The position numbers were made by a program, and so were the translations under genes. From positions 153,079 through 217,078 of the forward strand of contig JAFQAT010000017.1 of the NCBI GenBank assembly GCA_017399865.1: DNA of 64,000 nt. The letters run 5' to 3'. The number at the start of each line of letters is the position of its first letter. Within the stretch, counting starts at the first letter, position 1. The notes beneath the pieces are model-generated. The model searched no databases, had not been told where the DNA came from, and saw only the letters and a list, made by a program, of their open reading frames with translations. Origin of the DNA: Bacteroidales bacterium (lineage in GTDB: Bacteria; Bacteroidota; Bacteroidia; Bacteroidales; UBA932). Positions 1 through 64,000 of this stretch are shown here, piece after piece.

Positions 1-1979
1 AGAAACTCATTTCGCCATATGAATCCTATACAAGAAGCGGCATAACCCTCAGTTACAGCAATACCTTCGCAAAAGTTCTGCGCTTCGAAGCCGGACTGGC
101 AGGAAATCTGGGAGGAATGGATTCGAAGGACGATCCTGATGCGTTCACAGGTGAATATCAGAAGGTCCGTGACAATGTCTTCCGTGGAAACACCTCCCTT
201 ACATGGCTTCTGAACAGGTCCTGGATCACCAATCTCAAGCTGGATGCTTCAGTGAATTTCCACGACAACCTTGATACCTGGCATAAGTTCGAATCATATG
301 GTTCGCAGCAGCCTGCCGTCCACGCACAGCAGGAAGGATATTTCCTTGCCGACCGCCTGCCTCTGACATTCTTCTCGGACCAGGTGACGGACTCCAAGGA
401 ACTGGATTTCGCGGCATCTCTGAAATATAACTGGCACAAGAGATGGGACGATGTAAAAAGCTCGCTCAAAGCCGGAGTGCAGTGGAAGGCGAGCGGCAAC
501 GTCGGACAGGGAGAATACTACAAGGATCCGTCCTTGGCAGCAAACGGATACAGGCCGCGACCATACACGGATTATCCGTTCATGCACAATCTTTCGGCAT
601 ATGTTGAGGAGCATCTTACCCTGCCGGTAGCGCAGACCAGGCTCGAGGTGACGGCAGGTCTCCGAATGGAGAATGTGTTCATAGCTAATTCGTTATATGA
701 CAACAAGACGACCTTTTCGCCGAGATTCAACGCCAAGTGGCAGCTCGCGGAAGGCTTCTCGATAAGGGGAGGATGGGGAGTCACCGAGAAACTCCCGTCA
801 TACTATATCCTTTATCCGAAGCAGGAATACAGGGACATACAGTCCTTCGGATTCTCATATGAAGGCGGATCAAGCTACGTCTATTATACCCAGCCATATA
901 CGGTAAGATATAATCCTGCCTTGAAATGGCAGAGGAACAGCAATTCCGAGTTCGGATTTGACGCCGAGTTCCTTGGAACCAAGGTATCTCTCGTAGGATT
1001 CTACAACATCACGAAGAATCCTTACAATTTCCTTGACGTCTATGATCCTTTCTCATACGACATCCTGCAGCGTCCGGAAGGCTTCGATATGCCTTCGGAT
1101 CCTCAGATAAAGGTCGACAGTCAGACAGGCATGGTGTATCTGCGTGGCGGCGACGGCGACTACTGGACTCCGATGGACGTAAAGGTTACCGACCGTTCGT
1201 TCGCAAGGTCTAGCCAGCAGAACAATGGTGCGGACATCCGCAGGGCAGGAGCCGAGCTTGTCGTCGAATTCCCTGAAATCGCGCCTTTGCGCACGAAATT
1301 CAGGCTGGATGCATCATATACATATACCGATTATATAAACGACCAGCTCTCATACCACTACCAGACAGGCTGGTCGCATACCTCACTTCCGGACAGGTCA
1401 TATCAGTATGTGGGAATATATGCAAACGGCGGAAACTCGAATTCCGTCATCAACGGAAAGATAACCCACAATCTGGATGCCAACGTGACTGCCATAACGC
1501 ACATCCCGCAGGTGCGTCTGATCATCACCTGCCGTCTCGAGATGTCTCTCCTGCGCAGGAACAGGAACATCTCGCGTTATGAAGGAAAGGACTATGCGTT
1601 CACTGTCGACCAGAACGGCAAGACTCCGACCGGAGGCAACATAAGCGACGGTAATTCTTATACTGCGGTCTATCCTGTGGCATATATGGACCTTGACGGA
1701 AACGTCCATCCGTTCACGGATGCCCAGGCCGCAGACCCTGCCTTCGCCAGCCTCATACTGAAGTCGGCAAATGCCTATACATTCGCCCAGGACGGCTATG
1801 GACCATATATGTCCGCCAACCTGAGCATAACAAAGGAGATCGGAGACCATGTGTCCCTTTCCTTCTTTGCCAACAATTTTACGAATTCAAGGCCATATGT
1901 CAGGTCCATCGCCACCGGAGTCGGAGCCATCTTCACGCCGGCGTTCTACTATGGCCTGACCTGTCGCCTGAAATTCTGA
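1..1979 (+). CDS. TonB-dependent receptor, C-terminal part (5' end outside window)
   Basis: The reading frame is open from the left edge (first full codon at base 3) to the TGA at 1977-1979, about 658 residues, so the N-terminal signal peptide, carboxypeptidase-like domain and most of the plug lie outside. What remains is the outer-membrane beta-barrel: alternating aromatic and polar strands, long extracellular loops rich in Tyr, Asp and Gly, and a C-terminal strand ending YGLTCRLKF, with the terminal Phe expected for BAM-inserted barrels. It should move a ligand across the outer membrane using TonB energy. The substrate is not evident. Its stop overlaps the ATG of the DUF4876 lipoprotein (TGATG), and a DUF6850-type barrel follows, a three-gene layout I recall from Bacteroides genomes. 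The first internal Met (117) is not the real start. Confidence 0.9.
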   Translation, partial: KLISPYESYTRSGITLSYSNTFAKVLRFEAGLAGNLGGMDSKDDPDAFTGEYQKVRDNVFRGNTSLTWLLNRSWITNLKLDASVNFHDNLDTWHKFESYGSQQPAVHAQQEGYFLADRLPLTFFSDQVTDSKELDFAASLKYNWHKRWDDVKSSLKAGVQWKASGNVGQGEYYKDPSLAANGYRPRPYTDYPFMHNLSAYVEEHLTLPVAQTRLEVTAGLRMENVFIANSLYDNKTTFSPRFNAKWQLAEGFSIRGGWGVTEKLPSYYILYPKQEYRDIQSFGFSYEGGSSYVYYTQPYTVRYNPALKWQRNSNSEFGFDAEFLGTKVSLVGFYNITKNPYNFLDVYDPFSYDILQRPEGFDMPSDPQIKVDSQTGMVYLRGGDGDYWTPMDVKVTDRSFARSSQQNNGADIRRAGAELVVEFPEIAPLRTKFRLDASYTYTDYINDQLSYHYQTGWSHTSLPDRSYQYVGIYANGGNSNSVINGKITHNLDANVTAITHIPQVRLIITCRLEMSLLRRNRNISRYEGKDYAFTVDQNGKTPTGGNISDGNSYTAVYPVAYMDLDGNVHPFTDAQAADPAFASLILKSANAYTFAQDGYGPYMSANLSITKEIGDHVSLSFFANNFTNSRPYVRSIATGVGAIFTPAFYYGLTCRLKF

Positions 1980-3205
1980 TGATAAGAATGAAGAAGTTAA
2001 TATACATACTGACAGCGATCCTGACATCCGCCTGCATGGACATAAGCAATGCCGACCCTTATGCCGGCAGCCTTAATGTGCTCAAGGTGACTGCGGACTG
2101 GCCTTCGCAGGACTTCGTCCGCGAAGGGGCCTCTGTCCGCGTCGAAGACATGAACACAGGCAATGCATATCATGTGTTGACGGATGCTTCAGGCGAGGCG
2201 GTCTTCAGCCTGCCGAACGGCCTGTACCGTGTCACCATGAGCGGAAAAAGCGGGGAAGATATGTTCAATGCCGCTGCGGACAAGGTCGTTGTGTCCGGCC
2301 AGGACAGGACATTGACTTTGAGTCTCGCTGTGTCGAGGGCGGGTTCCATTGTCATCAAGGAACTATATTGCGGCGGCTGCAAGAAGCTTCCTCAGGAAGG
2401 CGACTATCAGTCAGACCAGTACTTCATCCTGCATAACAACCATTTCGAGGTCCAGTATCTCGACGGCCTCTGTTTCGGAACCCTGTCGCCATATAATTCG
2501 ACAGGTTCTAATCCGTGGGTTACCGTTGATGCGGCGACCGGAACCGGCAAGCTTCCGGATTTCGTCCCTCTGATACAGGCGGTATGGCAGTTTCCTGGAG
2601 ACGGTGATGATTTCCCTTTGCAGCCCGGAGAGGATGCCGTGGTATGCCTTCGCGGCGCCATAGACCACGCTGCCCAATATCCGTTGTCAGTGAACCTGAA
2701 CAAGCCGGGATATTTCGTATGCTATAATCCGACTTACTTCCCGAATACAATGTATCATCCGGCTCCCGGAGAACTGATATCGGTCGACAGATACCTGGAT
2801 GTCGTAATAAAGACAGGAAAAGCCAATGCATACACACTGTCGAATGCTTCTCCAGCACTGGTGATCTTCCGTGCCGAGGGAGTGTCCATCCATGATTATG
2901 TGCTGGCTGTCGATAATGTAATTCCTGTTCCAGGCAGCACTGTCGACAATGTGGTCAAGATACCTTGCGAGTGGGTACTTGATGCCGTAGAAGTCTTTGA
3001 TGCACGCTCCTCAAACAATCAGAAACGTCTGGTTCCGTCTCTTGACGCCGGATATGTGCTTCAGACGGATGTCTATCTTGGCAGAAGCCTGATGCGTCAG
3101 GTGGATGAGACAGCATCTGAGATTTCCGGATATGAAATACTTGCAGATACGAACAACTCGCTGAACGATTTTTACGAAACACAAAAACAGTCGCTGCATG
3201 AATAG
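1979..3205 (+). CDS. DUF4876-family lipoprotein
   Basis: This 408-residue protein starts one base inside the receptor stop codon, so the two are translationally coupled. The N-terminus is a lipoprotein signal with lipobox TSAC and Cys19, predicting lipidation and a likely outer-membrane location. Residues about 30-120 look like a carboxypeptidase-regulatory (Ig-like) fold, with VRVEDMNTGNAYHVLTD followed by GLYRVTMSG. The remainder resembles DUF4876, with an IVIKELYCGGCK segment and a long Asn/Pro/Tyr-rich region. By analogy with SusD-type partners, a lipoprotein beside a TonB receptor may bind the ligand on the surface, but that is inference. An alternative start is the Met at 1988. The gene overlaps the next one by 8 bases. 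Family assignment is from memory of the sequence pattern and was not searched. Confidence 0.78.
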   Translation: MIRMKKLIYILTAILTSACMDISNADPYAGSLNVLKVTADWPSQDFVREGASVRVEDMNTGNAYHVLTDASGEAVFSLPNGLYRVTMSGKSGEDMFNAAADKVVVSGQDRTLTLSLAVSRAGSIVIKELYCGGCKKLPQEGDYQSDQYFILHNNHFEVQYLDGLCFGTLSPYNSTGSNPWVTVDAATGTGKLPDFVPLIQAVWQFPGDGDDFPLQPGEDAVVCLRGAIDHAAQYPLSVNLNKPGYFVCYNPTYFPNTMYHPAPGELISVDRYLDVVIKTGKANAYTLSNASPALVIFRAEGVSIHDYVLAVDNVIPVPGSTVDNVVKIPCEWVLDAVEVFDARSSNNQKRLVPSLDAGYVLQTDVYLGRSLMRQVDETASEISGYEILADTNNSLNDFYETQKQSLHE

Positions 3206-4736
3206 GATGAGGATCATACTGCTTGTCAGCATGCTCGCATGCGGCTTTGCTGCTTCTGCCCAGCCTTATGAGAAGATGGTCAGGAACAGCCTGTGGAGCG
3301 TTTCCTATAATGTGACAGGCATACGTCAGGATACTGTTTCCGCTTCATACGCGGAACTGTATGCCGGCTATGAAGGAGGTGAATTCCGCGATACATGGCA
3401 GGCCGCAGAAGGATGGAATGCCGGTGCCCGTACTGCGAGCGTCAGACATATGGAAAGGATTTCCTTTGCCGGATCCTTCGCTTTCCGTCAGACGGAAGGT
3501 TATGATATGTGCGGCTCCATGTTCATACGTCCGGGCTCATATCCGGTGGATGTGCTGGAGTTTACTCCGGGACGGAAGACACTGCAGACTTATCAGTTCG
3601 ACGGCGGGTTCTCCTATGATGTGGCTTCGAAATGGAGGATAGGCGCAATGATGGATTTCGAATCTGCTAATATCGCCAAAAGGAAGGACCTCCGCCATTC
3701 GAACTGGCTGCTCGACATGACCGTCGCTCCGGGATTCATGTACCATGACGGCGATTTAGCAGTCGGAGCATCCGCGATTTTCGAAAAAGTTTCGGAAAGG
3801 GTCGAGGCCGAGCAGGTCGGTACATTGGAATCTTCATATCATGCATTCCTGGACAAGGGAATCATGTACGGAACTTATTCCGTATGGAGCGGAAGCGGGC
3901 TGCACCTTGATGAGGCCGGCGTGAACGGATTCCCTGTCAAAGAACTTTCATATGGAGCCTCCGCCCAGGTCCAGTATCGCGATTTCTTTGCAGATTTCAA
4001 GTATCTCCAGACATCAGGAACCATAGGAGAAAAGGAATACATCTGGTTCAGATATCCCGGCAACGATATGGCTCTCAACATGAAGTACCGTATAGTCGGC
4101 AGATTCTCCGGAGACCATTATTTCCGTCTGTCAGCCGGCAGGAAGAAGCTGGTAATGGATGAGACCGTGCTTGAGAGGGTGTCTGAAAACGGAATCACGA
4201 CAGTCATAAACCATGGAAAGAACAGGATTCTGTCGAGAGTGGTATGGAACGTGTCGCCGCAGTATGAGTTTGTCCATGACGTCATGGAGTTCAGTGTCGG
4301 TACGGACGTCTCGGTTCAGCAGAGCATGGCCTCCCAGGTTTATCCTTTTGTCTTCAGCCAGTCTCTGACTGATATGTCTGTCCATATGGGACTGATCTTC
4401 CATTTCGGTCGGTTCGACTGGGGTGCGAAGGGCACCTGGGGACGAGGATGGGTGTCTGAGGATGAGATGGTCCTGAATCATGAAACAGGCATACAGACGA
4501 ATCCATTCAGGCTGACTGACTGGTATGACAGGCAGATGGAATACAGGACTGCATCAAGATTCCGCTCGGAACTGATGGTGAGGTACAATTTTGACAAGGG
4601 AGTATATCTGAGACTTGATGGGTCTTCTTTGAATGGAAAAATACATCCGCGCTTGCTTCCTGGAGAGGGAAAACCAGTCAAGGATGCCGGTGGATACCGT
4701 CTTGAAGCTGTTCTTTCCCTGGGATTGGATTTTTAG
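3198..4736 (+). CDS. Outer-membrane beta-barrel protein, DUF6850-like
   Basis: A 512-residue protein with a clear signal peptide (residues 1-21, ending AASAQ) followed by many short amphipathic strands rich in Tyr, Phe, Gly and Arg, ending in YRLEAVLSLGLDF with a terminal Phe. This is the profile of an outer-membrane barrel that is not itself a TonB receptor because it has no plug. It overlaps the upstream DUF4876 lipoprotein gene by 8 bases and is the last gene of the operon. The DUF6850 label rests on the operon context plus the YEKMVRNSLWS start region. The job is unknown. A role in assembling or partnering the TonB receptor complex is possible but unproven. Confidence 0.7.
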   Translation: MNRMRIILLVSMLACGFAASAQPYEKMVRNSLWSVSYNVTGIRQDTVSASYAELYAGYEGGEFRDTWQAAEGWNAGARTASVRHMERISFAGSFAFRQTEGYDMCGSMFIRPGSYPVDVLEFTPGRKTLQTYQFDGGFSYDVASKWRIGAMMDFESANIAKRKDLRHSNWLLDMTVAPGFMYHDGDLAVGASAIFEKVSERVEAEQVGTLESSYHAFLDKGIMYGTYSVWSGSGLHLDEAGVNGFPVKELSYGASAQVQYRDFFADFKYLQTSGTIGEKEYIWFRYPGNDMALNMKYRIVGRFSGDHYFRLSAGRKKLVMDETVLERVSENGITTVINHGKNRILSRVVWNVSPQYEFVHDVMEFSVGTDVSVQQSMASQVYPFVFSQSLTDMSVHMGLIFHFGRFDWGAKGTWGRGWVSEDEMVLNHETGIQTNPFRLTDWYDRQMEYRTASRFRSELMVRYNFDKGVYLRLDGSSLNGKIHPRLLPGEGKPVKDAGGYRLEAVLSLGLDF

Positions 4737-4759
4737 AAATAATTATAAAAACATATATT

Positions 4760-6334
4760 ATGAGACGTTACTTTTTATTTGCTCTTGCTGCCCTGTCTTT
4801 GGCAGCATGCCAGCAGAAGGAATCGACAGATCCTGTTCCTGCAGGCAGACTTACGGTTGAACCTATCATCACCAAGGCAACAGAAGTGAACTTCGAGGCC
4901 GGAGACAAGATCGGCCTGACTGTGGTTGCAGAAGGCGCTGCTGAGAACTACGCGACAAACGAATGCCTCACATTCGCAGCGGATGTCTTCTCAGGCGACC
5001 TCGAGTGGTATGCCGATGTATATACAAAGGCAGACCTCTACGCATATTACCCATATGCATCTGCTGGTGTTCCTCAGGCATATTATACTTTTTATGACCA
5101 GACGGCCGGCATCAATGCAGCCGACTTCATGGCTGCATCGAAGACAGGAGTGCTTCCTACAGCGAATTCCGTTGCGATGGTATTCAGGCACATGATGACC
5201 AAGCTTGTTGTCAATGTGGACAACCAGTCTGGAGCGGAGATCGAGAGCATAGGAATCGAGGGCACCCCAAGAGCTACAGGATTTGACCTTGTCAACATGG
5301 CGCTGACAGAATTCACAGGCGAACTTCCTGAGGAGTCAACCGGTCCTGTCATCGCATACGAAGCTGCAGCAGGAAAGACATGGCAGGCAATCGTGATTCC
5401 TCATTCCAATGTGATGAGCATAGTGATAACCCTTTCAAACAAAAAGGTGATGACCCAGCCTCTCGCTGCCATGACCCTCAAGTCTGGCGGACAGTATACC
5501 ATCAATGCACGCGTGCTTCCTGAAAACGTAATTGTAAGCGCATCCGGCGAGATCGAGAACTGGACAGATGAAGGCGAGATCGGATTCGAGGGAGAAGGAA
5601 CATCTGAGGATCTTCCTGTAGAGTTTGAAGAGCACGAGGGATATTTCGTATATGATGGAGTAAGATATAATACCGTTACTCTTGCTGACGGCAATACATG
5701 GATGGCACAGAACCTCCGTTTCGTGCCTCGCGGACGTACTGTTTCAAGCGACCCTGCCGAGGACGCAGGCATATGGTATCCGGCTGCAAACGAGGCAAAG
5801 ACTGCGGATCCTGCCCTTGCCGAGACCCTCGGTCTTCTCTATGATGCAGCAACAGCATTCGGCGTGGAGGCTGTGACTGTTGAGAATGCCGCTACATTCG
5901 AGGGCACCCAGGGAATCTGTCCTGCTGGCTGGCATATCCCTACCGTGACTGAAATGACTGGACTTGTAGGCCACTGCTCTAAGGCAGAACTGGTCAATCC
6001 TGAAGGTGCATATTATGACTCTACAATCAAGGGAGCAAGCCTTGCCTCCCTCAAGGAAGCAGGTTTCGAGTGGCAGTTCGCAAGCATGAGGAACAAGGCA
6101 AATACGGCAGGCAAGGGAAGCTACACCGTTACGAACTACAACGGCATCTATGGCGTAATGTCATACCTTATCGGCTCGACTATGCATCAGACTACGAAGA
6201 ACGATGACGAGAGCCTGAAGAATGTCCAGTACTATTACATGATGCCTACATATAATTCTTCGAACGAGAAGGTTACTGTAGCATATGGAAACTTCCTCGC
6301 CGGTGCCTCTCTCCGCTGTGTAAAGAATAAATAA
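4760..6334 (+). CDS. Fimbrillin-like lipoprotein with FISUMP C-terminal domain
   Basis: A 524-residue lipoprotein with lipobox LAAC (Cys17). Residues about 30-275 look like the Bacteroidales fimbrillin/Mfa-like fold: FEAGDKIGLTV, DLYAYYPYAS and the FRHMMTKLVVNV strand are characteristic. Residues about 295-524 form a FISUMP domain (Fibrobacter succinogenes major paralog, related to the C-type lectin/FGE fold), with GNTWMAQNLRF, GICPAGWHIPT and the terminal ASLRCVKNK. The protein is probably exported and surface exposed, possibly as an adhesin or pilus tip. The gene follows the DUF6850-type barrel by 23 bases and may share its transcript. Its C-terminus has ordinary codon use, unlike the related lipoprotein at 11624-13432. 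A strong hairpin (6362-6391) follows. Confidence 0.82.
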   Translation: MRRYFLFALAALSLAACQQKESTDPVPAGRLTVEPIITKATEVNFEAGDKIGLTVVAEGAAENYATNECLTFAADVFSGDLEWYADVYTKADLYAYYPYASAGVPQAYYTFYDQTAGINAADFMAASKTGVLPTANSVAMVFRHMMTKLVVNVDNQSGAEIESIGIEGTPRATGFDLVNMALTEFTGELPEESTGPVIAYEAAAGKTWQAIVIPHSNVMSIVITLSNKKVMTQPLAAMTLKSGGQYTINARVLPENVIVSASGEIENWTDEGEIGFEGEGTSEDLPVEFEEHEGYFVYDGVRYNTVTLADGNTWMAQNLRFVPRGRTVSSDPAEDAGIWYPAANEAKTADPALAETLGLLYDAATAFGVEAVTVENAATFEGTQGICPAGWHIPTVTEMTGLVGHCSKAELVNPEGAYYDSTIKGASLASLKEAGFEWQFASMRNKANTAGKGSYTVTNYNGIYGVMSYLIGSTMHQTTKNDDESLKNVQYYYMMPTYNSSNEKVTVAYGNFLAGASLRCVKNK

Positions 6335-6361
6335 CACGTTGATTATCAGTGCGTTATTCTG

Positions 6362-6393
6362 AATCGCCTGCGCCATTTGCCGCAGGCGATTTT
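6362..6393 (+). terminator. Hairpin after fimbrillin gene, copy of a dispersed palindromic repeat
   Basis: The arms AATCGCCTGCG (6362-6372) and CGCAGGCGATT (6381-6391) form an 11-bp perfect stem with an 8-base loop and a TTTT tail. It probably terminates the outer-membrane operon. A near-identical hairpin occurs at 49783-49814, and in both places it is followed by an AAGSGCTG-containing segment, so it is also a copy of a dispersed repeat. Confidence 0.65.
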
Positions 6394-6484
6394 CTGTAAA
6401 GCGCTGGTGTATAACGTTTTGTCTTTACATGCGGATCCATTAGGATTTGCCCGTTTTTTGCTATATTTATCCGGAATATTGAAA

Positions 6485-7201
6485 ATGACGGACATGGAAA
6501 AAGGAAAATTCTACAGCGGCCTGTTCATCATGATAGGCCTTATCGTCATCGGCTTCCATATGTCGGGGGCCGTTGGGAAGTATCGTTCATATGACCGTAC
6601 GGTCAATGTGAAAGGTCTGTGCGAGAAGGAGGTGAAGGCCGACAAGGTCATATGGCCGGTGGTGTACAGGGTCATGGCGAACGACATTCAGTCGGTCTAT
6701 GATCAGACCGACAGGAACAATGCATCCATTGTAGCCTTCCTGAAGGCCGGAGGCATTGATGATGCTGAAATAACCGTATCAGTCCCGGAGATCTCCGATA
6801 AGTATGCTACGGAATACGGAAGCAACGACAGGACTTTCCGTTACATCGCCAAGAATGTCATCACCGTATGCACTTCGGATGTCGACGAGGTTCTTGCCCT
6901 TATGTCGGAGCAGTCGGACCTTCTCAAGAAGGGGATTGTGATCGGAGGAAGCAACCAGTGGGAGAATCCTGTCGAGTTCAAGTATGAGGGCTTGAACGGC
7001 ATAAAGCCTGAAATGATAGAGGAGGCGACCCGCAACGCGCGTGAGGCCGCCGAGAAGTTTGCAAAGGATTCTGACAGCAAGCTTGGCAAGATCAAGACTG
7101 CAAATCAGGGAACCTTCACGATCGAGAACCGAGACAGCAACACTCCATACATCAAGAAGGTGCGCGTCGTGACCTCTGTCACATATTACCTTAAGAACTA
7201 G
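6485..7201 (+). CDS. SIMPL-domain (DUF541) periplasmic protein
   Basis: I start this at the Met of MTDMEKGKFYSG (6485), giving 238 residues; an upstream Met at 6377 lies in the terminator repeat and is not credible, and 6494 is an alternative. A single N-terminal hydrophobic segment (about residues 9-27, FYSGLFIMIGLIVIGFHMSG) is a signal anchor. The rest matches the SIMPL/DUF541 family: RTVNVKGLCEKEVKADK near the start, then a central region, then ATRNAREAAEKFAKDS and a final RVVTSVTYYL strand. Members form oligomeric periplasmic assemblies of poorly known function. A near-consensus -7 box TATATTTA lies at 6472-6479. The gene is followed at 6 bases by the plug-only protein, so the two may be cotranscribed. 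Confidence 0.8.
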   Translation: MTDMEKGKFYSGLFIMIGLIVIGFHMSGAVGKYRSYDRTVNVKGLCEKEVKADKVIWPVVYRVMANDIQSVYDQTDRNNASIVAFLKAGGIDDAEITVSVPEISDKYATEYGSNDRTFRYIAKNVITVCTSDVDEVLALMSEQSDLLKKGIVIGGSNQWENPVEFKYEGLNGIKPEMIEEATRNAREAAEKFAKDSDSKLGKIKTANQGTFTIENRDSNTPYIKKVRVVTSVTYYLKN

Positions 7202-7207
7202 AAGACT

Positions 7208-7729
7208 ATGAAACGAGTATTGGTTTTTATCATTACAGCATTGCTTCTGCTGACGGTCTCATATTCTGTTCCGGCCCAGAACAGAAAGGAAGAGCGTAGG
7301 GCTCGCAGGGAGATCCGCAGGCAGGAGCGTGCAATCAGGGACTCCCTTCTGCAGTTGATCTCAGAGAACGAGTCTGTGAATGTGGGATACGGACACACTA
7401 AGAAGAAGAGTCTGACCACGTCAGTATCGTCTGTGAAAGCTGATCGTGCGGAGACTGATGGTTATACTCATGTGGCCGAATACCTCCAGGGGCGTGTGCC
7501 GGGACTGAATGTGATAAAGTCAGGAGGTTCGTATAAATTCATCGTCCGGGGACTGAATTCCATCAATGCCTCAACGGATCCTCTTCTGATAGTTGACGGG
7601 CAGACCGTGAATAATCTTGACTTCCTTAATCCGAAGGACATAAAGTCAGTTGAAGTCCTCAAAGACGCTTCGGCTTCAATCTATGGCAGCCGAGGTGCGT
7701 GTGGAGTAATCCTCATCACCACAAAATAG
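7208..7729 (+). CDS. Stand-alone TonB-receptor plug-domain protein
   Basis: A 173-residue exported protein. Residues 1-24 are a signal peptide (ending SVPAQ), residues about 25-50 are very basic and charged (KEERRARREIRRQER), and residues about 75-173 are a SusC-type plug: HVAEYLQGRVPGLNVI, FIVRGLNSINAS, PLLIVDGQTV, and the terminal DASASIYGSRGACGVILITT, which in a full receptor leads into the barrel. Here it stops with no barrel. The usual YGSRGANG motif has Cys in place of Asn. The frame shows no break, so this is an intact short gene, not a truncated receptor. Function is unknown; it could compete for TonB or a barrel. Its last 54 bases overlap the convergent GH43 fusion gene. Confidence 0.8.
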   Translation: MKRVLVFIITALLLLTVSYSVPAQNRKEERRARREIRRQERAIRDSLLQLISENESVNVGYGHTKKKSLTTSVSSVKADRAETDGYTHVAEYLQGRVPGLNVIKSGGSYKFIVRGLNSINASTDPLLIVDGQTVNNLDFLNPKDIKSVEVLKDASASIYGSRGACGVILITTK

Positions 7730-9754
7730 AATATTGCCATCCTCATCATAGTACAGCCTGTCTACACATACGGAGCGACGGATTGAACATGCTCCTGCCA
7801 GCTGGGGATTGTTCTCGATATCAAGATTCCTGCGGCTCAGATCGGCTGTATGGTAGAATATGAACCATTCACCACGGTATTCCACTATGCTGTGATGATT
7901 GGTTCCGCTGTTTACAGGCCCCAGTATCACACCCTTATACTCATATGGTCCGAGAGGTGAGTCGGAAACCGCATATGCAATCTGCGGCTGGTGGCCGGTA
8001 AACGGACTGTTGGAGTATGACATGTAGTACTTGCCGTCTTTCTTATGTACCCAGACAGCTTCGAAGAATTCTTCCAGTCCTTCTATGATATGTACTTCTC
8101 CATCATATGAGGTCATGTCTTCGTTAAGCTTTATCGCGCAGACCGTGTTCTGGCCCATGAACAGGTATGCCTGTCCGTCGTCATCGATGAACACGCAAGG
8201 ATCTATGAAATCGCGGTCGCATATGACTCCCGGCGAGTCGATGGAAATGAGAGGATGTCCAAGAGGATCCTCGAACGGTCCTGTAGGACTGTCGCTGACA
8301 GCAACTCCGATATGCTTCCTGTCTGTCGGATAGTAGAGATAGTACCTGTCTTCGCGCTCGATACAGTCTGGAGCCCAGGCGGCTTCGTGTGCCCAGGTTG
8401 TCTGCTCGATGGGATTGAACGCCACTCCATGATCGGTAAATTCAACCATATCGACAGTGCTGAATACATGATAGTCGATCATATCGAAACCTTTTGCATC
8501 GTCACGGTCGTGGCTGGGATAGACATATAATGTGTCTCCGAAGACACGGGCTGACGGGTCGGCGGTGTAGATGTCGGTAATCACCGGATTAGGACCTAAC
8601 TTGAATGCGCTGCCTTTGCTGGATGGAGTTGCCTCGGAACCCGAATCCGATTCGGAACGCAATGACATCAGCACGCTTGACGGTCTGTCTGATTCGAATC
8701 TCAGGACAGATGGGGTGAGGGTCAGCAGGCCGTCTTCCGTTATGCGGAAGACCTGGATGACCCTGTCGTCGCGACATGCTGCAAGCAGGAGCTTTCCGTC
8801 TTCGGTGATCATGAAGTTGCGCGGATGGCTGGCAGTCCTGGTGTATCCGATCTTCTCGATTGTGCCGTCCGGACATGTCTTGAATATCGCGATTCCGTCA
8901 TTGTCAAGGCGATGGGATGTGTATAGATAATCGCCTGATGGATGGAGATGTATGTCCGCGCTGCCTCCGGCATTCACTTCGTCTGCCCGGACTTCCTGTA
9001 TCAGCCTGAACTCCGGCTTTTCGGAGGTGTATTCGATCGAGTATACCAATACGTTTCCTGACAGTTCGGCTATGCAGTACATTGTCCGGCCGTCCTTGCT
9101 GAATTCCATATGGCGCGGACCGCTGCCGGCCGGACATGGGATGTCACCTTCATGGGACAGGAGGTTTTCATTGTCCGGCGATGCCTTCAGAATCCTTATA
9201 CAGTCCGCTCCAAGATCAGAAGCAAGTATCCATTCCGGACTATTAGGCATGGTCCTGAGCTGGTGGATATGGGATTTTTCCTGTCTTTCGGTTACCGGAC
9301 CGCTTCCCTCGAACCTCAATGTCTGGCAGCAGTCCTTCAGGACTCCGTTCTCAGTAGGGAAGACGCTGACCGATCCTCCGCTGTAGTCTGCGGTCATGAC
9401 ATGATTTCCATATGTCATTATGAAGCACGGGTCGGCGCCTGTCTGAAGCAGTCCGGCTGTCTTCGACCCGTGCTTGTCGAATGAATACAGCCCTGATTCC
9501 GGCCCGGTTTCGCTTACGGCATATATGTGTCCGTCTTTATACAGGGCATATGACGGGTTGTCTGCTTCGTAATGTCCTTTCTGTCTGAATTCGAGATTAT
9601 CCGTGTCGAATTCATAGATGTAAAGATTATCTCCGTATGTGCCGATACAGATTTCCATGCTTTTGTCTTGTGAGATGATGCCGAGAAGTACACTGCCGGC
9701 CAGAATCACTGCAGCCGCTCCGCATACCCATGTCAAGGCAGTATGGGTTTTCAT
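7676..9754 (-). CDS. Lactonase-type beta-propeller fused to GH43 glycosidase
   Basis: This single 692-residue frame joins two enzyme-like domains. A membrane anchor or signal (about residues 7-27) is followed by a seven-bladed propeller of the 6-phosphogluconolactonase-like (PF10282) family: ICIGTYGDNLYIYEFD, PRHMEFSKDGRTMYCIAEL, DIHLHPSGDYLYTSHR, HPRNFMITEDGKLLLAAC. From about residue 380 the protein is a glycoside hydrolase family 43 propeller. It shows the expected base Asp in TADPSARVF, a second Asp in FIDPCVFIDDDGQAYLF, and the acid Glu in FFEAVWVHKKDGKYYMSYS. The likely substrate is an arabinose- or xylose-containing glycan outside the cytoplasm. The start overlaps the upstream 82-aa gene (ATGA). 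The 3' end overlaps the plug-only gene convergently. I do not know this fusion as a standard architecture. Confidence 0.85.
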   Translation of the reverse strand: MKTHTALTWVCGAAAVILAGSVLLGIISQDKSMEICIGTYGDNLYIYEFDTDNLEFRQKGHYEADNPSYALYKDGHIYAVSETGPESGLYSFDKHGSKTAGLLQTGADPCFIMTYGNHVMTADYSGGSVSVFPTENGVLKDCCQTLRFEGSGPVTERQEKSHIHQLRTMPNSPEWILASDLGADCIRILKASPDNENLLSHEGDIPCPAGSGPRHMEFSKDGRTMYCIAELSGNVLVYSIEYTSEKPEFRLIQEVRADEVNAGGSADIHLHPSGDYLYTSHRLDNDGIAIFKTCPDGTIEKIGYTRTASHPRNFMITEDGKLLLAACRDDRVIQVFRITEDGLLTLTPSVLRFESDRPSSVLMSLRSESDSGSEATPSSKGSAFKLGPNPVITDIYTADPSARVFGDTLYVYPSHDRDDAKGFDMIDYHVFSTVDMVEFTDHGVAFNPIEQTTWAHEAAWAPDCIEREDRYYLYYPTDRKHIGVAVSDSPTGPFEDPLGHPLISIDSPGVICDRDFIDPCVFIDDDGQAYLFMGQNTVCAIKLNEDMTSYDGEVHIIEGLEEFFEAVWVHKKDGKYYMSYSNSPFTGHQPQIAYAVSDSPLGPYEYKGVILGPVNSGTNHHSIVEYRGEWFIFYHTADLSRRNLDIENNPQLAGACSIRRSVCVDRLYYDEDGNILFCGDEDYSTRTSAAID

Positions 9755-9999
9755 ATGTTCTTGATGGTTATGTTGCTTTTCGGTACGAAATAATAGCGGA
9801 CAAGATCTGTTGCAATCTCGGGATTTTCAGCCACGATCTTTTCTGCTTTTTTCAACGCCAGGCGAAGGCGGTGGTGGCGATAGTGACGCCTGAACCATCC
9901 GTAGCGGTGGTTGCGGTCGCTAAGGAAACTGAGGTCCTTGACCTCGACCACCCTTTTGTGGATCCTGTAGTCACTATGCTTTTTCTTTCCGGATTTCAT
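9751..9999 (-). CDS. Small basic protein of unknown function
   Basis: An 82-residue, strongly basic frame (MKSGKKKHSDYRIHKRVVEV at the start; many His and Arg, including a RRHYRHHRLR stretch). I recognise no family. Support for it being real: it overlaps the GH43 fusion start by 4 bases (ATGA), a common operon junction, and a perfect -7 box TAAATTTG lies 20 bases upstream on the same strand (10019-10026). Without it the GH43 gene would have a long leader. It could be a nucleic-acid-binding or translation-coupling peptide, but nothing in the sequence establishes that. Confidence 0.5.
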   Translation of the reverse strand: MKSGKKKHSDYRIHKRVVEVKDLSFLSDRNHRYGWFRRHYRHHRLRLALKKAEKIVAENPEIATDLVRYYFVPKSNITIKNI

Positions 10000-10018
10000 C
10001 AGAAACTTTGATTTTCTG

Positions 10019-10026
10019 CAAATTTA
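10019..10026 (-). promoter_or_regulatory. -7 box TAAATTTG for the 82-aa gene/GH43 operon
   Basis: On the minus strand this reads TAAATTTG, an exact match to the Bacteroidota -7 consensus TAnnTTTG, 20 bases before the ATG at 9999. It lies back to back with the tRNA-Leu promoter. Confidence 0.6.
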
Positions 10027-10049
10027 GCGAATAGTTCCGAATTTTGGAT

Positions 10050-10057
10050 TATCTTTG
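10050..10057 (+). promoter_or_regulatory. -7 box TATCTTTG for tRNA-Leu
   Basis: TATCTTTG matches TAnnTTTG exactly and lies 10 bases before the first base of the tRNA, placing the transcript start at or near the mature 5' end. No clear TTG -33 element is seen at 20-base spacing. Confidence 0.65.
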
Positions 10058-10067
10058 CATCCGGTTC

Positions 10068-10414
10068 GCCTTGGTGGTGGAATAGGTAGACACGCGGGAC
10101 TTTAAAGGGCAGACGAAACAGTTTGTCGTACAAGAGTGCCTCAAAGGAAACTTTGAGAGTAGAACTCCCCTAACAAACAGAAGCCTCGCTTGCAGAAATG
10201 CAGGTTTTGGTGATGGCTCACTAAGTTCGACATTGTCGATAAATGGCGTAGAGACTATACAGGGAGGGCCTAAACGCGTAAGCGCATGGTCAAGAAATAG
10301 TCCAGACTACAACGGCTTAACATCCAGGATGAAGCCGGCTTGTGTAAAAGCAAGAGTAGCAAGAAAATCCCGTGGCCAGAAATGGCCGTACGGGTTCGAT
10401 TCCCGTCCGAGGCA
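10068..10414 (+). tRNA. tRNA-Leu(UAA), split by an intron
   Basis: Exon 1 is 10068-10102 and exon 2 is 10364-10414, giving an 86-nt class II tRNA. Acceptor arms GCCTTGG and CCGAGGC pair over 7 bp with one G-T; A73 is at 10414 and CCA is not encoded. The joined anticodon stem CGGGA/TCCCG closes the loop CTTAAAA, so the anticodon is TAA (Leu). The variable arm GTGGCCAGAAATGGCCGTA and the T-loop GTTCGATTC are normal. The 261-nt interruption falls exactly between anticodon bases U34 and A35. A strong terminator follows at 10419. Confidence 0.93.
10103..10363 (+). ncRNA. Group I self-splicing intron in tRNA-Leu(UAA)
   Basis: The 261-nt insert between U34 and A35 obeys the group I rule: the 5' exon ends in T and the intron ends in G (10363). 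The conserved core is visible. The R-like segment GTAGAGACTATAC is at 10248-10260 and the S-like segment AAGAAATAGTCC is at 10292-10303. GACTA (10253-10257) pairs with TAGTC (10298-10302) as P7. GNRA-capped hairpins include CTCAAAG-GAAA-CTTTGAG (10140-10157), TGCA-GAAA-TGCA (10191-10202) and CGC-GTAA-GCG between the two P7 strands. Site, length and the 3' end (AGCAAG before AAAATCC) closely resemble the cyanobacterial and plastid tRNA-Leu(UAA) introns, which are about 250 nt. No homing endonuclease frame is present. I have not folded the whole molecule. Confidence 0.92.
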
Positions 10415-10418
10415 CATT

Positions 10419-10454
10419 AATCCCTTGTAATCGTTTGATTATAAGGGATTTTTG
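10419..10454 (+). terminator. Terminator of tRNA-Leu
   Basis: AATCCCTTGTAATC (10419-10432) pairs with GATTATAAGGGATT (10437-10450) with one internal G-T, followed by a T-run. A typical intrinsic terminator starting 5 bases after the tRNA. Confidence 0.85.
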
Positions 10455-10507
10455 TTGTTGACTTCAATACTGTCCACGTCTTATATGGTTATGCGGGACA
10501 TCCCAAA

Positions 10508-10641
10508 GACGTTGAGCGGCGGGTTCTCTTTTGTATGGCTTGTAATCACGATTTCGTCGCTCAACATCGGAAATTTCCCGACGTTGAGCGACTGATGTTC
10601 CGTCAGACACGCGTATACCAGCGTCTCTGCCGCTCAACGTC
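10508..10641. repeat. Nested inverted repeats sharing the core CGCTCAACRTC
   Basis: Four copies of one 11-base core alternate in orientation. The outer pair is GACGTTGAGCGGC (10508-10520) and GCCGCTCAACGTC (10629-10641), a perfect 13-bp inverted repeat. The inner pair is GTCGCTCAACATCGG (10556-10570) and CCGACGTTGAGCGAC (10578-10592), 14 of 15 matching with a 7-base loop. The last copy overlaps the 3' end of the minus-strand gene at 10634. The alternating arrangement resembles a REP/BIME-type cluster. The interval 10455-10633 holds no credible gene. Confidence 0.75.
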
Positions 10642-11059
10642 TTGCGGGTTCAATTGCAGATTCCAAAGAATCAATCACATCATTCAGATATTCAACTGTG
10701 TTGACTATTTCCCGATTGCAATCACCTGAACAGTTCCACGGATAGAAATTGACTGATATCTCATCAAGTTCGGCGCAGGCGCAATATATGGCTCCGACTG
10801 CCTGCTCCAGTTCATATTCATAATCTCCTGAATAATCATCAATATAGCGGTTCAGATCTCCTGAAAGATCTTCAAGTATCTCCCTCTGATTTTTGATGAC
10901 CGTTTCGAACTCGCTTTCCAGATAATACCCGTCATCACAATCCGTGTATTCATCTTCGATGTCGTACTCGTCTTCCATCTCGATAGAGAACCTCTTGAGC
11001 TTGTTTATGACACATCTGATGCAACTAATGAACTTTTTGAGCCTCTTTCTCGTATTCAT
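10634..11059 (-). CDS. Small acidic protein of unknown function
   Basis: I choose the Met at 11059 (MNTRKRLKKFISC), giving 141 residues; the frame extends upstream through the promoter but those codons are unlikely to be translated. The N-terminus is basic with a Cys pair (CIRC). The rest is very acidic, with runs such as EMEDEYDIEDEYTDCDDGYY, then a probably helical region with several Cys (YCACAE, WNCSGDC). I recognise no family. A perfect -7 box TATATTTG lies at 11085-11092. The extreme C-terminus (EPARR) is encoded by the adjacent CGCTCAACGTC repeat. Its place beside repeats and a comF fragment suggests accessory DNA. It may be a lineage-specific protein. Confidence 0.5.
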   Translation of the reverse strand: MNTRKRLKKFISCIRCVINKLKRFSIEMEDEYDIEDEYTDCDDGYYLESEFETVIKNQREILEDLSGDLNRYIDDYSGDYEYELEQAVGAIYCACAELDEISVNFYPWNCSGDCNREIVNTVEYLNDVIDSLESAIEPARR

Positions 11060-11084
11060 ATCATCATCTTTTAATATACATGTA

Positions 11085-11119
11085 CAAATATATTGCACCC
11101 TTGTGCCGAAATACGGCAC
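11085..11119 (-). promoter_or_regulatory. -7 box with upstream palindrome (possible operator)
   Basis: On the minus strand TATATTTG (11085-11092) is a perfect -7 box for the 141-aa gene. Just upstream is the palindrome GTGCCG-aaata-CGGCAC (11103-11119), placed where the -33 region would lie, so a dimeric repressor could act there. The operator role is inference. Confidence 0.5.
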
Positions 11120-11174
11120 ATTTAAAAGATGATATATATGTTTACACATTATCATCCTGAACGAAGTCTTTTCC

Positions 11175-11310
11175 CTAGTGTCCCACAAATCCCAGCGTAG
11201 CGACGCTGATGCGGACCGATGCCGGCAGTACCGTCCTTAACGCCACAAAGCAGGCATGCAGCGTCGCCCCTGTTGTAAATACGTGATATGACATTAATAT
11301 AAGAACAACT
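11175..11310 (-). pseudogene. Fragment of a comF 3' end
   Basis: Translated on the minus strand, 11175-11285 gives VFTTGATLHACFVALRTVLP and then a segment ending SVATLGFVGH before a TAG stop. This aligns along about 35 residues with the C-terminus of the intact ComF protein encoded at 15434-16246. Before VFTTG the fragment reads LILMSYH where intact ComF has LLLIDD, so the catalytic PRPP-binding acidic pair is lost and the reading frame has no credible start. The first 27 bases beside the stop are nearly identical to the intact gene (one difference); the rest is about 60 percent identical. Upstream (11290-11391) is AT-rich with no other feature recognised. It is a decayed copy or a displaced gene end. 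Confidence 0.75.
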
Positions 11311-11391
11311 ATTTCTTATATTATTATATTTTTCTAACTTTACTTGTTCAAAATCGAATAATAGTTTATTCGAGAAATAACTAGCGTCATT

Positions 11392-11505
11392 ATGGAAGAA
11401 AACAAGTACATCTCCCCGGAAGTGGAAGTTCTGGATGTTTATCCAGAGGGAGTGCTCTGCGACAGTACGGATCTTGACATGGATCCGGAAGAGGGCTATA
11501 TGTAG
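11392..11505 (+). CDS. 37-residue Bacteroidales-type small peptide gene
   Basis: A short frame, MEENKYISPEVEVLDVYPEG followed by VLCDSTDLDMDPEEGYM, then TAG. The pattern of a Lys/Tyr-hx-Pro-Glu-hydrophobic start, a central LC-S segment and an acidic Gly/Tyr tail recurs in short Bacteroidales proteins located next to surface lipoprotein genes; I know no assigned function. There is no signal peptide. It precedes the FISUMP lipoprotein by 118 bases containing two REP-like palindromes, the first starting right after its stop codon, so the pair may be one transcript. The single conserved-looking Cys and small size would fit a regulatory or modified peptide, but that is a guess. Confidence 0.6.
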   Translation: MEENKYISPEVEVLDVYPEGVLCDSTDLDMDPEEGYM

Positions 11506-11580
11506 ATTGCCGGTCGCAGCCGGCAATGACGTCCTCTGTCATTCCCGACGTCCTCTGTCATTCCCGACTTGATCGGGAAT
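11506..11580. repeat. Two REP-like palindromes between peptide and lipoprotein genes
   Basis: ATTGCCGG-tcgcag-CCGGCAAT occupies 11506-11527 and ATTCCCGA-cttga-TCGGGAAT occupies 11560-11580; an isolated half site GTCATTCCCGAC is at 11539-11550. The first palindrome recurs at 13647-13668 with identical flanks (AG before, GAC after). Confidence 0.85.
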
Positions 11581-11623
11581 CTTATAAAGTCGTCGTATCA
11601 ATGTAAATAATGATTGTAACTAT

Positions 11624-13432
11624 ATGAAACTCCGATTCTTTTCAATTTTTGCTCTGGCAGGATTGCTGTTAAGCAGTTGCGCAGTAGAGGAGGTTCCAGT
11701 AACAGAACATACAATCCTCGCTGTAATGGAAGGTGACCAGACCCGTACTTCTGTCACCGATGGAGGTGTATTTTCCTGGTCTGCTGGTGACCAGGTGTGG
11801 CTTCAGACAACAAATGGAAGTGTTGTCGGAACCCTTTCATCGGGAGCCGGGACATCGCGTGCAAGTTTTTCCACAGGTGCGTTTATTGGCGATCTGACAG
11901 GCAAGGCGGTTTATCCATATAATGCTTCTCACTCGATTTCAGGTGATGAACTTAGTTTCGTTCTGCCAGCCTCATATGATCTCGGCTCGAATCTCACAAA
12001 CACCAATGCTGCGATGTATGGGGTCGATGTTGATGGAACCATCAGGTTCAATCATCTTGCCGGTGTTATGCGATTCAAGTTCAAGGATGTCCCTGCTGGT
12101 GTGAACAAGTTCACGATCACCCTCGACAAGAAGATCAACGGAACTTTCACGGCGGATCTTGCTGAGGAGTATCCTGTGATCGAGACATCATCGGCTTCGG
12201 CTGCCTCAGAGAAGACAATCACATTGAACTTCATCGCATTGACAGCAAAGTCTGACATCAGTATCTATGTCCCGCTTCCGATCGGAACATACAATTCTCT
12301 CGAACTCGGTCTCTACGATGACGGCCAGGCAGTATGGACATATTCAAAGTCTGTCACCAACACAGTCAGCCGCAAGAGTCTGAAACTCATGCCAACTGTC
12401 GATATTGAGGGCGGTGTGGTTGATCTCTCAGAGAATGGAACAGCAAACAGTTACATTGTCTCAAAGTCCGGCACTTACAAGTTCAGCACTGTCAAGGGCA
12501 ACAGCAGCGAATCAGTGGGTGCAGTGTCATCTGCTGAAGTGCTTTGGGAAAGTTTCGGAACAGATGTGACTCCTAATGTGGGTGATCTTGTGAAGAATAT
12601 TTCTTACAAGAATGGTGAAGTCACATTCCAGACCGCCGACACCTTCACGAGGGGTAACGCTGTCATCGCAGCCAAGGATGCGTCAGGCGCCATCCTCTGG
12701 TCATGGCATATCTGGCTTACAGACGAGCCTCAGGGTCAGGAGTATTACAACAACGCCGGCACAATGATGGACCGTAACCTCGGTGCGACAAGTGCAACTC
12801 CTGGTAACGTCGGTGCTTTGGGCCTTCTGTATCAGTGGGGTAGAAAGGATCCGTTCCTTGGTTCTTCAAGCATCAGCAGCGACATAGAAGCCAAGTCAAC
12901 CGGAACCTGGCCGTCAGCGGTATCTTCAAATTCAACAAACGGCACCATAGAGTACGCAACTGCCTACCCTACTACTTTCATTAAATATAATAGTAGTAAT
13001 TACGATTGGTATTACACAGGTTCATCCACTACAGATAACACCCGTTGGACCACTTCTACAGCAACGAAGTCAATCTACGATCCATGTCCATCAGGTTGGC
13101 GTGTTCCGGATGGTGGCGACAATGGTATATGGTCAAAGGCTCTTGGTCCAAGTTCAGATTTTGCTCAAAGTTCATTATATGACAGCACCAACGAGGGTAT
13201 GAACTTCTCCGGCAAGTTTGGCTCAGATCAGACTATCTGGTATCCTGCTTCGGGTTTTCGCTGCGACTACGATGACGTCCTGGACAGTGTCGGTCGCGGC
13301 GGCGACTATTGGTCTGCCTCTCCTTTCAGCGACTTCGCGTACGACCTGTTCTTCAGCGACTATGACGACGTCATTCCGTCTAACTGCAGCTATCGCGCGT
13401 ACGGTCTATCTGTCCGTTGTCTCCAAGAATAA
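11624..13432 (+). CDS. Fimbrillin-like lipoprotein with hypervariable-looking FISUMP/C-lectin C-terminus
   Basis: A 602-residue lipoprotein with lipobox LSSC (Cys19). Residues about 25-265 are fimbrillin/Mfa-like (GGVFSWSAGDQVWLQ, GKAVYPYNAS, RFNHLAGVMRFKF). Residues about 365-602 form a FISUMP domain (MMDRNLGATSAT, GLLYQWGRKDPF, YDPCPSGWRVPDGG, DYWSASP, YGLSVRCLQE). The final 55 residues are distinctive: Asp, Tyr, Phe, Ser, Cys and Val residues fill positions that are often Asn in related proteins, and 31 of 49 codons from 13259 end in C. This is what adenine-directed mutagenesis of AAC codons by a diversity-generating retroelement leaves behind. A GC-rich hairpin follows the stop at 13466. 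No reverse transcriptase or template repeat is in the window. The protein is probably surface exposed, binding a variable ligand. Confidence 0.85.
   Translation: MKLRFFSIFALAGLLLSSCAVEEVPVTEHTILAVMEGDQTRTSVTDGGVFSWSAGDQVWLQTTNGSVVGTLSSGAGTSRASFSTGAFIGDLTGKAVYPYNASHSISGDELSFVLPASYDLGSNLTNTNAAMYGVDVDGTIRFNHLAGVMRFKFKDVPAGVNKFTITLDKKINGTFTADLAEEYPVIETSSASAASEKTITLNFIALTAKSDISIYVPLPIGTYNSLELGLYDDGQAVWTYSKSVTNTVSRKSLKLMPTVDIEGGVVDLSENGTANSYIVSKSGTYKFSTVKGNSSESVGAVSSAEVLWESFGTDVTPNVGDLVKNISYKNGEVTFQTADTFTRGNAVIAAKDASGAILWSWHIWLTDEPQGQEYYNNAGTMMDRNLGATSATPGNVGALGLLYQWGRKDPFLGSSSISSDIEAKSTGTWPSAVSSNSTNGTIEYATAYPTTFIKYNSSNYDWYYTGSSTTDNTRWTTSTATKSIYDPCPSGWRVPDGGDNGIWSKALGPSSDFAQSSLYDSTNEGMNFSGKFGSDQTIWYPASGFRCDYDDVLDSVGRGGDYWSASPFSDFAYDLFFSDYDDVIPSNCSYRAYGLSVRCLQE
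13259..13420 (+). other. Candidate DGR variable region
   Basis: The codons from R-C-D-Y to R-A-Y-G include TGC, GAC, TAC, GTC, TTC, AGC and GGC at positions where FISUMP/C-lectin relatives commonly carry Asn, so most differ from AAC only at the first two bases; TAT and ATT could similarly come from AAT. Invariant scaffold words (YWSASP, LSVRC) are interspersed, as in DGR target proteins. This is inference from codon pattern; no template was found here. Confidence 0.45.
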
Positions 13433-13465
13433 CTCTTAATCAGAACATGCCTTTTGCGGACTTCT

Positions 13466-13484
13466 TCTCGCGCCCGGCGCGAGA
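13466..13484. other. GC-rich hairpin downstream of the lipoprotein gene
   Basis: TCTCGCGCC (13466-13474) and GGCGCGAGA (13476-13484) form a near-continuous palindrome 34 bases after the stop codon. It lacks a T-run, so it is a weak terminator candidate. DGR targets carry a GC-rich hairpin or cruciform shortly after the variable region, which makes its position notable. Confidence 0.55.
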
Positions 13485-13498
13485 GAGTCGGCGCAGAG

Positions 13499-13519
13499 AT
13501 CCCCGATCAGGTCGGGGAT
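13499..13519. repeat. REP-like palindrome
   Basis: ATCCCCGA-tcagg-TCGGGGAT, followed by GAC. It is the same family as the palindromes at 11506, 11560, 13647, 13760, 14109, 14260 and 59670, with different arm bases. Its right arm is the beginning of the 22-bp tandem array. Confidence 0.8.
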
Positions 13520-13641
13520 GACTGCTGGACAGGCCCGGGATGACTGATGGATAAGTCGTGGATGACTGATGTACAGGTCGGGTATGACTGCTGTACAAGT
13601 CGGGGGTGACTGGCGGATAAGTCGGGGTGACGGTTGGATTT
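13511..13641 (+). repeat. Tandem array of a 22-bp unit (six degenerate copies)
   Basis: Units start at 13511, 13533, 13555, 13577, 13599 and 13621 (the last is 21 bp). Each begins GTCGGG or a close variant, continues GATGACTG, and ends with RTAA or ACAG. The unit equals the right half of the REP palindrome plus its GAC flank and a short spacer, so the array looks like expansion of a half-REP. Confidence 0.85.
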
Positions 13642-13646
13642 ATGAG

Positions 13647-13668
13647 ATTGCCGGTCGCAGCCGGCAAT
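13647..13668. repeat. REP-like palindrome, identical to the copy at 11506
   Basis: ATTGCCGG-tcgcag-CCGGCAAT; identical to 11506-11527 including the AG before it and GAC after it, 2.1 kb away on the other side of the lipoprotein gene. Confidence 0.85.
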
Positions 13669-13680
13669 GACTGGTGGGCC

Positions 13681-13781
13681 GTCATGTTCGGCTGTTTCGT
13701 CATGATCGGCTGTTTCGTCATGATCGGCTGTTTCGTCATGCTCGGTTGTCTGTTTCGTCATGCCCGGCTCCGACCGGGCAT
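13681..13781 (+). repeat. 18-bp tandem half-REP array ending in a full palindrome
   Basis: Units at 13681, 13699 and 13717 are 18 bp (GTCATGATCGGCTGTTTC and variants), then a 22-bp variant at 13735, then a complete REP ATGCCCGG-ctccga-CCGGGCAT at 13760-13781. The repeated piece is the left half of the REP, so this array and the 22-bp array expand opposite halves. Confidence 0.85.
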
Positions 13782-13784
13782 CTC

Positions 13785-14093
13785 TCATATTAGGTCAGGG
13801 TCATCAATAATACTATGTGACAAATCCTCCCATTGGGGATTCAAGGTGTCTACAAGTTGATTCTTCCATTCTCTTTTAAAGTGCTTCAGTTGTTTTTCTC
13901 TTGCGATTGCCTGTTCAATAGACGGAAGTTGCTCGAAGTATACCAGTTTGTTGCAGTTGTATTTCGATGTGAAGACAGAGCCGTGGCCTTCAAAATGTTC
14001 TCTTGCTCGTCGTTTAAGTGAGTTGGTTATTCCGGTATAGAGGACCTTGTTGGTCTGGTTGGTCATGAAGTATATGTAGCCTTTCTTTTGCAT
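13785..14093 (-). CDS. GIY-YIG nuclease-superfamily protein
   Basis: I start at the Met at 14093 (MQKKGYIYFMTNQ), giving 102 residues. The longer frame starting at 14129 would translate the REP palindrome itself into its first dozen residues, which is unlikely to be real. The core is diagnostic: GYIYFM and LYTGIT stand for GIY and YIG, followed by the Arg-rich helix NSLKRRAREH and the catalytic-type Glu in AIAREKQLKHFKREWK. The family (YhbQ/URI-like, single-domain) cuts DNA or is of unknown activity. The gene is enclosed by palindromes of one family on both sides (13760-13781 and 14109-14129), and the RAYT transposase follows at 14331. That context suggests a role in repeat mobility or that both were captured by the repeats. 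Confidence 0.85.
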   Translation of the reverse strand: MQKKGYIYFMTNQTNKVLYTGITNSLKRRAREHFEGHGSVFTSKYNCNKLVYFEQLPSIEQAIAREKQLKHFKREWKNQLVDTLNPQWEDLSHSIIDDPDLI

Positions 14094-14108
14094 GGTCTTT
14101 GGGTTTAG

Positions 14109-14129
14109 ATGCCCGATCAGGTCGGGCAT
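14109..14129. repeat. REP-like palindrome upstream of the GIY-YIG gene
   Basis: ATGCCCGA-tcagg-TCGGGCAT, 15 bases before the ATG of the GIY-YIG gene, followed by GAC as in other copies. Confidence 0.85.
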
Positions 14130-14158
14130 GACGGATGGACAGAGATGACTGGTGGGTC

Positions 14159-14281
14159 GTCATGCCCGGTTGTTTGTTTCGTCATGCCCGGCTGTTTCGT
14201 CATGCCCGGCTGTTTTGTCATACTCGGTTGTTTTGTCATACTCGGTTGTTTGTTTCGTCATGCCCGGCTCCGACCGGGCAT
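14159..14281 (+). repeat. Second 18/22-bp half-REP array ending in a full palindrome
   Basis: Units start at 14159 (22 bp), 14181, 14199, 14217 (18 bp each) and 14235 (22 bp), each beginning GTCATGCCCGG or GTCATACTCGG, then a complete REP ATGCCCGG-ctccga-CCGGGCAT (14260-14281). The terminal palindrome and its TCTCT flank are the same as at 13760-13785. The arrays bracket the GIY-YIG gene. The remaining 14282-14330 holds nothing recognised. Confidence 0.85.
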
Positions 14282-14330
14282 CTCTTAGGACTGCGCCTGT
14301 CCAATAAACGCCTTTCCTGTGACGGGAAAC

Positions 14331-15263
14331 TTAAGGAAAGAGTTCTTCCAAGACAGACAGGTCCATCCGGAGCATTCTTCTGAGTTGTTGGTTGGTGGCG
14401 TTGTAGCCAAAGTGCATATGGCGGGCGGTGTCGATCTTTTGTTGGGCGCTGAGTTGAGATGGCGACTTGATTGAGTACTCTTTGCTGATGTGTGAACATA
14501 TGACCGAGTAGAGTTCTTCGTCGGTCAGGAAGATGGAGTCTTTCAGCCTTGATGCGATCTGACTGAATGCTTCTGCATTGCGGGTGAGTGAATTGAAGTA
14601 GCTTCGTGCATCCCTGAACATGCTTTCTCCGAGTTTGATGTCGCAGAAAGAAGGGATGAATGGTATGGAGTCGATTACTTTTAAATCCTTGAATGGTGCT
14701 ATTTTCTTTGTATGTAGCAGGGCCCGTTGGGTCAGGATCGGCAATTCTCCTAATGGTGTGGTTGTCAGGTGCTTCAGCCAGGGACAGAAATATGCACAGC
14801 CTCCGCCCCATGGGTATGAGTCAGGAGTATATGACGGGTTGGATACAAATGCATTTCGATTGGCGTATATGATTTCGTTGCGTAGTGCCTGGAGGCTTTC
14901 AATAGGAAGGATGTCCATTTTAAACTTACTCCAGTCGATGACACGTTGTCTTTTGGGGAACGCCTGTCTGAGTCTCGCTGCAAACAGATCAAATGCTTTA
15001 ATGCATTCCTCCCGTTGCCCGGCCAAGATAAGGTGGACGTGATTGCCCATCAATTCAAAGGTGAGTGCTCGCACGGGTTTGCACAGGTGCAGTGCCGAAG
15101 CAAGGCACCACATTCCTACTATAAAGTCCTCTTCACAGCAGAAGATGTTCTGCATCTTTGTTCCGTCAGTATACACATGCCAATACGGACCGTTCGCGAT
15201 AAAGATACTTTCGCAAATTCTCTCCTTCTCTGAAAAACTCAGAGCACTAAAATCCTTCTTCAT
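14331..15263 (-). CDS. RAYT-type (Y1, IS200-like) HUH transposase
   Basis: A 310-residue protein with the layout of REP-associated tyrosine transposases. The HUH motif is N-H75-V-H77 in LMGNHVHLIL, followed by an Arg-rich helix (FDLFAARLRQAF). The candidate catalytic Tyr is Y133 in RNEIIYANRNAF, and a SYPWGGG segment about 20 residues later matches the family's YPWSS motif. Such proteins nick and join single-stranded DNA at REP hairpins and are usually single-copy, domesticated genes. The C-terminal 150 residues are longer than in typical RAYTs and include a helix-turn-helix-like end (TNQQLRRMLRMDLSVLEEL). It sits next to several palindromes of one REP family, the expected substrate. No IS ends are evident, so I call it a RAYT and not an active insertion sequence. 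Confidence 0.8.
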   Translation of the reverse strand: MKKDFSALSFSEKERICESIFIANGPYWHVYTDGTKMQNIFCCEEDFIVGMWCLASALHLCKPVRALTFELMGNHVHLILAGQREECIKAFDLFAARLRQAFPKRQRVIDWSKFKMDILPIESLQALRNEIIYANRNAFVSNPSYTPDSYPWGGGCAYFCPWLKHLTTTPLGELPILTQRALLHTKKIAPFKDLKVIDSIPFIPSFCDIKLGESMFRDARSYFNSLTRNAEAFSQIASRLKDSIFLTDEELYSVICSHISKEYSIKSPSQLSAQQKIDTARHMHFGYNATNQQLRRMLRMDLSVLEELFP

Positions 15264-15354
15264 AAATACCTATATTTTAATCATCATTAAATTCTATTGG
15301 TTGGCCAGAATAATGGCCCTTTTCTTGGACGCGGGCTGGCCTCGATCTTCGCCT

Positions 15355-15380
15355 GCCAGAAAATAGCCCGAATTTCTGGC
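15355..15380. repeat. Hairpin between RAYT start and comF end
   Basis: GCCAGAAA (15355-15362) pairs with TTTCTGGC (15373-15380). The surrounding 15290-15430 has several TGGCC/GGCCA words, but I see no gene. It may act downstream of comF, though there is no T-run. Confidence 0.4.
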
Positions 15381-15433
15381 CACCATTCAGACATCGTCCT
15401 CGATGGCCGGAAATCAATCTCCGCACACTATCT

Positions 15434-16246
15434 TTATCTTCCTCCCACAAATCCCAGCGTGGCGACGCTGATCCTCACGGACGGCGGGAAGACCGTCCGC
15501 AGAGCCGTGAAGCAGGCCATCAAAGTAGAACCGGTAGTGAAGACATCGTCGATCAGGAGCAGATGCCTGATTCCGTTTTCTGAGGCGATGCCTGCAAGGG
15601 ATGGGATGGAGACGAATGCTTCCGCCACATTCTTTCTTTTGTCTTCCACGTTCATCTTTGTCTGCGTTACTGTACGCTTTCTACGTTTGAGAAGGTCCGT
15701 TCTCATCGGTACCCCAAGCACCTCTGCCACGGCTCCTGCAATCACTTCCGCCTGATTATAGCCTCGTTTCCACTTCCTGGTCCAGTGCAGTGGCACAGGA
15801 ACGACCATGTCCACATCTTCAAACAGTTCCGAAGATGCCAGACGGTTTCCAAGCATGCGCCCGAAGTAACGTCCTGCCCGGATGTTGCCGTGATATTTGA
15901 TCTGGTAGGGGATGAGTCTGTATTGTGCTTCGCTGTGGTAGAAGAACAGTGCCGAAGCGTATGCATAATGCTCGTGGCGGGAGTCTTCAGCAGCGTCAGA
16001 AGTGTTTGTCGCACAGTCATTCCCAGGAGAGCCTCCTTCTTCCAGCGTCTTCTGTATTACTTCGTTGAATTTATCCGCCATAGGATTATGGCTCATGGTC
16101 CAGAAATATGTCTGCGGCAGATCTGCCAGACACTCGAGGCAAAGATGCTTCTCTTCCAGGAGAAGCCTTTGCCCGCATGTGATGCACTGTCGGGGAAGCA
16201 GTATCTCTCCAGCCGCGCGCAGTCCCCTCAAAACTATCCCTTTCAT
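15434..16246 (-). CDS. comF: ComF-family phosphoribosyltransferase-like protein
   Basis: I start at the Met at 16246 (MKGIVLRGLRAAG), 270 residues; the frame extends further but without support. A four-Cys zinc finger (CITCGQRLLLEEKHLCLEC) near residue 20 is followed by a type I phosphoribosyltransferase domain with VVPVPLHWTRKWKRGYNQAE and the PRPP-binding loop LLLIDDVFTTGST. ComF proteins assist natural transformation or DNA handling; in Bacteroidota the role is not well defined. An insertion around residues 70-100 (EEGGSPGNDCATNTSDAAED) is rich in small polar residues and unusual for the family. The last 35 codons have a decayed counterpart at 11175, in the same orientation, on the far side of the REP/RAYT region. 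Confidence 0.9.
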   Translation of the reverse strand: MKGIVLRGLRAAGEILLPRQCITCGQRLLLEEKHLCLECLADLPQTYFWTMSHNPMADKFNEVIQKTLEEGGSPGNDCATNTSDAAEDSRHEHYAYASALFFYHSEAQYRLIPYQIKYHGNIRAGRYFGRMLGNRLASSELFEDVDMVVPVPLHWTRKWKRGYNQAEVIAGAVAEVLGVPMRTDLLKRRKRTVTQTKMNVEDKRKNVAEAFVSIPSLAGIASENGIRHLLLIDDVFTTGSTLMACFTALRTVFPPSVRISVATLGFVGGR

Positions 16247-16385
16247 AGCATAATGAATTTGCTGTTTCAAAGTAATGTAAAAATCTTCGGAATAGCAACG
16301 GAAAACGGCCCGAAGATTCACATCTGCAGGCCGCTTGGTTTAGGTTTTGTAATTTACGATTGTGTGTATGGTTAAGAAATAATTA

Positions 16386-17132
16386 TCAGCAGTTCATTCC
16401 TCCGCAGCAGCTGACCACCTGTCCGGTCACATAGGCTGAAAGGTCGCTTGCCAGGAAGACGGCTACATTTGCCACATCTTCGGGCTTTCCGGCCCTTCTG
16501 AGAGGAATCTGTTTTTCCCATTCAGTCTTTACGTTTTCAGGAAGGGCGCCGGTCATGTCTGTCTCAATGAATCCCGGAGCGATGCAGTTCGCCCTGATTC
16601 CGCGGGGTCCCATTTCCTTTGCCATGGACTTTGCCAGTCCGATGAGTCCTGCCTTTGATGCCGAATAGTTGCACTGTCCGGCGTTGCCTGCCATGCCCAC
16701 GACTGACGACATGTTGATGATACTTCCGCATCTCTGCCTTGCCATGACAGGCGTGCATGCATGTATGAAGTTGAATGCGGACTTGAGGTTCGTTCCGATC
16801 ACCGCATCCCACTGCGCCTCGTCCATCCTCATCATCAATCCGTCCTTTGTTATACCAGCGTTGTTTACAAGTACGTCAATACGCCCGAACGCTGACTTCA
16901 CTTCTTCAACAACCCTGTGGGCATCTTCAAATGAAGCTGCATCCGAGGCGAATGCCATCGCTTTCACTCCGGTTGCTTCAAGTTCTGCGACAAGCGATTG
17001 TGCTGCCTCGTGCTGCGATCTGTATGTGAATGCCACATCAGCACCTTCGGCTGCAAACTTCAAGGCAATAGCTCTTCCTATTCCTCGTGTCGCTCCTGTA
17101 ACAAGAGCAGTCTTTCCATCAAGAAGTCCCAT
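16386..17132 (-). CDS. fabG: 3-oxoacyl-ACP reductase FabG
   Basis: Start chosen at 17132 (MGLLDGKTALVTGATRGIG), 248 residues, the usual family length. It is a short-chain dehydrogenase that reduces 3-oxoacyl-ACP with NADPH in fatty-acid elongation. The cofactor motif TGATRGIG is at residues 12-19, NNAG follows at about residue 90, and the catalytic Ser-Tyr-Lys set is in INMSSVVGMAGNAGQCNYSASKAG. Substrate-family hallmarks such as GFIETDMT and a C-terminal VTGQVVSCCGGM are present; the usual end is VDGGM, so CCGGM is a variant. It is divergent from ahcY; the intergenic region carries the ahcY promoter. Confidence 0.93.
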   Translation of the reverse strand: MGLLDGKTALVTGATRGIGRAIALKFAAEGADVAFTYRSQHEAAQSLVAELEATGVKAMAFASDAASFEDAHRVVEEVKSAFGRIDVLVNNAGITKDGLMMRMDEAQWDAVIGTNLKSAFNFIHACTPVMARQRCGSIINMSSVVGMAGNAGQCNYSASKAGLIGLAKSMAKEMGPRGIRANCIAPGFIETDMTGALPENVKTEWEKQIPLRRAGKPEDVANVAVFLASDLSAYVTGQVVSCCGGMNC

Positions 17133-17255
17133 GACGTTCAAGTTTGTTTCTACAAAAATACCCAGTTGCAATCTAATTGCCAAATGATTTCAGCCGGATG
17201 TCGTTAAAAACCGGCTAATGTGGCAAAAAGTACTATACAGTGGTCAAAAAATCCC

Positions 17256-17263
17256 TATCTTTG
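17256..17263 (+). promoter_or_regulatory. -7 box TATCTTTG for ahcY
   Basis: Exact match to TAnnTTTG, 34 bases before the ahcY ATG at 17298. Confidence 0.65.
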
Positions 17264-17297
17264 TCCGCATATTAACGAAACAAACAGAAAAAGTATC

Positions 17298-18551
17298 ATG
17301 GCAAGCGAAATAAGAAATCAGGAACTTTGGCAGGAAGGACGTTTGAAGATAGATTGGGTAAGGCATCACATGCCGCTTCTTAACGGACTTGAGGAAGAGT
17401 TCAGACAGACCCTTCCGTTCAAGGGAAAGAAGGTGGCTCTTTCCGTACATCTCGAGGCAAAGACAGCATATCTGTGCGAAGTGCTCGCAGCAGGTGGAGC
17501 GGAAATGTATGTGACAGGAAGCAATCCGCTTTCGACCCAGGACGATGTGGCCGCAGCCCTTGTGCAGGCGGGACTGAATGTCTTCGCATGGTATGATGCC
17601 ACGCCGGAAGAGTATGAGGCTCATATCCGCAGGGTGCTGGAGGTCGGTCCGCATATCATTATCGACGACGGCGGAGACCTCGTGAACCTTATGCATACCG
17701 AGTATACGGACCTCATTCCGAACGTTATAGGAGGATGTGAGGAGACCACGACAGGTATCCTTCGTCTTGTGCAGCTGAACAAGGCAAAGTCGCTGAAGTT
17801 CCCGATGATGCTTGTGAACAATGCGGACTGCAAGCATCTCTTCGACAACCGTTACGGCACAGGCCAGTCGGTATGGGACGGAATAAACCGCACGACAAAC
17901 CTCATTGTCGCAGGAAAGAATGTGGTGGTTGCAGGTTACGGCTGGTGCGGAAAGGGAGTTGCCATGCGTGCCAAGGGACTCGGCGCCGAGGTGATCGTGA
18001 CCGAAGTCGATCCTATCAAGGCGATGGAGGCGGTCATGGACGGCTTCAAGGTGATGAAGATGGAACAGGCTGCCCGCATAGGTGATATATTCGTGACCGT
18101 GACAGGCTGTGATGCAGTCATAGTGAAGGAACATTTCCTCAACATGAAGGATGGGGCAATCTGCTGCAACGCAGGCCACTTCGATTGCGAAGTGGACGTT
18201 GCAGGACTTCGTGAGATAGCTCTCGAGGTCAAGCCTGCAAGAAAGAACATAATAGGTTACACGCTGGAAAACGGAAACAGGATATACGTCATAGCCGAAG
18301 GCCGCCTCGTGAACCTCGCGGCCGGCGACGGACATCCGGCTGAAATCATGGACATGTCCTTCGCAATCCAGGCCCTCAGCGCAAAATATCTTGTCGAGAA
18401 TGCCGGAAACATATCCCGCGAACCTGGATGCATGGTCCATGATGTCCCTCTGGCGATCGATCAGGAAGTTGCCCGCCGCAAGCTCTCATACTGGGGCTGC
18501 GAGATCGATACCCTGACCCCAGAGCAGCACCGCTACCTTTTCGGAGAATAA
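17298..18551 (+). CDS. ahcY: Adenosylhomocysteinase
   Basis: The start is MASEIRNQELW (17298), 417 residues; upstream in-frame Met codons lie inside the promoter. The enzyme hydrolyses S-adenosylhomocysteine to adenosine and homocysteine, keeping methylation running. Visible signatures: NNADCKHLFDNRYGTGQS (active-site Lys and Asp), GKNVVVAGYGWCGKGVAMRAKGLGA (NAD-binding Rossmann loop), CNAGHFDCEVD (active-site His) and GRLVNLAAGDGHP. It shares its intergenic region with fabG and is convergent with rodA, ending 4 bases from the rodA stop. Confidence 0.96.
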   Translation: MASEIRNQELWQEGRLKIDWVRHHMPLLNGLEEEFRQTLPFKGKKVALSVHLEAKTAYLCEVLAAGGAEMYVTGSNPLSTQDDVAAALVQAGLNVFAWYDATPEEYEAHIRRVLEVGPHIIIDDGGDLVNLMHTEYTDLIPNVIGGCEETTTGILRLVQLNKAKSLKFPMMLVNNADCKHLFDNRYGTGQSVWDGINRTTNLIVAGKNVVVAGYGWCGKGVAMRAKGLGAEVIVTEVDPIKAMEAVMDGFKVMKMEQAARIGDIFVTVTGCDAVIVKEHFLNMKDGAICCNAGHFDCEVDVAGLREIALEVKPARKNIIGYTLENGNRIYVIAEGRLVNLAAGDGHPAEIMDMSFAIQALSAKYLVENAGNISREPGCMVHDVPLAIDQEVARRKLSYWGCEIDTLTPEQHRYLFGE

Positions 18552-18555
18552 CCTG

Positions 18556-20061
18556 TTAGAAATACTTCCTCTCGTTACGGTCGAGGGCGATGAAGATGAA
18601 GAGCAAGGCGGTGAATCCCCACAGGGATGAGCCGCCGTAGCTTATGAATGGCAGAGGTATGCCGATGACCGGCATCAGACCTATGGTCATGCCGATGTTT
18701 ATGAAAAGGTGCATGAATATGCAGCATGCCACGCAGTATCCGTAAATGCGTGTGAATGCCTCCCTGCTCCGTTCGGCATCCTTGACTATCCTCCACATCA
18801 GGAACACGTACAGAAGGATGACGAATGTGCATCCTATGAATCCCCATTCCTCTCCGATGGTGCAGAATATGAAGTCTGTGCTCTGTTCCGGCACGAATCC
18901 GTATGTTGTCTGGGTTCCGTTAAGATATCCCTTTCCTGACAGGCCTCCTGATCCGATGGCGATCATGGACTGGTTGACGTTATATCCTACTCCGGAAGGA
19001 TCTTCCTTCATGCCCAGAAGGACTTCTATCCTCTTTCTCTGGTGGTCCTGAAGCACGTCGTTGAACAGGAAGTCGACAGAGAAGACAAGGACTATTCCGG
19101 CCAGGGCGGATATGATGGCCAGATGGGTGAAGGTGTTCCTTTCTCTGAAAGCCTGATATGCCACGAAAGGAATGGCTGCAATGATGAGACCCAGCAATAT
19201 GTAGAGCGGCTTTATCTTCGAAATGAACGACGGATCTTCGGCTGCGATCTCTTCTGCAATGACTGCGTCGGCAGGTGCTGCAGTGGCCGCGATGGCCTCC
19301 ATGATGTCAGGTACGAATGCAAACAATATTATCACCGGCACACATATGATGAGCCACCATCTGAACCTGCCGGAATACAGGCATATGCACAGCGACGCCA
19401 CTCCGGCCAGCACAAGGACCGCCACGTAAGGCGATGCCGTAAGGGTGAGGATGAACAGCAGGATCGCCATGCCTACTATGAAGATAAGCCACCCTGAAAG
19501 TCCTTCCCTGTAAAGCATGAATATGAATCCGACATATACCAGGGCCGAGCCGGTCTCGCTCTGACCGATGATGATCATCATCGGAATGAGGATGATGGCT
19601 GCCGTGATTATGAAGTCCTTCCATCTTCCGATCCTGTAGCCCAGCTGGCTCATCACTGCCGCCAGCATCAGGGACGTGGATATCTTGGATATCTCTGCCG
19701 GCTGGAATCTTACCGGTCCGAATTCGAACCATGAGCGCGATCCCTTGACTTCGATTCCCAGAAAAATGACGGCGACAAGCAGGAATATGACGAAAACATA
19801 TATCGGCAATGCTGCGCTTTCATATATCCGGGGCGGTATTACGAAGAGGATGAATACCGCTATGACAAGGGCTGTGGACATCCATACGAACTGTTTTCCG
19901 CTTCGGCTTGCGAAATCGAATATGGACGACGGCTCGGAAGCATGTACGGAGGCATAGATGTTCGCCCATCCGATGAGGATGAGTATCAGCCAGCAGAAGA
20001 CCAGACTCCAGTCAATGGTCTTCGCGATGCCTCTGTTCCTGTATCCTCCTGCGCTTCTCAT
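18556..20061 (-). CDS. rodA: Peptidoglycan polymerase RodA
   Basis: A 501-residue SEDS-family membrane protein, last gene of the mreB-mreC-mreD-mrdA-rodA cluster. It polymerises lipid II during cell elongation together with PBP2. Signatures include WSLVFCWLILILIGWANIYA, PARFQPAEISK-like FGPVRFQPAEISKIS, GQSETGSALVYVGF, and the conserved C-terminal MTIGLMPVIGIPLPFISYGG. At 501 residues it is longer than the about 370-residue enterobacterial protein because of a large loop (about residues 245-300) containing an Ala-rich stretch (IMEAIAATAAPADAVIAEE) before the next membrane segment. It follows mrdA with a 1-base gap. Confidence 0.95.
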   Translation of the reverse strand: MRSAGGYRNRGIAKTIDWSLVFCWLILILIGWANIYASVHASEPSSIFDFASRSGKQFVWMSTALVIAVFILFVIPPRIYESAALPIYVFVIFLLVAVIFLGIEVKGSRSWFEFGPVRFQPAEISKISTSLMLAAVMSQLGYRIGRWKDFIITAAIILIPMMIIIGQSETGSALVYVGFIFMLYREGLSGWLIFIVGMAILLFILTLTASPYVAVLVLAGVASLCICLYSGRFRWWLIICVPVIILFAFVPDIMEAIAATAAPADAVIAEEIAAEDPSFISKIKPLYILLGLIIAAIPFVAYQAFRERNTFTHLAIISALAGIVLVFSVDFLFNDVLQDHQRKRIEVLLGMKEDPSGVGYNVNQSMIAIGSGGLSGKGYLNGTQTTYGFVPEQSTDFIFCTIGEEWGFIGCTFVILLYVFLMWRIVKDAERSREAFTRIYGYCVACCIFMHLFINIGMTIGLMPVIGIPLPFISYGGSSLWGFTALLFIFIALDRNERKYF

Positions 20062-20062
20062 C

Positions 20063-21907
20063 CTACTTCTTTACCTTTACCCTGTCCAGCAGGTCTCCGT
20101 TCAACATTCTCTCCTCAAGCGGCTTTCTGCTGTCGCTGATCTCTCCGTTGAGGTATTTTTCTGCAAGAAGCGATGCTATAGGCGCCGCCCATGTCGCTCC
20201 GAATCCTCCGTTCTCCACATATGCGGCAACGGCGATCTTAGGGTTGTCCTTCGGTGCAAAGCAGATGAATACCGAATGGTCGTTGCCATGCGGGTTCTGT
20301 GCCGTTCCCGTCTTTCCGCAGATGTCCAACCCCGGAACAGCCGCCACGCTTGCCGTACCCCCGGATCCGTATCCGCTGTTTACAGCCCTGTACATGCCTC
20401 CGATGACCTTGTGGAAATGGGTGGTGTCCACCATCGTATAGTTCTTCTCCTTGTATTTAGGGTCAATCGTGACGTTGTCGGAATCCTTTATGATATGTGG
20501 TGTGTAATAGAAACCTCGGTTCGCGATCGTAGCGCATAGGTTTGCGAGGTGGAGAGGTGTACATCCGATCTCACCCTGTCCGATTGAGAGCGAAATGACT
20601 GTCGTCGCCTTCCATCCTCCTTTGTTGTAGACCTTGTTGTAATATTTCGAATCCGGAATGTTTCCTCCGAGCTCTGACGGGAAATCACTGCCCAGCTTCT
20701 GGCCGAAGCCGAAACTCTTGACATATTCATTCCATTTGTCCATGGCCTCGTCTATCGAACCGTATTTCGGATTCTCCAGCAGGGCACGCAGCACATAGCA
20801 ATAGTATGCGTTGCAGGACATCATGATGGATTCCTCGAAGTTTAGAGGGGACTTGTGTGCATGGCATCCCAGCTTGTTCCTGCCGAAGTGGTATCCCATG
20901 CTGCAGGGATATTGCGTGTTCGGAGTAAATACACCCTCTTCCAGTCCTATCAGGCCGTTTACCAGCTTGAAGACCGATCCCGGAGGGTATGATGCCTGCA
21001 CGGCTCTGTTGAACATTGGCTTGTACGGGTCTGTGGATATGCTTTTGTAGTGCTGTCCGATGTTTGCCAGCTGGTCCACGTCGATACCCGGGCTTGAAAC
21101 AAGAGTAAGGATCTCTCCGGTGGACGGCTCTATGGCGACAAGGCTTCCCACCTTTCTGTTCATCAGCATCTGTCCGTAGTGCTGGAGTTCTGCATCGATG
21201 GTGGTCGTGATGTCGTCTCCCGGTACAGCCTCTACATCAAGCTCTCCATTCCTGTACCGTGATTCGATCTTGTTCCTGGAGTTCCTGAGCCAGATGTTAT
21301 ATCCCTTATGTCCCCTCAGTTCCTTCTCCCTGGCCGCCTCTATGCCGGTCATGCCGGCATAGTCGCCGGCCTTGTATTCGTCAGGATGCCTCTCGATGTA
21401 TGATGCGTTGACTTCGGATACATAGCCCAGAAGGTTTCCTCCTGCATTGAAAGGATACTCCCTGATGCTTCTGGCCTGTCCTCGGAAGCCCGGAAACTTA
21501 TATGCTACCTCTGCAAACTTCATGTATGTCTCCGGCGGTATCTGCTTTATCATGACCACGGACTGCCATCCGATTCTCCTACGGTTCCTGTAGAATTCGT
21601 CCATCTTCTCCTTGACGAACTCCGGAGTGATGTCCAGTACGCGGCAGAGAGCGAGAGTGTCGAATTCCTCGACTTCCTTAGGCGTTACCATGAGATCGTA
21701 TGCTACCTTGTTTCCTACAAGGATGTTTCCGTTTCTGTCATGGATGATGCCTCGGGTAGGGTATATGGTCGTGTAGACCATGGTGTTGTTCTCGGCGGAA
21801 AGCTTGTACTTGTCGTCGAGTATCTGTATGCTGAAGAGCTTGGCTATCAGTATTGCTGCAGCCGTACAGAGTCCGATGAGGAGTTTGTTTTCCCTGTTGA
21901 GCTTCAT
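20063..21907 (-). CDS. mrdA: Penicillin-binding protein 2 (elongation transpeptidase)
   Basis: A 614-residue class B PBP. One N-terminal membrane segment (about residues 8-27) is followed by the pedestal domain (GIIHDRNGNILVGNKVAYDLMV) and a transpeptidase domain. Its active-site motifs are SVFK in PPGSVFKLVNGL, SCN in IMMSCNAYYCY and KTG in DICGKTGTAQNPHG. It cross-links peptidoglycan synthesised by RodA, whose gene follows by 1 base; mreD precedes by 11 bases. The loop with IGCTPLHLANLCA matches the family. Confidence 0.95.
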   Translation of the reverse strand: MKLNRENKLLIGLCTAAAILIAKLFSIQILDDKYKLSAENNTMVYTTIYPTRGIIHDRNGNILVGNKVAYDLMVTPKEVEEFDTLALCRVLDITPEFVKEKMDEFYRNRRRIGWQSVVMIKQIPPETYMKFAEVAYKFPGFRGQARSIREYPFNAGGNLLGYVSEVNASYIERHPDEYKAGDYAGMTGIEAAREKELRGHKGYNIWLRNSRNKIESRYRNGELDVEAVPGDDITTTIDAELQHYGQMLMNRKVGSLVAIEPSTGEILTLVSSPGIDVDQLANIGQHYKSISTDPYKPMFNRAVQASYPPGSVFKLVNGLIGLEEGVFTPNTQYPCSMGYHFGRNKLGCHAHKSPLNFEESIMMSCNAYYCYVLRALLENPKYGSIDEAMDKWNEYVKSFGFGQKLGSDFPSELGGNIPDSKYYNKVYNKGGWKATTVISLSIGQGEIGCTPLHLANLCATIANRGFYYTPHIIKDSDNVTIDPKYKEKNYTMVDTTHFHKVIGGMYRAVNSGYGSGGTASVAAVPGLDICGKTGTAQNPHGNDHSVFICFAPKDNPKIAVAAYVENGGFGATWAAPIASLLAEKYLNGEISDSRKPLEERMLNGDLLDRVKVKK

Positions 21908-21918
21908 CCCTTATCCTC

Positions 21919-22431
21919 CTATTTGCGGTCTTCGACCGTAAGAATGTTTGTCACGATAAGGGCAAGGATGTAGTTGCATGCGAGAGAGACTCCAGTTCTG
22001 GTCAGGTTGAACCATGCCGGTCTTGTTCCTGCTCCGTCCAGAAAGACGTATATGCCGAGGAAGATGATGAGCGAGACAAGAAGGATGAAGGAGATCTTGC
22101 CTATGCCGTTCTTTCTTATCGAGAAGCTGTCGCTTCTTGTTATGATGTCTTCGCCTAGGAAGAATCGGATGAGAGGCTTGCGCATTATTGCTACAGGAAC
22201 CAGTGATGCCGCGTTGAGGCCTATGATTCCTTCTGAAAGCCAGTCAACGGAAAGTCCGGTGACGAATGCCAGGATCATGCAGAACGGAGTGGTGACAGTC
22301 AGCGGTACGCAAATGATCATTGCCGGAAGCAGGGTGAGCATGACGAAAGGACTGAAGTCAGTGAAATTGCATAACACCATCTGACCCAGCACCATCAGGA
22401 AGTAAAGCAGTCCGAAATTCTGTGTCTTCAT
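21919..22431 (-). CDS. mreD: Rod-shape protein MreD
   Basis: A 170-residue integral membrane protein with five or six hydrophobic segments, located exactly where mreD is expected, between mreC (4-base overlap) and mrdA. MreD sequences are poorly conserved; GLYFLMVLGQMVLCNF-like first helix, the conserved GLSVDWLSEGIIGLNA segment and the size support the call. It links MreC and the elongasome enzymes in the inner membrane. Confidence 0.88.
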   Translation of the reverse strand: MKTQNFGLLYFLMVLGQMVLCNFTDFSPFVMLTLLPAMIICVPLTVTTPFCMILAFVTGLSVDWLSEGIIGLNAASLVPVAIMRKPLIRFFLGEDIITRSDSFSIRKNGIGKISFILLVSLIIFLGIYVFLDGAGTRPAWFNLTRTGVSLACNYILALIVTNILTVEDRK

Positions 22432-23246
22432 AGCCTGTCCTCCAGTTCCTTCATTTCTTCCTTGCCCATGTTCTCTACGACCGTCACATATCTCAATGCT
22501 CCGAAGTCCTCAAATAGGCGGACATTGATCTCATAGGTCGCACCGTTCACTATCTTTGCCTCTCCCACTTCGCCAAGAGGGATGTCCGGAGGAAAGATGG
22601 ACGAATAGCCGCTTGTATAGACGGTGTCTCCCTTTTCGAATTCCACGTGGTGCGGAATTTCCTTCAGTATGGCTCCGTCGCTTGACATTCCGTCCCATGT
22701 CAGGGGCCCTACCGCACCCTCCATGCCCAGACGGGCGCTTATGTTCATTTCGTGATTCTTGAACGACCTCGCATATGCATGATGGCGGCTGACGGCGTCA
22801 ACGATGCCGACAGCTCCTTTGCCTGTGATGACACCCGATCCCTGTGTCACTCCATCTTCATAGCCTTTGCCTATGATCATGTAGTTGTGCTGCGTGTTGT
22901 TGCTGATCTTGGATATTTCGGCAGGTATGAATCTGTAGTTTCCGGATATGTTGCCGGAAAACTCCATGTCACGGATTTCGGCAGGCATGCTGGATTTCAT
23001 CTGTTCAAGACGGAGACGCAGTTCGAAGTTTTCCTGAGCGAGCGCGTCGTTCTTCTCTTTCAGGGAGAAGTAGTCGGAAATCCTCTGCGACCCGCCCCAC
23101 AGCGAAGACATCACTCTCTGTGTGCCCTTTGATATCCACATTCCCTGAAGGGTCCCGTTGTTCCTGAGCATATTCAATGCAGCCACCTCCAGAACTACGA
23201 AGATGACTGCATTGACAAGATGGTATATGAGATTGCTTTTGCGCAA
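22428..23246 (-). CDS. mreC: Rod-shape protein MreC
   Basis: A 272-residue protein with one N-terminal membrane helix (about residues 10-27), a short coiled coil (LKEKNDALAQENFELRLRLE) and the MreC beta-domain (IGKGYEDGVTQGSGVITGKG, VGIVDAVSRHHAYARS). The only plausible start is a TTG at 23246; the next Met is at residue 25, after the membrane segment begins. It overlaps mreD by 4 bases and starts 5 bases after the mreB stop codon. It scaffolds the elongasome in the periplasm. Confidence 0.93.
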   Translation of the reverse strand: MRKSNLIYHLVNAVIFVVLEVAALNMLRNNGTLQGMWISKGTQRVMSSLWGGSQRISDYFSLKEKNDALAQENFELRLRLEQMKSSMPAEIRDMEFSGNISGNYRFIPAEISKISNNTQHNYMIIGKGYEDGVTQGSGVITGKGAVGIVDAVSRHHAYARSFKNHEMNISARLGMEGAVGPLTWDGMSSDGAILKEIPHHVEFEKGDTVYTSGYSSIFPPDIPLGEVGEAKIVNGATYEINVRLFEDFGALRYVTVVENMGKEEMKELEDRL

Positions 23247-23250
23247 GGCC

Positions 23251-24273
23251 TTATCTCATGAGGAATGTATAGTTCTCTGTGTTCTTGAGGGCCAGACATG
23301 TTCCTCTTGCCACAGCCCTGAGGGGGTCGTTCGCTACGTAGAACGGTATGTTGATCTTCTCTGCAAGACGCTTTGCAAGTCCCCTGAGGAGGGATCCGCC
23401 GCCGGCAAGATGGATGCCGTTCTCCACGATGTCCGAATAAAGTTCAGGAGGGGTCTGCTCGAGCACATGAATGATTCCGCTTTCGATTCTTGCGACAGAC
23501 TTGTCGAGGCAGTGCGCGATCTCCTGATATGTGATGGTCGCATGTACAGGATGGGCGGTCATGAGGTTCGGACCTGTGATTGCGTATGGTTCCGGTTCTT
23601 CTTCGAGATCTGGAATTACGGCTCCGATGGCGATCTTGATCTTCTCTGCCGTGATCTGTCCTACCCTGATGTTGTGCTGCTGACGGAGATGCTGCTGGAT
23701 GTCTCCAGTGAAGACGTCACCTGCCACCTTGATCGAATCCTGTACCACGATGCCTCCGAGAGAGATGACCGCGATTTCAGTCGTACCTCCTCCTATGTCC
23801 ACAACCATGTTTCCCTTAGGTGCCTCGACGTCGAGTCCGATTCCGAGAGCTGATGCCATAGGCTCATAGATCAGATACACGTCACGTCCGCCGGCATGTT
23901 CCGAAGAGTCACGCACCGCACGGATCTCGACTTCCGTCGATCCTGAAGGGATGCCGACCACCATCTTGATGTTCGGTGTGAAGAGCGACCTTCTCTTGCT
24001 GTTCACCTGCTTGATGAATCCTCGGATCATCATTTCTGCAGCGTTGAAGTCTGCGATCACTCCGTCCTTCATGGGACGTACGGTCTTTATGCCCGGATTC
24101 TCCCTTTCCTGCATGAGCTTTGCCTTCTGACCGAGAGCCAAAGCTTTGCCTGTATTGTTGTCTATCGCAACGATGCTCGGCTCGTCGAGGACGATCTGGT
24201 CGTTCTGGAAAATGACCGTATTCGCCGTTCCAAGGTCCATTGCGAGTTCTTGTGTCAAGAATGAAAATGCCAT
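23251..24273 (-). CDS. mreB: Rod-shape-determining actin homologue MreB
   Basis: 340 residues, typical MreB. The actin-fold nucleotide motifs are MDLGTANTVIF (phosphate 1), MVVDIGGGTTEIAVISLGG (phosphate 2) and GIHLAGGGSLLRGLAKR (adenosine). The internal AEKIKIAIGAV and the N-terminal amphipathic start (MAFSFLTQ) also fit. It forms filaments on the inner membrane that direct side-wall synthesis. It is the first gene of the cluster and is divergent from ispD. Confidence 0.97.
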   Translation of the reverse strand: MAFSFLTQELAMDLGTANTVIFQNDQIVLDEPSIVAIDNNTGKALALGQKAKLMQERENPGIKTVRPMKDGVIADFNAAEMMIRGFIKQVNSKRRSLFTPNIKMVVGIPSGSTEVEIRAVRDSSEHAGGRDVYLIYEPMASALGIGLDVEAPKGNMVVDIGGGTTEIAVISLGGIVVQDSIKVAGDVFTGDIQQHLRQQHNIRVGQITAEKIKIAIGAVIPDLEEEPEPYAITGPNLMTAHPVHATITYQEIAHCLDKSVARIESGIIHVLEQTPPELYSDIVENGIHLAGGGSLLRGLAKRLAEKINIPFYVANDPLRAVARGTCLALKNTENYTFLMR

Positions 24274-24328
24274 ATTTTGTAGTCGTTTTTCTATTTTACA
24301 TATTAGGGCGTAAAATTACAAAATTTAT

Positions 24329-24336
24329 TATTTTTG
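24329..24336 (+). promoter_or_regulatory. -7 box TATTTTTG for ispD
   Basis: Exact TAnnTTTG match, 19 bases before the ispD ATG at 24356, in the 82-base divergent region shared with mreB. Confidence 0.55.
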
Positions 24337-24355
24337 TGAAAACTTTTTTTGACAT

Positions 24356-25060
24356 ATGGAACGAAAGAAATATGTGATAATCATGGCGGCGGGAAGCGGC
24401 ACCAGAATGGGGTCGGAACTGCCGAAGCAGTTCATTGAACTTGAAGGGAAACCGATACTGCAGATGACCATTGAGACATTTGTGAACGCATGTCCTGACG
24501 TGACCGTCATCACGGTGCTTCCTGAGGCCCATATGTCATATTGGAGGAGCTTGTGCCTCAATAGGAACTTCACCTGCCCGCAGATTCTTGTAAAAGGGGG
24601 AATCACACGTTTCCATTCCGTAAGGAACGCTTTGGCGAAGGTACCCGATGGGGCGGTGGTTGCAGTCCATGACGGAGTACGTCCGCTCGTTTCTCTGGAA
24701 CTTATACGTAACATGTTCGCAGAGGCGGAGGAAGTTCCAGCACTTATACCTGTCGTTCCGTGTGTCGATACGATGAAGGTTCTGGAGAAGAAGGATGATA
24801 TCCTTGTGACTGTTCCCGGCGCCCATGTGGACCGGTCCGTGCTTTTCGGTGCTCAGACCCCTCAGATATTTCATTCTGAGGTCATAAAGGATGCTTATTC
24901 CCTTGCTTATGATACCGCCTTCACCGACGACGCGTCAGTGGTGGAGAAATATGGAAAAAACCTCTCCTACGTGATGGGGGAGAGGTTTAATATAAAGATA
25001 ACAACGCAGGACGATCTGCTCCTTGCGCGTGCTATTTTGTCTCTTTCTTCTTTTTCTTGA
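24356..25060 (+). CDS. ispD: 2-C-methyl-D-erythritol 4-phosphate cytidylyltransferase
   Basis: 234 residues. It transfers CMP to methylerythritol phosphate in the non-mevalonate isoprenoid pathway. The nucleotide-binding loop MAAGSGTRMGSELPKQF is at residues 10-26, and VHDGVRPLVS, AQTPQIFHSEV and FTDDASVVEKYG match the family closely. It is divergent from mreB, and its last 29 bases overlap the convergent lrp-type gene. Confidence 0.95.
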   Translation: MERKKYVIIMAAGSGTRMGSELPKQFIELEGKPILQMTIETFVNACPDVTVITVLPEAHMSYWRSLCLNRNFTCPQILVKGGITRFHSVRNALAKVPDGAVVAVHDGVRPLVSLELIRNMFAEAEEVPALIPVVPCVDTMKVLEKKDDILVTVPGAHVDRSVLFGAQTPQIFHSEVIKDAYSLAYDTAFTDDASVVEKYGKNLSYVMGERFNIKITTQDDLLLARAILSLSSFS

Positions 25061-25550
25061 CGCTTGCAGAGAAACTGGTGTTCTGATACTCCTTGACCCA
25101 TACCTGACGCTCGATGGCCTGGTCAAGGGAAATCTGTGTTTCAGTCTGCTGCACGTAAGGAATCTTCTGGATCGTGTTCAGGAGTACCTGCATCAGGTGG
25201 TCATGATCGAAGCAATAGATCTTGATGAGGAGATTGTGCTTTCCTGTAACGAAGTGGCATTCAACTACTTCTGAAATATTCTTGAAGGCTTCGATTACTT
25301 CAGGGTACTTGTTTGCCTCTGAAAGGGATACGCTCACATAAGCGCATACATTGAGGCCGAGTGCCTGCGGCTTTACGAGAAGACGCGAGCCTGTGATGAC
25401 TCCGTTTGCTTCGAGCCTCTTCACTCTCTGATGGATGGCGGCTCCCGATACGTTGCATTCTCTTGCAATCTCAAGGAACGGCATTCTTGCATTCTTTACC
25501 AGATATGAAAGAATCTTCTGATCTATCTGGTCGATCTGATAGTTTGACAT
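25032..25550 (-). CDS. Lrp/AsnC-family transcription regulator
   Basis: 172 residues: an N-terminal winged helix-turn-helix (DQKILSYLVKNARMPFLEIA then NVSGAAIHQRVKRLEANGVI) and a C-terminal RAM/ACT ligand domain (GLNVCAYVSVSL, VVECHFVTGKHNLLIKIYC). Such proteins sense amino acids and act as dimers or octamers. There is a Lys-rich tail (KKKKKETK) absent from many relatives, encoded in the stretch that overlaps the 3' end of ispD. It stands alone between ispD and topA, and the regulated genes are unknown. Confidence 0.9.
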   Translation of the reverse strand: MSNYQIDQIDQKILSYLVKNARMPFLEIARECNVSGAAIHQRVKRLEANGVITGSRLLVKPQALGLNVCAYVSVSLSEANKYPEVIEAFKNISEVVECHFVTGKHNLLIKIYCFDHDHLMQVLLNTIQKIPYVQQTETQISLDQAIERQVWVKEYQNTSFSASVKKKKKETK

Positions 25551-25642
25551 AGTTTTACAGTTTATAACATAAATCGACCGCTAATTTAATGACAAATATT
25601 AAAATGTCAAAAAAAGCAGTCGAAAATTTACACTTCTTAATA

Positions 25643-27955
25643 TTACTTGTGTCTTTTTTTACGTCCTGTAGGTTCGGAGCTGGCGATTATTTCCTTGCAC
25701 TTATCTTCTGTAAGTGTAGAAGGGTCTGTTCCTTTCGGAATCTTGTAGTTGCTGCCTGCGTGCTTTATGTAAGGTCCGTAATTGCCGTCAATCACCTGGA
25801 TGTCACTGTCCTTGAATTCAGCGATGATGCCTCCAGACTTCTTGTTCATGCTGTCCTCGATGATCTTGATGCATGCTTCAAGATCTATCTTCAGCGGATC
25901 TGTGCCGCGTGGCATGGATACATTCTTGTCACCGTACTTGATGTATGGTCCGAAACGTCCTTTTGTGCATACGATGTCGATGCCGTTCAGCTGTCCGACG
26001 GTTCTAGGCAGTTCGAACAGTTTGAGAGCCTCCTCGAGAGTGATGCTTTCTATCAGCTGTCCGGGCGCAAGACTTGCGTACTGCTTTGTGTCTCCGTCAC
26101 CTTTCTGAACGTAAGGACCATACTGTCCGAAGCGGGCAACAAGCACCTGTCCGTCTTTAGGATCTACGCCGAGCTCACGGCTTACGTTGCTGTATTCCTT
26201 GCTGCTGAGGGTTTCCTGCACCTTTGTATGGAACGGACCGTAGAAGTCAGAGATCACGCTGTTCCATACCATGTCTCCGTCTGCAATCTTGTCGAAGTCC
26301 TCTTCCACATTTGCAGTGAACTTGTAATCCAGGACGTCAGGGAAGTTCTTGACAAGATAGTCGGTAACGATCATTCCGATATCCTGTGGAAGGAGTCTGC
26401 CTTTCTCGGTGCCTACGGTTTCGGTCTTGGAAGCGGATTTTATCGTTCCGTTCTTAAGGATGAGGTTGGTGACCTGGCATTTCACTCCCGTCTTGTCTCC
26501 CTTCACGATATATCCGCGTCCCTTCGTCAGTGTCGAGATGGTCGGAGCATATGTTGACGGACGGCCGATGCCGAGCTCCTCAAGCTTCTTGACCAGAGTG
26601 GCTTCGGAATATCTCGGAGGAGCGGCAGTATACTTGCATTCAGCCGTGATCTCCTTGTCGAACATCCTGTCTCCCACATTCATTTCCGGAAGGATCACCA
26701 TTTCGTCGTCCTGCTGAGGGTCGTCTGAACCTTCGATGTACAGCTTGAGGAATCCGTCGAAGAGGACCTGGCTTGCCTGGACGTTGAACTTCTCTTCTCC
26801 CTTGTCCGACGAAACCTTGATGTCGGTCTTGAGGATGCGGGCGTCAGCCATCTGTGATGCTACGGTGCGCTTCCAGATGAGTTCGTAGAGTTTCTGCTCC
26901 TGCGGAGTACCCTCTATGGAAGTGTTTTCTATATATGTAGGACGGATGGCTTCGTGAGCTTCCTGTGCTCCCTTGGCCTTTGTCTTGTACTGTCTTACCT
27001 TCGAGTATTCGTCTCCGAAGTTGTCGCAGATGAACTTCTTTGCCGTATTTATGGCTAGAGACGAAAGGTTTGTGGAGTCGGTACGCATGTAGGTTATGAG
27101 TCCGTGTTCGTAAAGCCTCTGAGCTATGCTCATGGTCTGGCTTACGGACATCCTCAGTTTTCTTGAAGCCTCCTGCTGAAGGGTCGATGTGGTGAAAGGG
27201 GCCGCAGGATAGCGGTTTCCTTCCTTCTTCTCGATGCCGCAGATTGCGAATGAGGCTCCTATACACCTCTCCAGGAATTCATGTGCCGATTCGAGGGTAG
27301 GGAATCTTCTGTCCAGAGTAGCCTTGACCAGGGTCTTTTCCGGGGTTCCTTCCGGATGGAAGATAGCGTCTACCTTATAGTATTGCTCGCTGTTGAATGC
27401 AAGGATCTCCCTTTCCCTGTCCACAACCAGACGTAGGGCGACAGACTGCACTCTGCCGGCAGAAAGCTTCGGCTGGATCTTTCTCCATAGCACCGGTGAA
27501 AGTTCGAAGCCCACAAGACGGTCAAGCACACGTCGTGCCTGCTGCGCATTCACAAGGCTCATGTCTATTTCGCGTGGATTGGCGATGGCGTTGAGTATGG
27601 CAGGCTTGGTGATTTCATGGAAGACGATCCTCCTTGTGTTCTCCTTCTTGAGTCCGAGGGTCTCGAAAAGATGCCATGATATGGCTTCTCCTTCACGGTC
27701 TTCATCGGATGCAAGCCATACGATCTCTGCCTCCTTTGCCGCCTTCTTCAGCTCCGACACGACCTTCTTCTTGTCTGAAGGTATCACATACTGCGGTGAG
27801 AATCCCTTGCTGACGTCGATGCTCAATTCATTGTCCTGAAGATCTCTGATGTGTCCGAAGCTGGACTTTACGGTATATGCGTTTCCCAGATATTTCTGAA
27901 TGGTTCCGGCTTTTGCCGGAGACTCTACTATTACAAGATTCTGTCCTTCCTTCAT
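25643..27955 (-). CDS. topA: DNA topoisomerase I
   Basis: 770 residues, type IA topoisomerase that relaxes negative supercoils. The Toprim domain is at the start (NLVIVESPAKAGTIQKYLG, ASDEDREGEAISWHL), and the catalytic Tyr is in YEHGLITYMRTDSTNLS near residue 300. The C-terminus has three topoisomerase repeats (FGQYGPYVQKG, GRFGPYIKYGDKNVS, GNYGPYIKHAGSNYK) in place of Cys4 zinc fingers, followed by a basic tail (TGRKKRHK). It is divergent from the PBP1A gene. Confidence 0.96.
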   Translation of the reverse strand: MKEGQNLVIVESPAKAGTIQKYLGNAYTVKSSFGHIRDLQDNELSIDVSKGFSPQYVIPSDKKKVVSELKKAAKEAEIVWLASDEDREGEAISWHLFETLGLKKENTRRIVFHEITKPAILNAIANPREIDMSLVNAQQARRVLDRLVGFELSPVLWRKIQPKLSAGRVQSVALRLVVDREREILAFNSEQYYKVDAIFHPEGTPEKTLVKATLDRRFPTLESAHEFLERCIGASFAICGIEKKEGNRYPAAPFTTSTLQQEASRKLRMSVSQTMSIAQRLYEHGLITYMRTDSTNLSSLAINTAKKFICDNFGDEYSKVRQYKTKAKGAQEAHEAIRPTYIENTSIEGTPQEQKLYELIWKRTVASQMADARILKTDIKVSSDKGEEKFNVQASQVLFDGFLKLYIEGSDDPQQDDEMVILPEMNVGDRMFDKEITAECKYTAAPPRYSEATLVKKLEELGIGRPSTYAPTISTLTKGRGYIVKGDKTGVKCQVTNLILKNGTIKSASKTETVGTEKGRLLPQDIGMIVTDYLVKNFPDVLDYKFTANVEEDFDKIADGDMVWNSVISDFYGPFHTKVQETLSSKEYSNVSRELGVDPKDGQVLVARFGQYGPYVQKGDGDTKQYASLAPGQLIESITLEEALKLFELPRTVGQLNGIDIVCTKGRFGPYIKYGDKNVSMPRGTDPLKIDLEACIKIIEDSMNKKSGGIIAEFKDSDIQVIDGNYGPYIKHAGSNYKIPKGTDPSTLTEDKCKEIIASSEPTGRKKRHK

Positions 27956-28063
27956 GCTCGTTCCTCCGTTTTTTCAAAAGAAAGTGCAAAGTAAGGCACT
28001 TTTGGGGCAATTTTCCAAATTTTGTTGCTAATTTTGTCGACTTAAATCCCTTGATATGCAGGG

Positions 28064-28079
28064 GTCACCTAAAGGTGAC
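28064..28079. repeat. Hairpin in the topA-PBP1A intergenic region
   Basis: GTCACC-taaa-GGTGAC, 29 bases before the PBP1A ATG. The same GTCACC/GGTGAC arms form one stem of the repeat inserted in prmC (32011-32025), so this may be a remnant of that family or a leader hairpin. Confidence 0.5.
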
Positions 28080-28107
28080 GGAATTGATATTTGCAACAGA
28101 TTATTAT

Positions 28108-30444
28108 ATGACAGACGCAACAAAAAAGAAGATCATCAGATGGTTCTGGATTCTGTTCACGGTTCCTGTGGTTCTTGTTATTTCACTCATAGGACTGGTC
28201 TGGGCCTTGGCGGATATCCCTTCATTTGAAGAACTTGAGAATCCTGACAGCAAGCTTGCCACCCAGGTGATAGCGGAAGACGGAGAGATACTGACTACAT
28301 TCCATATCGAGAACAGATCCTATGTGGGTTATGACGAACTTTCGCCAAACCTTGTCAATGCAGCTGTGGCAACAGAGGATTCCCGCTTCTACAAGCACTC
28401 CGGAATCGATTTCGAGAGTCTTGCGCGAGTTCTGGTCAAGACTGTGCTCGGCGGAAGCTCCAGCCAGGGAGGAGGAAGTACCATAACCCAGCAGCTGGCG
28501 AAGACCCTCTATCCTCGTGAGGACATGGGAGGATCAAAGTTCAAGATGGTCTGGACGAAGCTGAAGGAATGGGTTACTGCAGTGAAGCTGGAGCGCAGCT
28601 ACACCAAGGACGAGATCATGAACATGTACATGAACCAGGTCTTCTTCGGCAGCAATGCATATGGCATCAAGGCGGCGGCGCAGACGTTCTTCGGCAAGGC
28701 ACCGATAGACCTTACTGTCGAAGAAGCGGCTACCCTCGTGGGAATGGTCAACAAACCTACCAGATACAATCCGGCCCTAAACCCGGAAAGGTCGCTTCAG
28801 CGCAGGAACCTTGTGATTTCACGTATGGAACAGAACGGTTTCCTTACAAAGGAAGAGTGTGATTCCATCCAGCAGATTCCGATAACCCTTTCATATCAGA
28901 TCCAGGACCATAATGCCGGTGTGGGTCCGTATTTCAGGGACATGCTCCGCCGTACCATGAACGCAAAGGAGCCGAAGCGTTCTTCTTACAACCAGTATGA
29001 AGACTATGTGGTGGACTCGCTTCTATGGGCAGACGATGCTTTCTACGGCTGGCTGAACAAGAACACCAAGGCAGACGGATCAAAGTACAACCTTGACAGA
29101 GACGGACTCCGCATATACACCACGATCAATTACAAGATGCAGCAGTATGCCGAGGAGGCGGTGGCCGAACATCTTGGAAAGGATCTTCAGAAGACCTTCG
29201 ACCGCCATGTCAGGTGGAACCGCAAGAAGCCTTTTGCAAGCGATGTAAGTCAGGAGCAGATAGACATGCTGATGAAGCAGGCCCGCAGATGGAGCGACAG
29301 ATACCGTATCATGAAGAATAACGGTTCTTCCGAAAAGGATATTGTCAGGAGCTTCTCCGAGCCGGTGAAGATGCGCCTTTTCTCATGGAATTCGAAAGGA
29401 TACATAGACACGGTGATGACTCCGGACGATTCGATCAGATACTACAAAGGACACCTTCGTGCGGCATTCATGGCGATAGAACCGAATACAGGCCACATCA
29501 AGGCTTATGTAGGAGGTCCGAACTACCGTTATTTCAAGTATGACAATGTCCGTCAGGGAAAGCGTCAGGTCGGTTCGACCATCAAGCCTTTCCTTTATAC
29601 GCTTGCCATGCAGGAGGGCATGAGCCCGTGCGACAAGGTCGTGAACGTGCCTCAGACATTCATGGTCGGAGACACCACCTGGACTCCGAAGAGTACCGAC
29701 AAGGATGAATGGATCGGTCAGACTGTGACCTTGAAGTGGGGACTTACCAAGAGTTCGAACAACATCTCTGCATATCTGATGAAGCAGTACGGACCGGAGG
29801 CGATGGTCGAGATGATGAGGAAGATGGGAGTGGGATGCTATCTAGACGCCGTAAACCCTCTTTGCGTGGGCTCGGCAGACATTTCAGTCTTTGAAATGGT
29901 TTCCGCATATAACACATTCCCTTCGAAGGGTGTTTATGTGGAGCCGATATTCGTGACCAGGATAGAGGACAGCATGGGCAATGTGCTGGGTGAATTCAAC
30001 AATAAGAAGAAGGAAGCCATCAGTGATTATACGGCATACCTCATGGCGAACCTGATGCAGGGAGTGGTCAACAGCGGAACCGGAGTGCGTCTGAGGACGA
30101 AGTACGGCCTCAAGGGAGAGATAGCCGGCAAGACAGGTACTACGAACGATCAGTCGGACGGATGGTTCATCGGATATACTCCGTCGCTTACGGCCGGAGT
30201 ATGGGTCGGTGCCGAAGACCGTCAGGTCCATTTCGAGTCCCTTTCTCTCGGTGGAGGTTCGAACATGGCGCTCCCTATCTGGGGTATATTCATGCAGAAG
30301 GTTCTGCAGGATGGTACTCTTGGAGTTTATGAGACAGACCGTTTTGTGAAGCCTATGGGCATCGAGCTGAACCTGAACTGTGACGGCAGCGATTCCGATG
30401 CTCTTGTCGCTTCCGAAGATGAAGAAGAGGATTTTTTTGAATAA
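28108..30444 (+). CDS. Bifunctional penicillin-binding protein 1A
   Basis: Start taken at 28108 (MTDATKKKIIRWFWI), 778 residues; the frame is open further upstream but overlaps topA and contains no membrane-protein start. One N-terminal helix is followed by a GT51 glycosyltransferase (EDSRFYKHSGIDFESLARV with the catalytic Glu, and GGSTITQQLAKTLY) and a transpeptidase with GSTIKPFLY (Ser nucleophile), SSN and KTGTTNDQSDGWFIGYT. It both polymerises and cross-links peptidoglycan. The C-terminus is short and acidic (SEDEEEDFFE). ddl follows with a 1-base gap. Confidence 0.95.
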   Translation: MTDATKKKIIRWFWILFTVPVVLVISLIGLVWALADIPSFEELENPDSKLATQVIAEDGEILTTFHIENRSYVGYDELSPNLVNAAVATEDSRFYKHSGIDFESLARVLVKTVLGGSSSQGGGSTITQQLAKTLYPREDMGGSKFKMVWTKLKEWVTAVKLERSYTKDEIMNMYMNQVFFGSNAYGIKAAAQTFFGKAPIDLTVEEAATLVGMVNKPTRYNPALNPERSLQRRNLVISRMEQNGFLTKEECDSIQQIPITLSYQIQDHNAGVGPYFRDMLRRTMNAKEPKRSSYNQYEDYVVDSLLWADDAFYGWLNKNTKADGSKYNLDRDGLRIYTTINYKMQQYAEEAVAEHLGKDLQKTFDRHVRWNRKKPFASDVSQEQIDMLMKQARRWSDRYRIMKNNGSSEKDIVRSFSEPVKMRLFSWNSKGYIDTVMTPDDSIRYYKGHLRAAFMAIEPNTGHIKAYVGGPNYRYFKYDNVRQGKRQVGSTIKPFLYTLAMQEGMSPCDKVVNVPQTFMVGDTTWTPKSTDKDEWIGQTVTLKWGLTKSSNNISAYLMKQYGPEAMVEMMRKMGVGCYLDAVNPLCVGSADISVFEMVSAYNTFPSKGVYVEPIFVTRIEDSMGNVLGEFNNKKKEAISDYTAYLMANLMQGVVNSGTGVRLRTKYGLKGEIAGKTGTTNDQSDGWFIGYTPSLTAGVWVGAEDRQVHFESLSLGGGSNMALPIWGIFMQKVLQDGTLGVYETDRFVKPMGIELNLNCDGSDSDALVASEDEEEDFFE

Positions 30445-30445
30445 T

Positions 30446-31456
30446 ATGATCAAGTCAATAGCAGTTATATATGGCAGCGATTCTTCCGAGTGGGAAGTAT
30501 CGGTGCGTAGCGGTGAGTTCACCGCATCACAGATCGATGGCGGCAGATATGATGTATATGAACTGTTTGCCCGTTTCGGCAGATGGTCTCTGGCCGCATA
30601 CCGCAGGCGCGGCGAGGAAAGAGTAGTGATTCCTGAGGAAGAGCGTCCTCTGGTGGACAAGACAGACTTTTCAGTGCTCCTTGGCGATGAGAAGGTGAAG
30701 TTTGACTATGCCTATATCATGCAGCACGGAACTCCGGGAGAGAATGGCCTCATGCAGGGTTACCTTGAGATGATCGGCGTACCGCACAGCGGATGTGATG
30801 CGTTTGTAGCAGCCATTACCTTTGACAAGTTCTCTTGCAAGAGCTATCTGAAGGATGTGGATTTCGTGAAGTGTGCAGATGATATCTTTGTGAGAAAGGG
30901 AGAGGTTGCCGAAGGACTGGCACAGAAGGCGGTAGAGCGTCTCGGCCTTCCTATGTTCGTCAAGCCTACCGACGGCGGAAGCAGCTTCGGTGTTACGAAG
31001 GTCAAGAAGGTAGAGGATTTCGATGCTGCCGTCGAGGCTGCGTTTGCCGAGGGCAAGACCGTAATGGCGGAAGGCGCCATAGTGGGACGTGAGCTCACAT
31101 GTGCCGTATATTTCAACGGCCAGGAGCATGTCGCCCTTCCTGTGATAGAGATCATTACCGAGAATGAGTTCTTCGATTATGAGGCAAAGTACAACGGCCA
31201 TAGCCGCGAGGTATGTCCGGCACAGATTCCTGATGCTCTGCGTGATGAGATCCAGGCTGTTTCCAAGAATATCTATGCCCATCTCGGATGCGCCGGCCTT
31301 GTGCGTGTGGATTATATCGCGTCTGAGGACGGGCTGTACTTCCTTGAGGTCAATACGATTCCGGGCATGACGTCTGCGTCGCTTGTACCGCAGATGGTCC
31401 GCGCCGCCGGTCTTTCCATGACTGATTTTCTCACTACCATAATAGAGAACTCGTAG
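30446..31456 (+). CDS. ddl: D-alanine--D-alanine ligase
   Basis: Start at 30446 (MIKSIAVIYGSDSSE), 336 residues. It joins two D-Ala for the peptidoglycan precursor using ATP. ATP-grasp features are clear: FVKPTDGGSSFGVTKV, GRELTCAVYF, DYEAKYNGHSREVCPAQIP (omega-loop region) and LVRVDYIASEDGLYFLEVNT followed by IPGMTSASLVPQM. It starts immediately after PBP1A and is followed by a large palindromic repeat before prmC. Confidence 0.96.
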   Translation: MIKSIAVIYGSDSSEWEVSVRSGEFTASQIDGGRYDVYELFARFGRWSLAAYRRRGEERVVIPEEERPLVDKTDFSVLLGDEKVKFDYAYIMQHGTPGENGLMQGYLEMIGVPHSGCDAFVAAITFDKFSCKSYLKDVDFVKCADDIFVRKGEVAEGLAQKAVERLGLPMFVKPTDGGSSFGVTKVKKVEDFDAAVEAAFAEGKTVMAEGAIVGRELTCAVYFNGQEHVALPVIEIITENEFFDYEAKYNGHSREVCPAQIPDALRDEIQAVSKNIYAHLGCAGLVRVDYIASEDGLYFLEVNTIPGMTSASLVPQMVRAAGLSMTDFLTTIIENS

Positions 31457-31459
31457 TAA

Positions 31460-31562
31460 TTTTTGTTGTTCCCGAGAATTCCGGAGACCCCCGCCTGCAC
31501 TTCGCTCCGGCACCCCCTAGCCGGGGGTGGCATGTCTCCTCCATTCATCGGCAACAACAAAA
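31460..31562. repeat. Large interrupted palindrome between ddl and prmC
   Basis: Three nested pairs: the outer arms TTTTGTTGTTcCCGA (about 31461-31475) and TCGGcAACAACAAAA (31548-31562), the middle arms GGAGAC (31493-31498) and GTCTCC (31534-31539), and the inner hairpin CACCCCC (31511-31517) and GGGGGTG (31523-31529). The whole could fold into one about 100-base stem-loop. It could be a MITE-like insertion or a processed RNA element. It contains the CTTCGCTCCG word also present in the hemW insertion. Confidence 0.7.
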
Positions 31563-31600
31563 TTCTGTATAACTCTTTTGCTGGATTAATAACAATAGCG

Positions 31601-32617
31601 ATGTTACTGAAGCAGCTGATTAATACCGGAATTGAGACCATTTCACAGTTGTATCCTGAAAGGGAGGCGCGGGAGATGGTCTTTGTGCTTCTGGAACATC
31701 AGATAGGTACTAAGAGACATACGCATATCATTGAACCTGGGTATGAGGTGTCGGATGATGATGCTTCTGCTGCCATTGCGGCTTTCGGCCGGATGGCTTC
31801 CGGGGAGCCTCTCCAGTATGTTACAGGCGTTGCTGATTTCTACGGCCGTCAGTTCCGCGTCACTCCCGACGTTCTCATTCCTCGTCCCGAAACCGAGATT
31901 CTTTGCAGAGAGCTCATTAGTAAGGCGTCGTCAGACGCCGCGACCGGCCCGGGTATTTGCGAGAGCAAATACGGAAAGGGAGAGAGGTCGCCTATGCCCC
32001 CTGGGGGGCTGTCACCGCAGGTGACTGGGGGGTGGAAATATGTGCAGGATCCAGAATCCGTCAGGATTCTGGATCTCTGTACCGGGAGTGGATGTATTGC
32101 GTGGACATTGGCGCTGGAGATGCCGGGAAGTGAGGTTACTGCAGTGGATATTTCCGATGCAGCTCTTGCTGTCGCTTCCGGTCAGGACTTTGCCGAAGAG
32201 ATGTCTCGTACCGGAGCCTGTGCTCCAAAGTTTCTCAAAGCCGATGTGTTATCTCCTCCTGAGCTGCTTCTTTGTCCTCCTGAGCGAAGCGAAGGATCTT
32301 TCGCCCCTAAGTACGACATCTTGGTCAGCAATCCTCCTTATGTGATGGATAAGGAGAAGGCGATGATGCGTTCCAATGTCCTTGAACATGAACCGCATCT
32401 TGCATTATTTGTCTCTGACGATGACCCTCTTGTGTTCTATCGCGCCATCGCAGGCTGGGCGCTCGCCGTCCTGAAACCGGACGGCTATGGCATTGTCGAG
32501 ATCAATGAGGCTCTCGGCCTCCGGACTGCAGATGTTTTCCGCTCTGCCGGATTCAGAGATGTCGTTGTCATTAAAGATCTGTCTGACCGCGACCGATTCG
32601 TGTCTTTCCGCCGCTGA
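31601..32617 (+). CDS. prmC: Release-factor glutamine methyltransferase PrmC carrying two repeat-derived inserts
   Basis: Start at 31601 (MLLKQLINTGIETISQLYPE), 338 residues against about 280 usual. It methylates the GGQ Gln of peptide-release factors with SAM. The N-terminal helical domain, DVLIPRPETEILC, the SAM loop ILDLCTGSGCIA, and the catalytic NPPY in DILVSNPPYV are all present. Extra length comes from two segments. Residues about 108-150 (from SKASSDAATGPG to GGWKYVQDP) are encoded by a palindromic repeat also found in hemW. Residues about 220-236 (LLLCPPERSEGSFAP) are encoded by a different repeat of the CCTGAGCGAAGCGAAGGATC type. Both inserts keep the frame and fall in loops before core motifs, so the enzyme may still work. 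Confidence 0.93.
   Translation: MLLKQLINTGIETISQLYPEREAREMVFVLLEHQIGTKRHTHIIEPGYEVSDDDASAAIAAFGRMASGEPLQYVTGVADFYGRQFRVTPDVLIPRPETEILCRELISKASSDAATGPGICESKYGKGERSPMPPGGLSPQVTGGWKYVQDPESVRILDLCTGSGCIAWTLALEMPGSEVTAVDISDAALAVASGQDFAEEMSRTGACAPKFLKADVLSPPELLLCPPERSEGSFAPKYDILVSNPPYVMDKEKAMMRSNVLEHEPHLALFVSDDDPLVFYRAIAGWALAVLKPDGYGIVEINEALGLRTADVFRSAGFRDVVVIKDLSDRDRFVSFRR
31937..32032 (+). repeat. Palindromic repeat inside prmC (in frame)
   Basis: Consists of successive stems: GTATTTGC-GAGA-GCAAATAC (31953-31972), GCCCCC/GGGGGC, and GTCACC-GCA-GGTGAC (32011-32025), ending TGGGGGG. It aligns over about 95 bases with the reverse complement of 42380-42498 in hemW. Immediately before it is GGCGTC-GTCA-GACGCC (31924-31939) and after it a 12-bp perfect hairpin GATCCAGAATCC/GGATTCTGGATC with the same GTCA loop. 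Confidence 0.9.
32269..32300 (+). repeat. Second in-frame repeat in prmC (CCTGAGCGAAGCGAAGGATC type)
   Basis: The word CCTGAGCGAAGCGAAGGATC (32279-32298), a palindrome-rich repeat I recognise as common in intergenic DNA of many Bacteroidota, here encodes PERSEGS within PrmC just before KYDILVSNPPY, where PrmC relatives have only a short loop. Confidence 0.7.
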
Positions 32618-32702
32618 TCATGCGGTTTTCACCCCTCCGTGGAACATTCTGTAGAACAATTTGTCTGATTTTTTATAAAAATCGAACAAATTTTTGAGAT
32701 TG

Positions 32703-32734
32703 AATCGTGCTTTGAGATTGCTCAGAGCACGATT
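32703..32734. terminator. Terminator after prmC
   Basis: AATCGTGCTtTGAG (32703-32716) pairs with CTCAgAGCACGATT (32721-32734), a 14-bp stem with a 4-base loop and a T-run. Confidence 0.8.
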
Positions 32735-32740
32735 TTTAAA

Positions 32741-32773
32741 AATATCCGCATACATTTTCGGTATGCGGATATT
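32741..32773. terminator. Second palindrome upstream of the 408-aa lipoprotein gene
   Basis: AATATCCGCATAC (32741-32753) and GTATGCGGATATT (32761-32773) form a 13-bp perfect inverted repeat. It may be a bidirectional terminator or an operator for the following gene, whose ATG is 25 bases downstream. Confidence 0.55.
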
Positions 32774-32797
32774 ACTCCTGAACTTTGCAATGTCAAA

Positions 32798-34024
32798 ATG
32801 ATAAGGAGTATGAAAGTGTTAAGATTCATGTGCATGCTGCTGCCGGTTGTGGTGCTGGTCTCGTGCGAGGTTACCTTCAATGAGGTAAAAGGATTTCCTT
32901 TCGAGGAAGAAAAGATCATTGTGAATCTGGATGAGGTGGCGGAGATTCTGGCTATGGTTCCGTTGCATTCTTCGCAGATGGAAGAAGTACATGATGCCGT
33001 GACTTCCTCTTCGGCAAACGGATACGATGAGGAGTATACGATGACAAACCTTTTCCGGGCGCCGGGATCCGGTGTCGGGGACATGGAGTTCCGTTCCGCG
33101 AAGAATTACGAGAAACCCTTATGGAAACTGATCGAAGACCAGGTGAGGTCAATGACCTCTACAAAATCCTTGTCGATGGATGCTGATGATTTTCTTGCTG
33201 CCCTTACAGATTCCGATGTGCAGATATACTGGCCGTTTTCCGATGAATGGGATGGAGAGACCATGCCGGTCATAACTTTTGACCCGGAAGACGGTGCGTC
33301 AGCAAATATGGGTTACAGGTTAATGATTGAAGATGATGGATCCCGCCGTGTTGAAGAGGTTGTTGTTGATGAGGAGATGGCAAAAGAAGTTCCGGTATGG
33401 GTCGTCAACAGGAATGACGATGCAGGTTACACTTCTTTGGAGATGTTGAGAAGGGAAGATCCGAATTGGGGTGAGGGAGGCGGCTCCATCATTGTCAATC
33501 CTCAGCCTAAGTCTGTCGGATCCAAGGCAGATGAGCCCGATTCCGGTTTGAAGACCCTGGTCCTCAAGGACTTCACCATGCACAGAAATTATGACTCATG
33601 GTTTGCCGGAGCATCGGAATTCTTCGTGAAGATCGGATATCTGGAAGACTTTACCGCCACAACTGAAGCAGAACTGAGGCTATACAGCCCTATGGTGACG
33701 GATTTCATGATAGTGGTAAAACGCAAGCATGTAGGAGTGCCTCAGAATTTCAATGCGATACTGATGTCCGACTGGTCGGAGCAGGCTGATGCCTGTGCCC
33801 TTATGATAACTGAAGACGATGGGGGAACGCAGACCGAATGGACCAGCAAGGCGAAGGTATATGTGGCCGGAAAAAGCTATGGAATAGAGATAACGCTGCC
33901 TCTAAATGTGCGCGATGATATCGTGTGGAGAGGGAAGCTTGCCTATGACTGGTTCGATGAATGCAACGGCGAATCATGGCCGTTCGGAGATGTGGACCTG
34001 ACTTTCGAGATTGTTGAGAACTAG
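32798..34024 (+). CDS. Lipoprotein of unknown function
   Basis: A 408-residue lipoprotein (lipobox LVSC, Cys23 from the first Met; 32810 is an alternative start with AAGGAG directly before it). I do not recognise a named domain. Residues about 55-75 (MEEVHDAVTSSSANGYDEEY) and 120-150 (DSDVQIYWPFSDEWDGETMP) resemble a widespread Bacteroidales lipoprotein type. The C-terminal half (MHRNYDSWFAGASEFFVKIG, then SKAKVYVAGKSYGIEITLPL) looks like a beta-sandwich. It is Asp/Glu-rich and probably on the cell surface or in the periplasm. It ends at a CTAG shared with the stop codon of the convergent U32 gene. Confidence 0.75.
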   Translation: MIRSMKVLRFMCMLLPVVVLVSCEVTFNEVKGFPFEEEKIIVNLDEVAEILAMVPLHSSQMEEVHDAVTSSSANGYDEEYTMTNLFRAPGSGVGDMEFRSAKNYEKPLWKLIEDQVRSMTSTKSLSMDADDFLAALTDSDVQIYWPFSDEWDGETMPVITFDPEDGASANMGYRLMIEDDGSRRVEEVVVDEEMAKEVPVWVVNRNDDAGYTSLEMLRREDPNWGEGGGSIIVNPQPKSVGSKADEPDSGLKTLVLKDFTMHRNYDSWFAGASEFFVKIGYLEDFTATTEAELRLYSPMVTDFMIVVKRKHVGVPQNFNAILMSDWSEQADACALMITEDDGGTQTEWTSKAKVYVAGKSYGIEITLPLNVRDDIVWRGKLAYDWFDECNGESWPFGDVDLTFEIVEN

Positions 34025-35898
34025 GCTTCTGAAAGGGTCATTTCGCAATTACGGCAGTCGAAGCCAAGGACGAACTTCTGCCCGTTGTTGAGCAGATATA
34101 ATGGACCAATGTTTCTGCATCCGTGATGTTTCGGACACATTCCTAGTTCGAATCTGATGCAATATTTCGTCCTCATGAGTTCGGCGCCGCCTTTATGGCT
34201 GATTTCATATGCGGGTTCTGCATCTTCCGCCCCGCATGAACGATAAACGGTTTCAGATAACCGGTTTGATATGTTGTTTTTGTAACTGGTCTTCTTCTGA
34301 GGGAACATGCAATCACCTTTGTCAGCAGTCTCAATCTTTCTCAGGAGAAGACCTTTTCTTCCGCATGACATGGCATTAAGCTTCTCCGCAAGGTCACGCC
34401 TGATGGAATTGAGAAAGGATGCGCTCATGAAAGGCAGGGCCTCGGAATCCGTCATTTCCCTGACACAGAACGAATATATTCCGGTATTCTTTCCGATCTG
34501 TCCCTTGATCATTTCAAGCATTCTCTCCTTGTTGTTCGCCTCCTGGCTGCCGGCGTCGTATGTACATGATACCATGCGTCCGTCCTCGCTTTGAGCCGAC
34601 ACGCGGACTGTCCATACATCGTTCTCGCGACTGAAGTCAATGTCTGTGGCAACGGAGAGCATCCTTACGCATGAATTCCTTTCCAGTTCCTTTTCGAAAG
34701 TCGCGTTGATGTTGCGGTACACGGATGCACCGATGAAGATTTCAGGCACACTCTTGCATCTGATCGTGTTGCCTTCGCAGACGTCTCCTCTGAATCCGCA
34801 GATGTCACCTCTCTTAGAGACGAATGAGAATCCGTCTCCATTGCTGAGGGCAATGCCTCCGCGTGAGAACCTTACTGTAAGAACCGACTTGTCCCGGTTC
34901 AGGCCTGTTACTGTTCCGATTTCCTCTCCCATTGACTTTGCCGCATCCATGGCTGCCCATTTCCCTCTTTTCCCGTCAATGTAGAGCTCGGTATATCCTC
35001 TGTTGAATGTCTTTGCCGTATCCGGTGTGAAACCCCCGCAGACTTTGCCGTATGAGCCTCGTTCGTATAGATCAGGATGCTTCCCGACCAGACCGTCCAG
35101 CACTATGGAATAGTCCCTCACTACATTCCTGACATAGGATATGTTCTTGAGTCTGCCTTCTATCTTGAAAGAGGTGATGCCAGCCTGGGCCAGATCCTCG
35201 ATCCTGTTCCTGAGGTTATAATCCTTGAGTGACAGCAAAGCCTTGTCTTTTACCAGAACCTTTCCCGAAGCGTCCGTAAGGTCATATCTTGAGCGGCAGG
35301 CCTGGATGCATGCGCCCCTGTTGGCGCTTCGCCCTGCAATCTTTTCCGACAGATAGCACTGTCCGCTGTAGCATACGCACAAGGCTCCGTGAACGAAGAA
35401 TTCAAGCTCGCATGTGACTGCCTTGCGTATCTCGCGTATCTGGTCAAGCGAGAGTTCTCTTTCAAGAATCAGGCGTGAAAAGCCCAGGTTTTCCAGGAAG
35501 ACTGCCTGCTCCGGAGTCCTGATGGCGCATTGGGTCGATGCGTGCAGAGGTATCAGGATAGTCTTCTTAAGATTCCCGATGCCGTTCCGGGCCATTTCCA
35601 TGACGGCCAGATCCTGCACGATCAGAGCATCTGCACCGGCTTCCTGCACATCCAGCATCTGCCTGTATGCCGCCTCGAGCTCTTCATCATATAGTATTGT
35701 GTTGAGCGCGACGAAGATACGCGCTCCGAATCGATGTGCATACACGCACAGCTGCCTGATGTCTTCGATGGAGTTTCCTGCAGCCTGTCTTGCTCCGAAC
35801 TGCGGCCCGGCTATATACACAGCATCGGCACCGCAGTCTATTGCTGCGATGCCGACCTGTATATCTCTTGCCGGAGCAAGCAGTTCAAGCTGTCTCAT
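34021..35898 (-). CDS. U32-family (collagenase-like/RNA-hydroxylation) protein
   Basis: I use the ATG at 35898 (MRQLELLAPARD), 625 residues; a TTG at 35901 is possible. The N-terminal 300 residues are a U32 barrel: LELLAPARDIQVGIAAIDCGADAVYIAGP, FVALNTILYDEEL, and CVCYSGQCYLSEKIAGRSANRGACIQACR with the Cys set that holds an iron-sulphur cluster in RlhA and TrhP. The C-terminal part contains DUF3656-like sequence and a final Cys/His-rich segment (GMCPKHHGC, DCRNCEM). RlhA hydroxylates 23S rRNA C2501 and TrhP hydroxylates tRNA U34; this protein may do either. It lies 6 bases downstream of the TPR gene, likely in one operon. Confidence 0.85.
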   Translation of the reverse strand: MRQLELLAPARDIQVGIAAIDCGADAVYIAGPQFGARQAAGNSIEDIRQLCVYAHRFGARIFVALNTILYDEELEAAYRQMLDVQEAGADALIVQDLAVMEMARNGIGNLKKTILIPLHASTQCAIRTPEQAVFLENLGFSRLILERELSLDQIREIRKAVTCELEFFVHGALCVCYSGQCYLSEKIAGRSANRGACIQACRSRYDLTDASGKVLVKDKALLSLKDYNLRNRIEDLAQAGITSFKIEGRLKNISYVRNVVRDYSIVLDGLVGKHPDLYERGSYGKVCGGFTPDTAKTFNRGYTELYIDGKRGKWAAMDAAKSMGEEIGTVTGLNRDKSVLTVRFSRGGIALSNGDGFSFVSKRGDICGFRGDVCEGNTIRCKSVPEIFIGASVYRNINATFEKELERNSCVRMLSVATDIDFSRENDVWTVRVSAQSEDGRMVSCTYDAGSQEANNKERMLEMIKGQIGKNTGIYSFCVREMTDSEALPFMSASFLNSIRRDLAEKLNAMSCGRKGLLLRKIETADKGDCMFPQKKTSYKNNISNRLSETVYRSCGAEDAEPAYEISHKGGAELMRTKYCIRFELGMCPKHHGCRNIGPLYLLNNGQKFVLGFDCRNCEMTLSEA

Positions 35899-35904
35899 CA
35901 ATTG

Positions 35905-36834
35905 TTAGAGGGTCTTGAGCTGCTCCTGAGCCGAAGGACCGTACTGAGGATCAGTAGAGATCATCTGGTAGTACTCCTTGGCCTTTGCCTTGTCTCCGCC
36001 CTGCTGGTAGAGAGCCGCGATAGTGAACTTCACGCCTGCTGCGTCCTTTGCGTTAGGGCTGAGCTGAAGGTACTTCTCATAGTTTGCGATGCAGTCTGCG
36101 TTCTTGCCGAGCTGCTGTGATGCGCTTGCTGCGAAACGGTATGCGTTTGCGTTCTCAAGGTACTGGTTTGACTTTGCGGCATAGTCGATCACTTCCTGAT
36201 ACTTCTTAGCCTTGTTTGCAGCCTGAGCAAGCTTTACGAACATGTTTGAAAGCTGCTTGTTGGCGTTCTTCTCCTGACCGTTGGCGGCAGCCTGAACGTA
36301 TGCAGCCTCAGCGTCAGCTACCTTGTTCTGTGAAGCAAGGGCCTGACCGAGACGGAAGTATGCCATTCCGTTTGTCGCGTCCAGTTCGAGAGCCTGCTTG
36401 TAGGCAGCCTCAGCCTCAGGGAAGTTCTTTGCCTGAAGGAATCCGTTACCCTTTGAAAGATATACCTGCGGCATGAGGGCGTTTGCATCGTCAGCAACAT
36501 CAGCCACCTCGTATTTGCCTGCAGCCTCGATCGCCTTGTTGAGCTGCTCTATCGCCATGTCGAAATTCTCAGCCTTGATCTGCTCCTTTGCTGAAGAAAG
36601 GTAGATCGCAGGGATGATGTTGCGGCAGTTTGCTGCTACTTCAGCACCCTCTTCTCCGAGAGCTTCAGCCATTTCAAGAGCAGACTGGAAATATCCGATG
36701 GCAGCCTCGTTGTTGCCCATCTGAAGTTCCATTGCGCCGTTGTTGTAATTTTCGGTTGCCTGATTGATGTCCTGTGCGAACACCATTCCTGCCGACAGAG
36801 CGGCAGCAGTAAACAAAAGGAAAATCTTCTTCAT
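35905..36834 (-). CDS. Exported TPR-repeat protein
   Basis: 309 residues: a signal peptide (residues 1-20, ending GMVFA), then about six to seven tetratricopeptide repeats, for example EAALGYFQSALEMA-like NEAAIGYFQSALEMAEALG, AEAAYKQALELDATNGMAYF and ADCIANYEKYLQLSPNAKDA. Ala- and Gln-rich helices dominate. TPR proteins organise complexes; in the periplasm of Bacteroidota their partners are mostly unknown. It has a good -7 box (36884-36891) and is followed by the U32 gene. Confidence 0.9.
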   Translation of the reverse strand: MKKIFLLFTAAALSAGMVFAQDINQATENYNNGAMELQMGNNEAAIGYFQSALEMAEALGEEGAEVAANCRNIIPAIYLSSAKEQIKAENFDMAIEQLNKAIEAAGKYEVADVADDANALMPQVYLSKGNGFLQAKNFPEAEAAYKQALELDATNGMAYFRLGQALASQNKVADAEAAYVQAAANGQEKNANKQLSNMFVKLAQAANKAKKYQEVIDYAAKSNQYLENANAYRFAASASQQLGKNADCIANYEKYLQLSPNAKDAAGVKFTIAALYQQGGDKAKAKEYYQMISTDPQYGPSAQEQLKTL

Positions 36835-36883
36835 AATCGTAGTATGTTATTAATAAATTAATTGCTTTAAAGTCACAAAGATG

Positions 36884-36891
36884 CAAAATTA
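36884..36891 (-). promoter_or_regulatory. -7 box TAATTTTG for the TPR/U32 operon
   Basis: Exact TAnnTTTG on the minus strand, 49 bases before the TPR gene start. Confidence 0.6.
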
Positions 36892-36905
36892 GGAAAAAAA
36901 AGTCT

Positions 36906-36913
36906 TATTTTTG
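36906..36913 (+). promoter_or_regulatory. -7 box TATTTTTG for the M16 homologue
   Basis: Exact TAnnTTTG only 8 bases before the first ATG (36922), so either the transcript is leaderless or translation starts at the second ATG (36931). Confidence 0.6.
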
Positions 36914-36921
36914 CAAAAGAG

Positions 36922-39561
36922 ATGTTTTTTATGACCAAATTGCGCAGTATACGTTTGCTTTTTCTTGTGGCAGGTTTGTTATATTCAATAATCATGCCTG
37001 CACAGAGTCTTCCTGTCCTGCCTTCTGACAAGGCAGTGAAGACAGGCGTTCTGCCCAATGGTACAAGCTATTACGTAGTTTCCAATAATGAGGCCAAGGG
37101 GGTTGCGGATTTTGCCCTTGTGCAGAAGACGGGCACTGATAACCTTCCGGATACCGCTTCGTACAAGGCCGTTTCTGTTGCGAGGGACGCATTGTCAGTC
37201 CTTCCTCGCAGCGGCGGACTTCCGGTTCAGGACTTCTTCATGTCTCATGGGGTGAATCCCGGCAGGGAAGGTTTTGTAAAGGTGACGGACAATGCCACGG
37301 AATACCGTTTCGAAAATGTCCTTCTTTCCAGTCCCGAGGTTCTTGATTCCGCTTTGCTTGTGCTTCTGGACATGGTCGACAGGGTAAGTTATGCCGAAGA
37401 CCCATTCCTTAGGAAATGGTATTCCCCATCCGATCAGGCCCTCATCATTGCCGGAGATGTCGATGCTTCCGCTGTCGCCCAGAAGATGAAGCTGATTTCG
37501 TACATGACTCCGTCAGTGCCGTCGTCTCCGAGAAAGGAATATGTATGGGAAGAAAGGGATACGGCATTGTACGTCAAAGTACCTCCTCTCCATGATTCAC
37601 TGGCCACTTTCACCGCTGTATGGAATTCGTCCCGTACACCGAGGGAGTACATGAATACCGTGCAGCCTGTAATATATGAGATGTTCCTTGCCGAGCTCGG
37701 GATGCTGGCCGAAGAATATATCATGGATGGCCTGCGTTCCCGCAATATACCATATGCCGAAGTAAAGAGTGGACACAGGACAAGCGTTCAGTCATCAGGC
37801 GACGAGGCGTTTTCAGTGAGCGTCTCGGTGTCTCCGGAGGATTTTCAGGAAACTGTCAAGGTGGTGGCGGAAGCGGTAGGACGGATCGATGCCGGCCGGG
37901 CCGATGTCCGTGACCTTATGAGGATGAAGGACATATGCATGGATCTGAGTAAGGATATGTGGATGAAGCCGATGAAGAGCAACTCGGAACATATCGACAA
38001 ATGTGTGGCGGCATTTGTCTATAACGGAAGTCTCGCCTCGCTTAAGTCCAAGGCTGATTTCATTGCCGGCCGTGCATTGGCGGATACGACCGAGCTCCGA
38101 CTTTTCAACAATATATCTTCTGCATTGCTCGATCCTGAAAGAAACCTGAGCGTCTCGTATTCGTTGCCTATTCCAGAAGATACCCTAAGGGCAGTTCTTT
38201 CAGAAGGATGGGAGGCTGGAACCGCATATGAAGACAGTACAGTACGCTATACTGCCGATGACATCCTTCCGTTTGTGTATGATGGGGGAAAGATCAAGGT
38301 TACGGAAAAGGCCGACCATATGTCCAAAGGGACAGAATGGACTTTCTCAAACGGATTCAAGGTCGTATATCGCAGGATGCCTGCAGGGAAAAGAATGTAT
38401 TACAATCTTGCTCTCAACAGGGGTTTCGGTTCCATAGACGATCTGATCAAGGGCGAGGGTGGATATATATCGGACTATTTCATGCTGAGCCGGATATGCG
38501 GCATGCCTGCCGATGAATTCATGGCGGTGCTTTCTTCGGAAGGCATGTCCATGGATGTGTATGCGGGACTGAATGCTACCATGATAAGCGGTCATGCGGA
38601 TGATGATGATCTGGATTTCATGATGAACGCCCTGCTGTCAGTATTGTATGCCAGGACGGCGGACGAAGATGCGGCGATATACTATGAGTCCTGCGAGCCT
38701 CTCCGCCATGCCTTGAGGATGAATTCGAATTCGCAGATGGTCTCCAAGGTCAACGAGATCATGTGTCCCGATTATAAGTATGTGTCATACAAGATGATGG
38801 ATCATCTTTCTCCTGATCTTTCCGAAAGGGCAGAGGGTCTGTTCTCATCCATTTCGCAGCAGACGAATAATGGCGTACTGGTACTTGTCGGTGATGTCGA
38901 GCCGGTTGCCCTCAGAAAGAAGCTTATGGCATATGCCGGACAGTTCAAGTCTACGGATGTCGCCTTCCGCAAGCCTCTGGTCCGTTATCAGCCTGCTTCT
39001 GGATGGTCGACATATACCGTGGAAGGAGATAGGAACAGCGTTGACATCTCGTTGTCGGTTCCGTTGCCGTTGACGGCTGACAATTACATGGCGGCCGAGG
39101 TGGCGGCCATGGTGTTGAAGAAGCATCTGTCTGATGCCATCGCGGATACCGGAATGTATCTGGACATCATTCATGAGTGCAGGATATATCCTAACGAGAG
39201 GATCAATTTCCATCTTTCTCTCAATGAGATATCAGAGTTCGGTTTCTCTTCCGGCACGACACATTCAGGTTCGATTGAAGCTTTGAATATAGTTCGTTCT
39301 GTCCTTTCCGGGACCAAGGGACTGGATGTGTCCAAAGAAGAGGTGGAAGCATTCAAGGGACAGATAAAGGCAGGGATTGAGATGGAAATGAAGGAACCTT
39401 TCTACTGGCTGAATGTAATCTCGCGCAGGCATCTGGCCGGAAAGGATTTCACGACCAATTATGATGCACGCATAAAGTCTGTGACTGTAGATAAGGTCAA
39501 GGCCATCATAGCGAAGCTTAATGAAGGAACAAGAGTAGAATATATTGTCAGCGAAAAATAG
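36922..39561 (+). CDS. M16 peptidase-family protein lacking the zinc-binding motif
   Basis: 879 residues with a signal peptide (ending MPAQ). The sequence follows the M16 (pitrilysin/insulinase) layout: LPNGTSYYVVSNNEAKG at the N-terminus, RKWYSPSDQALIIAGDVDAS in the first domain, and a second half with FSNGFKVVYRRMPAGKRMYYNLALN and a GVLVLVGDVEP strand. The catalytic HxxEH is absent: where it should follow the first strand the protein has RSGGLPVQDFFMSHGVNPGR. It is therefore probably a pseudoenzyme, either a non-catalytic partner or a chaperone-like chamber. The DUF3109 gene follows after 2 bases. The start may be 36922 or 36931. Confidence 0.85.
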   Translation: MFFMTKLRSIRLLFLVAGLLYSIIMPAQSLPVLPSDKAVKTGVLPNGTSYYVVSNNEAKGVADFALVQKTGTDNLPDTASYKAVSVARDALSVLPRSGGLPVQDFFMSHGVNPGREGFVKVTDNATEYRFENVLLSSPEVLDSALLVLLDMVDRVSYAEDPFLRKWYSPSDQALIIAGDVDASAVAQKMKLISYMTPSVPSSPRKEYVWEERDTALYVKVPPLHDSLATFTAVWNSSRTPREYMNTVQPVIYEMFLAELGMLAEEYIMDGLRSRNIPYAEVKSGHRTSVQSSGDEAFSVSVSVSPEDFQETVKVVAEAVGRIDAGRADVRDLMRMKDICMDLSKDMWMKPMKSNSEHIDKCVAAFVYNGSLASLKSKADFIAGRALADTTELRLFNNISSALLDPERNLSVSYSLPIPEDTLRAVLSEGWEAGTAYEDSTVRYTADDILPFVYDGGKIKVTEKADHMSKGTEWTFSNGFKVVYRRMPAGKRMYYNLALNRGFGSIDDLIKGEGGYISDYFMLSRICGMPADEFMAVLSSEGMSMDVYAGLNATMISGHADDDDLDFMMNALLSVLYARTADEDAAIYYESCEPLRHALRMNSNSQMVSKVNEIMCPDYKYVSYKMMDHLSPDLSERAEGLFSSISQQTNNGVLVLVGDVEPVALRKKLMAYAGQFKSTDVAFRKPLVRYQPASGWSTYTVEGDRNSVDISLSVPLPLTADNYMAAEVAAMVLKKHLSDAIADTGMYLDIIHECRIYPNERINFHLSLNEISEFGFSSGTTHSGSIEALNIVRSVLSGTKGLDVSKEEVEAFKGQIKAGIEMEMKEPFYWLNVISRRHLAGKDFTTNYDARIKSVTVDKVKAIIAKLNEGTRVEYIVSEK

Positions 39562-39563
39562 AT

Positions 39564-40163
39564 ATGTACCACGGAACCATAATAGAGATCGACGATTGTC
39601 TTGTATCAGAGGATATTCTTACTGAATATTTTGCATGTGACTATGAAAAATGCAAGGGATGCTGCTGCGTGATTGGCGACAGCGGAGCCCCTATGGAGGA
39701 ATGCGAGGCCGAAGCGATAGAAAAGAATTATCATATCTTCTCTCCGATAATGTCGGAGGAGGGTCGTGCGGCTGTGGCCAAGAAAGGCTTCTATGAAATC
39801 GATATGGACGGGGACATGGTGACGCCTCTGGTGCCGGGAAGCGAGGAATGTGCATATACCCTCTTTGACGAGAACGGCAACTGTTTCTGCTCGATGGAAA
39901 GGTGCTGGTTTCAGGGCAAGGGTGATTTCCGCAAGCCGATCTCATGCTGGCTCTATCCTATCCGCATCACGACTCTCAGAAACGGGATGAGGGCCTTGAA
40001 CCTCCACAGATGGCATATCTGCCAGGATGCTTTTGCCAAGGGAAAAAAAGAAAAGGTCCGCGTGTTTGAATTCCTGCGCGAACCTATAGAACGTTATTTC
40101 GGCGAGGATTTCTACTCGGCGCTTTCAGAGGCAGCCAAGATGCTTGACAAGCCGGCTGAATAA
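39564..40163 (+). CDS. DUF3109-family Cys-rich protein
   Basis: 199 residues. The N-terminal cluster CDYEKCKGCCCVIGDSG (about residues 24-40), then CAYTLFDENGNCFCSMERCW and ISCWLYPIRI, is the hallmark of DUF3109, a relative of the zinc- or iron-chelating YkgJ type. It probably binds metal; no reaction is established. Coupled to the M16 homologue (2-base gap). Its last 52 bases overlap the convergent membrane-protein gene. Confidence 0.88.
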   Translation: MYHGTIIEIDDCLVSEDILTEYFACDYEKCKGCCCVIGDSGAPMEECEAEAIEKNYHIFSPIMSEEGRAAVAKKGFYEIDMDGDMVTPLVPGSEECAYTLFDENGNCFCSMERCWFQGKGDFRKPISCWLYPIRITTLRNGMRALNLHRWHICQDAFAKGKKEKVRVFEFLREPIERYFGEDFYSALSEAAKMLDKPAE

Positions 40164-40585
40164 AGGAACACGTCCTTTCTCAATCCTTCCATATAGAAAC
40201 CGTCTTCGGTCCTGCTCAGGATTATGTGGTCTTCGCACATCTTGACCAGCCTGCCGAGAGGATCTCTGCGTCTGAATGTCACGGAATCAGCAGTCTTGGA
40301 CACGATCTTGAACGGCTTTTCGCTGAAATACGCCTCTGCCTTTTCCTTTATTGTATCCCAGTCATCCGATGTCTCCAGCTGCTTCTTTACGAAGCCGAAT
40401 TTCGGATATGCGGCTGCAATCAATGCAAAGAACAATGCTATTTTCCAAAGGGAATTGTATCCGTCCTCGAAGATGCTGTCTATGCTTCCTTCCACCGCTC
40501 CGATCAGGATGAGCGCAAGGATGATGAGTGTGGTCAGTATCGCGAAATAGAAGAAGTATTTTACTGATCTGATGAAATATTTCAT
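40112..40585 (-). CDS. Membrane protein of unknown function
   Basis: Start set at 40585 (MKYFIRSVKYFFYFA), 157 residues. Two hydrophobic helices (about residues 10-31 and 45-62) are followed by a small soluble domain with KPFKIVSKTADSVTFRRRDP and LVKMCEDHIILSRTEDGFYMEG. I recognise no named family, but the layout resembles small Bacteroidales envelope proteins. A -7 box TATATTTG lies upstream at 40633-40640. Convergent overlap with the DUF3109 gene. Confidence 0.7.
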   Translation of the reverse strand: MKYFIRSVKYFFYFAILTTLIILALILIGAVEGSIDSIFEDGYNSLWKIALFFALIAAAYPKFGFVKKQLETSDDWDTIKEKAEAYFSEKPFKIVSKTADSVTFRRRDPLGRLVKMCEDHIILSRTEDGFYMEGLRKDVFLYSAGLSSILAASESAE

Positions 40586-40632
40586 GGCGTCATATTTGCA
40601 GGTTATACTTGGTGCCCTCTTGGGAAGGCATA

Positions 40633-40640
40633 CAAATATA
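40633..40640 (-). promoter_or_regulatory. -7 box TATATTTG for the 157-aa membrane protein
   Basis: Exact TAnnTTTG on the minus strand, 47 bases before the ATG at 40585; divergent from the promoter at 40661. Confidence 0.6.
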
Positions 40641-40660
40641 CGAAAAATCCGATATTTTGT

Positions 40661-40668
40661 TATCTTTG
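40661..40668 (+). promoter_or_regulatory. -7 box TATCTTTG for the coiled-coil/hemW operon
   Basis: Exact TAnnTTTG, 19 bases before the ATG at 40688. Confidence 0.65.
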
Positions 40669-40687
40669 CACCCAAATCACAATTTTT

Positions 40688-41551
40688 ATGGAAAACAGCA
40701 CTCTGAAAAAAATCATGTATGCGCTCATCGTCGTGGCCTTGGGCCTTGGAGGAGCACTCGCATACATCTGGTATCAGAAGTCATCTCTGGTAAAGGAACT
40801 GACGATAGATAAGGAAGAGCTGACAGCTCAGATGATCGAACTCCAGAACGATTATGCATCACTGTCTTCAGACTACGATACAATCAATTCGCAGCTGGAC
40901 TCATCACGAGAGGAGGTTTCTCAGCTCATCTCCAGAATCCAGAAGACCGAAGCCACAAACAGAAGCAAGATGCGTCAGTACGAGAAGGAACTCGGTACCT
41001 TGAGAAGCATCATGAAGAGCTATATCGTTCAGATAGATTCTCTCAATACGCTCAACCAGAAGCTCAAGGCTGATGCTGCCGCTGCCCGTCGCGAGGCTGC
41101 GGAGAGCAGGAAGAGGGAGGAAGCTCTCAACAAGACCGTGGAGGACCTTTCAGGTCAGGTTGCAGCCGGATCTGTAATCAAGGCTAGAGGCATCAGGATG
41201 GAGGCATACAACGGTTCCGATAAGGTTACGGACAGAAGCAGCAGGGTTGTGCGTCTTCTTACTTCGCTCAGTCTTGTGGAGAACGATCTTGCTCCAAGAG
41301 GCCCTGTAAGAGTCTATATCAGAGTAAAGGATCCTGAAGGAATCCTCCTTACCAACAGCACGCAGAGGACGTTCGAGCTTAACGGCGAGCCTATGATATG
41401 TTCTGCTTCACGTGAGGTCGATTATCAGGGCAAGGAAGTGGATCTCAGCATATATCTTAACGAGATTCCTGAATACACTAAGGGTATCTATACGGTTGAG
41501 GCATACACAGAGCAGACACTGCTCGGCTCTGCGGAACTCTTGCTCCGATAG
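40688..41551 (+). CDS. Membrane-anchored coiled-coil protein
   Basis: 287 residues: an N-terminal membrane helix (about residues 9-28, IMYALIVVALGLGGALAYIW), a long coiled coil (about residues 32-155, repeated heptads such as LSSDYDTINSQLDSSREEVS and LRSIMKSYIVQIDSLNTLNQ), and a C-terminal beta domain (VRVYIRVKDPEGILLTNSTQ, EVDLSIYLNE, GIYTVEAYTEQTLLGSAELL). I recall similar proteins in Bacteroidales next to hemW but know no function; a periplasmic tether is plausible. hemW starts 2 bases after its stop. Confidence 0.8.
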   Translation: MENSTLKKIMYALIVVALGLGGALAYIWYQKSSLVKELTIDKEELTAQMIELQNDYASLSSDYDTINSQLDSSREEVSQLISRIQKTEATNRSKMRQYEKELGTLRSIMKSYIVQIDSLNTLNQKLKADAAAARREAAESRKREEALNKTVEDLSGQVAAGSVIKARGIRMEAYNGSDKVTDRSSRVVRLLTSLSLVENDLAPRGPVRVYIRVKDPEGILLTNSTQRTFELNGEPMICSASREVDYQGKEVDLSIYLNEIPEYTKGIYTVEAYTEQTLLGSAELLLR

Positions 41552-41553
41552 CC

Positions 41554-42840
41554 GTGATATATGTCCACATACCTTTCTGCAGGAGTTTCTGCACATATTG
41601 TGACTTCTACTCGGAGGTTGCTGCGAAATGCCGCAGTTTCGGACGCTTCGCTGATGCTCTTGTTAAGGAGATGGAGCATCGTGCGGATGAAATCACAGAC
41701 GATGTAAATACATTATACATAGGAGGCGGCACCCCATCGGTGCTGCCTCTTGATGTCTTTGAACGTCTCCTTGATGCCCTGCACAGATGCGGGCACGGAG
41801 GGCCGTATGACGAATTCACCGTTGAGGTAAATCCGGAGGACATAGTGGAAAAAGGTCCGGAATATGTCGAAGGTCTTCTTAGACTTGGCGTGAACCGCAT
41901 AAGCATGGGAGTGCAGTCTTTCGATGACGGGATCCTGAAGTTCATGAACCGCCGGCATGACGCTGAAACGGCGAGGAAGGCATATACGATACTGGAGGAA
42001 GCCGGTGTGGAAAACATAAGCATTGACCTAATCTTCGGTCTTCCGCAGCTATCTGATGCCCAGTGGCAGGATACTCTGGACAAGGCGCTGTCGATATCAG
42101 GCACGGGACGTCTTCCAAAGCATATTTCCTCATACCAGCTTTCCGTCGAACCGGGAAGCATGCTTGCCAGGCTTGTTGAAAGGGGTAAGTTCGAAGAGGC
42201 CTCGGAGGAACTGTGCGAGAAGCAGTATTCGATGCTCTGCTCTGCCTTGCGCGATGCCGGATACCACCATTATGAGATTTCCAATTTCGCTCTGCCAGGC
42301 TACGAAGCCCGGCATAATTCCGCATATTGGAGACATGTGCCGTATGTCGGTTTCGGCCCAGGTGCCCATAGTCTTATTTCCCCCCAGTCGGTTTCACCGA
42401 CAGCCCCCGAGGGGGCATACGGTCTTCGCTCCGCTTCGACCGGCGACCTTTTCGCCTTTCCGTATTTCGCTCCGCAAAATACCCGGCCCGGTCGCGCCTC
42501 TGCTGAGACTTCAGGAGTTGAATCACATTATTCCAGGACATGGAACGAAGCGGATCTGAACAGGTATCTGGAGGATCCGATGGGAGTAAGGGATGGAGAG
42601 GAACTGACCGGCGAACAGGTGGTCATGGAACGCATAATGCTGGCCCTGCGTACTTCGGAGGGCATCCCGGAAGATTTTCTCCGAATGCACTGCGCCCCGC
42701 ATGAACTGGAACACGCCCTGGCCTGCGGTAATCTGGTGCGGATCCCGGATTGTCATGGAGCAGCCGATGCACCCTGCCGTCTCCGTATTCCCGAAGACCG
42801 CTTCTTTGTCTCGGACAGCATAATCTCAGATCTGGCATAG
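41554..42840 (+). CDS. hemW: HemW-like radical SAM haem chaperone with a repeat-derived insert
   Basis: The start is the GTG at 41554 (MIYVHIPFC); the nearby ATG at 41561 is out of frame. At 428 residues it is about 50 longer than usual. The radical-SAM cluster motif is CRSFCTYC (residues 9-16), followed by YIGGGTPSVL, EFTVEVNPEDI, GVNRISMGVQSFDD and ISIDLIFGLPQ, and the family's GFGPGAHS. HemW carries haem or acts as a coproporphyrinogen-oxidase-like relative. Directly after GPGAHS, residues about 276-330 (from PQSVSPTAPEGAYG to SAETSGVESHYSR) are encoded by a palindromic repeat in the opposite orientation to the copy in prmC. The frame then resumes at RTWNEADLNRYLE. Confidence 0.9.
   Translation: MIYVHIPFCRSFCTYCDFYSEVAAKCRSFGRFADALVKEMEHRADEITDDVNTLYIGGGTPSVLPLDVFERLLDALHRCGHGGPYDEFTVEVNPEDIVEKGPEYVEGLLRLGVNRISMGVQSFDDGILKFMNRRHDAETARKAYTILEEAGVENISIDLIFGLPQLSDAQWQDTLDKALSISGTGRLPKHISSYQLSVEPGSMLARLVERGKFEEASEELCEKQYSMLCSALRDAGYHHYEISNFALPGYEARHNSAYWRHVPYVGFGPGAHSLISPQSVSPTAPEGAYGLRSASTGDLFAFPYFAPQNTRPGRASAETSGVESHYSRTWNEADLNRYLEDPMGVRDGEELTGEQVVMERIMLALRTSEGIPEDFLRMHCAPHELEHALACGNLVRIPDCHGAADAPCRLRIPEDRFFVSDSIISDLA
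42380..42498 (-). repeat. Palindromic repeat inside hemW (in frame), inverted copy of the prmC insert
   Basis: On the minus strand it runs GGCGCGACCGGG, a GTATTTTGC...AAATAC hairpin, GGTCGCC, an extra 21-base palindrome GGTC...GACC (42421-42441) absent from prmC, GCCCCC/GGGGGC, GTCGGT-gaa-ACCGAC and TGGGGGG. The last stem differs from prmC (GTCACC/GGTGAC) at paired positions, so pairing is conserved while sequence is not. Confidence 0.9.
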
Positions 42841-42880
42841 CCGGATTTCTAAAGTGTTGATATACAGGATGATATAAAAC

Positions 42881-42933
42881 AAAGCGTGCCAGACCCCTGT
42901 TTTAAGATGTGGGTTTGGCACATGTGCTTTTGT
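42881..42933. terminator. Long hairpin after hemW, copy of a dispersed element
   Basis: GTGCCAGACCC (42886-42896) pairs with GGGTTTGGCAC (42911-42921) with one G-T, flanked by AAAACAAAGC and GCTTTTGT, which extend the stem imperfectly. A reverse-complement copy lies at 60845-60897. The rest of 42841-43040 is AT-rich leader for the following lipoprotein gene. Confidence 0.75.
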
Positions 42934-43040
42934 ATATGGTTGATAGTCAATAAAATAGAAAATAAGGTGTGCTAAATGATACATTTATTCCGAATAATTG
43001 CTATATTTCCGAACATATTAATCACAAAACTGTTCTTCTT

Positions 43041-43505
43041 ATGAAAAAGATTCTGATTTTTGCAGCATTCTTGATGCTGTTTTCATCTTGTGCTGTGCAT
43101 AAGGCCAGTGTATCATCAACTGCTGTTTATAGCCCTGCAATTGAGACTACGACCATTGCAACCATTGATGTATCTTCGAAAAAGATCACATATATGTATA
43201 CTCCGGCCAAAACTGATTCCAAGTCATTATCAGAGAAGCAGCTGATCCAGAATGCCATTTATGAGGCTCTTCAGGCGAATGGGAATGCGGATGAGCTTGT
43301 GGAAGTAAACTACTTCATGTCCATGAAGCGTAGATTTCCTTTTGGTAAGAGAGTTAAATATGTCATAGTGTCCGGATACCCGGCTACTTATAGTGATTTC
43401 CGTGAACCTGACTGTGAAGACAAGGATGCTGTTGAGACATTCAGTCGTTCAAGAATGTATAGACAGTCTAAGCTGGATCAGCTTTCGTTAGGTGATAATC
43501 AATAG
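43041..43505 (+). CDS. Small lipoprotein of unknown function
   Basis: 154 residues from MKKILIFAAFLMLFSSC (lipobox FSSC, Cys17); an upstream in-frame Met at 42969 precedes the signal and is not used. The mature part has a beta-rich start (SPAIETTTIATIDVSSKKIT), a helix (SEKQLIQNAIYEALQANGNADELVE) and a basic stretch (MKRRFPFGKRVKYVIVSGYP). I recall similar short Bacteroidales lipoproteins with no assigned role. GC content is lower than its neighbours. The aminopeptidase gene follows 27 bases later. Confidence 0.75.
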   Translation: MKKILIFAAFLMLFSSCAVHKASVSSTAVYSPAIETTTIATIDVSSKKITYMYTPAKTDSKSLSEKQLIQNAIYEALQANGNADELVEVNYFMSMKRRFPFGKRVKYVIVSGYPATYSDFREPDCEDKDAVETFSRSRMYRQSKLDQLSLGDNQ

Positions 43506-43532
43506 GTGTCATTATATTGATACATATTACCC

Positions 43533-45341
43533 ATGGCAGTTGTTTTTGCAGAAAGAATCGATGCCCTGAGAGGGCTGATGGAGAGAAACGGGTGGGACGC
43601 TGTGGTCGTCAGCGGATCCGATCCCCACAGCAGTGAGTATCCTGCACCAAGATGGCAGCAGGTGAAGTTCCTCAGCGGATTTACCGGTGAGGCGGGAGAC
43701 CTTGTCGTGACCCGTGACCATGCCGGACTCTGGACGGACTCAAGATATTTCATCCAGGCGCTCTCACAGCTTGAAGGCACAGGGGTCGAGCTTCATAAGA
43801 CAAGGGTCCCGGGTGCTGTAGGCATACCTGAATGGCTTTCTGACAAGGCGAAGACTGTGGCTGTCGACGGCCTCTGCTGGAATGTTGCAGCTGTCAGGGA
43901 GATAGCCGATGCCTTGGGAGACGGCGGTCTGGTCGTAGATGTGCCGGACATGCTGGAAGAACTGTGGACATCCCGTCCGCAGATTCCGATGACTCCGATA
44001 ACCACCCTGGATGTCGACACTTTCGGCGGAACATCCCGCGAAGAAAAGATATCATGGCTCCGTAAGTGGATGCTTCTCGAAGGCGTGGACCGTGTGCTCC
44101 TTTCTTCTCTGGACGAGATAGCATGGATGCTGAACGTCAGGGGAAGCGACATCGAGTATAACCCGCTGGTGATCTCATACCTTCTTGTCTCGCAGGACAG
44201 CGTGAGGTGGTTTGTCCGCAAGGCAGTAACCGACGATCCTGATACATTGGACAGCTTCAGCGAGCTGGAGATGGATGATGTAGCCGTCGACGACTATGAC
44301 GCCGTATTCTTCGGGCTGTCCGATTTCACAGACGAGCAAGCCCCGGTGACCATTTTTGTCGATCCGTCGACCTTGAACCATCATCTGTATTCATATATTC
44401 AGGATTCATATCCTGCCGACAGGATCGTGTGCGGAACATCGCCGGTGATTCTTCAGAAATCGGTGAAGACCCCGTCGGAGATCGAGAACCTGCGCCAGAC
44501 CTACATTGACGACGGCGTGGCGATGGAATGCTTCCTCCATTGGCTCGAAGAAGAAGTCGCTACCGGCAGGGAAGTCGACGAATGGGAGGCGTCCGAAAAG
44601 CTTACGCAGTTCAGGTCGCAGATCCCCGGATACAGAGGCAACAGCTTCGAGAACATCTCGGCATACGGCCCCGGTGCCGCCCTGCCGCATTATTCGACGC
44701 CGAAGGAAGGTTCGGCGGTCATCCGTCCGTTCGGACTTTATCTCGTGGATTCCGGCGGACAGTACCTGACGGGCACGACTGATATAACCAGGACGGTTCC
44801 GATGGGCGGTTGCACGGATCTTGAGAGGGAAGACTATACGCTCGTCCTGAAGGGCATGATCGACCTGTCGATGGCGGTTTTTCCTCGCGGAACAGCAGGC
44901 TGCCAGATAGATTCCATAGCGCGGATGCCTCTATGGAAGAAGATGAGGAATTTCGGACATGGCACAGGTCATGGCATCGGATACTATCTCTGCGTCCATG
45001 AAGGACCGCAGTCGATAAGGTATCAGTACAACCCTCAGCCGCTCCTTCCTGGCATGGTGACATCTAATGAACCGGGACTGTACAGGGAAGGAATGCATGG
45101 CGTAAGGCATGAGAACATCGTCCTGTGCAAGGAGGCCGGAATGAGCGAATTCGGCGACTGGCTCGAGTTCGAGACGCTCACCTGCTGCCATTTCGACACA
45201 TCCGCAGTTGTTCCTGAACTCCTCGGACCGGAGGCGCTGGACTGGCTGAACGAATACAACGACCGGGTGTACAGGACCTTGGCACCGCTTCTTCCTCCTC
45301 GCACGGCAGCGTGGCTCCGTGACAAGACCATGCCTATATAA
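43533..45341 (+). CDS. Aminopeptidase P family (Xaa-Pro aminopeptidase, M24B)
   Basis: 602 residues, the three-domain long form. It removes N-terminal residues preceding proline. Two N-terminal creatinase-like domains (WDAVVVSGSDPHSSEYPAPR, LWTDSRYFIQA, LLSSLDEIAWMLNVRGSDI) precede the pita-bread catalytic domain. Metal ligands appear as the two Asp in LVDSGGQYLTGTTDITRT, His in GHGTGHGIGYYL, Glu in TSNEPGLYREGMHGVRHENI and Glu in WLEFETLT. No signal peptide, so cytoplasmic. Confidence 0.94.
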   Translation: MAVVFAERIDALRGLMERNGWDAVVVSGSDPHSSEYPAPRWQQVKFLSGFTGEAGDLVVTRDHAGLWTDSRYFIQALSQLEGTGVELHKTRVPGAVGIPEWLSDKAKTVAVDGLCWNVAAVREIADALGDGGLVVDVPDMLEELWTSRPQIPMTPITTLDVDTFGGTSREEKISWLRKWMLLEGVDRVLLSSLDEIAWMLNVRGSDIEYNPLVISYLLVSQDSVRWFVRKAVTDDPDTLDSFSELEMDDVAVDDYDAVFFGLSDFTDEQAPVTIFVDPSTLNHHLYSYIQDSYPADRIVCGTSPVILQKSVKTPSEIENLRQTYIDDGVAMECFLHWLEEEVATGREVDEWEASEKLTQFRSQIPGYRGNSFENISAYGPGAALPHYSTPKEGSAVIRPFGLYLVDSGGQYLTGTTDITRTVPMGGCTDLEREDYTLVLKGMIDLSMAVFPRGTAGCQIDSIARMPLWKKMRNFGHGTGHGIGYYLCVHEGPQSIRYQYNPQPLLPGMVTSNEPGLYREGMHGVRHENIVLCKEAGMSEFGDWLEFETLTCCHFDTSAVVPELLGPEALDWLNEYNDRVYRTLAPLLPPRTAAWLRDKTMPI

Positions 45342-45349
45342 AGTAATTG

Positions 45350-45382
45350 TCATGTCGAGCGACCGAAGGGATTCGAGATATC
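45350..45382 (+). repeat. Short palindromic repeat (GTCGAGCGACCGAAGG type)
   Basis: ATGTCGAGCGACCGAAGGGA continuing TTCGAGATATC, a repeat style common in Bacteroidota intergenic DNA; single copy in this window, between two genes. Confidence 0.5.
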
Positions 45383-45395
45383 TTTTTATAAGAAT

Positions 45396-46379
45396 ATGAA
45401 GAGAAATTTGTTGCTTATCATAGGAGTATTCATCGGTGTTCTGGTGATTCTGCTCATGGGAAACGTGATAACCGTCGCTGAAAAGCTCGGTGAAATCTGC
45501 CATACAGTATATGTTGAATACGCTTTCTATGCGCTTATTCTTGTACTGCTGATCGCTTTTGTACTCATCCCGATCATAAAGGTCCATACGGCACCGGAGT
45601 TTCCTGCCATGAGGCTTGTCGACGAGACGGCCGACATGAAGAAACTGCGCTCTTTTGCAAAGCGTCTGGTGTCCGGATGCGGATACATAGAGGATGCGGA
45701 AGTACGTGCCAGTCATCAGAAGCAGATCCGTGAAGAACTGGAGTCATGCTCTGAAGATATGGAATGTCTCAAGGCATTCATAGACAGGGAAGTCACCCTT
45801 CGTTTTGACGGCAATAAGGAAATGGGAGTCCCGGGCATCAATTCAAGAATGAAGGAATGGGCAAAATCCGTTTTCATGATAACGGCCGTATCGCAGAACA
45901 ACCTGGTGGATTCGGCGGTCCTGCTGGTAATGAACTACAGGCAGGTTGAAGATCTGGTCCTGGCCACCGGATTCCGTCCTACAAGGGCACAGATGTTCCG
46001 CATCTATGCGAACATTCTGACCACCACCCTTGTTTCATACTGTACTTCAGAGGTTCTGTCCGACCTTGCAGGAGAGACGACTCTTGCCGGAGCCATGGCG
46101 AACCTCAAGATACCGGGAGTAATCTCAGAATCTGCAATCCAGGGCGCTGTGAACGCCCTGCTGACCCTCCGCATCGGCTATGTGACCAGGACCTTCCTGA
46201 TGGAAGGCCCGGATGCCCTCGCCGGGCGCCAGAGGCGCCGCGAGGTATCGCTCAAGGCCTTCAAGGAAGCCTTCGTTGCGATTCCCGGCGTCCTCGCCGG
46301 CACCGCCGCAACGATGGGCAAAGGCCTAATGAACCTCTTCAAAGGCAAGAAGTCCGAACCTGCTGCGGAACAATCTTAA
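45396..46379 (+). CDS. DUF697-like inner-membrane protein
   Basis: 327 residues. Two N-terminal membrane helices (about residues 4-25 and 42-62) precede a soluble region and a C-terminal segment resembling DUF697/YcjF: AVSQNNLVDSAVLLVMNYRQ, VEDLVLATGFRPTRAQMFRI, YANILTTTLVSYCTSEVLS and AVNALLTLRIGYVTRTFLME. Function is unknown; homologues are linked to envelope stress. The C-terminal tail is basic (GLMNLFKGKKS). A terminator follows at 46392. Confidence 0.75.
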   Translation: MKRNLLLIIGVFIGVLVILLMGNVITVAEKLGEICHTVYVEYAFYALILVLLIAFVLIPIIKVHTAPEFPAMRLVDETADMKKLRSFAKRLVSGCGYIEDAEVRASHQKQIREELESCSEDMECLKAFIDREVTLRFDGNKEMGVPGINSRMKEWAKSVFMITAVSQNNLVDSAVLLVMNYRQVEDLVLATGFRPTRAQMFRIYANILTTTLVSYCTSEVLSDLAGETTLAGAMANLKIPGVISESAIQGAVNALLTLRIGYVTRTFLMEGPDALAGRQRRREVSLKAFKEAFVAIPGVLAGTAATMGKGLMNLFKGKKSEPAAEQS

Positions 46380-46391
46380 GAAAAGTGTAAT

Positions 46392-46425
46392 AATGATAAA
46401 AAACAGAAAAATGTTTTTTATCATT
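46392..46425. terminator. Terminator after the DUF697-like gene
   Basis: AATGATAAAAAAC (46392-46404) and GTTTTTTATCATT (46413-46425) form a 13-bp perfect AT-rich stem; the T-run is inside the right arm. Confidence 0.7.
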
Positions 46426-46449
46426 GATTGAAAAACTTGCATGGATTTT

Positions 46450-46488
46450 CCCATATGCTGAACTTTAAAGGAAAAAGCAGCATATGGG
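46450..46488. promoter_or_regulatory. Inverted repeat overlapping the start codon of the RhuM-PLD gene
   Basis: CCCATATGCTG (46450-46460) and CAGCATATGGG (46478-46488) are perfect 11-bp inverted repeats separated by 17 bases; the right arm contains the ATG (46484). In the mRNA the start codon would be in a stem, or the DNA could be an operator. Confidence 0.6.
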
Positions 46489-47365
46489 AAATATTGTTTT
46501 AAATGATGAGTCAGACGGGCGTGGCGAAATCGTGGTCTATCAGCCGGATGAGGTGATCAAGGTAGAAGTGTTGGTAAATGATGAAACTGTCTGGCTTACA
46601 CAGGAGCAGATAGCACAGGTGTTTTCTGTCGGTCGTCCTGCAATAACCAAACATATACGTAATATTTATAATTGCGGGGAGTTAGACGAGGATAGCACAT
46701 GTTCCATTTTGGAACATATGGGTAATGCCGGACAGCAAGCCTATCATATCAGATATTATAACCTTGATATGATACTGTCTGTAGGCTATCGTGTAAATAG
46801 TAGGAATGCTGTAAGTTTCAGACGGTGGGCATCGGAGATACTTAAAGAATATCTGTTGCGTGGATACTCTATAAATCAGAGAATGATGGACTTTGAGAAC
46901 AGAGTAAATGCCCGTTTGATAGAACAGGAAATTCGTTTGAATGATTGTGACAGAAAAATCGATTTCTTTGTCCGCACATCCCTGCCTCCTGTAGAAGGTG
47001 TCTTCTATGACGGTCAGATCTTCGATGCCTATGTTTTTGCTACAGACCTTATACGGTCTGCAAAAACCGGCATCATTCTGATAGATAATTATATAGACGA
47101 AAGTGTGCTCTTGATGTTGTCCAAAAGAGAGGGCGGAGTATCTGCAGAAATCCGTACCGGCCTCCTGACTGAAACCCTGAAGCAGGACCTTGCCAGACAT
47201 AAAGCCCAATATCCTGCAATTATGATAACTGAAGCAAAGAACATCCACGACCGTTTCCTGATCGTGGATGACGATGTATATCATATCGGAGCTTCCTTAA
47301 AGGACCTCGGAAAGAAGCTGTTCGCCTTTTCGAAGATGACGATTCCGAAAAACCTGCTGGTCTGA
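46484..47365 (+). CDS. RhuM-family DNA-binding domain fused to a PLD-like domain
   Basis: 293 residues. The N-terminal half matches RhuM-family proteins: DETVWLTQEQIAQVFSVGRP, AITKHIRNIYNCGELDEDST, YYNLDMILSVGYRVNSRNAV and FRRWASEILKEYLLRGYSIN. The C-terminal half from about residue 165 has a phospholipase-D-like pattern: a strand TGIILIDNYID, then NIHDRFLIVDDDVYHIGASL, corresponding to the HxK-type motif with only the His clear. RhuM proteins occur on mobile islands and near toxin or defence genes, and PLD domains often cut nucleic acid, so a regulated nuclease or toxin is possible. It is AT-richer than flanking core genes, isolated between terminators, and its start codon lies in an inverted repeat, all signs of recent acquisition. 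Confidence 0.78.
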   Translation: MGNIVLNDESDGRGEIVVYQPDEVIKVEVLVNDETVWLTQEQIAQVFSVGRPAITKHIRNIYNCGELDEDSTCSILEHMGNAGQQAYHIRYYNLDMILSVGYRVNSRNAVSFRRWASEILKEYLLRGYSINQRMMDFENRVNARLIEQEIRLNDCDRKIDFFVRTSLPPVEGVFYDGQIFDAYVFATDLIRSAKTGIILIDNYIDESVLLMLSKREGGVSAEIRTGLLTETLKQDLARHKAQYPAIMITEAKNIHDRFLIVDDDVYHIGASLKDLGKKLFAFSKMTIPKNLLV

Positions 47366-47388
47366 AATCCAGATCTCTGCCTCAGCGG

Positions 47389-49752
47389 CTACTCCTTCTT
47401 CAGCGCCTCGGCCGGGTTGGTGCGGGCGGCGCGGATGGTCTGCCAGAGGACCGATGCCAATGAGATGGCCAAAGCCATGATTACTGCTGTGACAAAGGAC
47501 CAGATGGTGATGTCTATCCTGTATGCAAATTCTTCCAGATATCGTCCGCAGAACCACCAGGCGACGGGAACTGCAATCACGCTTCCAATGATGGTCAGGA
47601 TCATATATTCAGATATGTTCCTGCGTGTTTCTCCGGCCATGGTGCCTCCGAATACCTTGCGTATGGCGATGCCTTTTTCTTTCTCTGATGCGAAATATGT
47701 GCTCATTGCGACAAGCCCCAGCACAGACAGCAGGACAGCCAGAGCGGCGAATATCTTGATCAGCTTGACGGCCTGGTTGTCTTCCTCCAGTTCCCTCACC
47801 ATCATGTCTTCTACATAGCCGAACGTCCAAGGTTCGATGTAAACGCCGTTATATTCCTGAGAGAACTTTCTGTAGATACTGTCGAATGCCTCCTTGGCCG
47901 TATCGTGATCGTCGTCGGTTTCTATCAGGATGGCATTGTTATATTTTCCGAAAGCTTCGACCGGAAGGACGATAACCGCAGCTTTTGACTGCTCCATCGT
48001 CTCGTTTATCGCACTGGTTCCTGCAATGTTGCCCAGAACACCTCCGAAATTCTCTATCTTGCTGTGGTTGAAGTTTCCGTCCCATGATTTTGCCTTTTCC
48101 TCAGCAGCCTCCCGTGTGTCGAAACAGTTATAGAGGTTTTCTGTGAACCATACCGAATGTGCCAGGGGAGCACCGGAATCTTCCTTTATCTCGAAGTTCC
48201 ACATCTTGAATGCTTCGGTGTCGCATATCAGCAGATTGACGGGTGTCATCTCGCTGCTGTTACCTGTCTGTATGGCGGTGCTGAAATTCATTCCTGTCGG
48301 ATATCCTCTCGACAAGGCGACCTTCTTTACGAACGGAAGCTGTCTGATCTCATCCATTACAGGGATGATGTCTTCTGATTCCTCAGCATCCGTAGATATC
48401 ACGAACTTGTTCTCGATGTCTGCTCCAAGAGGCATGCTGATCATGTGCTTCATCTGCTTGTCAAGGATTATGGCAGACGATATAAGTGTGATTGCAAGAA
48501 TGTTCTGAAGAAGGATGAATACCCTGTTCAAGGCAGTTCTGCTCTTTCTTCTGTATGTGCCGTTTACAACGCTTATAGGCTTGATGGAAGATATGTTCAG
48601 AGCGGGAATGAGCCCGCAGATTCCGCCGGTCAATATAATGAACATCAGATAGACCGATATGCTGGCTGCATTGAACGGAATGGCAATGGCCTGTCCCTCG
48701 ATGATCTGTCCGATATATGGGGCAAGAGCGACAGCGATACCGGCTGCCAGAATAGAGCACACGGCTGTAAATGCTATCGACTCAAGTATATACTTTGCTT
48801 CAATGTGAAGCTTATCCGCCCCGACAAGGCTTCTTGTCGCCATCTCTTTCGCTCTTCTGTTCGTCAGAGCCAGATTCAGATTTATGTAGTTAATGACTGC
48901 AGACACAAGAAGAAGCAGTGATACTATGAGAAGAATTATGACCTGGCTCCTGTCTCCCATGTTGAGATAACTGTCAATTCTTTCTCCGGAGAAATACTGT
49001 CTGTCAAACCTTTCTATGCCGATTCTGTCTGCAAACTGGTTTACCCTGTCGGCAGGCATCTTATCGCCCCAAAGCTGCTTGAAGACAGACTGGATCTTTC
49101 CCTGAAATATGTCCTCGTCCGTAGATTCCGCCACCTGGATGAAAGCAGTAGCGGAAAGAGTGAATATCGGATTCTTCTGCGCACCGTCATTCAAAGGACT
49201 CTCACCTTTGCAGATGAAATCCATATACTTCCAGTAGTTGTGGTTGAAGTCCTTGATGACGCCGGTCACAGTATATGCCTCGGAAGAATAATCAATGGGG
49301 ACAATCTTCATTCCGACTGCCTGCTCCGGTCTGCCAGCCAGCTTTATTGCGTATGACTCACTGACGATGATGTCTGTAAGTGATGCCAGGTTGCCTGCAT
49401 CACCCACAAGGAAGTCATAATCGAAGATATCGAAGAAATCACCTCTGACAGCCAGTCCTCTGGTCACGAACCTTTCATCTCCTGATTCCATGACAATATC
49501 TTCAAGACTGTTGACCATAGTCATTTCCTCGATTTCCGGAATCTGTTCCATCATCGGCTCGAATATGCCGTAAGGCATAGGATGGGTAGGAATGTATATC
49601 CTGTCATAATCAGGATTCTCGTGCGAAATGCTGTATTCCTGCCACACATGACTGCCTATAAGCAGCACGAATGCCAGGGAAATGCTCAATCCCGCAGCCA
49701 TGACCGCAGTGTACAGCTTGTTTCTCGAAAGGAACCGCAAATAGCTTTTCAT
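47389..49752 (-). CDS. FtsX/MacB-type ABC transporter permease
   Basis: 787 residues, with the Bacteroidota type VII permease layout: first helix after MKSYLRFLSRNKLYTAVMAA, a large periplasmic MacB-like domain, two central helices with LTNRRAKEMATRSLVGADKL, a second periplasmic domain, and a C-terminal group ending IRAARTNPAEALKKE. These proteins couple cytoplasmic ATP hydrolysis to periplasmic motion and often drive efflux or lipoprotein handling. There is no ATPase gene next to it. It is one of two tandem genes of the same length and start (see 49862-52225). Possibly induced by envelope stress or antimicrobial compounds, which is inference from relatives. Confidence 0.9.
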   Translation of the reverse strand: MKSYLRFLSRNKLYTAVMAAGLSISLAFVLLIGSHVWQEYSISHENPDYDRIYIPTHPMPYGIFEPMMEQIPEIEEMTMVNSLEDIVMESGDERFVTRGLAVRGDFFDIFDYDFLVGDAGNLASLTDIIVSESYAIKLAGRPEQAVGMKIVPIDYSSEAYTVTGVIKDFNHNYWKYMDFICKGESPLNDGAQKNPIFTLSATAFIQVAESTDEDIFQGKIQSVFKQLWGDKMPADRVNQFADRIGIERFDRQYFSGERIDSYLNMGDRSQVIILLIVSLLLLVSAVINYINLNLALTNRRAKEMATRSLVGADKLHIEAKYILESIAFTAVCSILAAGIAVALAPYIGQIIEGQAIAIPFNAASISVYLMFIILTGGICGLIPALNISSIKPISVVNGTYRRKSRTALNRVFILLQNILAITLISSAIILDKQMKHMISMPLGADIENKFVISTDAEESEDIIPVMDEIRQLPFVKKVALSRGYPTGMNFSTAIQTGNSSEMTPVNLLICDTEAFKMWNFEIKEDSGAPLAHSVWFTENLYNCFDTREAAEEKAKSWDGNFNHSKIENFGGVLGNIAGTSAINETMEQSKAAVIVLPVEAFGKYNNAILIETDDDHDTAKEAFDSIYRKFSQEYNGVYIEPWTFGYVEDMMVRELEEDNQAVKLIKIFAALAVLLSVLGLVAMSTYFASEKEKGIAIRKVFGGTMAGETRRNISEYMILTIIGSVIAVPVAWWFCGRYLEEFAYRIDITIWSFVTAVIMALAISLASVLWQTIRAARTNPAEALKKE

Positions 49753-49782
49753 ATAAATCTCTGGTTTTTAATCACTTACATT

Positions 49783-49845
49783 AAATCGCCTGTGCCATCT
49801 GCCGCAGGCGATTTAGCTTAAGGCGCTGCTGGTCAGCGCTTTGCG
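49783..49845. repeat. Dispersed palindromic repeat between the two permease genes
   Basis: AAATCGCCTG (49783-49792) and CAGGCGATTT (49805-49814) match the hairpin at 6362-6391 in about 28 of 30 bases. A second stem, GGCGCTG/CAGCGCT (49822-49840), follows, also with a weaker counterpart after 6393. Confidence 0.8.
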
Positions 49846-49861
49846 CGCAGCCCGCCTCAAG

Positions 49862-52225
49862 CTACTCCTTCTTCAGCACCTCCGCAGGGTTGGTGTGCAT
49901 GAGACGTATGGCCTGGAAGGAGATGGACAACGCTACAATCAGCAATACTGCGAGCAGGGCGGTCAGGTAGATCAACGGAGAGTTGCCTATGCGATATGCA
50001 TATGCTTCAAGCCAATGTCCTACATAGATATATGCCAGAGGAACTGCAATGAGAGCCGAAAGAAGCACCGGAACTGAAAAACCGACTACCGTTTCACGGA
50101 ATATCTGCCATTCAGAACTGCCGAATACCTTCCTGACGGCTGTGTCGCCTTCATTTGTCTTTGCGTACCAGCTGCTTAATCCGATGATTGTCATCGCTGT
50201 CATCAGTATGCTGATAAGAGTGAAGATTACCATAAGATTCTGCGTGTTCCTTTCCTCTCTGAAAGGCTCTACCAGCATCTCGTCAAGGGATGATACCGTA
50301 ACCATGGTCTCATCATACCCCTTTTCTCTATAGAAATCTCTGACCATTCTGCAGGCTTTGTCTGCGTCGATATTCACCTTTACAAGAGGATGGCATATCT
50401 GCATCATCCAGTCGTCCGTATCATAGATCTGTATGCCGCTCATCACCTGTGCTCTGTCGAAGTCTTTGAGCGAACCCGTCCTGAAGTCGGAGCACATTCC
50501 GCTGAGGGGAGTCCTGCCGCTGATGAATTCCAGCATGTTGTCCGTTATGAATGACGGATTTGCTGAATAAGAACTTTCACATATATATATTTCCATATCT
50601 GACCTGATGCCGAAATCTGCCGTGGTCTCAATGCCGAGGATGTCGAATGCTTCTCTGTCTCCTCCGGTGGTATGCAGCCATCTTGATCCTCCGTCCAGAC
50701 CTCTGCAATGGCGTGTCCATGTCCCATGATCATACATCGGCGGACCTTCGATACGGCCGACGGCGTCCACGTAGCTCTGGCTTTTGAGTTCGTCGACATA
50801 TTGATTGATCCTTCTTGCCTTCTCTTCGTTGTATGTGTTGAATCGTACGAACAGGATGTTCTCTGTATGATAGCCTAAAGGCTGTCTGATCATATGTCTA
50901 GTCTGAAGCGTTATTCCGAGGCTTACTGCAACGCCGATGATGCTGAGTGCGCCGGAGATACCGATGAATACCTTTCCATATGTCATCTTGTCACGGTATC
51001 TGGCTTCGCCTTTGAGTACCTCGATCGGCTTGTAGGATGAAATGACTATGGAAGGGACAGAGCTTGCCATGGCTGCCATCAATGCAATGATACCGGACAT
51101 TATTATGAATTCACCGGCCTGGCTGAAGAGATTCAGTTCGCTGCCGAGTATCTCTCCGATCTGTCCCTTGAGCGCGAATGCGATGAAGATTGCAAAGATG
51201 AATGATGCGATGAGCAGGAAAAGTGATTCGGCCATGCATCTGAATATGACGGTCTTGCGTTCAGTGCCGAGAAGCCTGCGGGTCGCTATTTCCTTCAGCC
51301 TGAATCTTGAGAACGCCATCGTCAGGACAATGTAGTCCAGCAGGGCTATCAGGACTATGAACAGGCACATTACGATATATGTGCCGATCATGTCGCTTTT
51401 CCTGATATTGTCAAAGAACATGCTGAAGACTTCGTAGTTCTGACTGCGGATTTCGTCGAATGGTACTGTGCGGATTTCAAAATCATTGATGGCTTCGCCG
51501 AACATGGCCCCGAATCTTTTCTTGATTTCTCCGGTAAAGGCTTCTCCGGCTTCGGTGTGGCTTTTCCCTTCGTGAAGTTTCAGGAAACATGTGGATGCCT
51601 GTTCTGTGTTTCTGTATATCGGCATCGATGCATATCTGTCGAATGAGAACAGCACATCGTTCTTGCGGAATATGCTTTTGTTTATGTCCTTGTATACTCC
51701 AGTGACAGTCAGATCGAGATCCATGTGCATCATGTCTGTAAGCTTCAGACTTCTGCCTAATGCATTTCCTTCGGGGAAAAGAACTTTTGCCAGTCTTTCG
51801 GAAATGACGGCTCCGTTTTCAGACTCAAATACCTTGTCCGGATCTCCTTCTGTCAGAGGGAATGTAAAGATATTGAAGAAATTGCCCGATACGGCAGCGG
51901 CATCGACGTGCTGCTGGCCCTCTTCGCTTTGAACCGTAATCAGATTCTGGAAGAATGCCTTGCTCCTGCTCTGTACATACCAGCACAGGTCTTCTGTTGC
52001 GGGGAGCCCTCTTCCGATCTCCAGAAACTGATCCGGCATCATAGGCGCTTCGAATACATGAGTCAGGCATATCCTGTCCTTGTCCTTGATATCCTTGTCG
52101 CAGTTCATATCTTCAACGATATGGCTGCTTAACAGTATCACGAACGCTATGGCGACACTCAATCCAACGATCTCGATTGCAGTGTACAGCTTGTTTCTCG
52201 AAAGGAACCTCAAATAGCTTTTCAT
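49862..52225 (-). CDS. FtsX/MacB-type ABC transporter permease, paralogue
   Basis: 787 residues, same architecture and same N-terminal words (MKSYLRFLSRNKLYTAIEIV) as the downstream paralogue, ending IRLMHTNPAEVLKKE. A periplasmic domain (about residues 40-270) precedes helix pairs with FRLKEIATRRLLGTERKTV and SSYKPIEVLKGEARYRDK. The periplasmic domains of the two paralogues differ more than the membrane parts, as expected if each recognises a different partner. No ATP-binding subunit is encoded nearby, so they likely share one encoded elsewhere. The upstream region has paired TGTAAAG words (52327-52366). Confidence 0.9.
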   Translation of the reverse strand: MKSYLRFLSRNKLYTAIEIVGLSVAIAFVILLSSHIVEDMNCDKDIKDKDRICLTHVFEAPMMPDQFLEIGRGLPATEDLCWYVQSRSKAFFQNLITVQSEEGQQHVDAAAVSGNFFNIFTFPLTEGDPDKVFESENGAVISERLAKVLFPEGNALGRSLKLTDMMHMDLDLTVTGVYKDINKSIFRKNDVLFSFDRYASMPIYRNTEQASTCFLKLHEGKSHTEAGEAFTGEIKKRFGAMFGEAINDFEIRTVPFDEIRSQNYEVFSMFFDNIRKSDMIGTYIVMCLFIVLIALLDYIVLTMAFSRFRLKEIATRRLLGTERKTVIFRCMAESLFLLIASFIFAIFIAFALKGQIGEILGSELNLFSQAGEFIIMSGIIALMAAMASSVPSIVISSYKPIEVLKGEARYRDKMTYGKVFIGISGALSIIGVAVSLGITLQTRHMIRQPLGYHTENILFVRFNTYNEEKARRINQYVDELKSQSYVDAVGRIEGPPMYDHGTWTRHCRGLDGGSRWLHTTGGDREAFDILGIETTADFGIRSDMEIYICESSYSANPSFITDNMLEFISGRTPLSGMCSDFRTGSLKDFDRAQVMSGIQIYDTDDWMMQICHPLVKVNIDADKACRMVRDFYREKGYDETMVTVSSLDEMLVEPFREERNTQNLMVIFTLISILMTAMTIIGLSSWYAKTNEGDTAVRKVFGSSEWQIFRETVVGFSVPVLLSALIAVPLAYIYVGHWLEAYAYRIGNSPLIYLTALLAVLLIVALSISFQAIRLMHTNPAEVLKKE

Positions 52226-52326
52226 ATGTTAACGTCTTTACAGCCGCTGAACGGCAACCATATCCGTGCCAAATATGATAATCCATTGATTTTGTGTGTG
52301 TTAGTAAATTCGGGTAATCGTGTAAC

Positions 52327-52366
52327 TGTAAAGAAACTTTACACTTTTGTAAAGCTGTCTTTTACA
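52327..52366. promoter_or_regulatory. Candidate operators TGTAAAG-n-CTTTACA upstream of the permease operon
   Basis: TGTAAAG-aaa-CTTTACA (52327-52343) and TGTAAAG-ctgt-CTTTTACA (52348-52366) are two adjacent inverted repeats of one word, with another TTTACA at 52369. They lie about 100-140 bases before the permease start at 52225, between it and the sdhC terminator, consistent with a dimeric regulator. No sigma54 site with correct spacing was found. Confidence 0.5.
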
Positions 52367-52377
52367 GGTTTACAAAA

Positions 52378-52404
52378 AAATGCTGACCTCAAAGGCCAGC
52401 ATTT
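52378..52404 (-). terminator. Terminator of sdhC
   Basis: On the minus strand AAATGCTGGCC pairs with GGTCAGCATTT (one G-T) followed by a run of T. It lies 24 bases after the sdhC stop, making sdhC monocistronic here. Confidence 0.85.
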
Positions 52405-52427
52405 CGATATGATTATGTAATCGGAGA

Positions 52428-53111
52428 TTATCCGAGGATGCCGTATGCGTGGAGGCATGCGTTGATTGCAACTGCTGAGAAGCCGAGAACGATGATCGCT
52501 ACAACTGCATAGCCGATGTACATGAGTCTCTTTTCCCATACCTTGTTGCTGAGGCCTATGCTCTGGAATGCGCTCCAGAATCCGTGGCAGAGGTGAAGTC
52601 CGAGAGCTGCGAACCATACGAGGTAAACCAGAACCCAGATCCAGTTTCCGAATGTCGCGTTGAGGAGGTCGTAAGGATTTGCTGCGTGCTCGCCCTGCCA
52701 TTCTGCAAGCTGCATGTCAGCCCAGAAGTGGTTGAGGTGGAAAGCTACGATTCCGAGAACCACAACTCCGAGTACAAGCATGTTCTTTGCTGCCCATGAC
52801 TCAGTCTTTGTCTTGTTTGCAACAGCGTAGCGCTCTGTTCCGCGGGCCTTGTAGTTGCCGTAGGTGAGGATGAGGGCGTAAACGATGTGTACGATGAAGC
52901 CTGCTGCAAGCACAGGAACCATGATTGTGATGATAGGGAGAGCCATGAAGTCGCAGCCTGCCTGGAAGAGACCGTCAGCTGCGCCGTACTTTCCTGTGAA
53001 AGAGTCAATCACTGAGAAGAAGTTGATTGTCATGTGAAGAAGCATGAAGACGATGAGGAACAGTCCGCTTATACTCATGATAAGCTTCTTGGTAATTGAA
53101 GAAAGTGCCAT
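52428..53111 (-). CDS. sdhC: Succinate dehydrogenase/fumarate reductase cytochrome b subunit
   Basis: 227 residues with five membrane helices, the single-subunit cytochrome b558 type of Bacteroidota. Helix 1 contains LLHMTINFF, helix 4 or so FHLNHFWADM, and helix 5 LHLCHGFWSAFQSIG; these His residues are the candidate haem ligands. It anchors the flavoprotein and iron-sulphur subunits and passes electrons to or from menaquinone. In most relatives I know, sdhA and sdhB follow directly; here a strong terminator and an unrelated operon follow. It is divergent from pyrH. Confidence 0.93.
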   Translation of the reverse strand: MALSSITKKLIMSISGLFLIVFMLLHMTINFFSVIDSFTGKYGAADGLFQAGCDFMALPIITIMVPVLAAGFIVHIVYALILTYGNYKARGTERYAVANKTKTESWAAKNMLVLGVVVLGIVAFHLNHFWADMQLAEWQGEHAANPYDLLNATFGNWIWVLVYLVWFAALGLHLCHGFWSAFQSIGLSNKVWEKRLMYIGYAVVAIIVLGFSAVAINACLHAYGILG

Positions 53112-53168
53112 AATAGTTTTATAATCTGTTTTAGTTAATATTCAGTCAGAATAATGTTTTCTAGTATG

Positions 53169-53176
53169 CAAAGATA
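53169..53176 (-). promoter_or_regulatory. -7 box TATCTTTG for sdhC
   Basis: Exact TAnnTTTG on the minus strand, 57 bases before the sdhC ATG. Confidence 0.65.
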
Positions 53177-53185
53177 TATTCTTTC

Positions 53186-53216
53186 TTGGAAGTTTCATAA
53201 TAATTCGATACTTTTG
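53186..53216 (+). promoter_or_regulatory. Promoter of pyrH-frr (TTG ... TACTTTTG)
   Basis: A -33 TTG (53186-53188) and -7 box TACTTTTG (53209-53216) are separated by 20 bases, the preferred Bacteroidota spacing. Confidence 0.7.
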
Positions 53217-53245
53217 TTTGTTGTAAAACATGAAACAATATCGAT

Positions 53246-53956
53246 ATGGGAGCATACAGACGCGTTCTTTTGAAATTGAGCGGCGAGAGCCTTGGAGGCC
53301 CTGCCGGCAAAGGTATTGACGAGAACTGGCTTGCCGCTTATGCGGAAGAGGTTGCCGAAGCTGTGAAGAACGGCCTTCAGGTAGCTATCGTCATCGGTGG
53401 AGGAAATATTTTCCGTGGTCTTCAGGGCGTAGGAAAAGGATTCGACAGAGTGAACGGTGACAAGATGGGCATGCTTGCTACAGTCATCAATTCGCTCGGT
53501 CTGGCTATGGCCATCAGGAGCGCCGGCGTAGAGGCGGAGGTGTTCACCGCGACCCCTATGATGCCGGTTGCCCGCTACTACATGAGGGATGATGCCGTCG
53601 CAGTGATGGAGAAGGGCGGAGTAGCCCTTATCGCAGGCGGTACAGGAAATCCTTATTTCACAACTGATTCAGGCGCGGCTCTCCGTGCCCTCGAAATCGG
53701 AGCGGATGCTCTTCTCAAGGGTACGCGTGTGGACGGCGTCTATACTGCAGACCCTGAAAAGGACCCGACAGCCGTGAAGTATGAGGAACTCAGCTTCGAC
53801 AAGGCTATAGAAGACCGCCTGAAGGTTATGGACCAGACAGCGTTCGCGCTCTGCCGTGAGGGCAATATGCCTATCATCGTATTCGACATGAATCAGAAAG
53901 GCAACCTCACCAAGCTCGTAAAGGGCGAAAAGGTCGGCACATTGGTACATGTATAA
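53246..53956 (+). CDS. pyrH: UMP kinase
   Basis: 236 residues, amino-acid-kinase fold; phosphorylates UMP to UDP and is feedback-regulated by UTP in relatives. Motifs: LLKLSGESLGGP at the N-terminus, IVIGGGNIFRGLQG, GDKMGMLATVINSLGLA, GTGNPYFTTDSGAALRALEI and ADALLKGTRVDGVYTADPEK. Followed at 19 bases by frr, the standard bacterial pair (in many phyla with tsf before it). Confidence 0.97.
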   Translation: MGAYRRVLLKLSGESLGGPAGKGIDENWLAAYAEEVAEAVKNGLQVAIVIGGGNIFRGLQGVGKGFDRVNGDKMGMLATVINSLGLAMAIRSAGVEAEVFTATPMMPVARYYMRDDAVAVMEKGGVALIAGGTGNPYFTTDSGAALRALEIGADALLKGTRVDGVYTADPEKDPTAVKYEELSFDKAIEDRLKVMDQTAFALCREGNMPIIVFDMNQKGNLTKLVKGEKVGTLVHV

Positions 53957-53975
53957 AATTTAAAAGACAAATATT

Positions 53976-54539
53976 ATGATTACTAAAGCAAAAGAAATTC
54001 TCTCAGGCGCAAAGGGCAAGATGTCCAATGCTGTCAACCACCTCGACGAGGAACTCAAGACATACCGTGCCGGCAAGGCAAACCCTATGGTATTCAACAA
54101 CGTGTTGGTTGACTACTATGGCAGCCCTACACCGATCCCTCAGGTGGCTTCTGTCACTACTCCTGACGCCAAGACCCTCATGCTTCAGCCATGGGAGAAG
54201 AAGATGATCGGACCTATCGAGAAGGCTATCATCGACGCAAACCTCGGCTTCACTCCTTCAAACAACGGTGAAAGCATCCGCTGCGTGGTTCCTGCCCTTA
54301 CAGAAGAGCGCCGCAGGGAGCTCATGAAGAAGGCAAAGGGTGCCGGTGAGAATGCAAAGGTGAGCGTGCGCAACGCCCGTCGTGACGCTATCGAGCTTCT
54401 TAAGAAGGCAAACAAGGACGGAATGCCTGAAGACCTCCAGAAGGAGTACGAGCAGCTTGTACAGAAGGAGACCGACGCTTTCACAAAGAAAGTTGACGAG
54501 CTCGTAGCTGCCAAGGAAAAGGAAATGATGACGGTTTAA
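53976..54539 (+). CDS. frr: Ribosome recycling factor
   Basis: 187 residues. Splits the post-termination ribosome with EF-G. The three-helix-bundle signature is complete: TYRAGKANPMVFNNVLVDYY, GSPTPIPQVASVTTPDAKTL, IGPIEKAIIDANLGFTPSNN and the C-terminal ARRDAIELLKKANKDGMPED. Downstream 27 bases away is the leader of the aromatic operon. Confidence 0.97.
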   Translation: MITKAKEILSGAKGKMSNAVNHLDEELKTYRAGKANPMVFNNVLVDYYGSPTPIPQVASVTTPDAKTLMLQPWEKKMIGPIEKAIIDANLGFTPSNNGESIRCVVPALTEERRRELMKKAKGAGENAKVSVRNARRDAIELLKKANKDGMPEDLQKEYEQLVQKETDAFTKKVDELVAAKEKEMMTV

Positions 54540-54550
54540 GGAAAAATTTC

Positions 54551-54558
54551 TATATTTG
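54551..54558 (+). promoter_or_regulatory. -7 box TATATTTG for the aromatic operon leader
   Basis: Exact TAnnTTTG. Transcription would start close to the ATG of the leader peptide at 54567, making it leaderless or nearly so. Confidence 0.65.
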
Positions 54559-54566
54559 TATCCGTT

Positions 54567-54626
54567 ATGGGAACTTATCGATTTAACAGCTTCGGTTTTT
54601 ATTATTTCTATTTCCAGAAAAGGTAA
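54567..54626 (+). CDS. Phe/Tyr-rich attenuator leader peptide
   Basis: A 19-codon frame, MGTYRFNSFGFYYFYFQKR then TAA: nine of 19 residues are Phe (5) or Tyr (4), with the run FYYFYF at positions 11-16. It begins nine bases after a -7 box and ends 42 bases before a strong rho-independent hairpin that precedes pheA. Stalling at Phe or Tyr codons when charged tRNA is scarce would favour the alternative pairing of ACCGGGC (54630-54636) with GTCCGGT (54672-54678) and prevent termination. Confidence 0.82.
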   Translation: MGTYRFNSFGFYYFYFQKR

Positions 54627-54629
54627 TGG

Positions 54630-54698
54630 ACCGGGCGCTGTTTGTCGTATGATATAGAATCTTCTATGCTGTCCGGTGTTTGCCGGACAGCTTTTTTA
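54630..54698 (+). promoter_or_regulatory. Transcription attenuator of the pheA-tyrA-aroF operon
   Basis: Terminator: GCTGTCCGG (54669-54677) pairs with CCGGACAGC (54684-54692), loop TGTTTG, then six T (54693-54698), 12 bases before the pheA ATG. A competing antiterminator stem is ACCGGGC (54630-54636) with GTCCGGT (54672-54678), which uses the terminator's left arm. A pause-like hairpin ATAGAA/TTCTAT is at 54653-54666. Together with the leader peptide this is a classical amino-acid attenuator. Confidence 0.8.
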
Positions 54699-54709
54699 TT
54701 GGAAAAGCA

Positions 54710-55540
54710 ATGACAAGGATAGCGATTCAGGGCATCAAGGGATGCTTTCACGAGCAGGCAGCCTACAAGTTCTACGAGGGCGGCGGCCTTCCGAAACCGG
54801 AAGTTGTCGAGTGCTCTTCGTTCGAGGACCTGTACAGAAGGATGGATGAAGGAAAGGCGGATGCGGCAATCATGGCGATAGAGAACACCGTCTCCGGAGG
54901 ACTCCTGCCTAACTTCGAGCTCCTCCGCAAATACGACCGCAAGATCAAGGGCGAAGTCTTCCTGCGCATCAAGCAGAACCTCATGACTCTGCCTGGCCAG
55001 AAGATCGAGGACCTCCGAGAGGTCAGGTCCCATTACATGGCGATAAACCAGACCCGTCCGTACTTCAACGATTATCCGCAGATACGTCTGGTGGAATACG
55101 GTGACACGGCGAAAAGCGCCGCAGATATCGTAAAGGAGGGCGTAAAAGGTGTGGGAGCAATCGCATCTGACCTTGCGGCGGAGATATATGGCCTTGAAAT
55201 CATAGCCGAGAGCATAGAGACGTACAAACAGAATTTCACGAGGTTCCTTGTCTTCGACGATTCCCTTCAGGTCGACAGGTCCAGGATCAACAAGGCTTCG
55301 ATGTGCTTTACACTGCCCCACAAGCCCGGTTCCCTGACCCATGTCCTGACGATCCTCTCGTTCTACGACATGAACCTTACGAGAATCCAGTCCCTCCCTA
55401 TCCCGGGACAGGAATGGCAGTATTTCTTCTATGTGGATATAAAGTTTGACGATTATGCCAGATACGAGCAGGCGCTCTCGGCGGTGAAGCCTCTGATGAC
55501 CGACCTGAACATTCTGGGAGAATACGAAGCAGCTGTTTAA
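54710..55540 (+). CDS. pheA: Prephenate dehydratase
   Basis: Start at 54710 (MTRIAIQGIKGCF), 276 residues; the upstream in-frame Met is inside the terminator. It converts prephenate to phenylpyruvate for phenylalanine synthesis. The catalytic domain has IAIQGIKGCFHEQAA, AIMAIENTVSGGLLPNFELL and GVKGVGAIASDLAAEIYGL; an ACT regulatory domain (about residues 195-275) has LPHKPGSLTHVLTILSFYDM and LTRIQSLPIPGQEWQYFFYV. There is no fused chorismate mutase, which is instead on the last gene. tyrA follows by 6 bases. Confidence 0.95.
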   Translation: MTRIAIQGIKGCFHEQAAYKFYEGGGLPKPEVVECSSFEDLYRRMDEGKADAAIMAIENTVSGGLLPNFELLRKYDRKIKGEVFLRIKQNLMTLPGQKIEDLREVRSHYMAINQTRPYFNDYPQIRLVEYGDTAKSAADIVKEGVKGVGAIASDLAAEIYGLEIIAESIETYKQNFTRFLVFDDSLQVDRSRINKASMCFTLPHKPGSLTHVLTILSFYDMNLTRIQSLPIPGQEWQYFFYVDIKFDDYARYEQALSAVKPLMTDLNILGEYEAAV

Positions 55541-55546
55541 GTTATC

Positions 55547-56410
55547 ATGAATATAGGAATTATAGGTTTGGGTCTCATAGGAGGCTCGATGGCGATAGAC
55601 CTCAGGAGGAAGGGATATGCCTCCAGGATACTGGGAGTGGAGAACGACCCGGTAAATGCGTCGGCGGCGGAACATATTGGCCTGGTCGATGCTGTGACTT
55701 CGATAGAAGAGTGCGTGGCAGAAAGCGATGTCATCATAGTTTCCGTGCCTGTCGGCGCGGCTCTGAAGATCGTTCCACAGGTGCTTGACATCATGTCCGG
55801 GCTTTACCCGGAAGGAGGTTGCAGCAAGGTCCTGATGGACGTATGCTCGACCAAGGAAAGCCTTGCTGCGGCTGTGAAGTACCATCCGATGCGCAAGTGC
55901 TATGTCGCTTCCCACCCGATGTCCGGAACGGAATACAGCGGCCCGTGGGCGGCCATCCCGGGCCTCTTCGACGGCCGTGCATGCATCATCTGCGATTTCA
56001 GCGAGTCGTCTCCGAAGGCGGTCCGTACCGTCGAGGACATCTACAGCGTGCTGAACATGAGGGTGGTATATATGAATTCATCCAGCCACGATGTCCACAC
56101 TGCATATGTTTCCCATTTCTCCCATGTGATTTCATTCGCTCTTGCCCTGACGGTGCTGGAGAAGGAAAAGGACGAGAAGCATATCTTCGACCTTGCTTCA
56201 GGAGGATTCTCTTCTACCGTCCGTCTGGCAAAGAGCAGCGCCGACATGTGGACCCCTATCCTGATGCAGAACAGGGAAAATGTTCTCCATGTCATGGAGA
56301 CGTATACCGGCATGCTGGATGCATTCCGAAAGGCAATGGAAGATGCTGATGAAGAGGCCATCAGGAAGCTGATTCAGGATGCCAACAAAATAAGAAGAAT
56401 CATAAGATAA
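55547..56410 (+). CDS. tyrA: Prephenate dehydrogenase
   Basis: 287 residues. Oxidative decarboxylation of prephenate to 4-hydroxyphenylpyruvate for tyrosine. The NAD-binding GIIGLGLIGGSMAIDLRRKG is at the N-terminus, then VIIVSVPVGAALKIVPQVLD, the active-site segment MDVCSTKESLAAAV and ASHPMSGTEYSGPWA. The helical C-terminus carries SSHDVHTAYVSHFSHVISFA. Second gene of the aromatic operon. Confidence 0.95.
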   Translation: MNIGIIGLGLIGGSMAIDLRRKGYASRILGVENDPVNASAAEHIGLVDAVTSIEECVAESDVIIVSVPVGAALKIVPQVLDIMSGLYPEGGCSKVLMDVCSTKESLAAAVKYHPMRKCYVASHPMSGTEYSGPWAAIPGLFDGRACIICDFSESSPKAVRTVEDIYSVLNMRVVYMNSSSHDVHTAYVSHFSHVISFALALTVLEKEKDEKHIFDLASGGFSSTVRLAKSSADMWTPILMQNRENVLHVMETYTGMLDAFRKAMEDADEEAIRKLIQDANKIRRIIR

Positions 56411-56431
56411 TCATACTAAAAACATAACATC

Positions 56432-57541
56432 ATGAGTGACAAGAAACTGGATATAGTGCCATTGGGCGAATGGGGAATGTTCACTGACCCGCAGCCAAGC
56501 GTTGTGGCAGGTCCTTGCAGCGCAGAGTCGGAAGAGCAGGTGATGGAGACTGCAAAGGGGCTCAAGGAAATGGGAATCAATGTTTTCCGTGCGGGAATAT
56601 GGAAGCCCAGAACCCATCCGGGATGTTTTGAAGGCATCGGTGTACCTGGTCTGAAATGGCTCCAGAAGGTACAGAAGGAATACGGACTGAAAGTCGCTAC
56701 GGAGGTCGCAAGCGAGAAACATGTCGCCGAGTGTCTCAAGCATGGAGTGGACATGGTCTGGATAGGTGCCAGGACTACTGCCAATCCTTTCCTTGTCCAG
56801 GAGATCGCCGACGCCCTCAAGGGCACTGATATTCCAGTGCTGGTAAAAAATCCTGTAAATCCTGATCTGGAACTCTGGATCGGTGCCATGGAACGCCTCA
56901 ACAGGGCAGGCATCCGTAAGCTTGGAGTGATCCATAGAGGTTTTTCGACTTTCGACAAGATCAGGTACCGCAACGACCCGCATTGGGATATAGCCATCGA
57001 GATGCGCAGCCGCTATCCGGAGCTTCCTTTCTTCGTGGACCCGAGCCATATGGGCGGAAGCAGGGATTATATCCATGAGATATCGCAGAGATCTCTCGAC
57101 CTGGGATTCGAAGGTCTCATGATCGAGTCCCACTGCAATCCTTCAGTCGCGCTCAGCGACTCGAAGCAGCAGCTGACTCCTCCCCAGCTCAAGGACCTTC
57201 TTTACAACCAGATATGCGTCAGGGAGTCGGACTCTGATTCCAAGGAGTGGAGGGAGAATATCGACCAGCTTCGCGCCAAGATAGACGTGATCGATGAAAA
57301 CATCATCTATGCCCTCGGCACAAGACTCAAGGTGAGCCGTCAGATCGGTGAATACAAGAAAAACAACAATGTCGCTATCGTCCAGGCTGTCAGATGGGAC
57401 TCTCTTATGGCCAAGGTCGTGGAAAAGGGATACGAAAACGGTCTGTCGGAAAAATTCCTGACAGATGTTTTCAATGCCATCCATGAAGCCTCAGTAGAGG
57501 TTCAGAACGAGATCATTTCAGGTAAGAGTTCAGAACAGTAG
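56432..57541 (+). CDS. Bifunctional DAHP synthase/chorismate mutase
   Basis: 369 residues. The first 265 are a DAHP synthase of the KDPG-aldolase-like (AroA-beta) type: VVAGPCSAESEEQVMETAKG, FRAGIWKPRTHPGCFEG, VLVKNPVNPDLELWIGAMER, FFVDPSHMGGSRDYI and MIESHCNPSVALSD. Residues about 275-360 are a type II chorismate mutase (IDQLRAKIDVIDENIIYALG, LKVSRQIGEYKKNN). It both starts the shikimate pathway and feeds prephenate to the two preceding enzymes; the mutase part often acts as the feedback sensor in relatives. The 3' end overlaps lpxK convergently by 29 bases. Confidence 0.95.
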   Translation: MSDKKLDIVPLGEWGMFTDPQPSVVAGPCSAESEEQVMETAKGLKEMGINVFRAGIWKPRTHPGCFEGIGVPGLKWLQKVQKEYGLKVATEVASEKHVAECLKHGVDMVWIGARTTANPFLVQEIADALKGTDIPVLVKNPVNPDLELWIGAMERLNRAGIRKLGVIHRGFSTFDKIRYRNDPHWDIAIEMRSRYPELPFFVDPSHMGGSRDYIHEISQRSLDLGFEGLMIESHCNPSVALSDSKQQLTPPQLKDLLYNQICVRESDSDSKEWRENIDQLRAKIDVIDENIIYALGTRLKVSRQIGEYKKNNNVAIVQAVRWDSLMAKVVEKGYENGLSEKFLTDVFNAIHEASVEVQNEIISGKSSEQ

Positions 57542-58601
57542 CGAATTCCTCCTGTTCCTGCTCCGAGAAGAAGTTCACCTTGATCGGAGCATAGAACAGC
57601 CTTTGCTTAAGATTGTCAGGGATCGTCTTGCAGTCGCGGATTCTCTGGCAATCTTTTTCTGTTGTCATGACTACAGATGTCGGGAATGCCCGTGCAGCAC
57701 TGTATATTGTCGAGATGTCTGCCTTCGTGAACTTGTGGTGGTCCGGAAAGTCGAAGTGGCGGACTATCTTATAGTTTCCGCTGAGATAGTTTCGTAGAGG
57801 CTTGTCGTTGGCTATGCCTGAGAACAGGATAAGCCTCTGGGTGTACAGGTAGCGAGGGTCTCCTTCCGGAAAAACGGCCTGGGACTGGTCATATCCGATG
57901 GTCGTGAAGAATATGTGCTGGTCCTTTCTGATTCCGAGGGCTTCAGTCCATTTGCTTCTTTCCCATGCATCGAGATATGTCGGGCATTTAGATACGATGA
58001 CGATATCGGCGGCCTTTATGCGCTCGGGCAGGTCTCGCAGCTTGCCCAGAGGCATGAGATGGTCCTTGAATGTAGGCCTGCTGTAATCCACCAGCACTAT
58101 TGACACTGTCGGCTTCAACGCCCTGTGCTGGAATGCGTCGTCAAGAATAATCAGCTCCGATTCCGGGAACTCCTTGTGCAGGCACTTGCGGGCCTTCTTT
58201 GATGTCTGGACCAGTCCGGGGTCGCATAGGAAGGTGCATCCTTCCTTGCGGGACTTGTCGACGGCGACCGTGATGAACGGAAACTTCCTTTTCATCTGGA
58301 GAGGCTCGTCTCCATACTCTTTTGCCGTTCCGTCTGCCATCACCTGCTGGAATCCTCTGGTCTTGCGCTTGTATCCTCTGGAAAGGACGGCAATATTCCT
58401 TGCTCCCCAGTCCACATCCTGCAGCAAGGTCCTCAGAATCATCTCGGTGTGCGGAGTCTTTCCCGTGCCTCCGACGGTTATGTTTCCGACGCAGATGGTG
58501 GGTACAGGTGCGGTATGGGACTTCTTCAGCCCATGGTCATACATGAAATGCCTGGCCTTCAGGGTCAGCCAGTATGGAAACAGCAGTATCTTATCTATCA
58601 T
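57513..58601 (-). CDS. lpxK: Tetraacyldisaccharide 4'-kinase
   Basis: 362 residues. It phosphorylates the lipid A precursor at the inner membrane. The Walker A loop is VGNITVGGTGKTPHTEMIL (residues about 37-55), preceded by an N-terminal membrane-associated helix. Other family words are ILDDAFQHRALKPTVSIVLV, RPTFKDHLMPLGKLRDL and FSGIANDKPLRNYL. dusB lies upstream by 2 bases, so the two form an operon. Confidence 0.95.
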   Translation of the reverse strand: MIDKILLFPYWLTLKARHFMYDHGLKKSHTAPVPTICVGNITVGGTGKTPHTEMILRTLLQDVDWGARNIAVLSRGYKRKTRGFQQVMADGTAKEYGDEPLQMKRKFPFITVAVDKSRKEGCTFLCDPGLVQTSKKARKCLHKEFPESELIILDDAFQHRALKPTVSIVLVDYSRPTFKDHLMPLGKLRDLPERIKAADIVIVSKCPTYLDAWERSKWTEALGIRKDQHIFFTTIGYDQSQAVFPEGDPRYLYTQRLILFSGIANDKPLRNYLSGNYKIVRHFDFPDHHKFTKADISTIYSAARAFPTSVVMTTEKDCQRIRDCKTIPDNLKQRLFYAPIKVNFFSEQEQEEFATVLNSYLK

Positions 58602-58603
58602 AT

Positions 58604-59638
58604 CTATACATTATATACATTCCCGGCATCGGGAGCGTCGAATCCTCCCCATCGTTCCGAAATGTAGTCCAAAGTCGCGAAAAGTTCCGCAGGGTCGTTC
58701 AAGGTAACCAGTTTCAGCCTTGTCTCCTTGAAGTCAGGCAGTCCCTTGAAATAGCAGGACAGATGCCTGCGCATCTCCAGGATTCCGACGCGGTCGCCCT
58801 TTATCTCGAGCGACTTGGCCAGATGCCTCTTGGCCAGAGCCACCCTGTCCACCACGCTCATCTGCGGCAGCAGCTCTCCGGTCTGGAGGTAGTGCCTTAT
58901 TTCCTTGAATATCCACGGATGCCCGTATGTTGCGCGTCCGATCATCATGGCGTCGACTCCGTAGCGGTCGAAATATTCCTTTGCCTTCTGCGGAGAGTTT
59001 ATGTCTCCGTTGCCGATTATCGGTATGTGCATGCGCGGGTTCTCCTTGACCTTCCCGATGAGGGTCCAGTCAGCCTCTCCCGTATACATCTGGCATCTGG
59101 TGCGTCCATGGATTGTAAGGGCCTTTATGCCCACATCCTGCAGCCTTTCGGCCAGTTCCACTATGATCTTCGAGTCCTCGTCCCATCCGAGACGTGTCTT
59201 GACAGTCACCGGAAGTTTCACTGCCTCAACGACCTGCCTGGTTATCTCGACCATCTTGTCCGGCTCGCGCATCATTCCCGATCCGGCTCCGCGCCTTGCG
59301 ATCTTGTTTACCGGGCAGCCGAAATTGATGTCCACGAGATCGGCGCCATGCCCTCCTGCAATCTCTGCCGCCTGTTCTGCCATCTTGGCCGCATCGACCA
59401 TGGCCTCAGGTATGTTTCCATATATCTGGATGCCGATAGGGGCTTCGTAGTCATATGTGACCAGCTTTTCCAGAGACTTTCGGGCGTCGCGGATCAGCCC
59501 GTCCGAAGATATGAATTCGGTATACATCATATCCGCACCGAACTCCTTGCATATGAAACGGAAGGATGCGTCTGTCACATCCTCCATCGGCGCAAGGAAA
59601 AGCGGCCTGTCTCCTAACTCTATGTCACCTATTCTCAT
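58604..59638 (-). CDS. dusB: tRNA-dihydrouridine synthase (DusB type)
   Basis: Start at 59638 (MRIGDIELGDRPLFLAPM), 344 residues; the longer frame starts with a TTG upstream of the promoter and is not used. A TIM-barrel flavoenzyme that reduces uridine in tRNA. Key features: LFLAPMEDVTDASFRFICKE, VDINFGCPVNKIARRGAGSG with the catalytic Cys, LPVTVKTRLGWDEDS, ALTIHGRTRCQMYTG and IIGNGDINSPQKAKEYFD, and MMIGRATYGHPWIF. It precedes lpxK. The leader carries a REP-like palindrome. Confidence 0.95.
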   Translation of the reverse strand: MRIGDIELGDRPLFLAPMEDVTDASFRFICKEFGADMMYTEFISSDGLIRDARKSLEKLVTYDYEAPIGIQIYGNIPEAMVDAAKMAEQAAEIAGGHGADLVDINFGCPVNKIARRGAGSGMMREPDKMVEITRQVVEAVKLPVTVKTRLGWDEDSKIIVELAERLQDVGIKALTIHGRTRCQMYTGEADWTLIGKVKENPRMHIPIIGNGDINSPQKAKEYFDRYGVDAMMIGRATYGHPWIFKEIRHYLQTGELLPQMSVVDRVALAKRHLAKSLEIKGDRVGILEMRRHLSCYFKGLPDFKETRLKLVTLNDPAELFATLDYISERWGGFDAPDAGNVYNV

Positions 59639-59669
59639 ACAATGATATGTTTCCCGGATCTTCGTCGTC

Positions 59670-59690
59670 ATTCCCGGCTCGACCGGGAAT
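59670..59690. repeat. REP-like palindrome in the dusB leader
   Basis: ATTCCCGG-ctcga-CCGGGAAT preceded by GTC, same family as the cluster at 13.5-14.3 kb but 45 kb away, lying between the dusB promoter and its ATG. Confidence 0.8.
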
Positions 59691-59700
59691 CCCAAAACGA

Positions 59701-59708
59701 CAAAAGTA
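59701..59708 (-). promoter_or_regulatory. -7 box TACTTTTG for dusB-lpxK
   Basis: Exact TAnnTTTG on the minus strand, 62 bases before the dusB ATG at 59638. Confidence 0.6.
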
Positions 59709-59739
59709 CGAATAAATTTACATATTTTCATGGATTTTG

Positions 59740-59747
59740 TACCTTTG
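59740..59747 (+). promoter_or_regulatory. -7 box TACCTTTG for pfkA
   Basis: Exact TAnnTTTG, 22 bases before the pfkA ATG. Confidence 0.65.
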
Positions 59748-59769
59748 CATCTGATAAAACGAAAACATA

Positions 59770-60756
59770 ATGGCAAAGATCAAGACTATAGGCGTGCTTA
59801 CGTCAGGCGGCGATGCACCAGGAATGAATGCGGCCATCAGGGCCGTGACACGTGCTGCGATTTATAACGGCTGGAAGGTCAAGGGAATATACAGGGGCTG
59901 GGAAGGCCTTATCAACAATGAGATAAAGGACTTCACGTCCGAAAGCGTCAGCGGAACCATCAACCGTGGCGGAACCATTCTCCGCACCGCGCGCAGCAAG
60001 GGCTTCATGGATGAAGCCGGCCGCGCGAAGGCATACGAGAACATGAAGGCGCATGCAATCGATGCCTTGATCGTCATCGGAGGCAACGGCTCCCTTGCTG
60101 GAGCGCAGGCTATTGCAGCCGAGCATGACATCCCATGTGTCGGACTTCCCGGAACCATCGACAATGACCTCTACGGTACCGATACCACCATCGGCTATGA
60201 TACAGCCCTGAATACGATCATGGAATGTGTCGACAAGATCCGCGACACCGCCAACTCCCACAACCGCATCTTCTTCGTTGAGGTGATGGGACGCGATGCC
60301 GGCTTCCTCGCCCAGAATGCGGCCATCGCCACAGGTGCGGAGGCTGCGATCATACCGGAGGACCAGACAAATGTCGACCAGCTTGCCTCTTTCATCGGCC
60401 GCGGTGTCCGCAAGAGCAAGAACAGCTCGATTGTCCTCGTTTCCGAAAGTAAGAAGGACGGCACGGGCGGAGCTCAGTATTATGCCGACCGTCTGGTTCA
60501 CGAGTACCCTGAATATGAGGCGCGCGTGACCATTCTCGGCCACCTCCAGAGAGGCGGAATCCCGACAGCAAATGACCGTATCCTTGCAAGTCGCATGGGT
60601 GTGGCTGCGATCGAAGCCCTCAAGGACGGACAGCGCAACGTCATGATCGGCGTAAAGAACGACCAGATCGTTTATGTACCTTTCAACAAGGCCATCCGCA
60701 TCGACAAACCGATCGACAGAGAGCTCATCAACGTATTGAACGTGCTGTCGATCTAA
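59770..60756 (+). CDS. pfkA: 6-phosphofructokinase
   Basis: 328 residues, the length of the bacterial ATP-type enzyme. It phosphorylates fructose 6-phosphate in glycolysis. Motifs: [16 protein letters not shown] (residues 10-25), the substrate segment [32 protein letters not shown] and [15 protein letters not shown]. The nucleotide loop reads [11 protein letters not shown] where the E. coli enzyme has GGDGS, so the Mg-ligand Asp103 is Asn; the following Gly favours ATP over pyrophosphate. Terminated by the large hairpin at 60845. Confidence 0.94.
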
Positions 60757-60844
60757 ACAGTAAGACAGATAGAACCCGTGGCTGAATGCCTGCCAGTCTG
60801 GAACAGAGATTTTTATAACCGGCTGGTTGTCAATGCGTTTAAGA

Positions 60845-60897
60845 AACAGAGCGTGCCAAACCCTCTCTTTAAAGAATGGGTCTGGCACACTCTGTTT
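60845..60897. terminator. Long hairpin after pfkA, inverted copy of the element at 42881
   Basis: AAACAGAGcGTGCCAAACCC (60844-60863) pairs with GGGTCTGGCACaCTCTGTTT (60878-60897), about 18 of 20 positions, with a T-run. Arm sequences are swapped relative to 42886-42921, so the copies are in opposite orientation. 60757-60843 holds nothing else recognised. Confidence 0.85.
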
Positions 60898-60922
60898 TTA
60901 TAACACATTGATATCTGATACC

Positions 60923-60953
60923 TTGCAAAAACCGCCGTGCTTGACTACCTTTG
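60923..60953 (+). promoter_or_regulatory. Promoter of the GH3 gene (TTG ... TACCTTTG)
   Basis: A -33 TTG (60923-60925) and -7 box TACCTTTG (60946-60953) with 20-base spacing. The resulting leader of about 170 bases contains hairpins. Confidence 0.65.
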
Positions 60954-61056
60954 CGATAGGTTTATTCAATCCTGAAAAGGAAACTCCGGTTCTCACATGA
61001 TGGGCAAAATCAGCGCCCGACATGAGTGCTGATGAGGCGTGGAGAGCGTTTAAACC

Positions 61057-61101
61057 ATGGTGGCCGCACATGACGGGTGGTAAAAAGTACCACCATGAGA
61101 C
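61057..61101 (+). promoter_or_regulatory. Competing hairpins in the GH3 leader
   Basis: GGTGGTA-aaaag-TACCACC (61076-61094) is a perfect 7-bp hairpin; CATGGTGG (61057-61064) can pair instead with CCACCATG (61091-61098), using the same right arm. The arrangement could switch expression, which is inference. Confidence 0.4.
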
Positions 61102-61129
61102 AGAGGATATACAGCAAAAATATACAACC

Positions 61130-63340
61130 ATGAAATACTTCCGTATGACCTTAGTGACGGTGCTGTCGCTTTTTGCGGCAGCGGCTCTGTCTGCCCAGTC
61201 TTATGAATACCCGTTCCGGAATCCCGATCTTCCGGATGAGGAGCGCATAGACAACCTTCTCTCCCTGATGACTCTGGAAGAGAAGATCGCTACGTTTTCG
61301 GGTCAAGGCGTCCCTCGTCTGGGAGTTCCGTCTCCAGGAAGTTCGGAGGCTATCCATGGTCTTGTGCGCGGAGGCAGCACTGACCTCGAGGGATTTGTCC
61401 GTAATTCGCAGCTGGCGAACGCCAAGGTTCAGCAGAACAACAGGCGCCAGGGTCTGATCCACAGCACCGCATTCCCTCAGGGATACGGTCTCGGAGAGAC
61501 ATGGGACCGCGAGGTTCTTAAGATGGTAGGAGAGGTGATGTCGAACGAGGCACGCTACCATTCGTGGGCCAACGGCTATAATGTCCTCTGCCTGTGGGCT
61601 CCGAATGCCGATCTGGGCCGTGACCCGCGCTGGGGCAGGACAGAGGAATGTTTCGGAGAGGATCCTTATCTGGTCGGAGAGCTCGTGGCTTCAGAAGTGA
61701 AGGGTATTCAGGGCGATGACCCTAAATACTGGCGCGGAGCTTCTGTGATGAAGCATTTCCTGGCCAACAGCAATGAAGACGGCCGCTGCTTTACCTCGTC
61801 AGATTTCGGAGAGGACCTGTTCAGGGATTACTATTCATACGGATTCTGGAAAGGCGTGAAGGAGGGCGGTGCCCGCTCCCTCATGTGTGCGTATAATAAA
61901 TATAATGGTGTCCCATGCTCTACCCAGGACTTCATACAGGAGATCCTGATCAAGGAGTGGGGTATGGACGGTCAGATCCTTAATGACGGGGGAGCCCTCA
62001 AGCAGCTTGTGACCATGCATCATTGGGTGGAAGATGACAAGCAGGCCGTCAAGGTCAGCGTCGAGGCCGGAATTACCAGGATTCTGGATCAGGTGGCCGA
62101 CGAAATGCTGGCCGCGGTCAATGAAGGTCTTCTGGCGGAGGAAATCATCGACAGGAATGTGAGATTCAATATCCGTACTATGCTTCGTCTGGGTCTGATG
62201 GACTCTTCGGATGCGAATCCATATAAGGACATGGGCTTTACCGAGACTCCGTTGTGGGAGACGGAAGAACATAAGGCTAAGGCGCTTCTTGCCGCACGGA
62301 AGTCGGTTGTGCTTCTCAAGAATGACGGTGATCTGCTGCCTCTCGACAAGAAGAACGTTAAAAAGATCGCGGTATTCGGAAACAGGGCCGAGGATATCCT
62401 CAAGGATTGGTATGGTGCTCTTCCAGCATATTCTGTTTCTCCGCTGGCCGGTATTCAGGAGGCAGTCGAAGGCACTGATGTCGAAGTCAGATTCCAGAAA
62501 TGGGATTCCGACGGAAAGGCCCAGGAGCTTGCGGAATGGGCCGATGTCGCCATCGTTTGCGTCGGAAACCACCCGAATACGAGCCCTGACTGGAAGTGGG
62601 AGAAGATCCAGGCTCCATGGGGTGAGGGTACGGTTGCCGGTGACGGAAGGGAAGCGGTCGACCGCAGGTCGCTCGAGCTTGAAAGCGAGGATCTCATAAA
62701 GATGGTATGGAAGTCCAATCCGAATACTGTCGTTGCCCTGATCAGCAGCTTCCCTTATGCGATAGACTGGACTCAGGAGAATGTTCCTGCCATCCTGCAT
62801 ATGACCCAGTGCGGCCAGGAGACCGGAAATGCTCTTGCCGATGTGATCTTCGGAGATTACAATCCTGCAGGCAGAACCACCCAGACCTGGGTACGCGACA
62901 TCCTGGAACTTCCGAACATGATGGATTACGACATCCGCAACGGACGTACATATATGTATTATAAGGGAGAGCCCCTGTATCCTTTCGGCCACGGCCTGAG
63001 CTATACTTCGTTTGATTACTCAGGTCTCAAGGTCCGTCGCGAAGAAGAAGGAGTCCGTATTTCATTCAATCTGAAGAATACAGGCGGACGCGACGGCGAG
63101 GAAGTCGTGCAGGTGTATGCCAGATTTGCGGGAGATGATGCCGCGAGGCGCCTGCGCGGATTCGACAGGGTCGCTGTCCGTGCGGGAGAAAAGACAAAGG
63201 TTGAGATATTCATCCCTGAAGAGGACCTTAAGCTGTGGGATCTTGAAGACCATTCCTTCGCTCTTCCTCGAGGAGAATGTCTGTTCGAAGTGGGTGCATC
63301 TTCTGCTGATATAAGGCTCGAATCGTCCCTGAAATTGTGA
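61130..63340 (+). CDS. Exported GH3 beta-glucosidase-type glycosidase
   Basis: Start at 61130 (MKYFRMTLVTVLSLFAAA), 736 residues with signal peptide ending ALSAQ. Retaining glycoside hydrolase family 3: N-terminal barrel with RNPDLPDEERIDNLLSLMTL, DLGRDPRWGRTEECFGEDPY, MKHFLANSNEDGRC and the nucleophile Asp in GQILNDGGALKQL (WGMDGQILNDG). Domain 2 has AARKSVVLLKNDGDLLPLDK, and a C-terminal fibronectin-like domain has GEPLYPFGHGLSYTSFDYSG and NTGGRDGEEVVQVYA. It is probably periplasmic and acts on beta-linked gluco- or xylo-oligosaccharides. The nucleophile context (NDGGAL) differs from the common SDWGA form, so specificity is uncertain. Confidence 0.92.
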   Translation: MKYFRMTLVTVLSLFAAAALSAQSYEYPFRNPDLPDEERIDNLLSLMTLEEKIATFSGQGVPRLGVPSPGSSEAIHGLVRGGSTDLEGFVRNSQLANAKVQQNNRRQGLIHSTAFPQGYGLGETWDREVLKMVGEVMSNEARYHSWANGYNVLCLWAPNADLGRDPRWGRTEECFGEDPYLVGELVASEVKGIQGDDPKYWRGASVMKHFLANSNEDGRCFTSSDFGEDLFRDYYSYGFWKGVKEGGARSLMCAYNKYNGVPCSTQDFIQEILIKEWGMDGQILNDGGALKQLVTMHHWVEDDKQAVKVSVEAGITRILDQVADEMLAAVNEGLLAEEIIDRNVRFNIRTMLRLGLMDSSDANPYKDMGFTETPLWETEEHKAKALLAARKSVVLLKNDGDLLPLDKKNVKKIAVFGNRAEDILKDWYGALPAYSVSPLAGIQEAVEGTDVEVRFQKWDSDGKAQELAEWADVAIVCVGNHPNTSPDWKWEKIQAPWGEGTVAGDGREAVDRRSLELESEDLIKMVWKSNPNTVVALISSFPYAIDWTQENVPAILHMTQCGQETGNALADVIFGDYNPAGRTTQTWVRDILELPNMMDYDIRNGRTYMYYKGEPLYPFGHGLSYTSFDYSGLKVRREEEGVRISFNLKNTGGRDGEEVVQVYARFAGDDAARRLRGFDRVAVRAGEKTKVEIFIPEEDLKLWDLEDHSFALPRGECLFEVGASSADIRLESSLKL

Positions 63341-63341
63341 T

Positions 63342-63369
63342 TTTTCGGAAAATTTGGTCAATCCGAAAA
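63342..63369 (+). terminator. Weak terminator between the GH3 gene and rplM
   Basis: TTTTCGGA (63342-63349) and TCCGAAAA (63362-63369) form an 8-bp stem. It overlaps the rplM -33 element (TTG at 63354-63356). Confidence 0.45.
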
Positions 63370-63384
63370 TTATTTCTATCTTTG
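63354..63384 (+). promoter_or_regulatory. Promoter of rplM-rpsI (TTG ... TATCTTTG)
   Basis: -33 TTG (63354-63356), 20-base spacer, -7 box TATCTTTG (63377-63384): the clearest Bacteroidota promoter in the window. Confidence 0.8.
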
Positions 63385-63387
63385 CGC

Positions 63388-63451
63388 CCCCTATGTAGTG
63401 TAGGGATCGCAAAGTTTTTTTTATTAAGTATTAACCATTTAAAAGTACAAG
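63388..63451 (+). promoter_or_regulatory. rplM leader, possible ribosomal-protein autoregulatory RNA
   Basis: The roughly 60-base leader contains a CCCTA...TAGGG hairpin, then GATCGCAAAG and a run of eight T. I recall a proposed L13 leader RNA in Bacteroidia, and the position fits, but I cannot confirm the structure. Confidence 0.4.
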
Positions 63452-63904
63452 ATGGACACACAGAGCTACAAAACGGTATCCCTCAAGGCAGGTGATATCA
63501 AGAAGGAGTGGGTTGTGATCGATGCTACCGACTTGGTGGTAGGCCGTCTTGCTGCCAGACTTGCGCTCGTTCTTCGCGGTAAGAACAAGCCTTCTTTCAC
63601 TCCGCACATGGACTGCGGTGACAATGTCATCGTGATCAACGCGGACAAGGTTAGATTCACTGGTAAGAAGATGACCGACAAGGTGTACGTTCGCTATACT
63701 GGACATCCAGGCGGCCAGCGTTTCACTACTCCAAAGGAGGTTATGGCAAAGAAGCCTACTGAAGTCTTAAGGATGGCAGTAAAGGGTATGCTTCCTAAGA
63801 ATCGTCTTGGTTCGAAACTCATCAACAATCTGCACCTTTATGCAGGTGGCGAGCATCCGCACCAGGCACAGAACCCTAGAACAATCACTTTAAACGAAAT
63901 TTAA
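63452..63904 (+). CDS. rplM: 50S ribosomal protein L13
   Basis: 150 residues. Signatures include WVVIDATDLVVGRLAARLAL, GKNKPSFTPHMDCGDNVIVI, VRYTGHPGG and AVKGMLPKNRLG. rpsI follows 7 bases after its stop, the usual operon. Confidence 0.97.
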   Translation: MDTQSYKTVSLKAGDIKKEWVVIDATDLVVGRLAARLALVLRGKNKPSFTPHMDCGDNVIVINADKVRFTGKKMTDKVYVRYTGHPGGQRFTTPKEVMAKKPTEVLRMAVKGMLPKNRLGSKLINNLHLYAGGEHPHQAQNPRTITLNEI

Positions 63905-63911
63905 GCAGAGC

Positions 63912-64000
63912 ATGAAAGTAGTAAACGCCCTTGGAAGACGTAAATCAGCAGTCGCTCGCGTTTATGTTGTGCCTGGTAAAGGTAACATCGTGATCAACGG
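63912..64000 (+). CDS. rpsI: 30S ribosomal protein S9, N-terminal part (runs off window)
   Basis: The ATG at 63912 gives MKVVNALGRRKSAVARVYVV and continues PGKGNIVING to the edge. GRRKSAVARV is diagnostic for S9. The frame is open at the right end, so about 100 residues lie outside. Confidence 0.95.
   Translation, partial: MKVVNALGRRKSAVARVYVVPGKGNIVIN

Follow-up and report, generated by a model that had tools for sequence, protein, structure and literature searches.

The tRNA-Leu(UAA) introns of cyanobacteria and plastids belong to group I subgroup IC3, lie exactly between U34 and A35, and are similar in length to the intron described here. In the cyanobacterial tRNA-fMet intron, the endonuclease is I-Ssp6803I, which is a PD-(D/E)XK rather than an HNH enzyme. 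As far as the text available to us extends, a 2014 review names only cyanobacteria and alpha- and betaproteobacteria as bacteria with group I introns in tRNAs, and states that the cyanobacterial and plastid tRNA-Leu introns share one site (PMC4033280); in the available part of a second paper the cyanobacterial intron sits in the UAA anticodon (PMC5733544). Among the matches listed in our literature search, we recognised no description of tRNA group I introns in Bacteroidota. In phages, introns were described in the tRNAs of the Lak megaphages, which are Prevotella phages, and were said there to be unreported in phage tRNAs before (Devoto 2019; PMC6784885). The accessible part of that paper calls them enigmatic, tests them with Rfam, does not use "group I" in its main text, and lists one intron (tRNA-Tyr) for B1 and B2 and two, not named there, for C1. 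A 2026 survey, available in part, describes tRNAs with intronic sequences from 262 genomes of recoded jumbo phages (PMC13037316).

We analyzed a window of 64,000 nucleotides from a Bacteroidales genome whose genus we infer to be Cryptobacteroides. The window carries an interrupted tRNA-Leu(UAA) gene, and the insertion is very probably a functional group I ribozyme that carries no HNH and descends from a mobile (homing) intron aimed at the anticodon of this tRNA. ARAGORN run without introns found no tRNA in the window; with introns allowed, it called a forward-strand tRNA-Leu(UAA) at 10068-10415. The initial annotation had placed a group I intron in this gene, and the ARAGORN call together with covariation in the intron's family bears this out; its gene span (10068..10414) had the correct start and ended one base early. 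The 259 nt excised by ARAGORN would leave a 9-nt anticodon loop, whereas excision of 261 nt (TAAAGGG..GCAAG) restores the normal 7-nt loop CUUAAAA, as in the uninterrupted copies of congeners, and we therefore took the intron as 261 nt. This agrees with the cut between U34 and A35, the length, and the terminal G that were first proposed, and both P7 halves were found inside the R- and S-like motifs as annotated (Table 1). The U.G pair of P1 at the 5' splice site and the terminal G also occur in relatives. From ARAGORN and the restored loop, the gene and the UAA anticodon are those of the cyanobacterial introns, as had been noted (PMC5733544, in the part available).

Two kinds of ARAGORN calls were discarded: an overlapping reverse-strand tRNA-Ala, obtained only at relaxed score, and the labels tRNA-Ser, Phe, Gln, and Stop at some intron loci, which we took to be boundary errors once stem and loop had been read, in part by eye. 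Elsewhere in the window, positions 13508-15263 hold a cluster of 18-22 bp tandem repeats with small proteins; by eye, these resemble a GIY-YIG protein (13785-14129, reverse strand) and a REP-type transposase (14331-15263, reverse strand). A stretch 80% similar to the REP-type transposase lies near the tRNA of locus L033.

Table 1. Features of the interrupted tRNA-Leu(UAA) gene, with the predicted helices of its type A ribozyme (window positions)
Feature	Position	Strand	Remarks
tRNA-Leu(UAA) exon 1	10068..10102	+	Ends at U34 (..GGGACTT); ARAGORN and uninterrupted congener copies L004, L012, L013
P1 5' strand ACUU, in exon 1	10099..10102	+	Pairs with GAGU 10134-10137, U.G at splice site
Group I intron, type A ribozyme	10103..10363	+	261 nt, without endonuclease gene
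P1 loop with short hairpin	10103..10133	+	Holds HNH frame in relatives
P2 hairpin CUCAAAG-GAAA-CUUUGAG	10140..10157	+	
P3 5' strand	10165..10169	+	Partner 10262-10266; 5/5 pairs compensated
Atypical P4 (10178-10179/10214-10215) and P5	10178..10215	+	Sequence alignment
P5 pairings	10183-10185/10209-10211 and 10189-10194/10199-10204	+	
P6 (10216-10217/10248-10249) and P6a (10227-10231/10235-10239)	10216..10249	+	
P7, GACUA 10253-10257/UAGUC 10298-10302	10253..10302	+	
P8 (10267-10270/10288-10291) and P8b (10275-10277/10282-10284)	10267..10291	+	3/4 and 3/3 pairs compensated
P9 region closed by CUAC 10307-10310/GUAG 10356-10359	10307..10359	+	
tRNA-Leu(UAA) exon 2	10364..10415	+	Starts at A35; sequence and ARAGORN
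Terminator-like hairpin and T run 3' of the tRNA	10420..10453	+	By eye

Two main ribozymes occupy this one site within the genus, type A (the window's) and type B. The Rfam model RF00028 gave no match to the window at the gathering threshold or at E<=5, and none at E<=1 in the 13 type A loci tested (L001, L002, and 11 more). It matched all six type B loci tested, three of them at or above gathering, and gave a weak match (37 bits) to a third variant, type C (L053; P3 GCAGG/CCUGC). Type B introns share with type A the site, the P1 strand (GAGUG being retained in relatives of both types), the HNH in the P1 loop, and the S/P9 region, but they are unlike type A from P3 to P6, are matched by RF00028, and carry HNHs of a separate clade. 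The motif GAGCCAAGCC, which we take to be an IC3-like Q motif, is present in type B and absent from the window core; the likeness in site and length to the cyanobacterial introns is for this reason no evidence of descent here.

Relatives drawn from congeners, MAG contigs, and IMG/VR gave 75 core-motif loci (43 distinct), of which the 33 with a P8 short enough, window included, make up alignment A1. With A.C scored as unpaired, 94.8% of 1,145 cells (35 proposed pairs) were paired, compared with 75.9% in 500 shuffles. There were 245 two-sided changes (80 shuffled), both sides changed in 23 of the 35 pairs (18.8 shuffled), and covariation was 0.563 (0.196 shuffled); slid controls gave 0.059-0.092, a comparison that partly favors this structure because it was drawn from the window and its relatives. 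Compensation extended to all six pairs of P5b and all five of P6a, and the predicted helices P3, P5b, P6a, P8, and P8b are well supported. The standard group I P4 helix has about six pairs; across the 33 aligned members, P4 has only two, one an invariant C-G and the other A-U, G-C, or C-G. P6, also with two proposed pairs, showed one-sided change only, and two pairs each in P4 and P6 is unusual for a group I core. The first P5 pair is standard in only 7 of the 33 and mostly A.C, and two more R-Y positions are mostly either G.U or A.C. P7 is invariant across A1, so covariation neither supports nor contradicts it. Of 79 distinct matches covering both types, 43 close P9 with UAC/UAG and 24 with CAC/UGG. 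The window's family thus has the conserved P3-P8 core expected of a group I intron.

The initial annotation had proposed an Rfam covariance search and held that failure to place P3-P8 would speak against the intron. The general model does fail to place them in the window, but covariation within the intron's own family places them, and the RF00028 miss is therefore taken as a gap in that model. The miss could also be expected of a decayed, non-splicing insertion in a pseudogene, with UUA read by another tRNA that the incomplete assembly might lack. We regard this explanation as extremely unlikely, given that the window keeps all 64 columns invariant in the other 32 A1 rows (still 64 of 64 with its two nearest relatives left out), that its exons fold as a complete tRNA, and that our survey of the genus found no uninterrupted copy, by pattern, in any of the 26 genomes of type A or C.

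That survey covered, by pattern searches, 400 genomes of the genus, including the window's own (G000). An uninterrupted tRNA-Leu(UAA) was present in 182 genomes and a core-motif intron in 139, and five had both (G071, G106, G177, G246, and G264; none of type A or C). By matched strings, the 139 comprised 117 genomes of type B, 20 of type A, and two of type C (G148, and G250 by matched string only). Four further type A genomes (G080, G207, G265, and, on a partial contig, G360) had cores that exceeded the length of the pattern or were truncated, which brings the intron to 143 of the 400; neither state was called in 80, many of them incomplete. The 26 genomes with type A or C include G063, G076, G130, G138, and G163, which are 94-99% complete, and the pattern with which no uninterrupted copy was found in any of them would miss diverged copies. 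In its own genome (83 contigs, 77.8% complete, so that a second gene could be missed) the window's intron was the one match, and no uninterrupted tRNA-Leu(UAA) was found by pattern. UUA is uncommon but in use: it accounts for 33 of 17,902 codons and appears in 18 of the 39 ATG frames of >=200 aa with little overlap. With no uninterrupted copy seen in the 26 genomes, splicing should be needed to read UUA, as the initial annotation had argued for the case that no second gene exists.

Uninterrupted alleles at the same locus, a mark of homing introns, were found in congeners (L004, L012, and L013). The window's tRNA flanks are common to interrupted L002 and L032 and to uninterrupted L012, which also has the window's upstream gene; in L004 and L013 the alignment to the window is limited to about 30 bp on the upstream side. 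The second mark, an endonuclease encoded by the intron itself, is absent: no trace of an HNH was found in the window or its intron, nor any HNH in the rest of its genome (78% complete), although an empty search of this kind, run without a positive control, says little. Relatives do carry one. Within flanks of 1.5 kb or less, 6 of the 24 type A genomes of the genus had an HNH frame in the P1 loop (G130, G252, G163, G076, G390, and a partial one in G267) and 3 of 24 had an HNH downstream of the tRNA. Several type B introns also have an HNH frame in the P1 loop, and HNH-bearing as well as decayed or HNH-less forms occur in both types. Broken frames or remnants were seen in L009, L011, L020, and L021, and the HNH-less L045 matches the HNH-bearing L042 at both ends of the P1 loop (by eye). 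In L032, L037, L039, and L113 (hosts G400, G063, G265, and, for L113, a MAG contig), a free-standing HNH gene follows the tRNA at a distance of about 95 bp and has its orientation. These four loci, with the HNH outside the intron and downstream of the interrupted tRNA, resemble the arrangement of collaborative homing.

PF13392 and PF01844 matched one type A HNH protein and two type B HNHs, one of the latter below the PF13392 cut-off. In a tree of 27 HNH rows, some partial, the A-linked and B-linked sets separate at 100/100; the free-standing HNHs 3' of type A introns fall inside the A clade, and so do the intron-borne HNHs of Prevotellaceae MAGs. At L051/L121, the tRNA is interrupted by a type A intron, but the HNH gene found upstream of it, on the other strand, is type B-like; the HNH beside L051 falls among the B proteins. 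The best match of the type A HNH was the phage family phrog_10822 (6.4e-44), and 216 phage records held something similar to it, 215 of them at <60% identity. For the type A HNH, no near match among solved structures was found; NCBIfam matches to IscB and ZorE, far below cut-off and due to the shared HNH motif only, were rejected.

Outside the genus survey, the type A pattern was found in 39 MAG contigs, a few of them type C-like or in other tRNAs. A type A model, run in Infernal with stricter filters, had matches in 3 of 364 genomes at order level and in 18 of 355 at phylum level, the window's own genome counted; the window, itself part of the model, scored 173.7 bits and the other matches 31-62 bits. 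The sixteen of these others that had a locus were inspected and lie in tRNA-Leu(UAA), tRNA-Ile(UAU), tRNA-Arg(UCU), or tRNA-fMet, with cores unlike type A. The ARAGORN label Leu was rejected for some Bacteroidota loci, which we read as tRNA-fMet. Loci L158 and L160-L165, of Bacteroidota family f156, hold group I introns with type B-like Q motifs in what by eye is apparently tRNA-fMet. Contigs titled Methanobrevibacter (L106) and Clostridium (L116, in tRNA-Lys) carry the intron family, and are possibly misbinned phage contigs. No plasmid copies of the window intron were found.

The initial annotation had offered an ancient shared intron or a transfer. Patchy presence in the genus, HNH-bearing forms, and same-site phage copies favor a mobile element over simple vertical descent, which narrows that choice. 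An ancient intron that reached cyanobacteria and Bacteroidota by vertical descent from a shared ancestor, with losses, and that was always immobile at its site, would fit the shared gene, the single site of cyanobacteria and plastids (PMC4033280, in the part available), and the tRNA-Leu(UAA) introns of other Bacteroidota. It accords poorly with two unlike ribozymes at one site within a genus, with the HNH-bearing forms, with an uninterrupted copy in 182 of the 400 genomes, and with the scarcity of type A matches at order and phylum level, and we consider it very unlikely.

A mobile intron may have moved between bacteria or come from phages. IMG/VR yielded 23 stretches matching the pattern for both types; their tRNAs were identified from the anticodon stem and loop by script or by eye, and where the script gave several candidates we took the candidate that showed the conserved end of the intron, not always the top one. 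The intron lies in tRNA-Leu(UAA) in L126, L127, L130, L131, L133, and L139, as well as in L143 (from its 3' part) and L145 (one base earlier). Other hosts are tRNA-Lys(UUU) (L132, L134), tRNA-Ile(UAU) (L138), tRNA-Asn(GUU) (L128), and tRNAs with a CUA anticodon (L137, L141, and L146; by eye L129, L135, L136, and L144); L140, L142, L147, and L148 were left without assignment, the ARAGORN label for L148 being Arg. Eight distinct phage cores are of type A (L126, L127, L129, L131, L132, L134, L135, and L137), and three of these are same-site copies in tRNA-Leu(UAA) (L126, L127, and L131). PHROG searches gave terminase or portal matches for L129, L137, and L144, less phage-specific protein matches for L127 and L131, and no match for the proteins tried from L126 and L134.

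In a core tree of 43 rows and 155 columns, with unsettled bootstrap and weak deep forks, L001, L002, and L031 group together (96/95) inside a clade at 94/99. This clade, the window's, is bacterial in 21 rows, of which 20 come from the genus and the last, L113, counts by likeness only; its single phage row, L137, is a long, composition-skewed branch. Elsewhere in the tree, L051/L052 of the genus join phage L127/L134 and also L116 (89/88), and at least two entries into the genus are thereby suggested. Entry into the chromosome from a phage tRNA-Leu gene, instead of spread from bacterium to bacterium, is a possibility that we hold at less than even odds: the same-site phage copies, the phrog_10822 match, and the L051/L052 grouping speak for it, while the window's clade sets 21 bacterial rows against a single skewed phage branch, and direction is unreadable from a tree of this size and bootstrap.

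The reading that we prefer, an intron descended from a homing element, implies the following course, in which we infer splicing chemistry, homing activity, and transfer direction. The pre-tRNA would fold with ACUU of the exon paired to GAGU as P1; guanosine would attack after U34, the freed exon 1 would then attack after the terminal G, and the joined exons would give the only tRNA-Leu(UAA) found in this genome. HNH-bearing relatives would cut uninterrupted tRNA-Leu genes, and repair would copy the intron in. The endonuclease could later decay or be deleted while the intron stays, since any cell that lacks a second copy depends on splicing it.

The CUA tRNAs of L129, L135, L136, L137/L141/L167, L144, and L146 are interrupted after U35 by the same intron family; L135 is without the terminal G, and in L136 and L144 four of five anticodon-stem positions pair. 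Reading UAG as Gln raised coding density by 0.23-0.35 in five of six CUA loci (L129, L135, L137, L144, and L146; L136 was too short to include), with no rise in L141 and a rise of 0-0.13 in ten non-CUA loci. As a control, reading UAA as sense raised density by up to 0.26 in both sets, the contigs being AT-rich, and UAG came out above UAA only in those five loci, by a small margin in L137 (0.80 vs 0.77). By these densities, the contigs with UAG-decoding intron tRNAs look UAG-recoded. L129 is the sequence of the RefSeq crAss-like phage cr115_1 over the intron (NC_055898.1, about 30.5-30.8 kb), where no tRNA is annotated; plain ARAGORN on cr115_1 (two halves) gave two Leu, one Arg, and a tmRNA, and no CUA tRNA. 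In-frame UAG codons number 7 in its terL, 12 in portal, 14 in gp09, and 17 in gp07, with none in the major head protein.

The Lak phages carry the family too: Lak-B1 has the CUA intron of L137, and Lak-C1 and Lak-B2 have a tRNA-Leu(UAA) with a type A-like intron. The model hit 16 of 16 phage records, which were picked for having the intron and several of which are inside the model. By eye, one tRNA-Leu(UAA) of Lak-C1 (L168) and of Lak-B2 (L169) seems to be interrupted twice by group I-like inserts, once in the D loop and once in the anticodon loop; in Lak-B1, B2, and C1 alike, the model hits come as an adjacent pair. In L171 (Dulem virus 42), a tRNA-Leu-like gene is split by an HNH frame, and no ribozyme core could be seen there; this HNH, annotated as a NinG recombination protein, has 53% identity to a Cryptobacteroides type A HNH over 82%.

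That some recoded crAss-like phages seem to have no suppressor tRNA was raised as an open point (PMC7886860, in the part available), and the phage copies offer a concrete account for some of them. A more speculative proposal, to which we give a minority chance, is that type A forms a group I subclass of its own, so far unclassified, in which the P4-P6 domain has been rebuilt, and that it dwells in anticodon loops and is traded with its HNH between the chromosomes of Bacteroidales and their phages. If so, in recoding phages it would sit inside the UAG-decoding tRNA and keep that tRNA out of sight of the usual tRNA scans, and its splicing could determine when the phage changes its code. Surveys will under-count type A introns, because the ribozyme is missed by the Rfam model and the gene by an intron-blind tRNA scan. 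With an essential decoding gene interrupted in 143 of 400 genomes of one genus, in states from HNH-bearing through HNH-less to absent, the cycle of invasion, decay, and loss of homing introns is testable among congeners.

Compared with the tRNA-Leu(UAA) introns of cyanobacteria and plastids, the window intron has the same gene, the insertion in the UAA anticodon (PMC5733544, in the part available), the U.G of P1, and the terminal G, but not their IC3-like Q motif, and RF00028 misses it. It also differs in having HNH-bearing relatives; the word "endonuclease" is absent from the main text, as far as available, of the cyanobacterial tRNA papers compared. The cyanobacterial tRNA-fMet intron is likewise mobile and of group I, and its endonuclease also targets the anticodon region of a tRNA, but the tRNA is a different one and the nuclease is of another family than the HNH found here. 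Our loci L167-L169 correspond to Lak-B1, C1, and B2 of the Lak study, and the UAG-decoding and Leu(UAA) introns of Lak-B1 and B2 look unreported in the part of it available to us (PMC6784885). Group I introns in bacterial tRNAs and introns in phage tRNAs were already known (PMC6784885, PMC13037316). Relative to the literature in the portions we could compare, what is new is the Bacteroidota host, a ribozyme type missed by RF00028, HNH-bearing forms in tRNA-Leu(UAA), and one intron family in both the Leu and the UAG-decoding tRNAs of phages.
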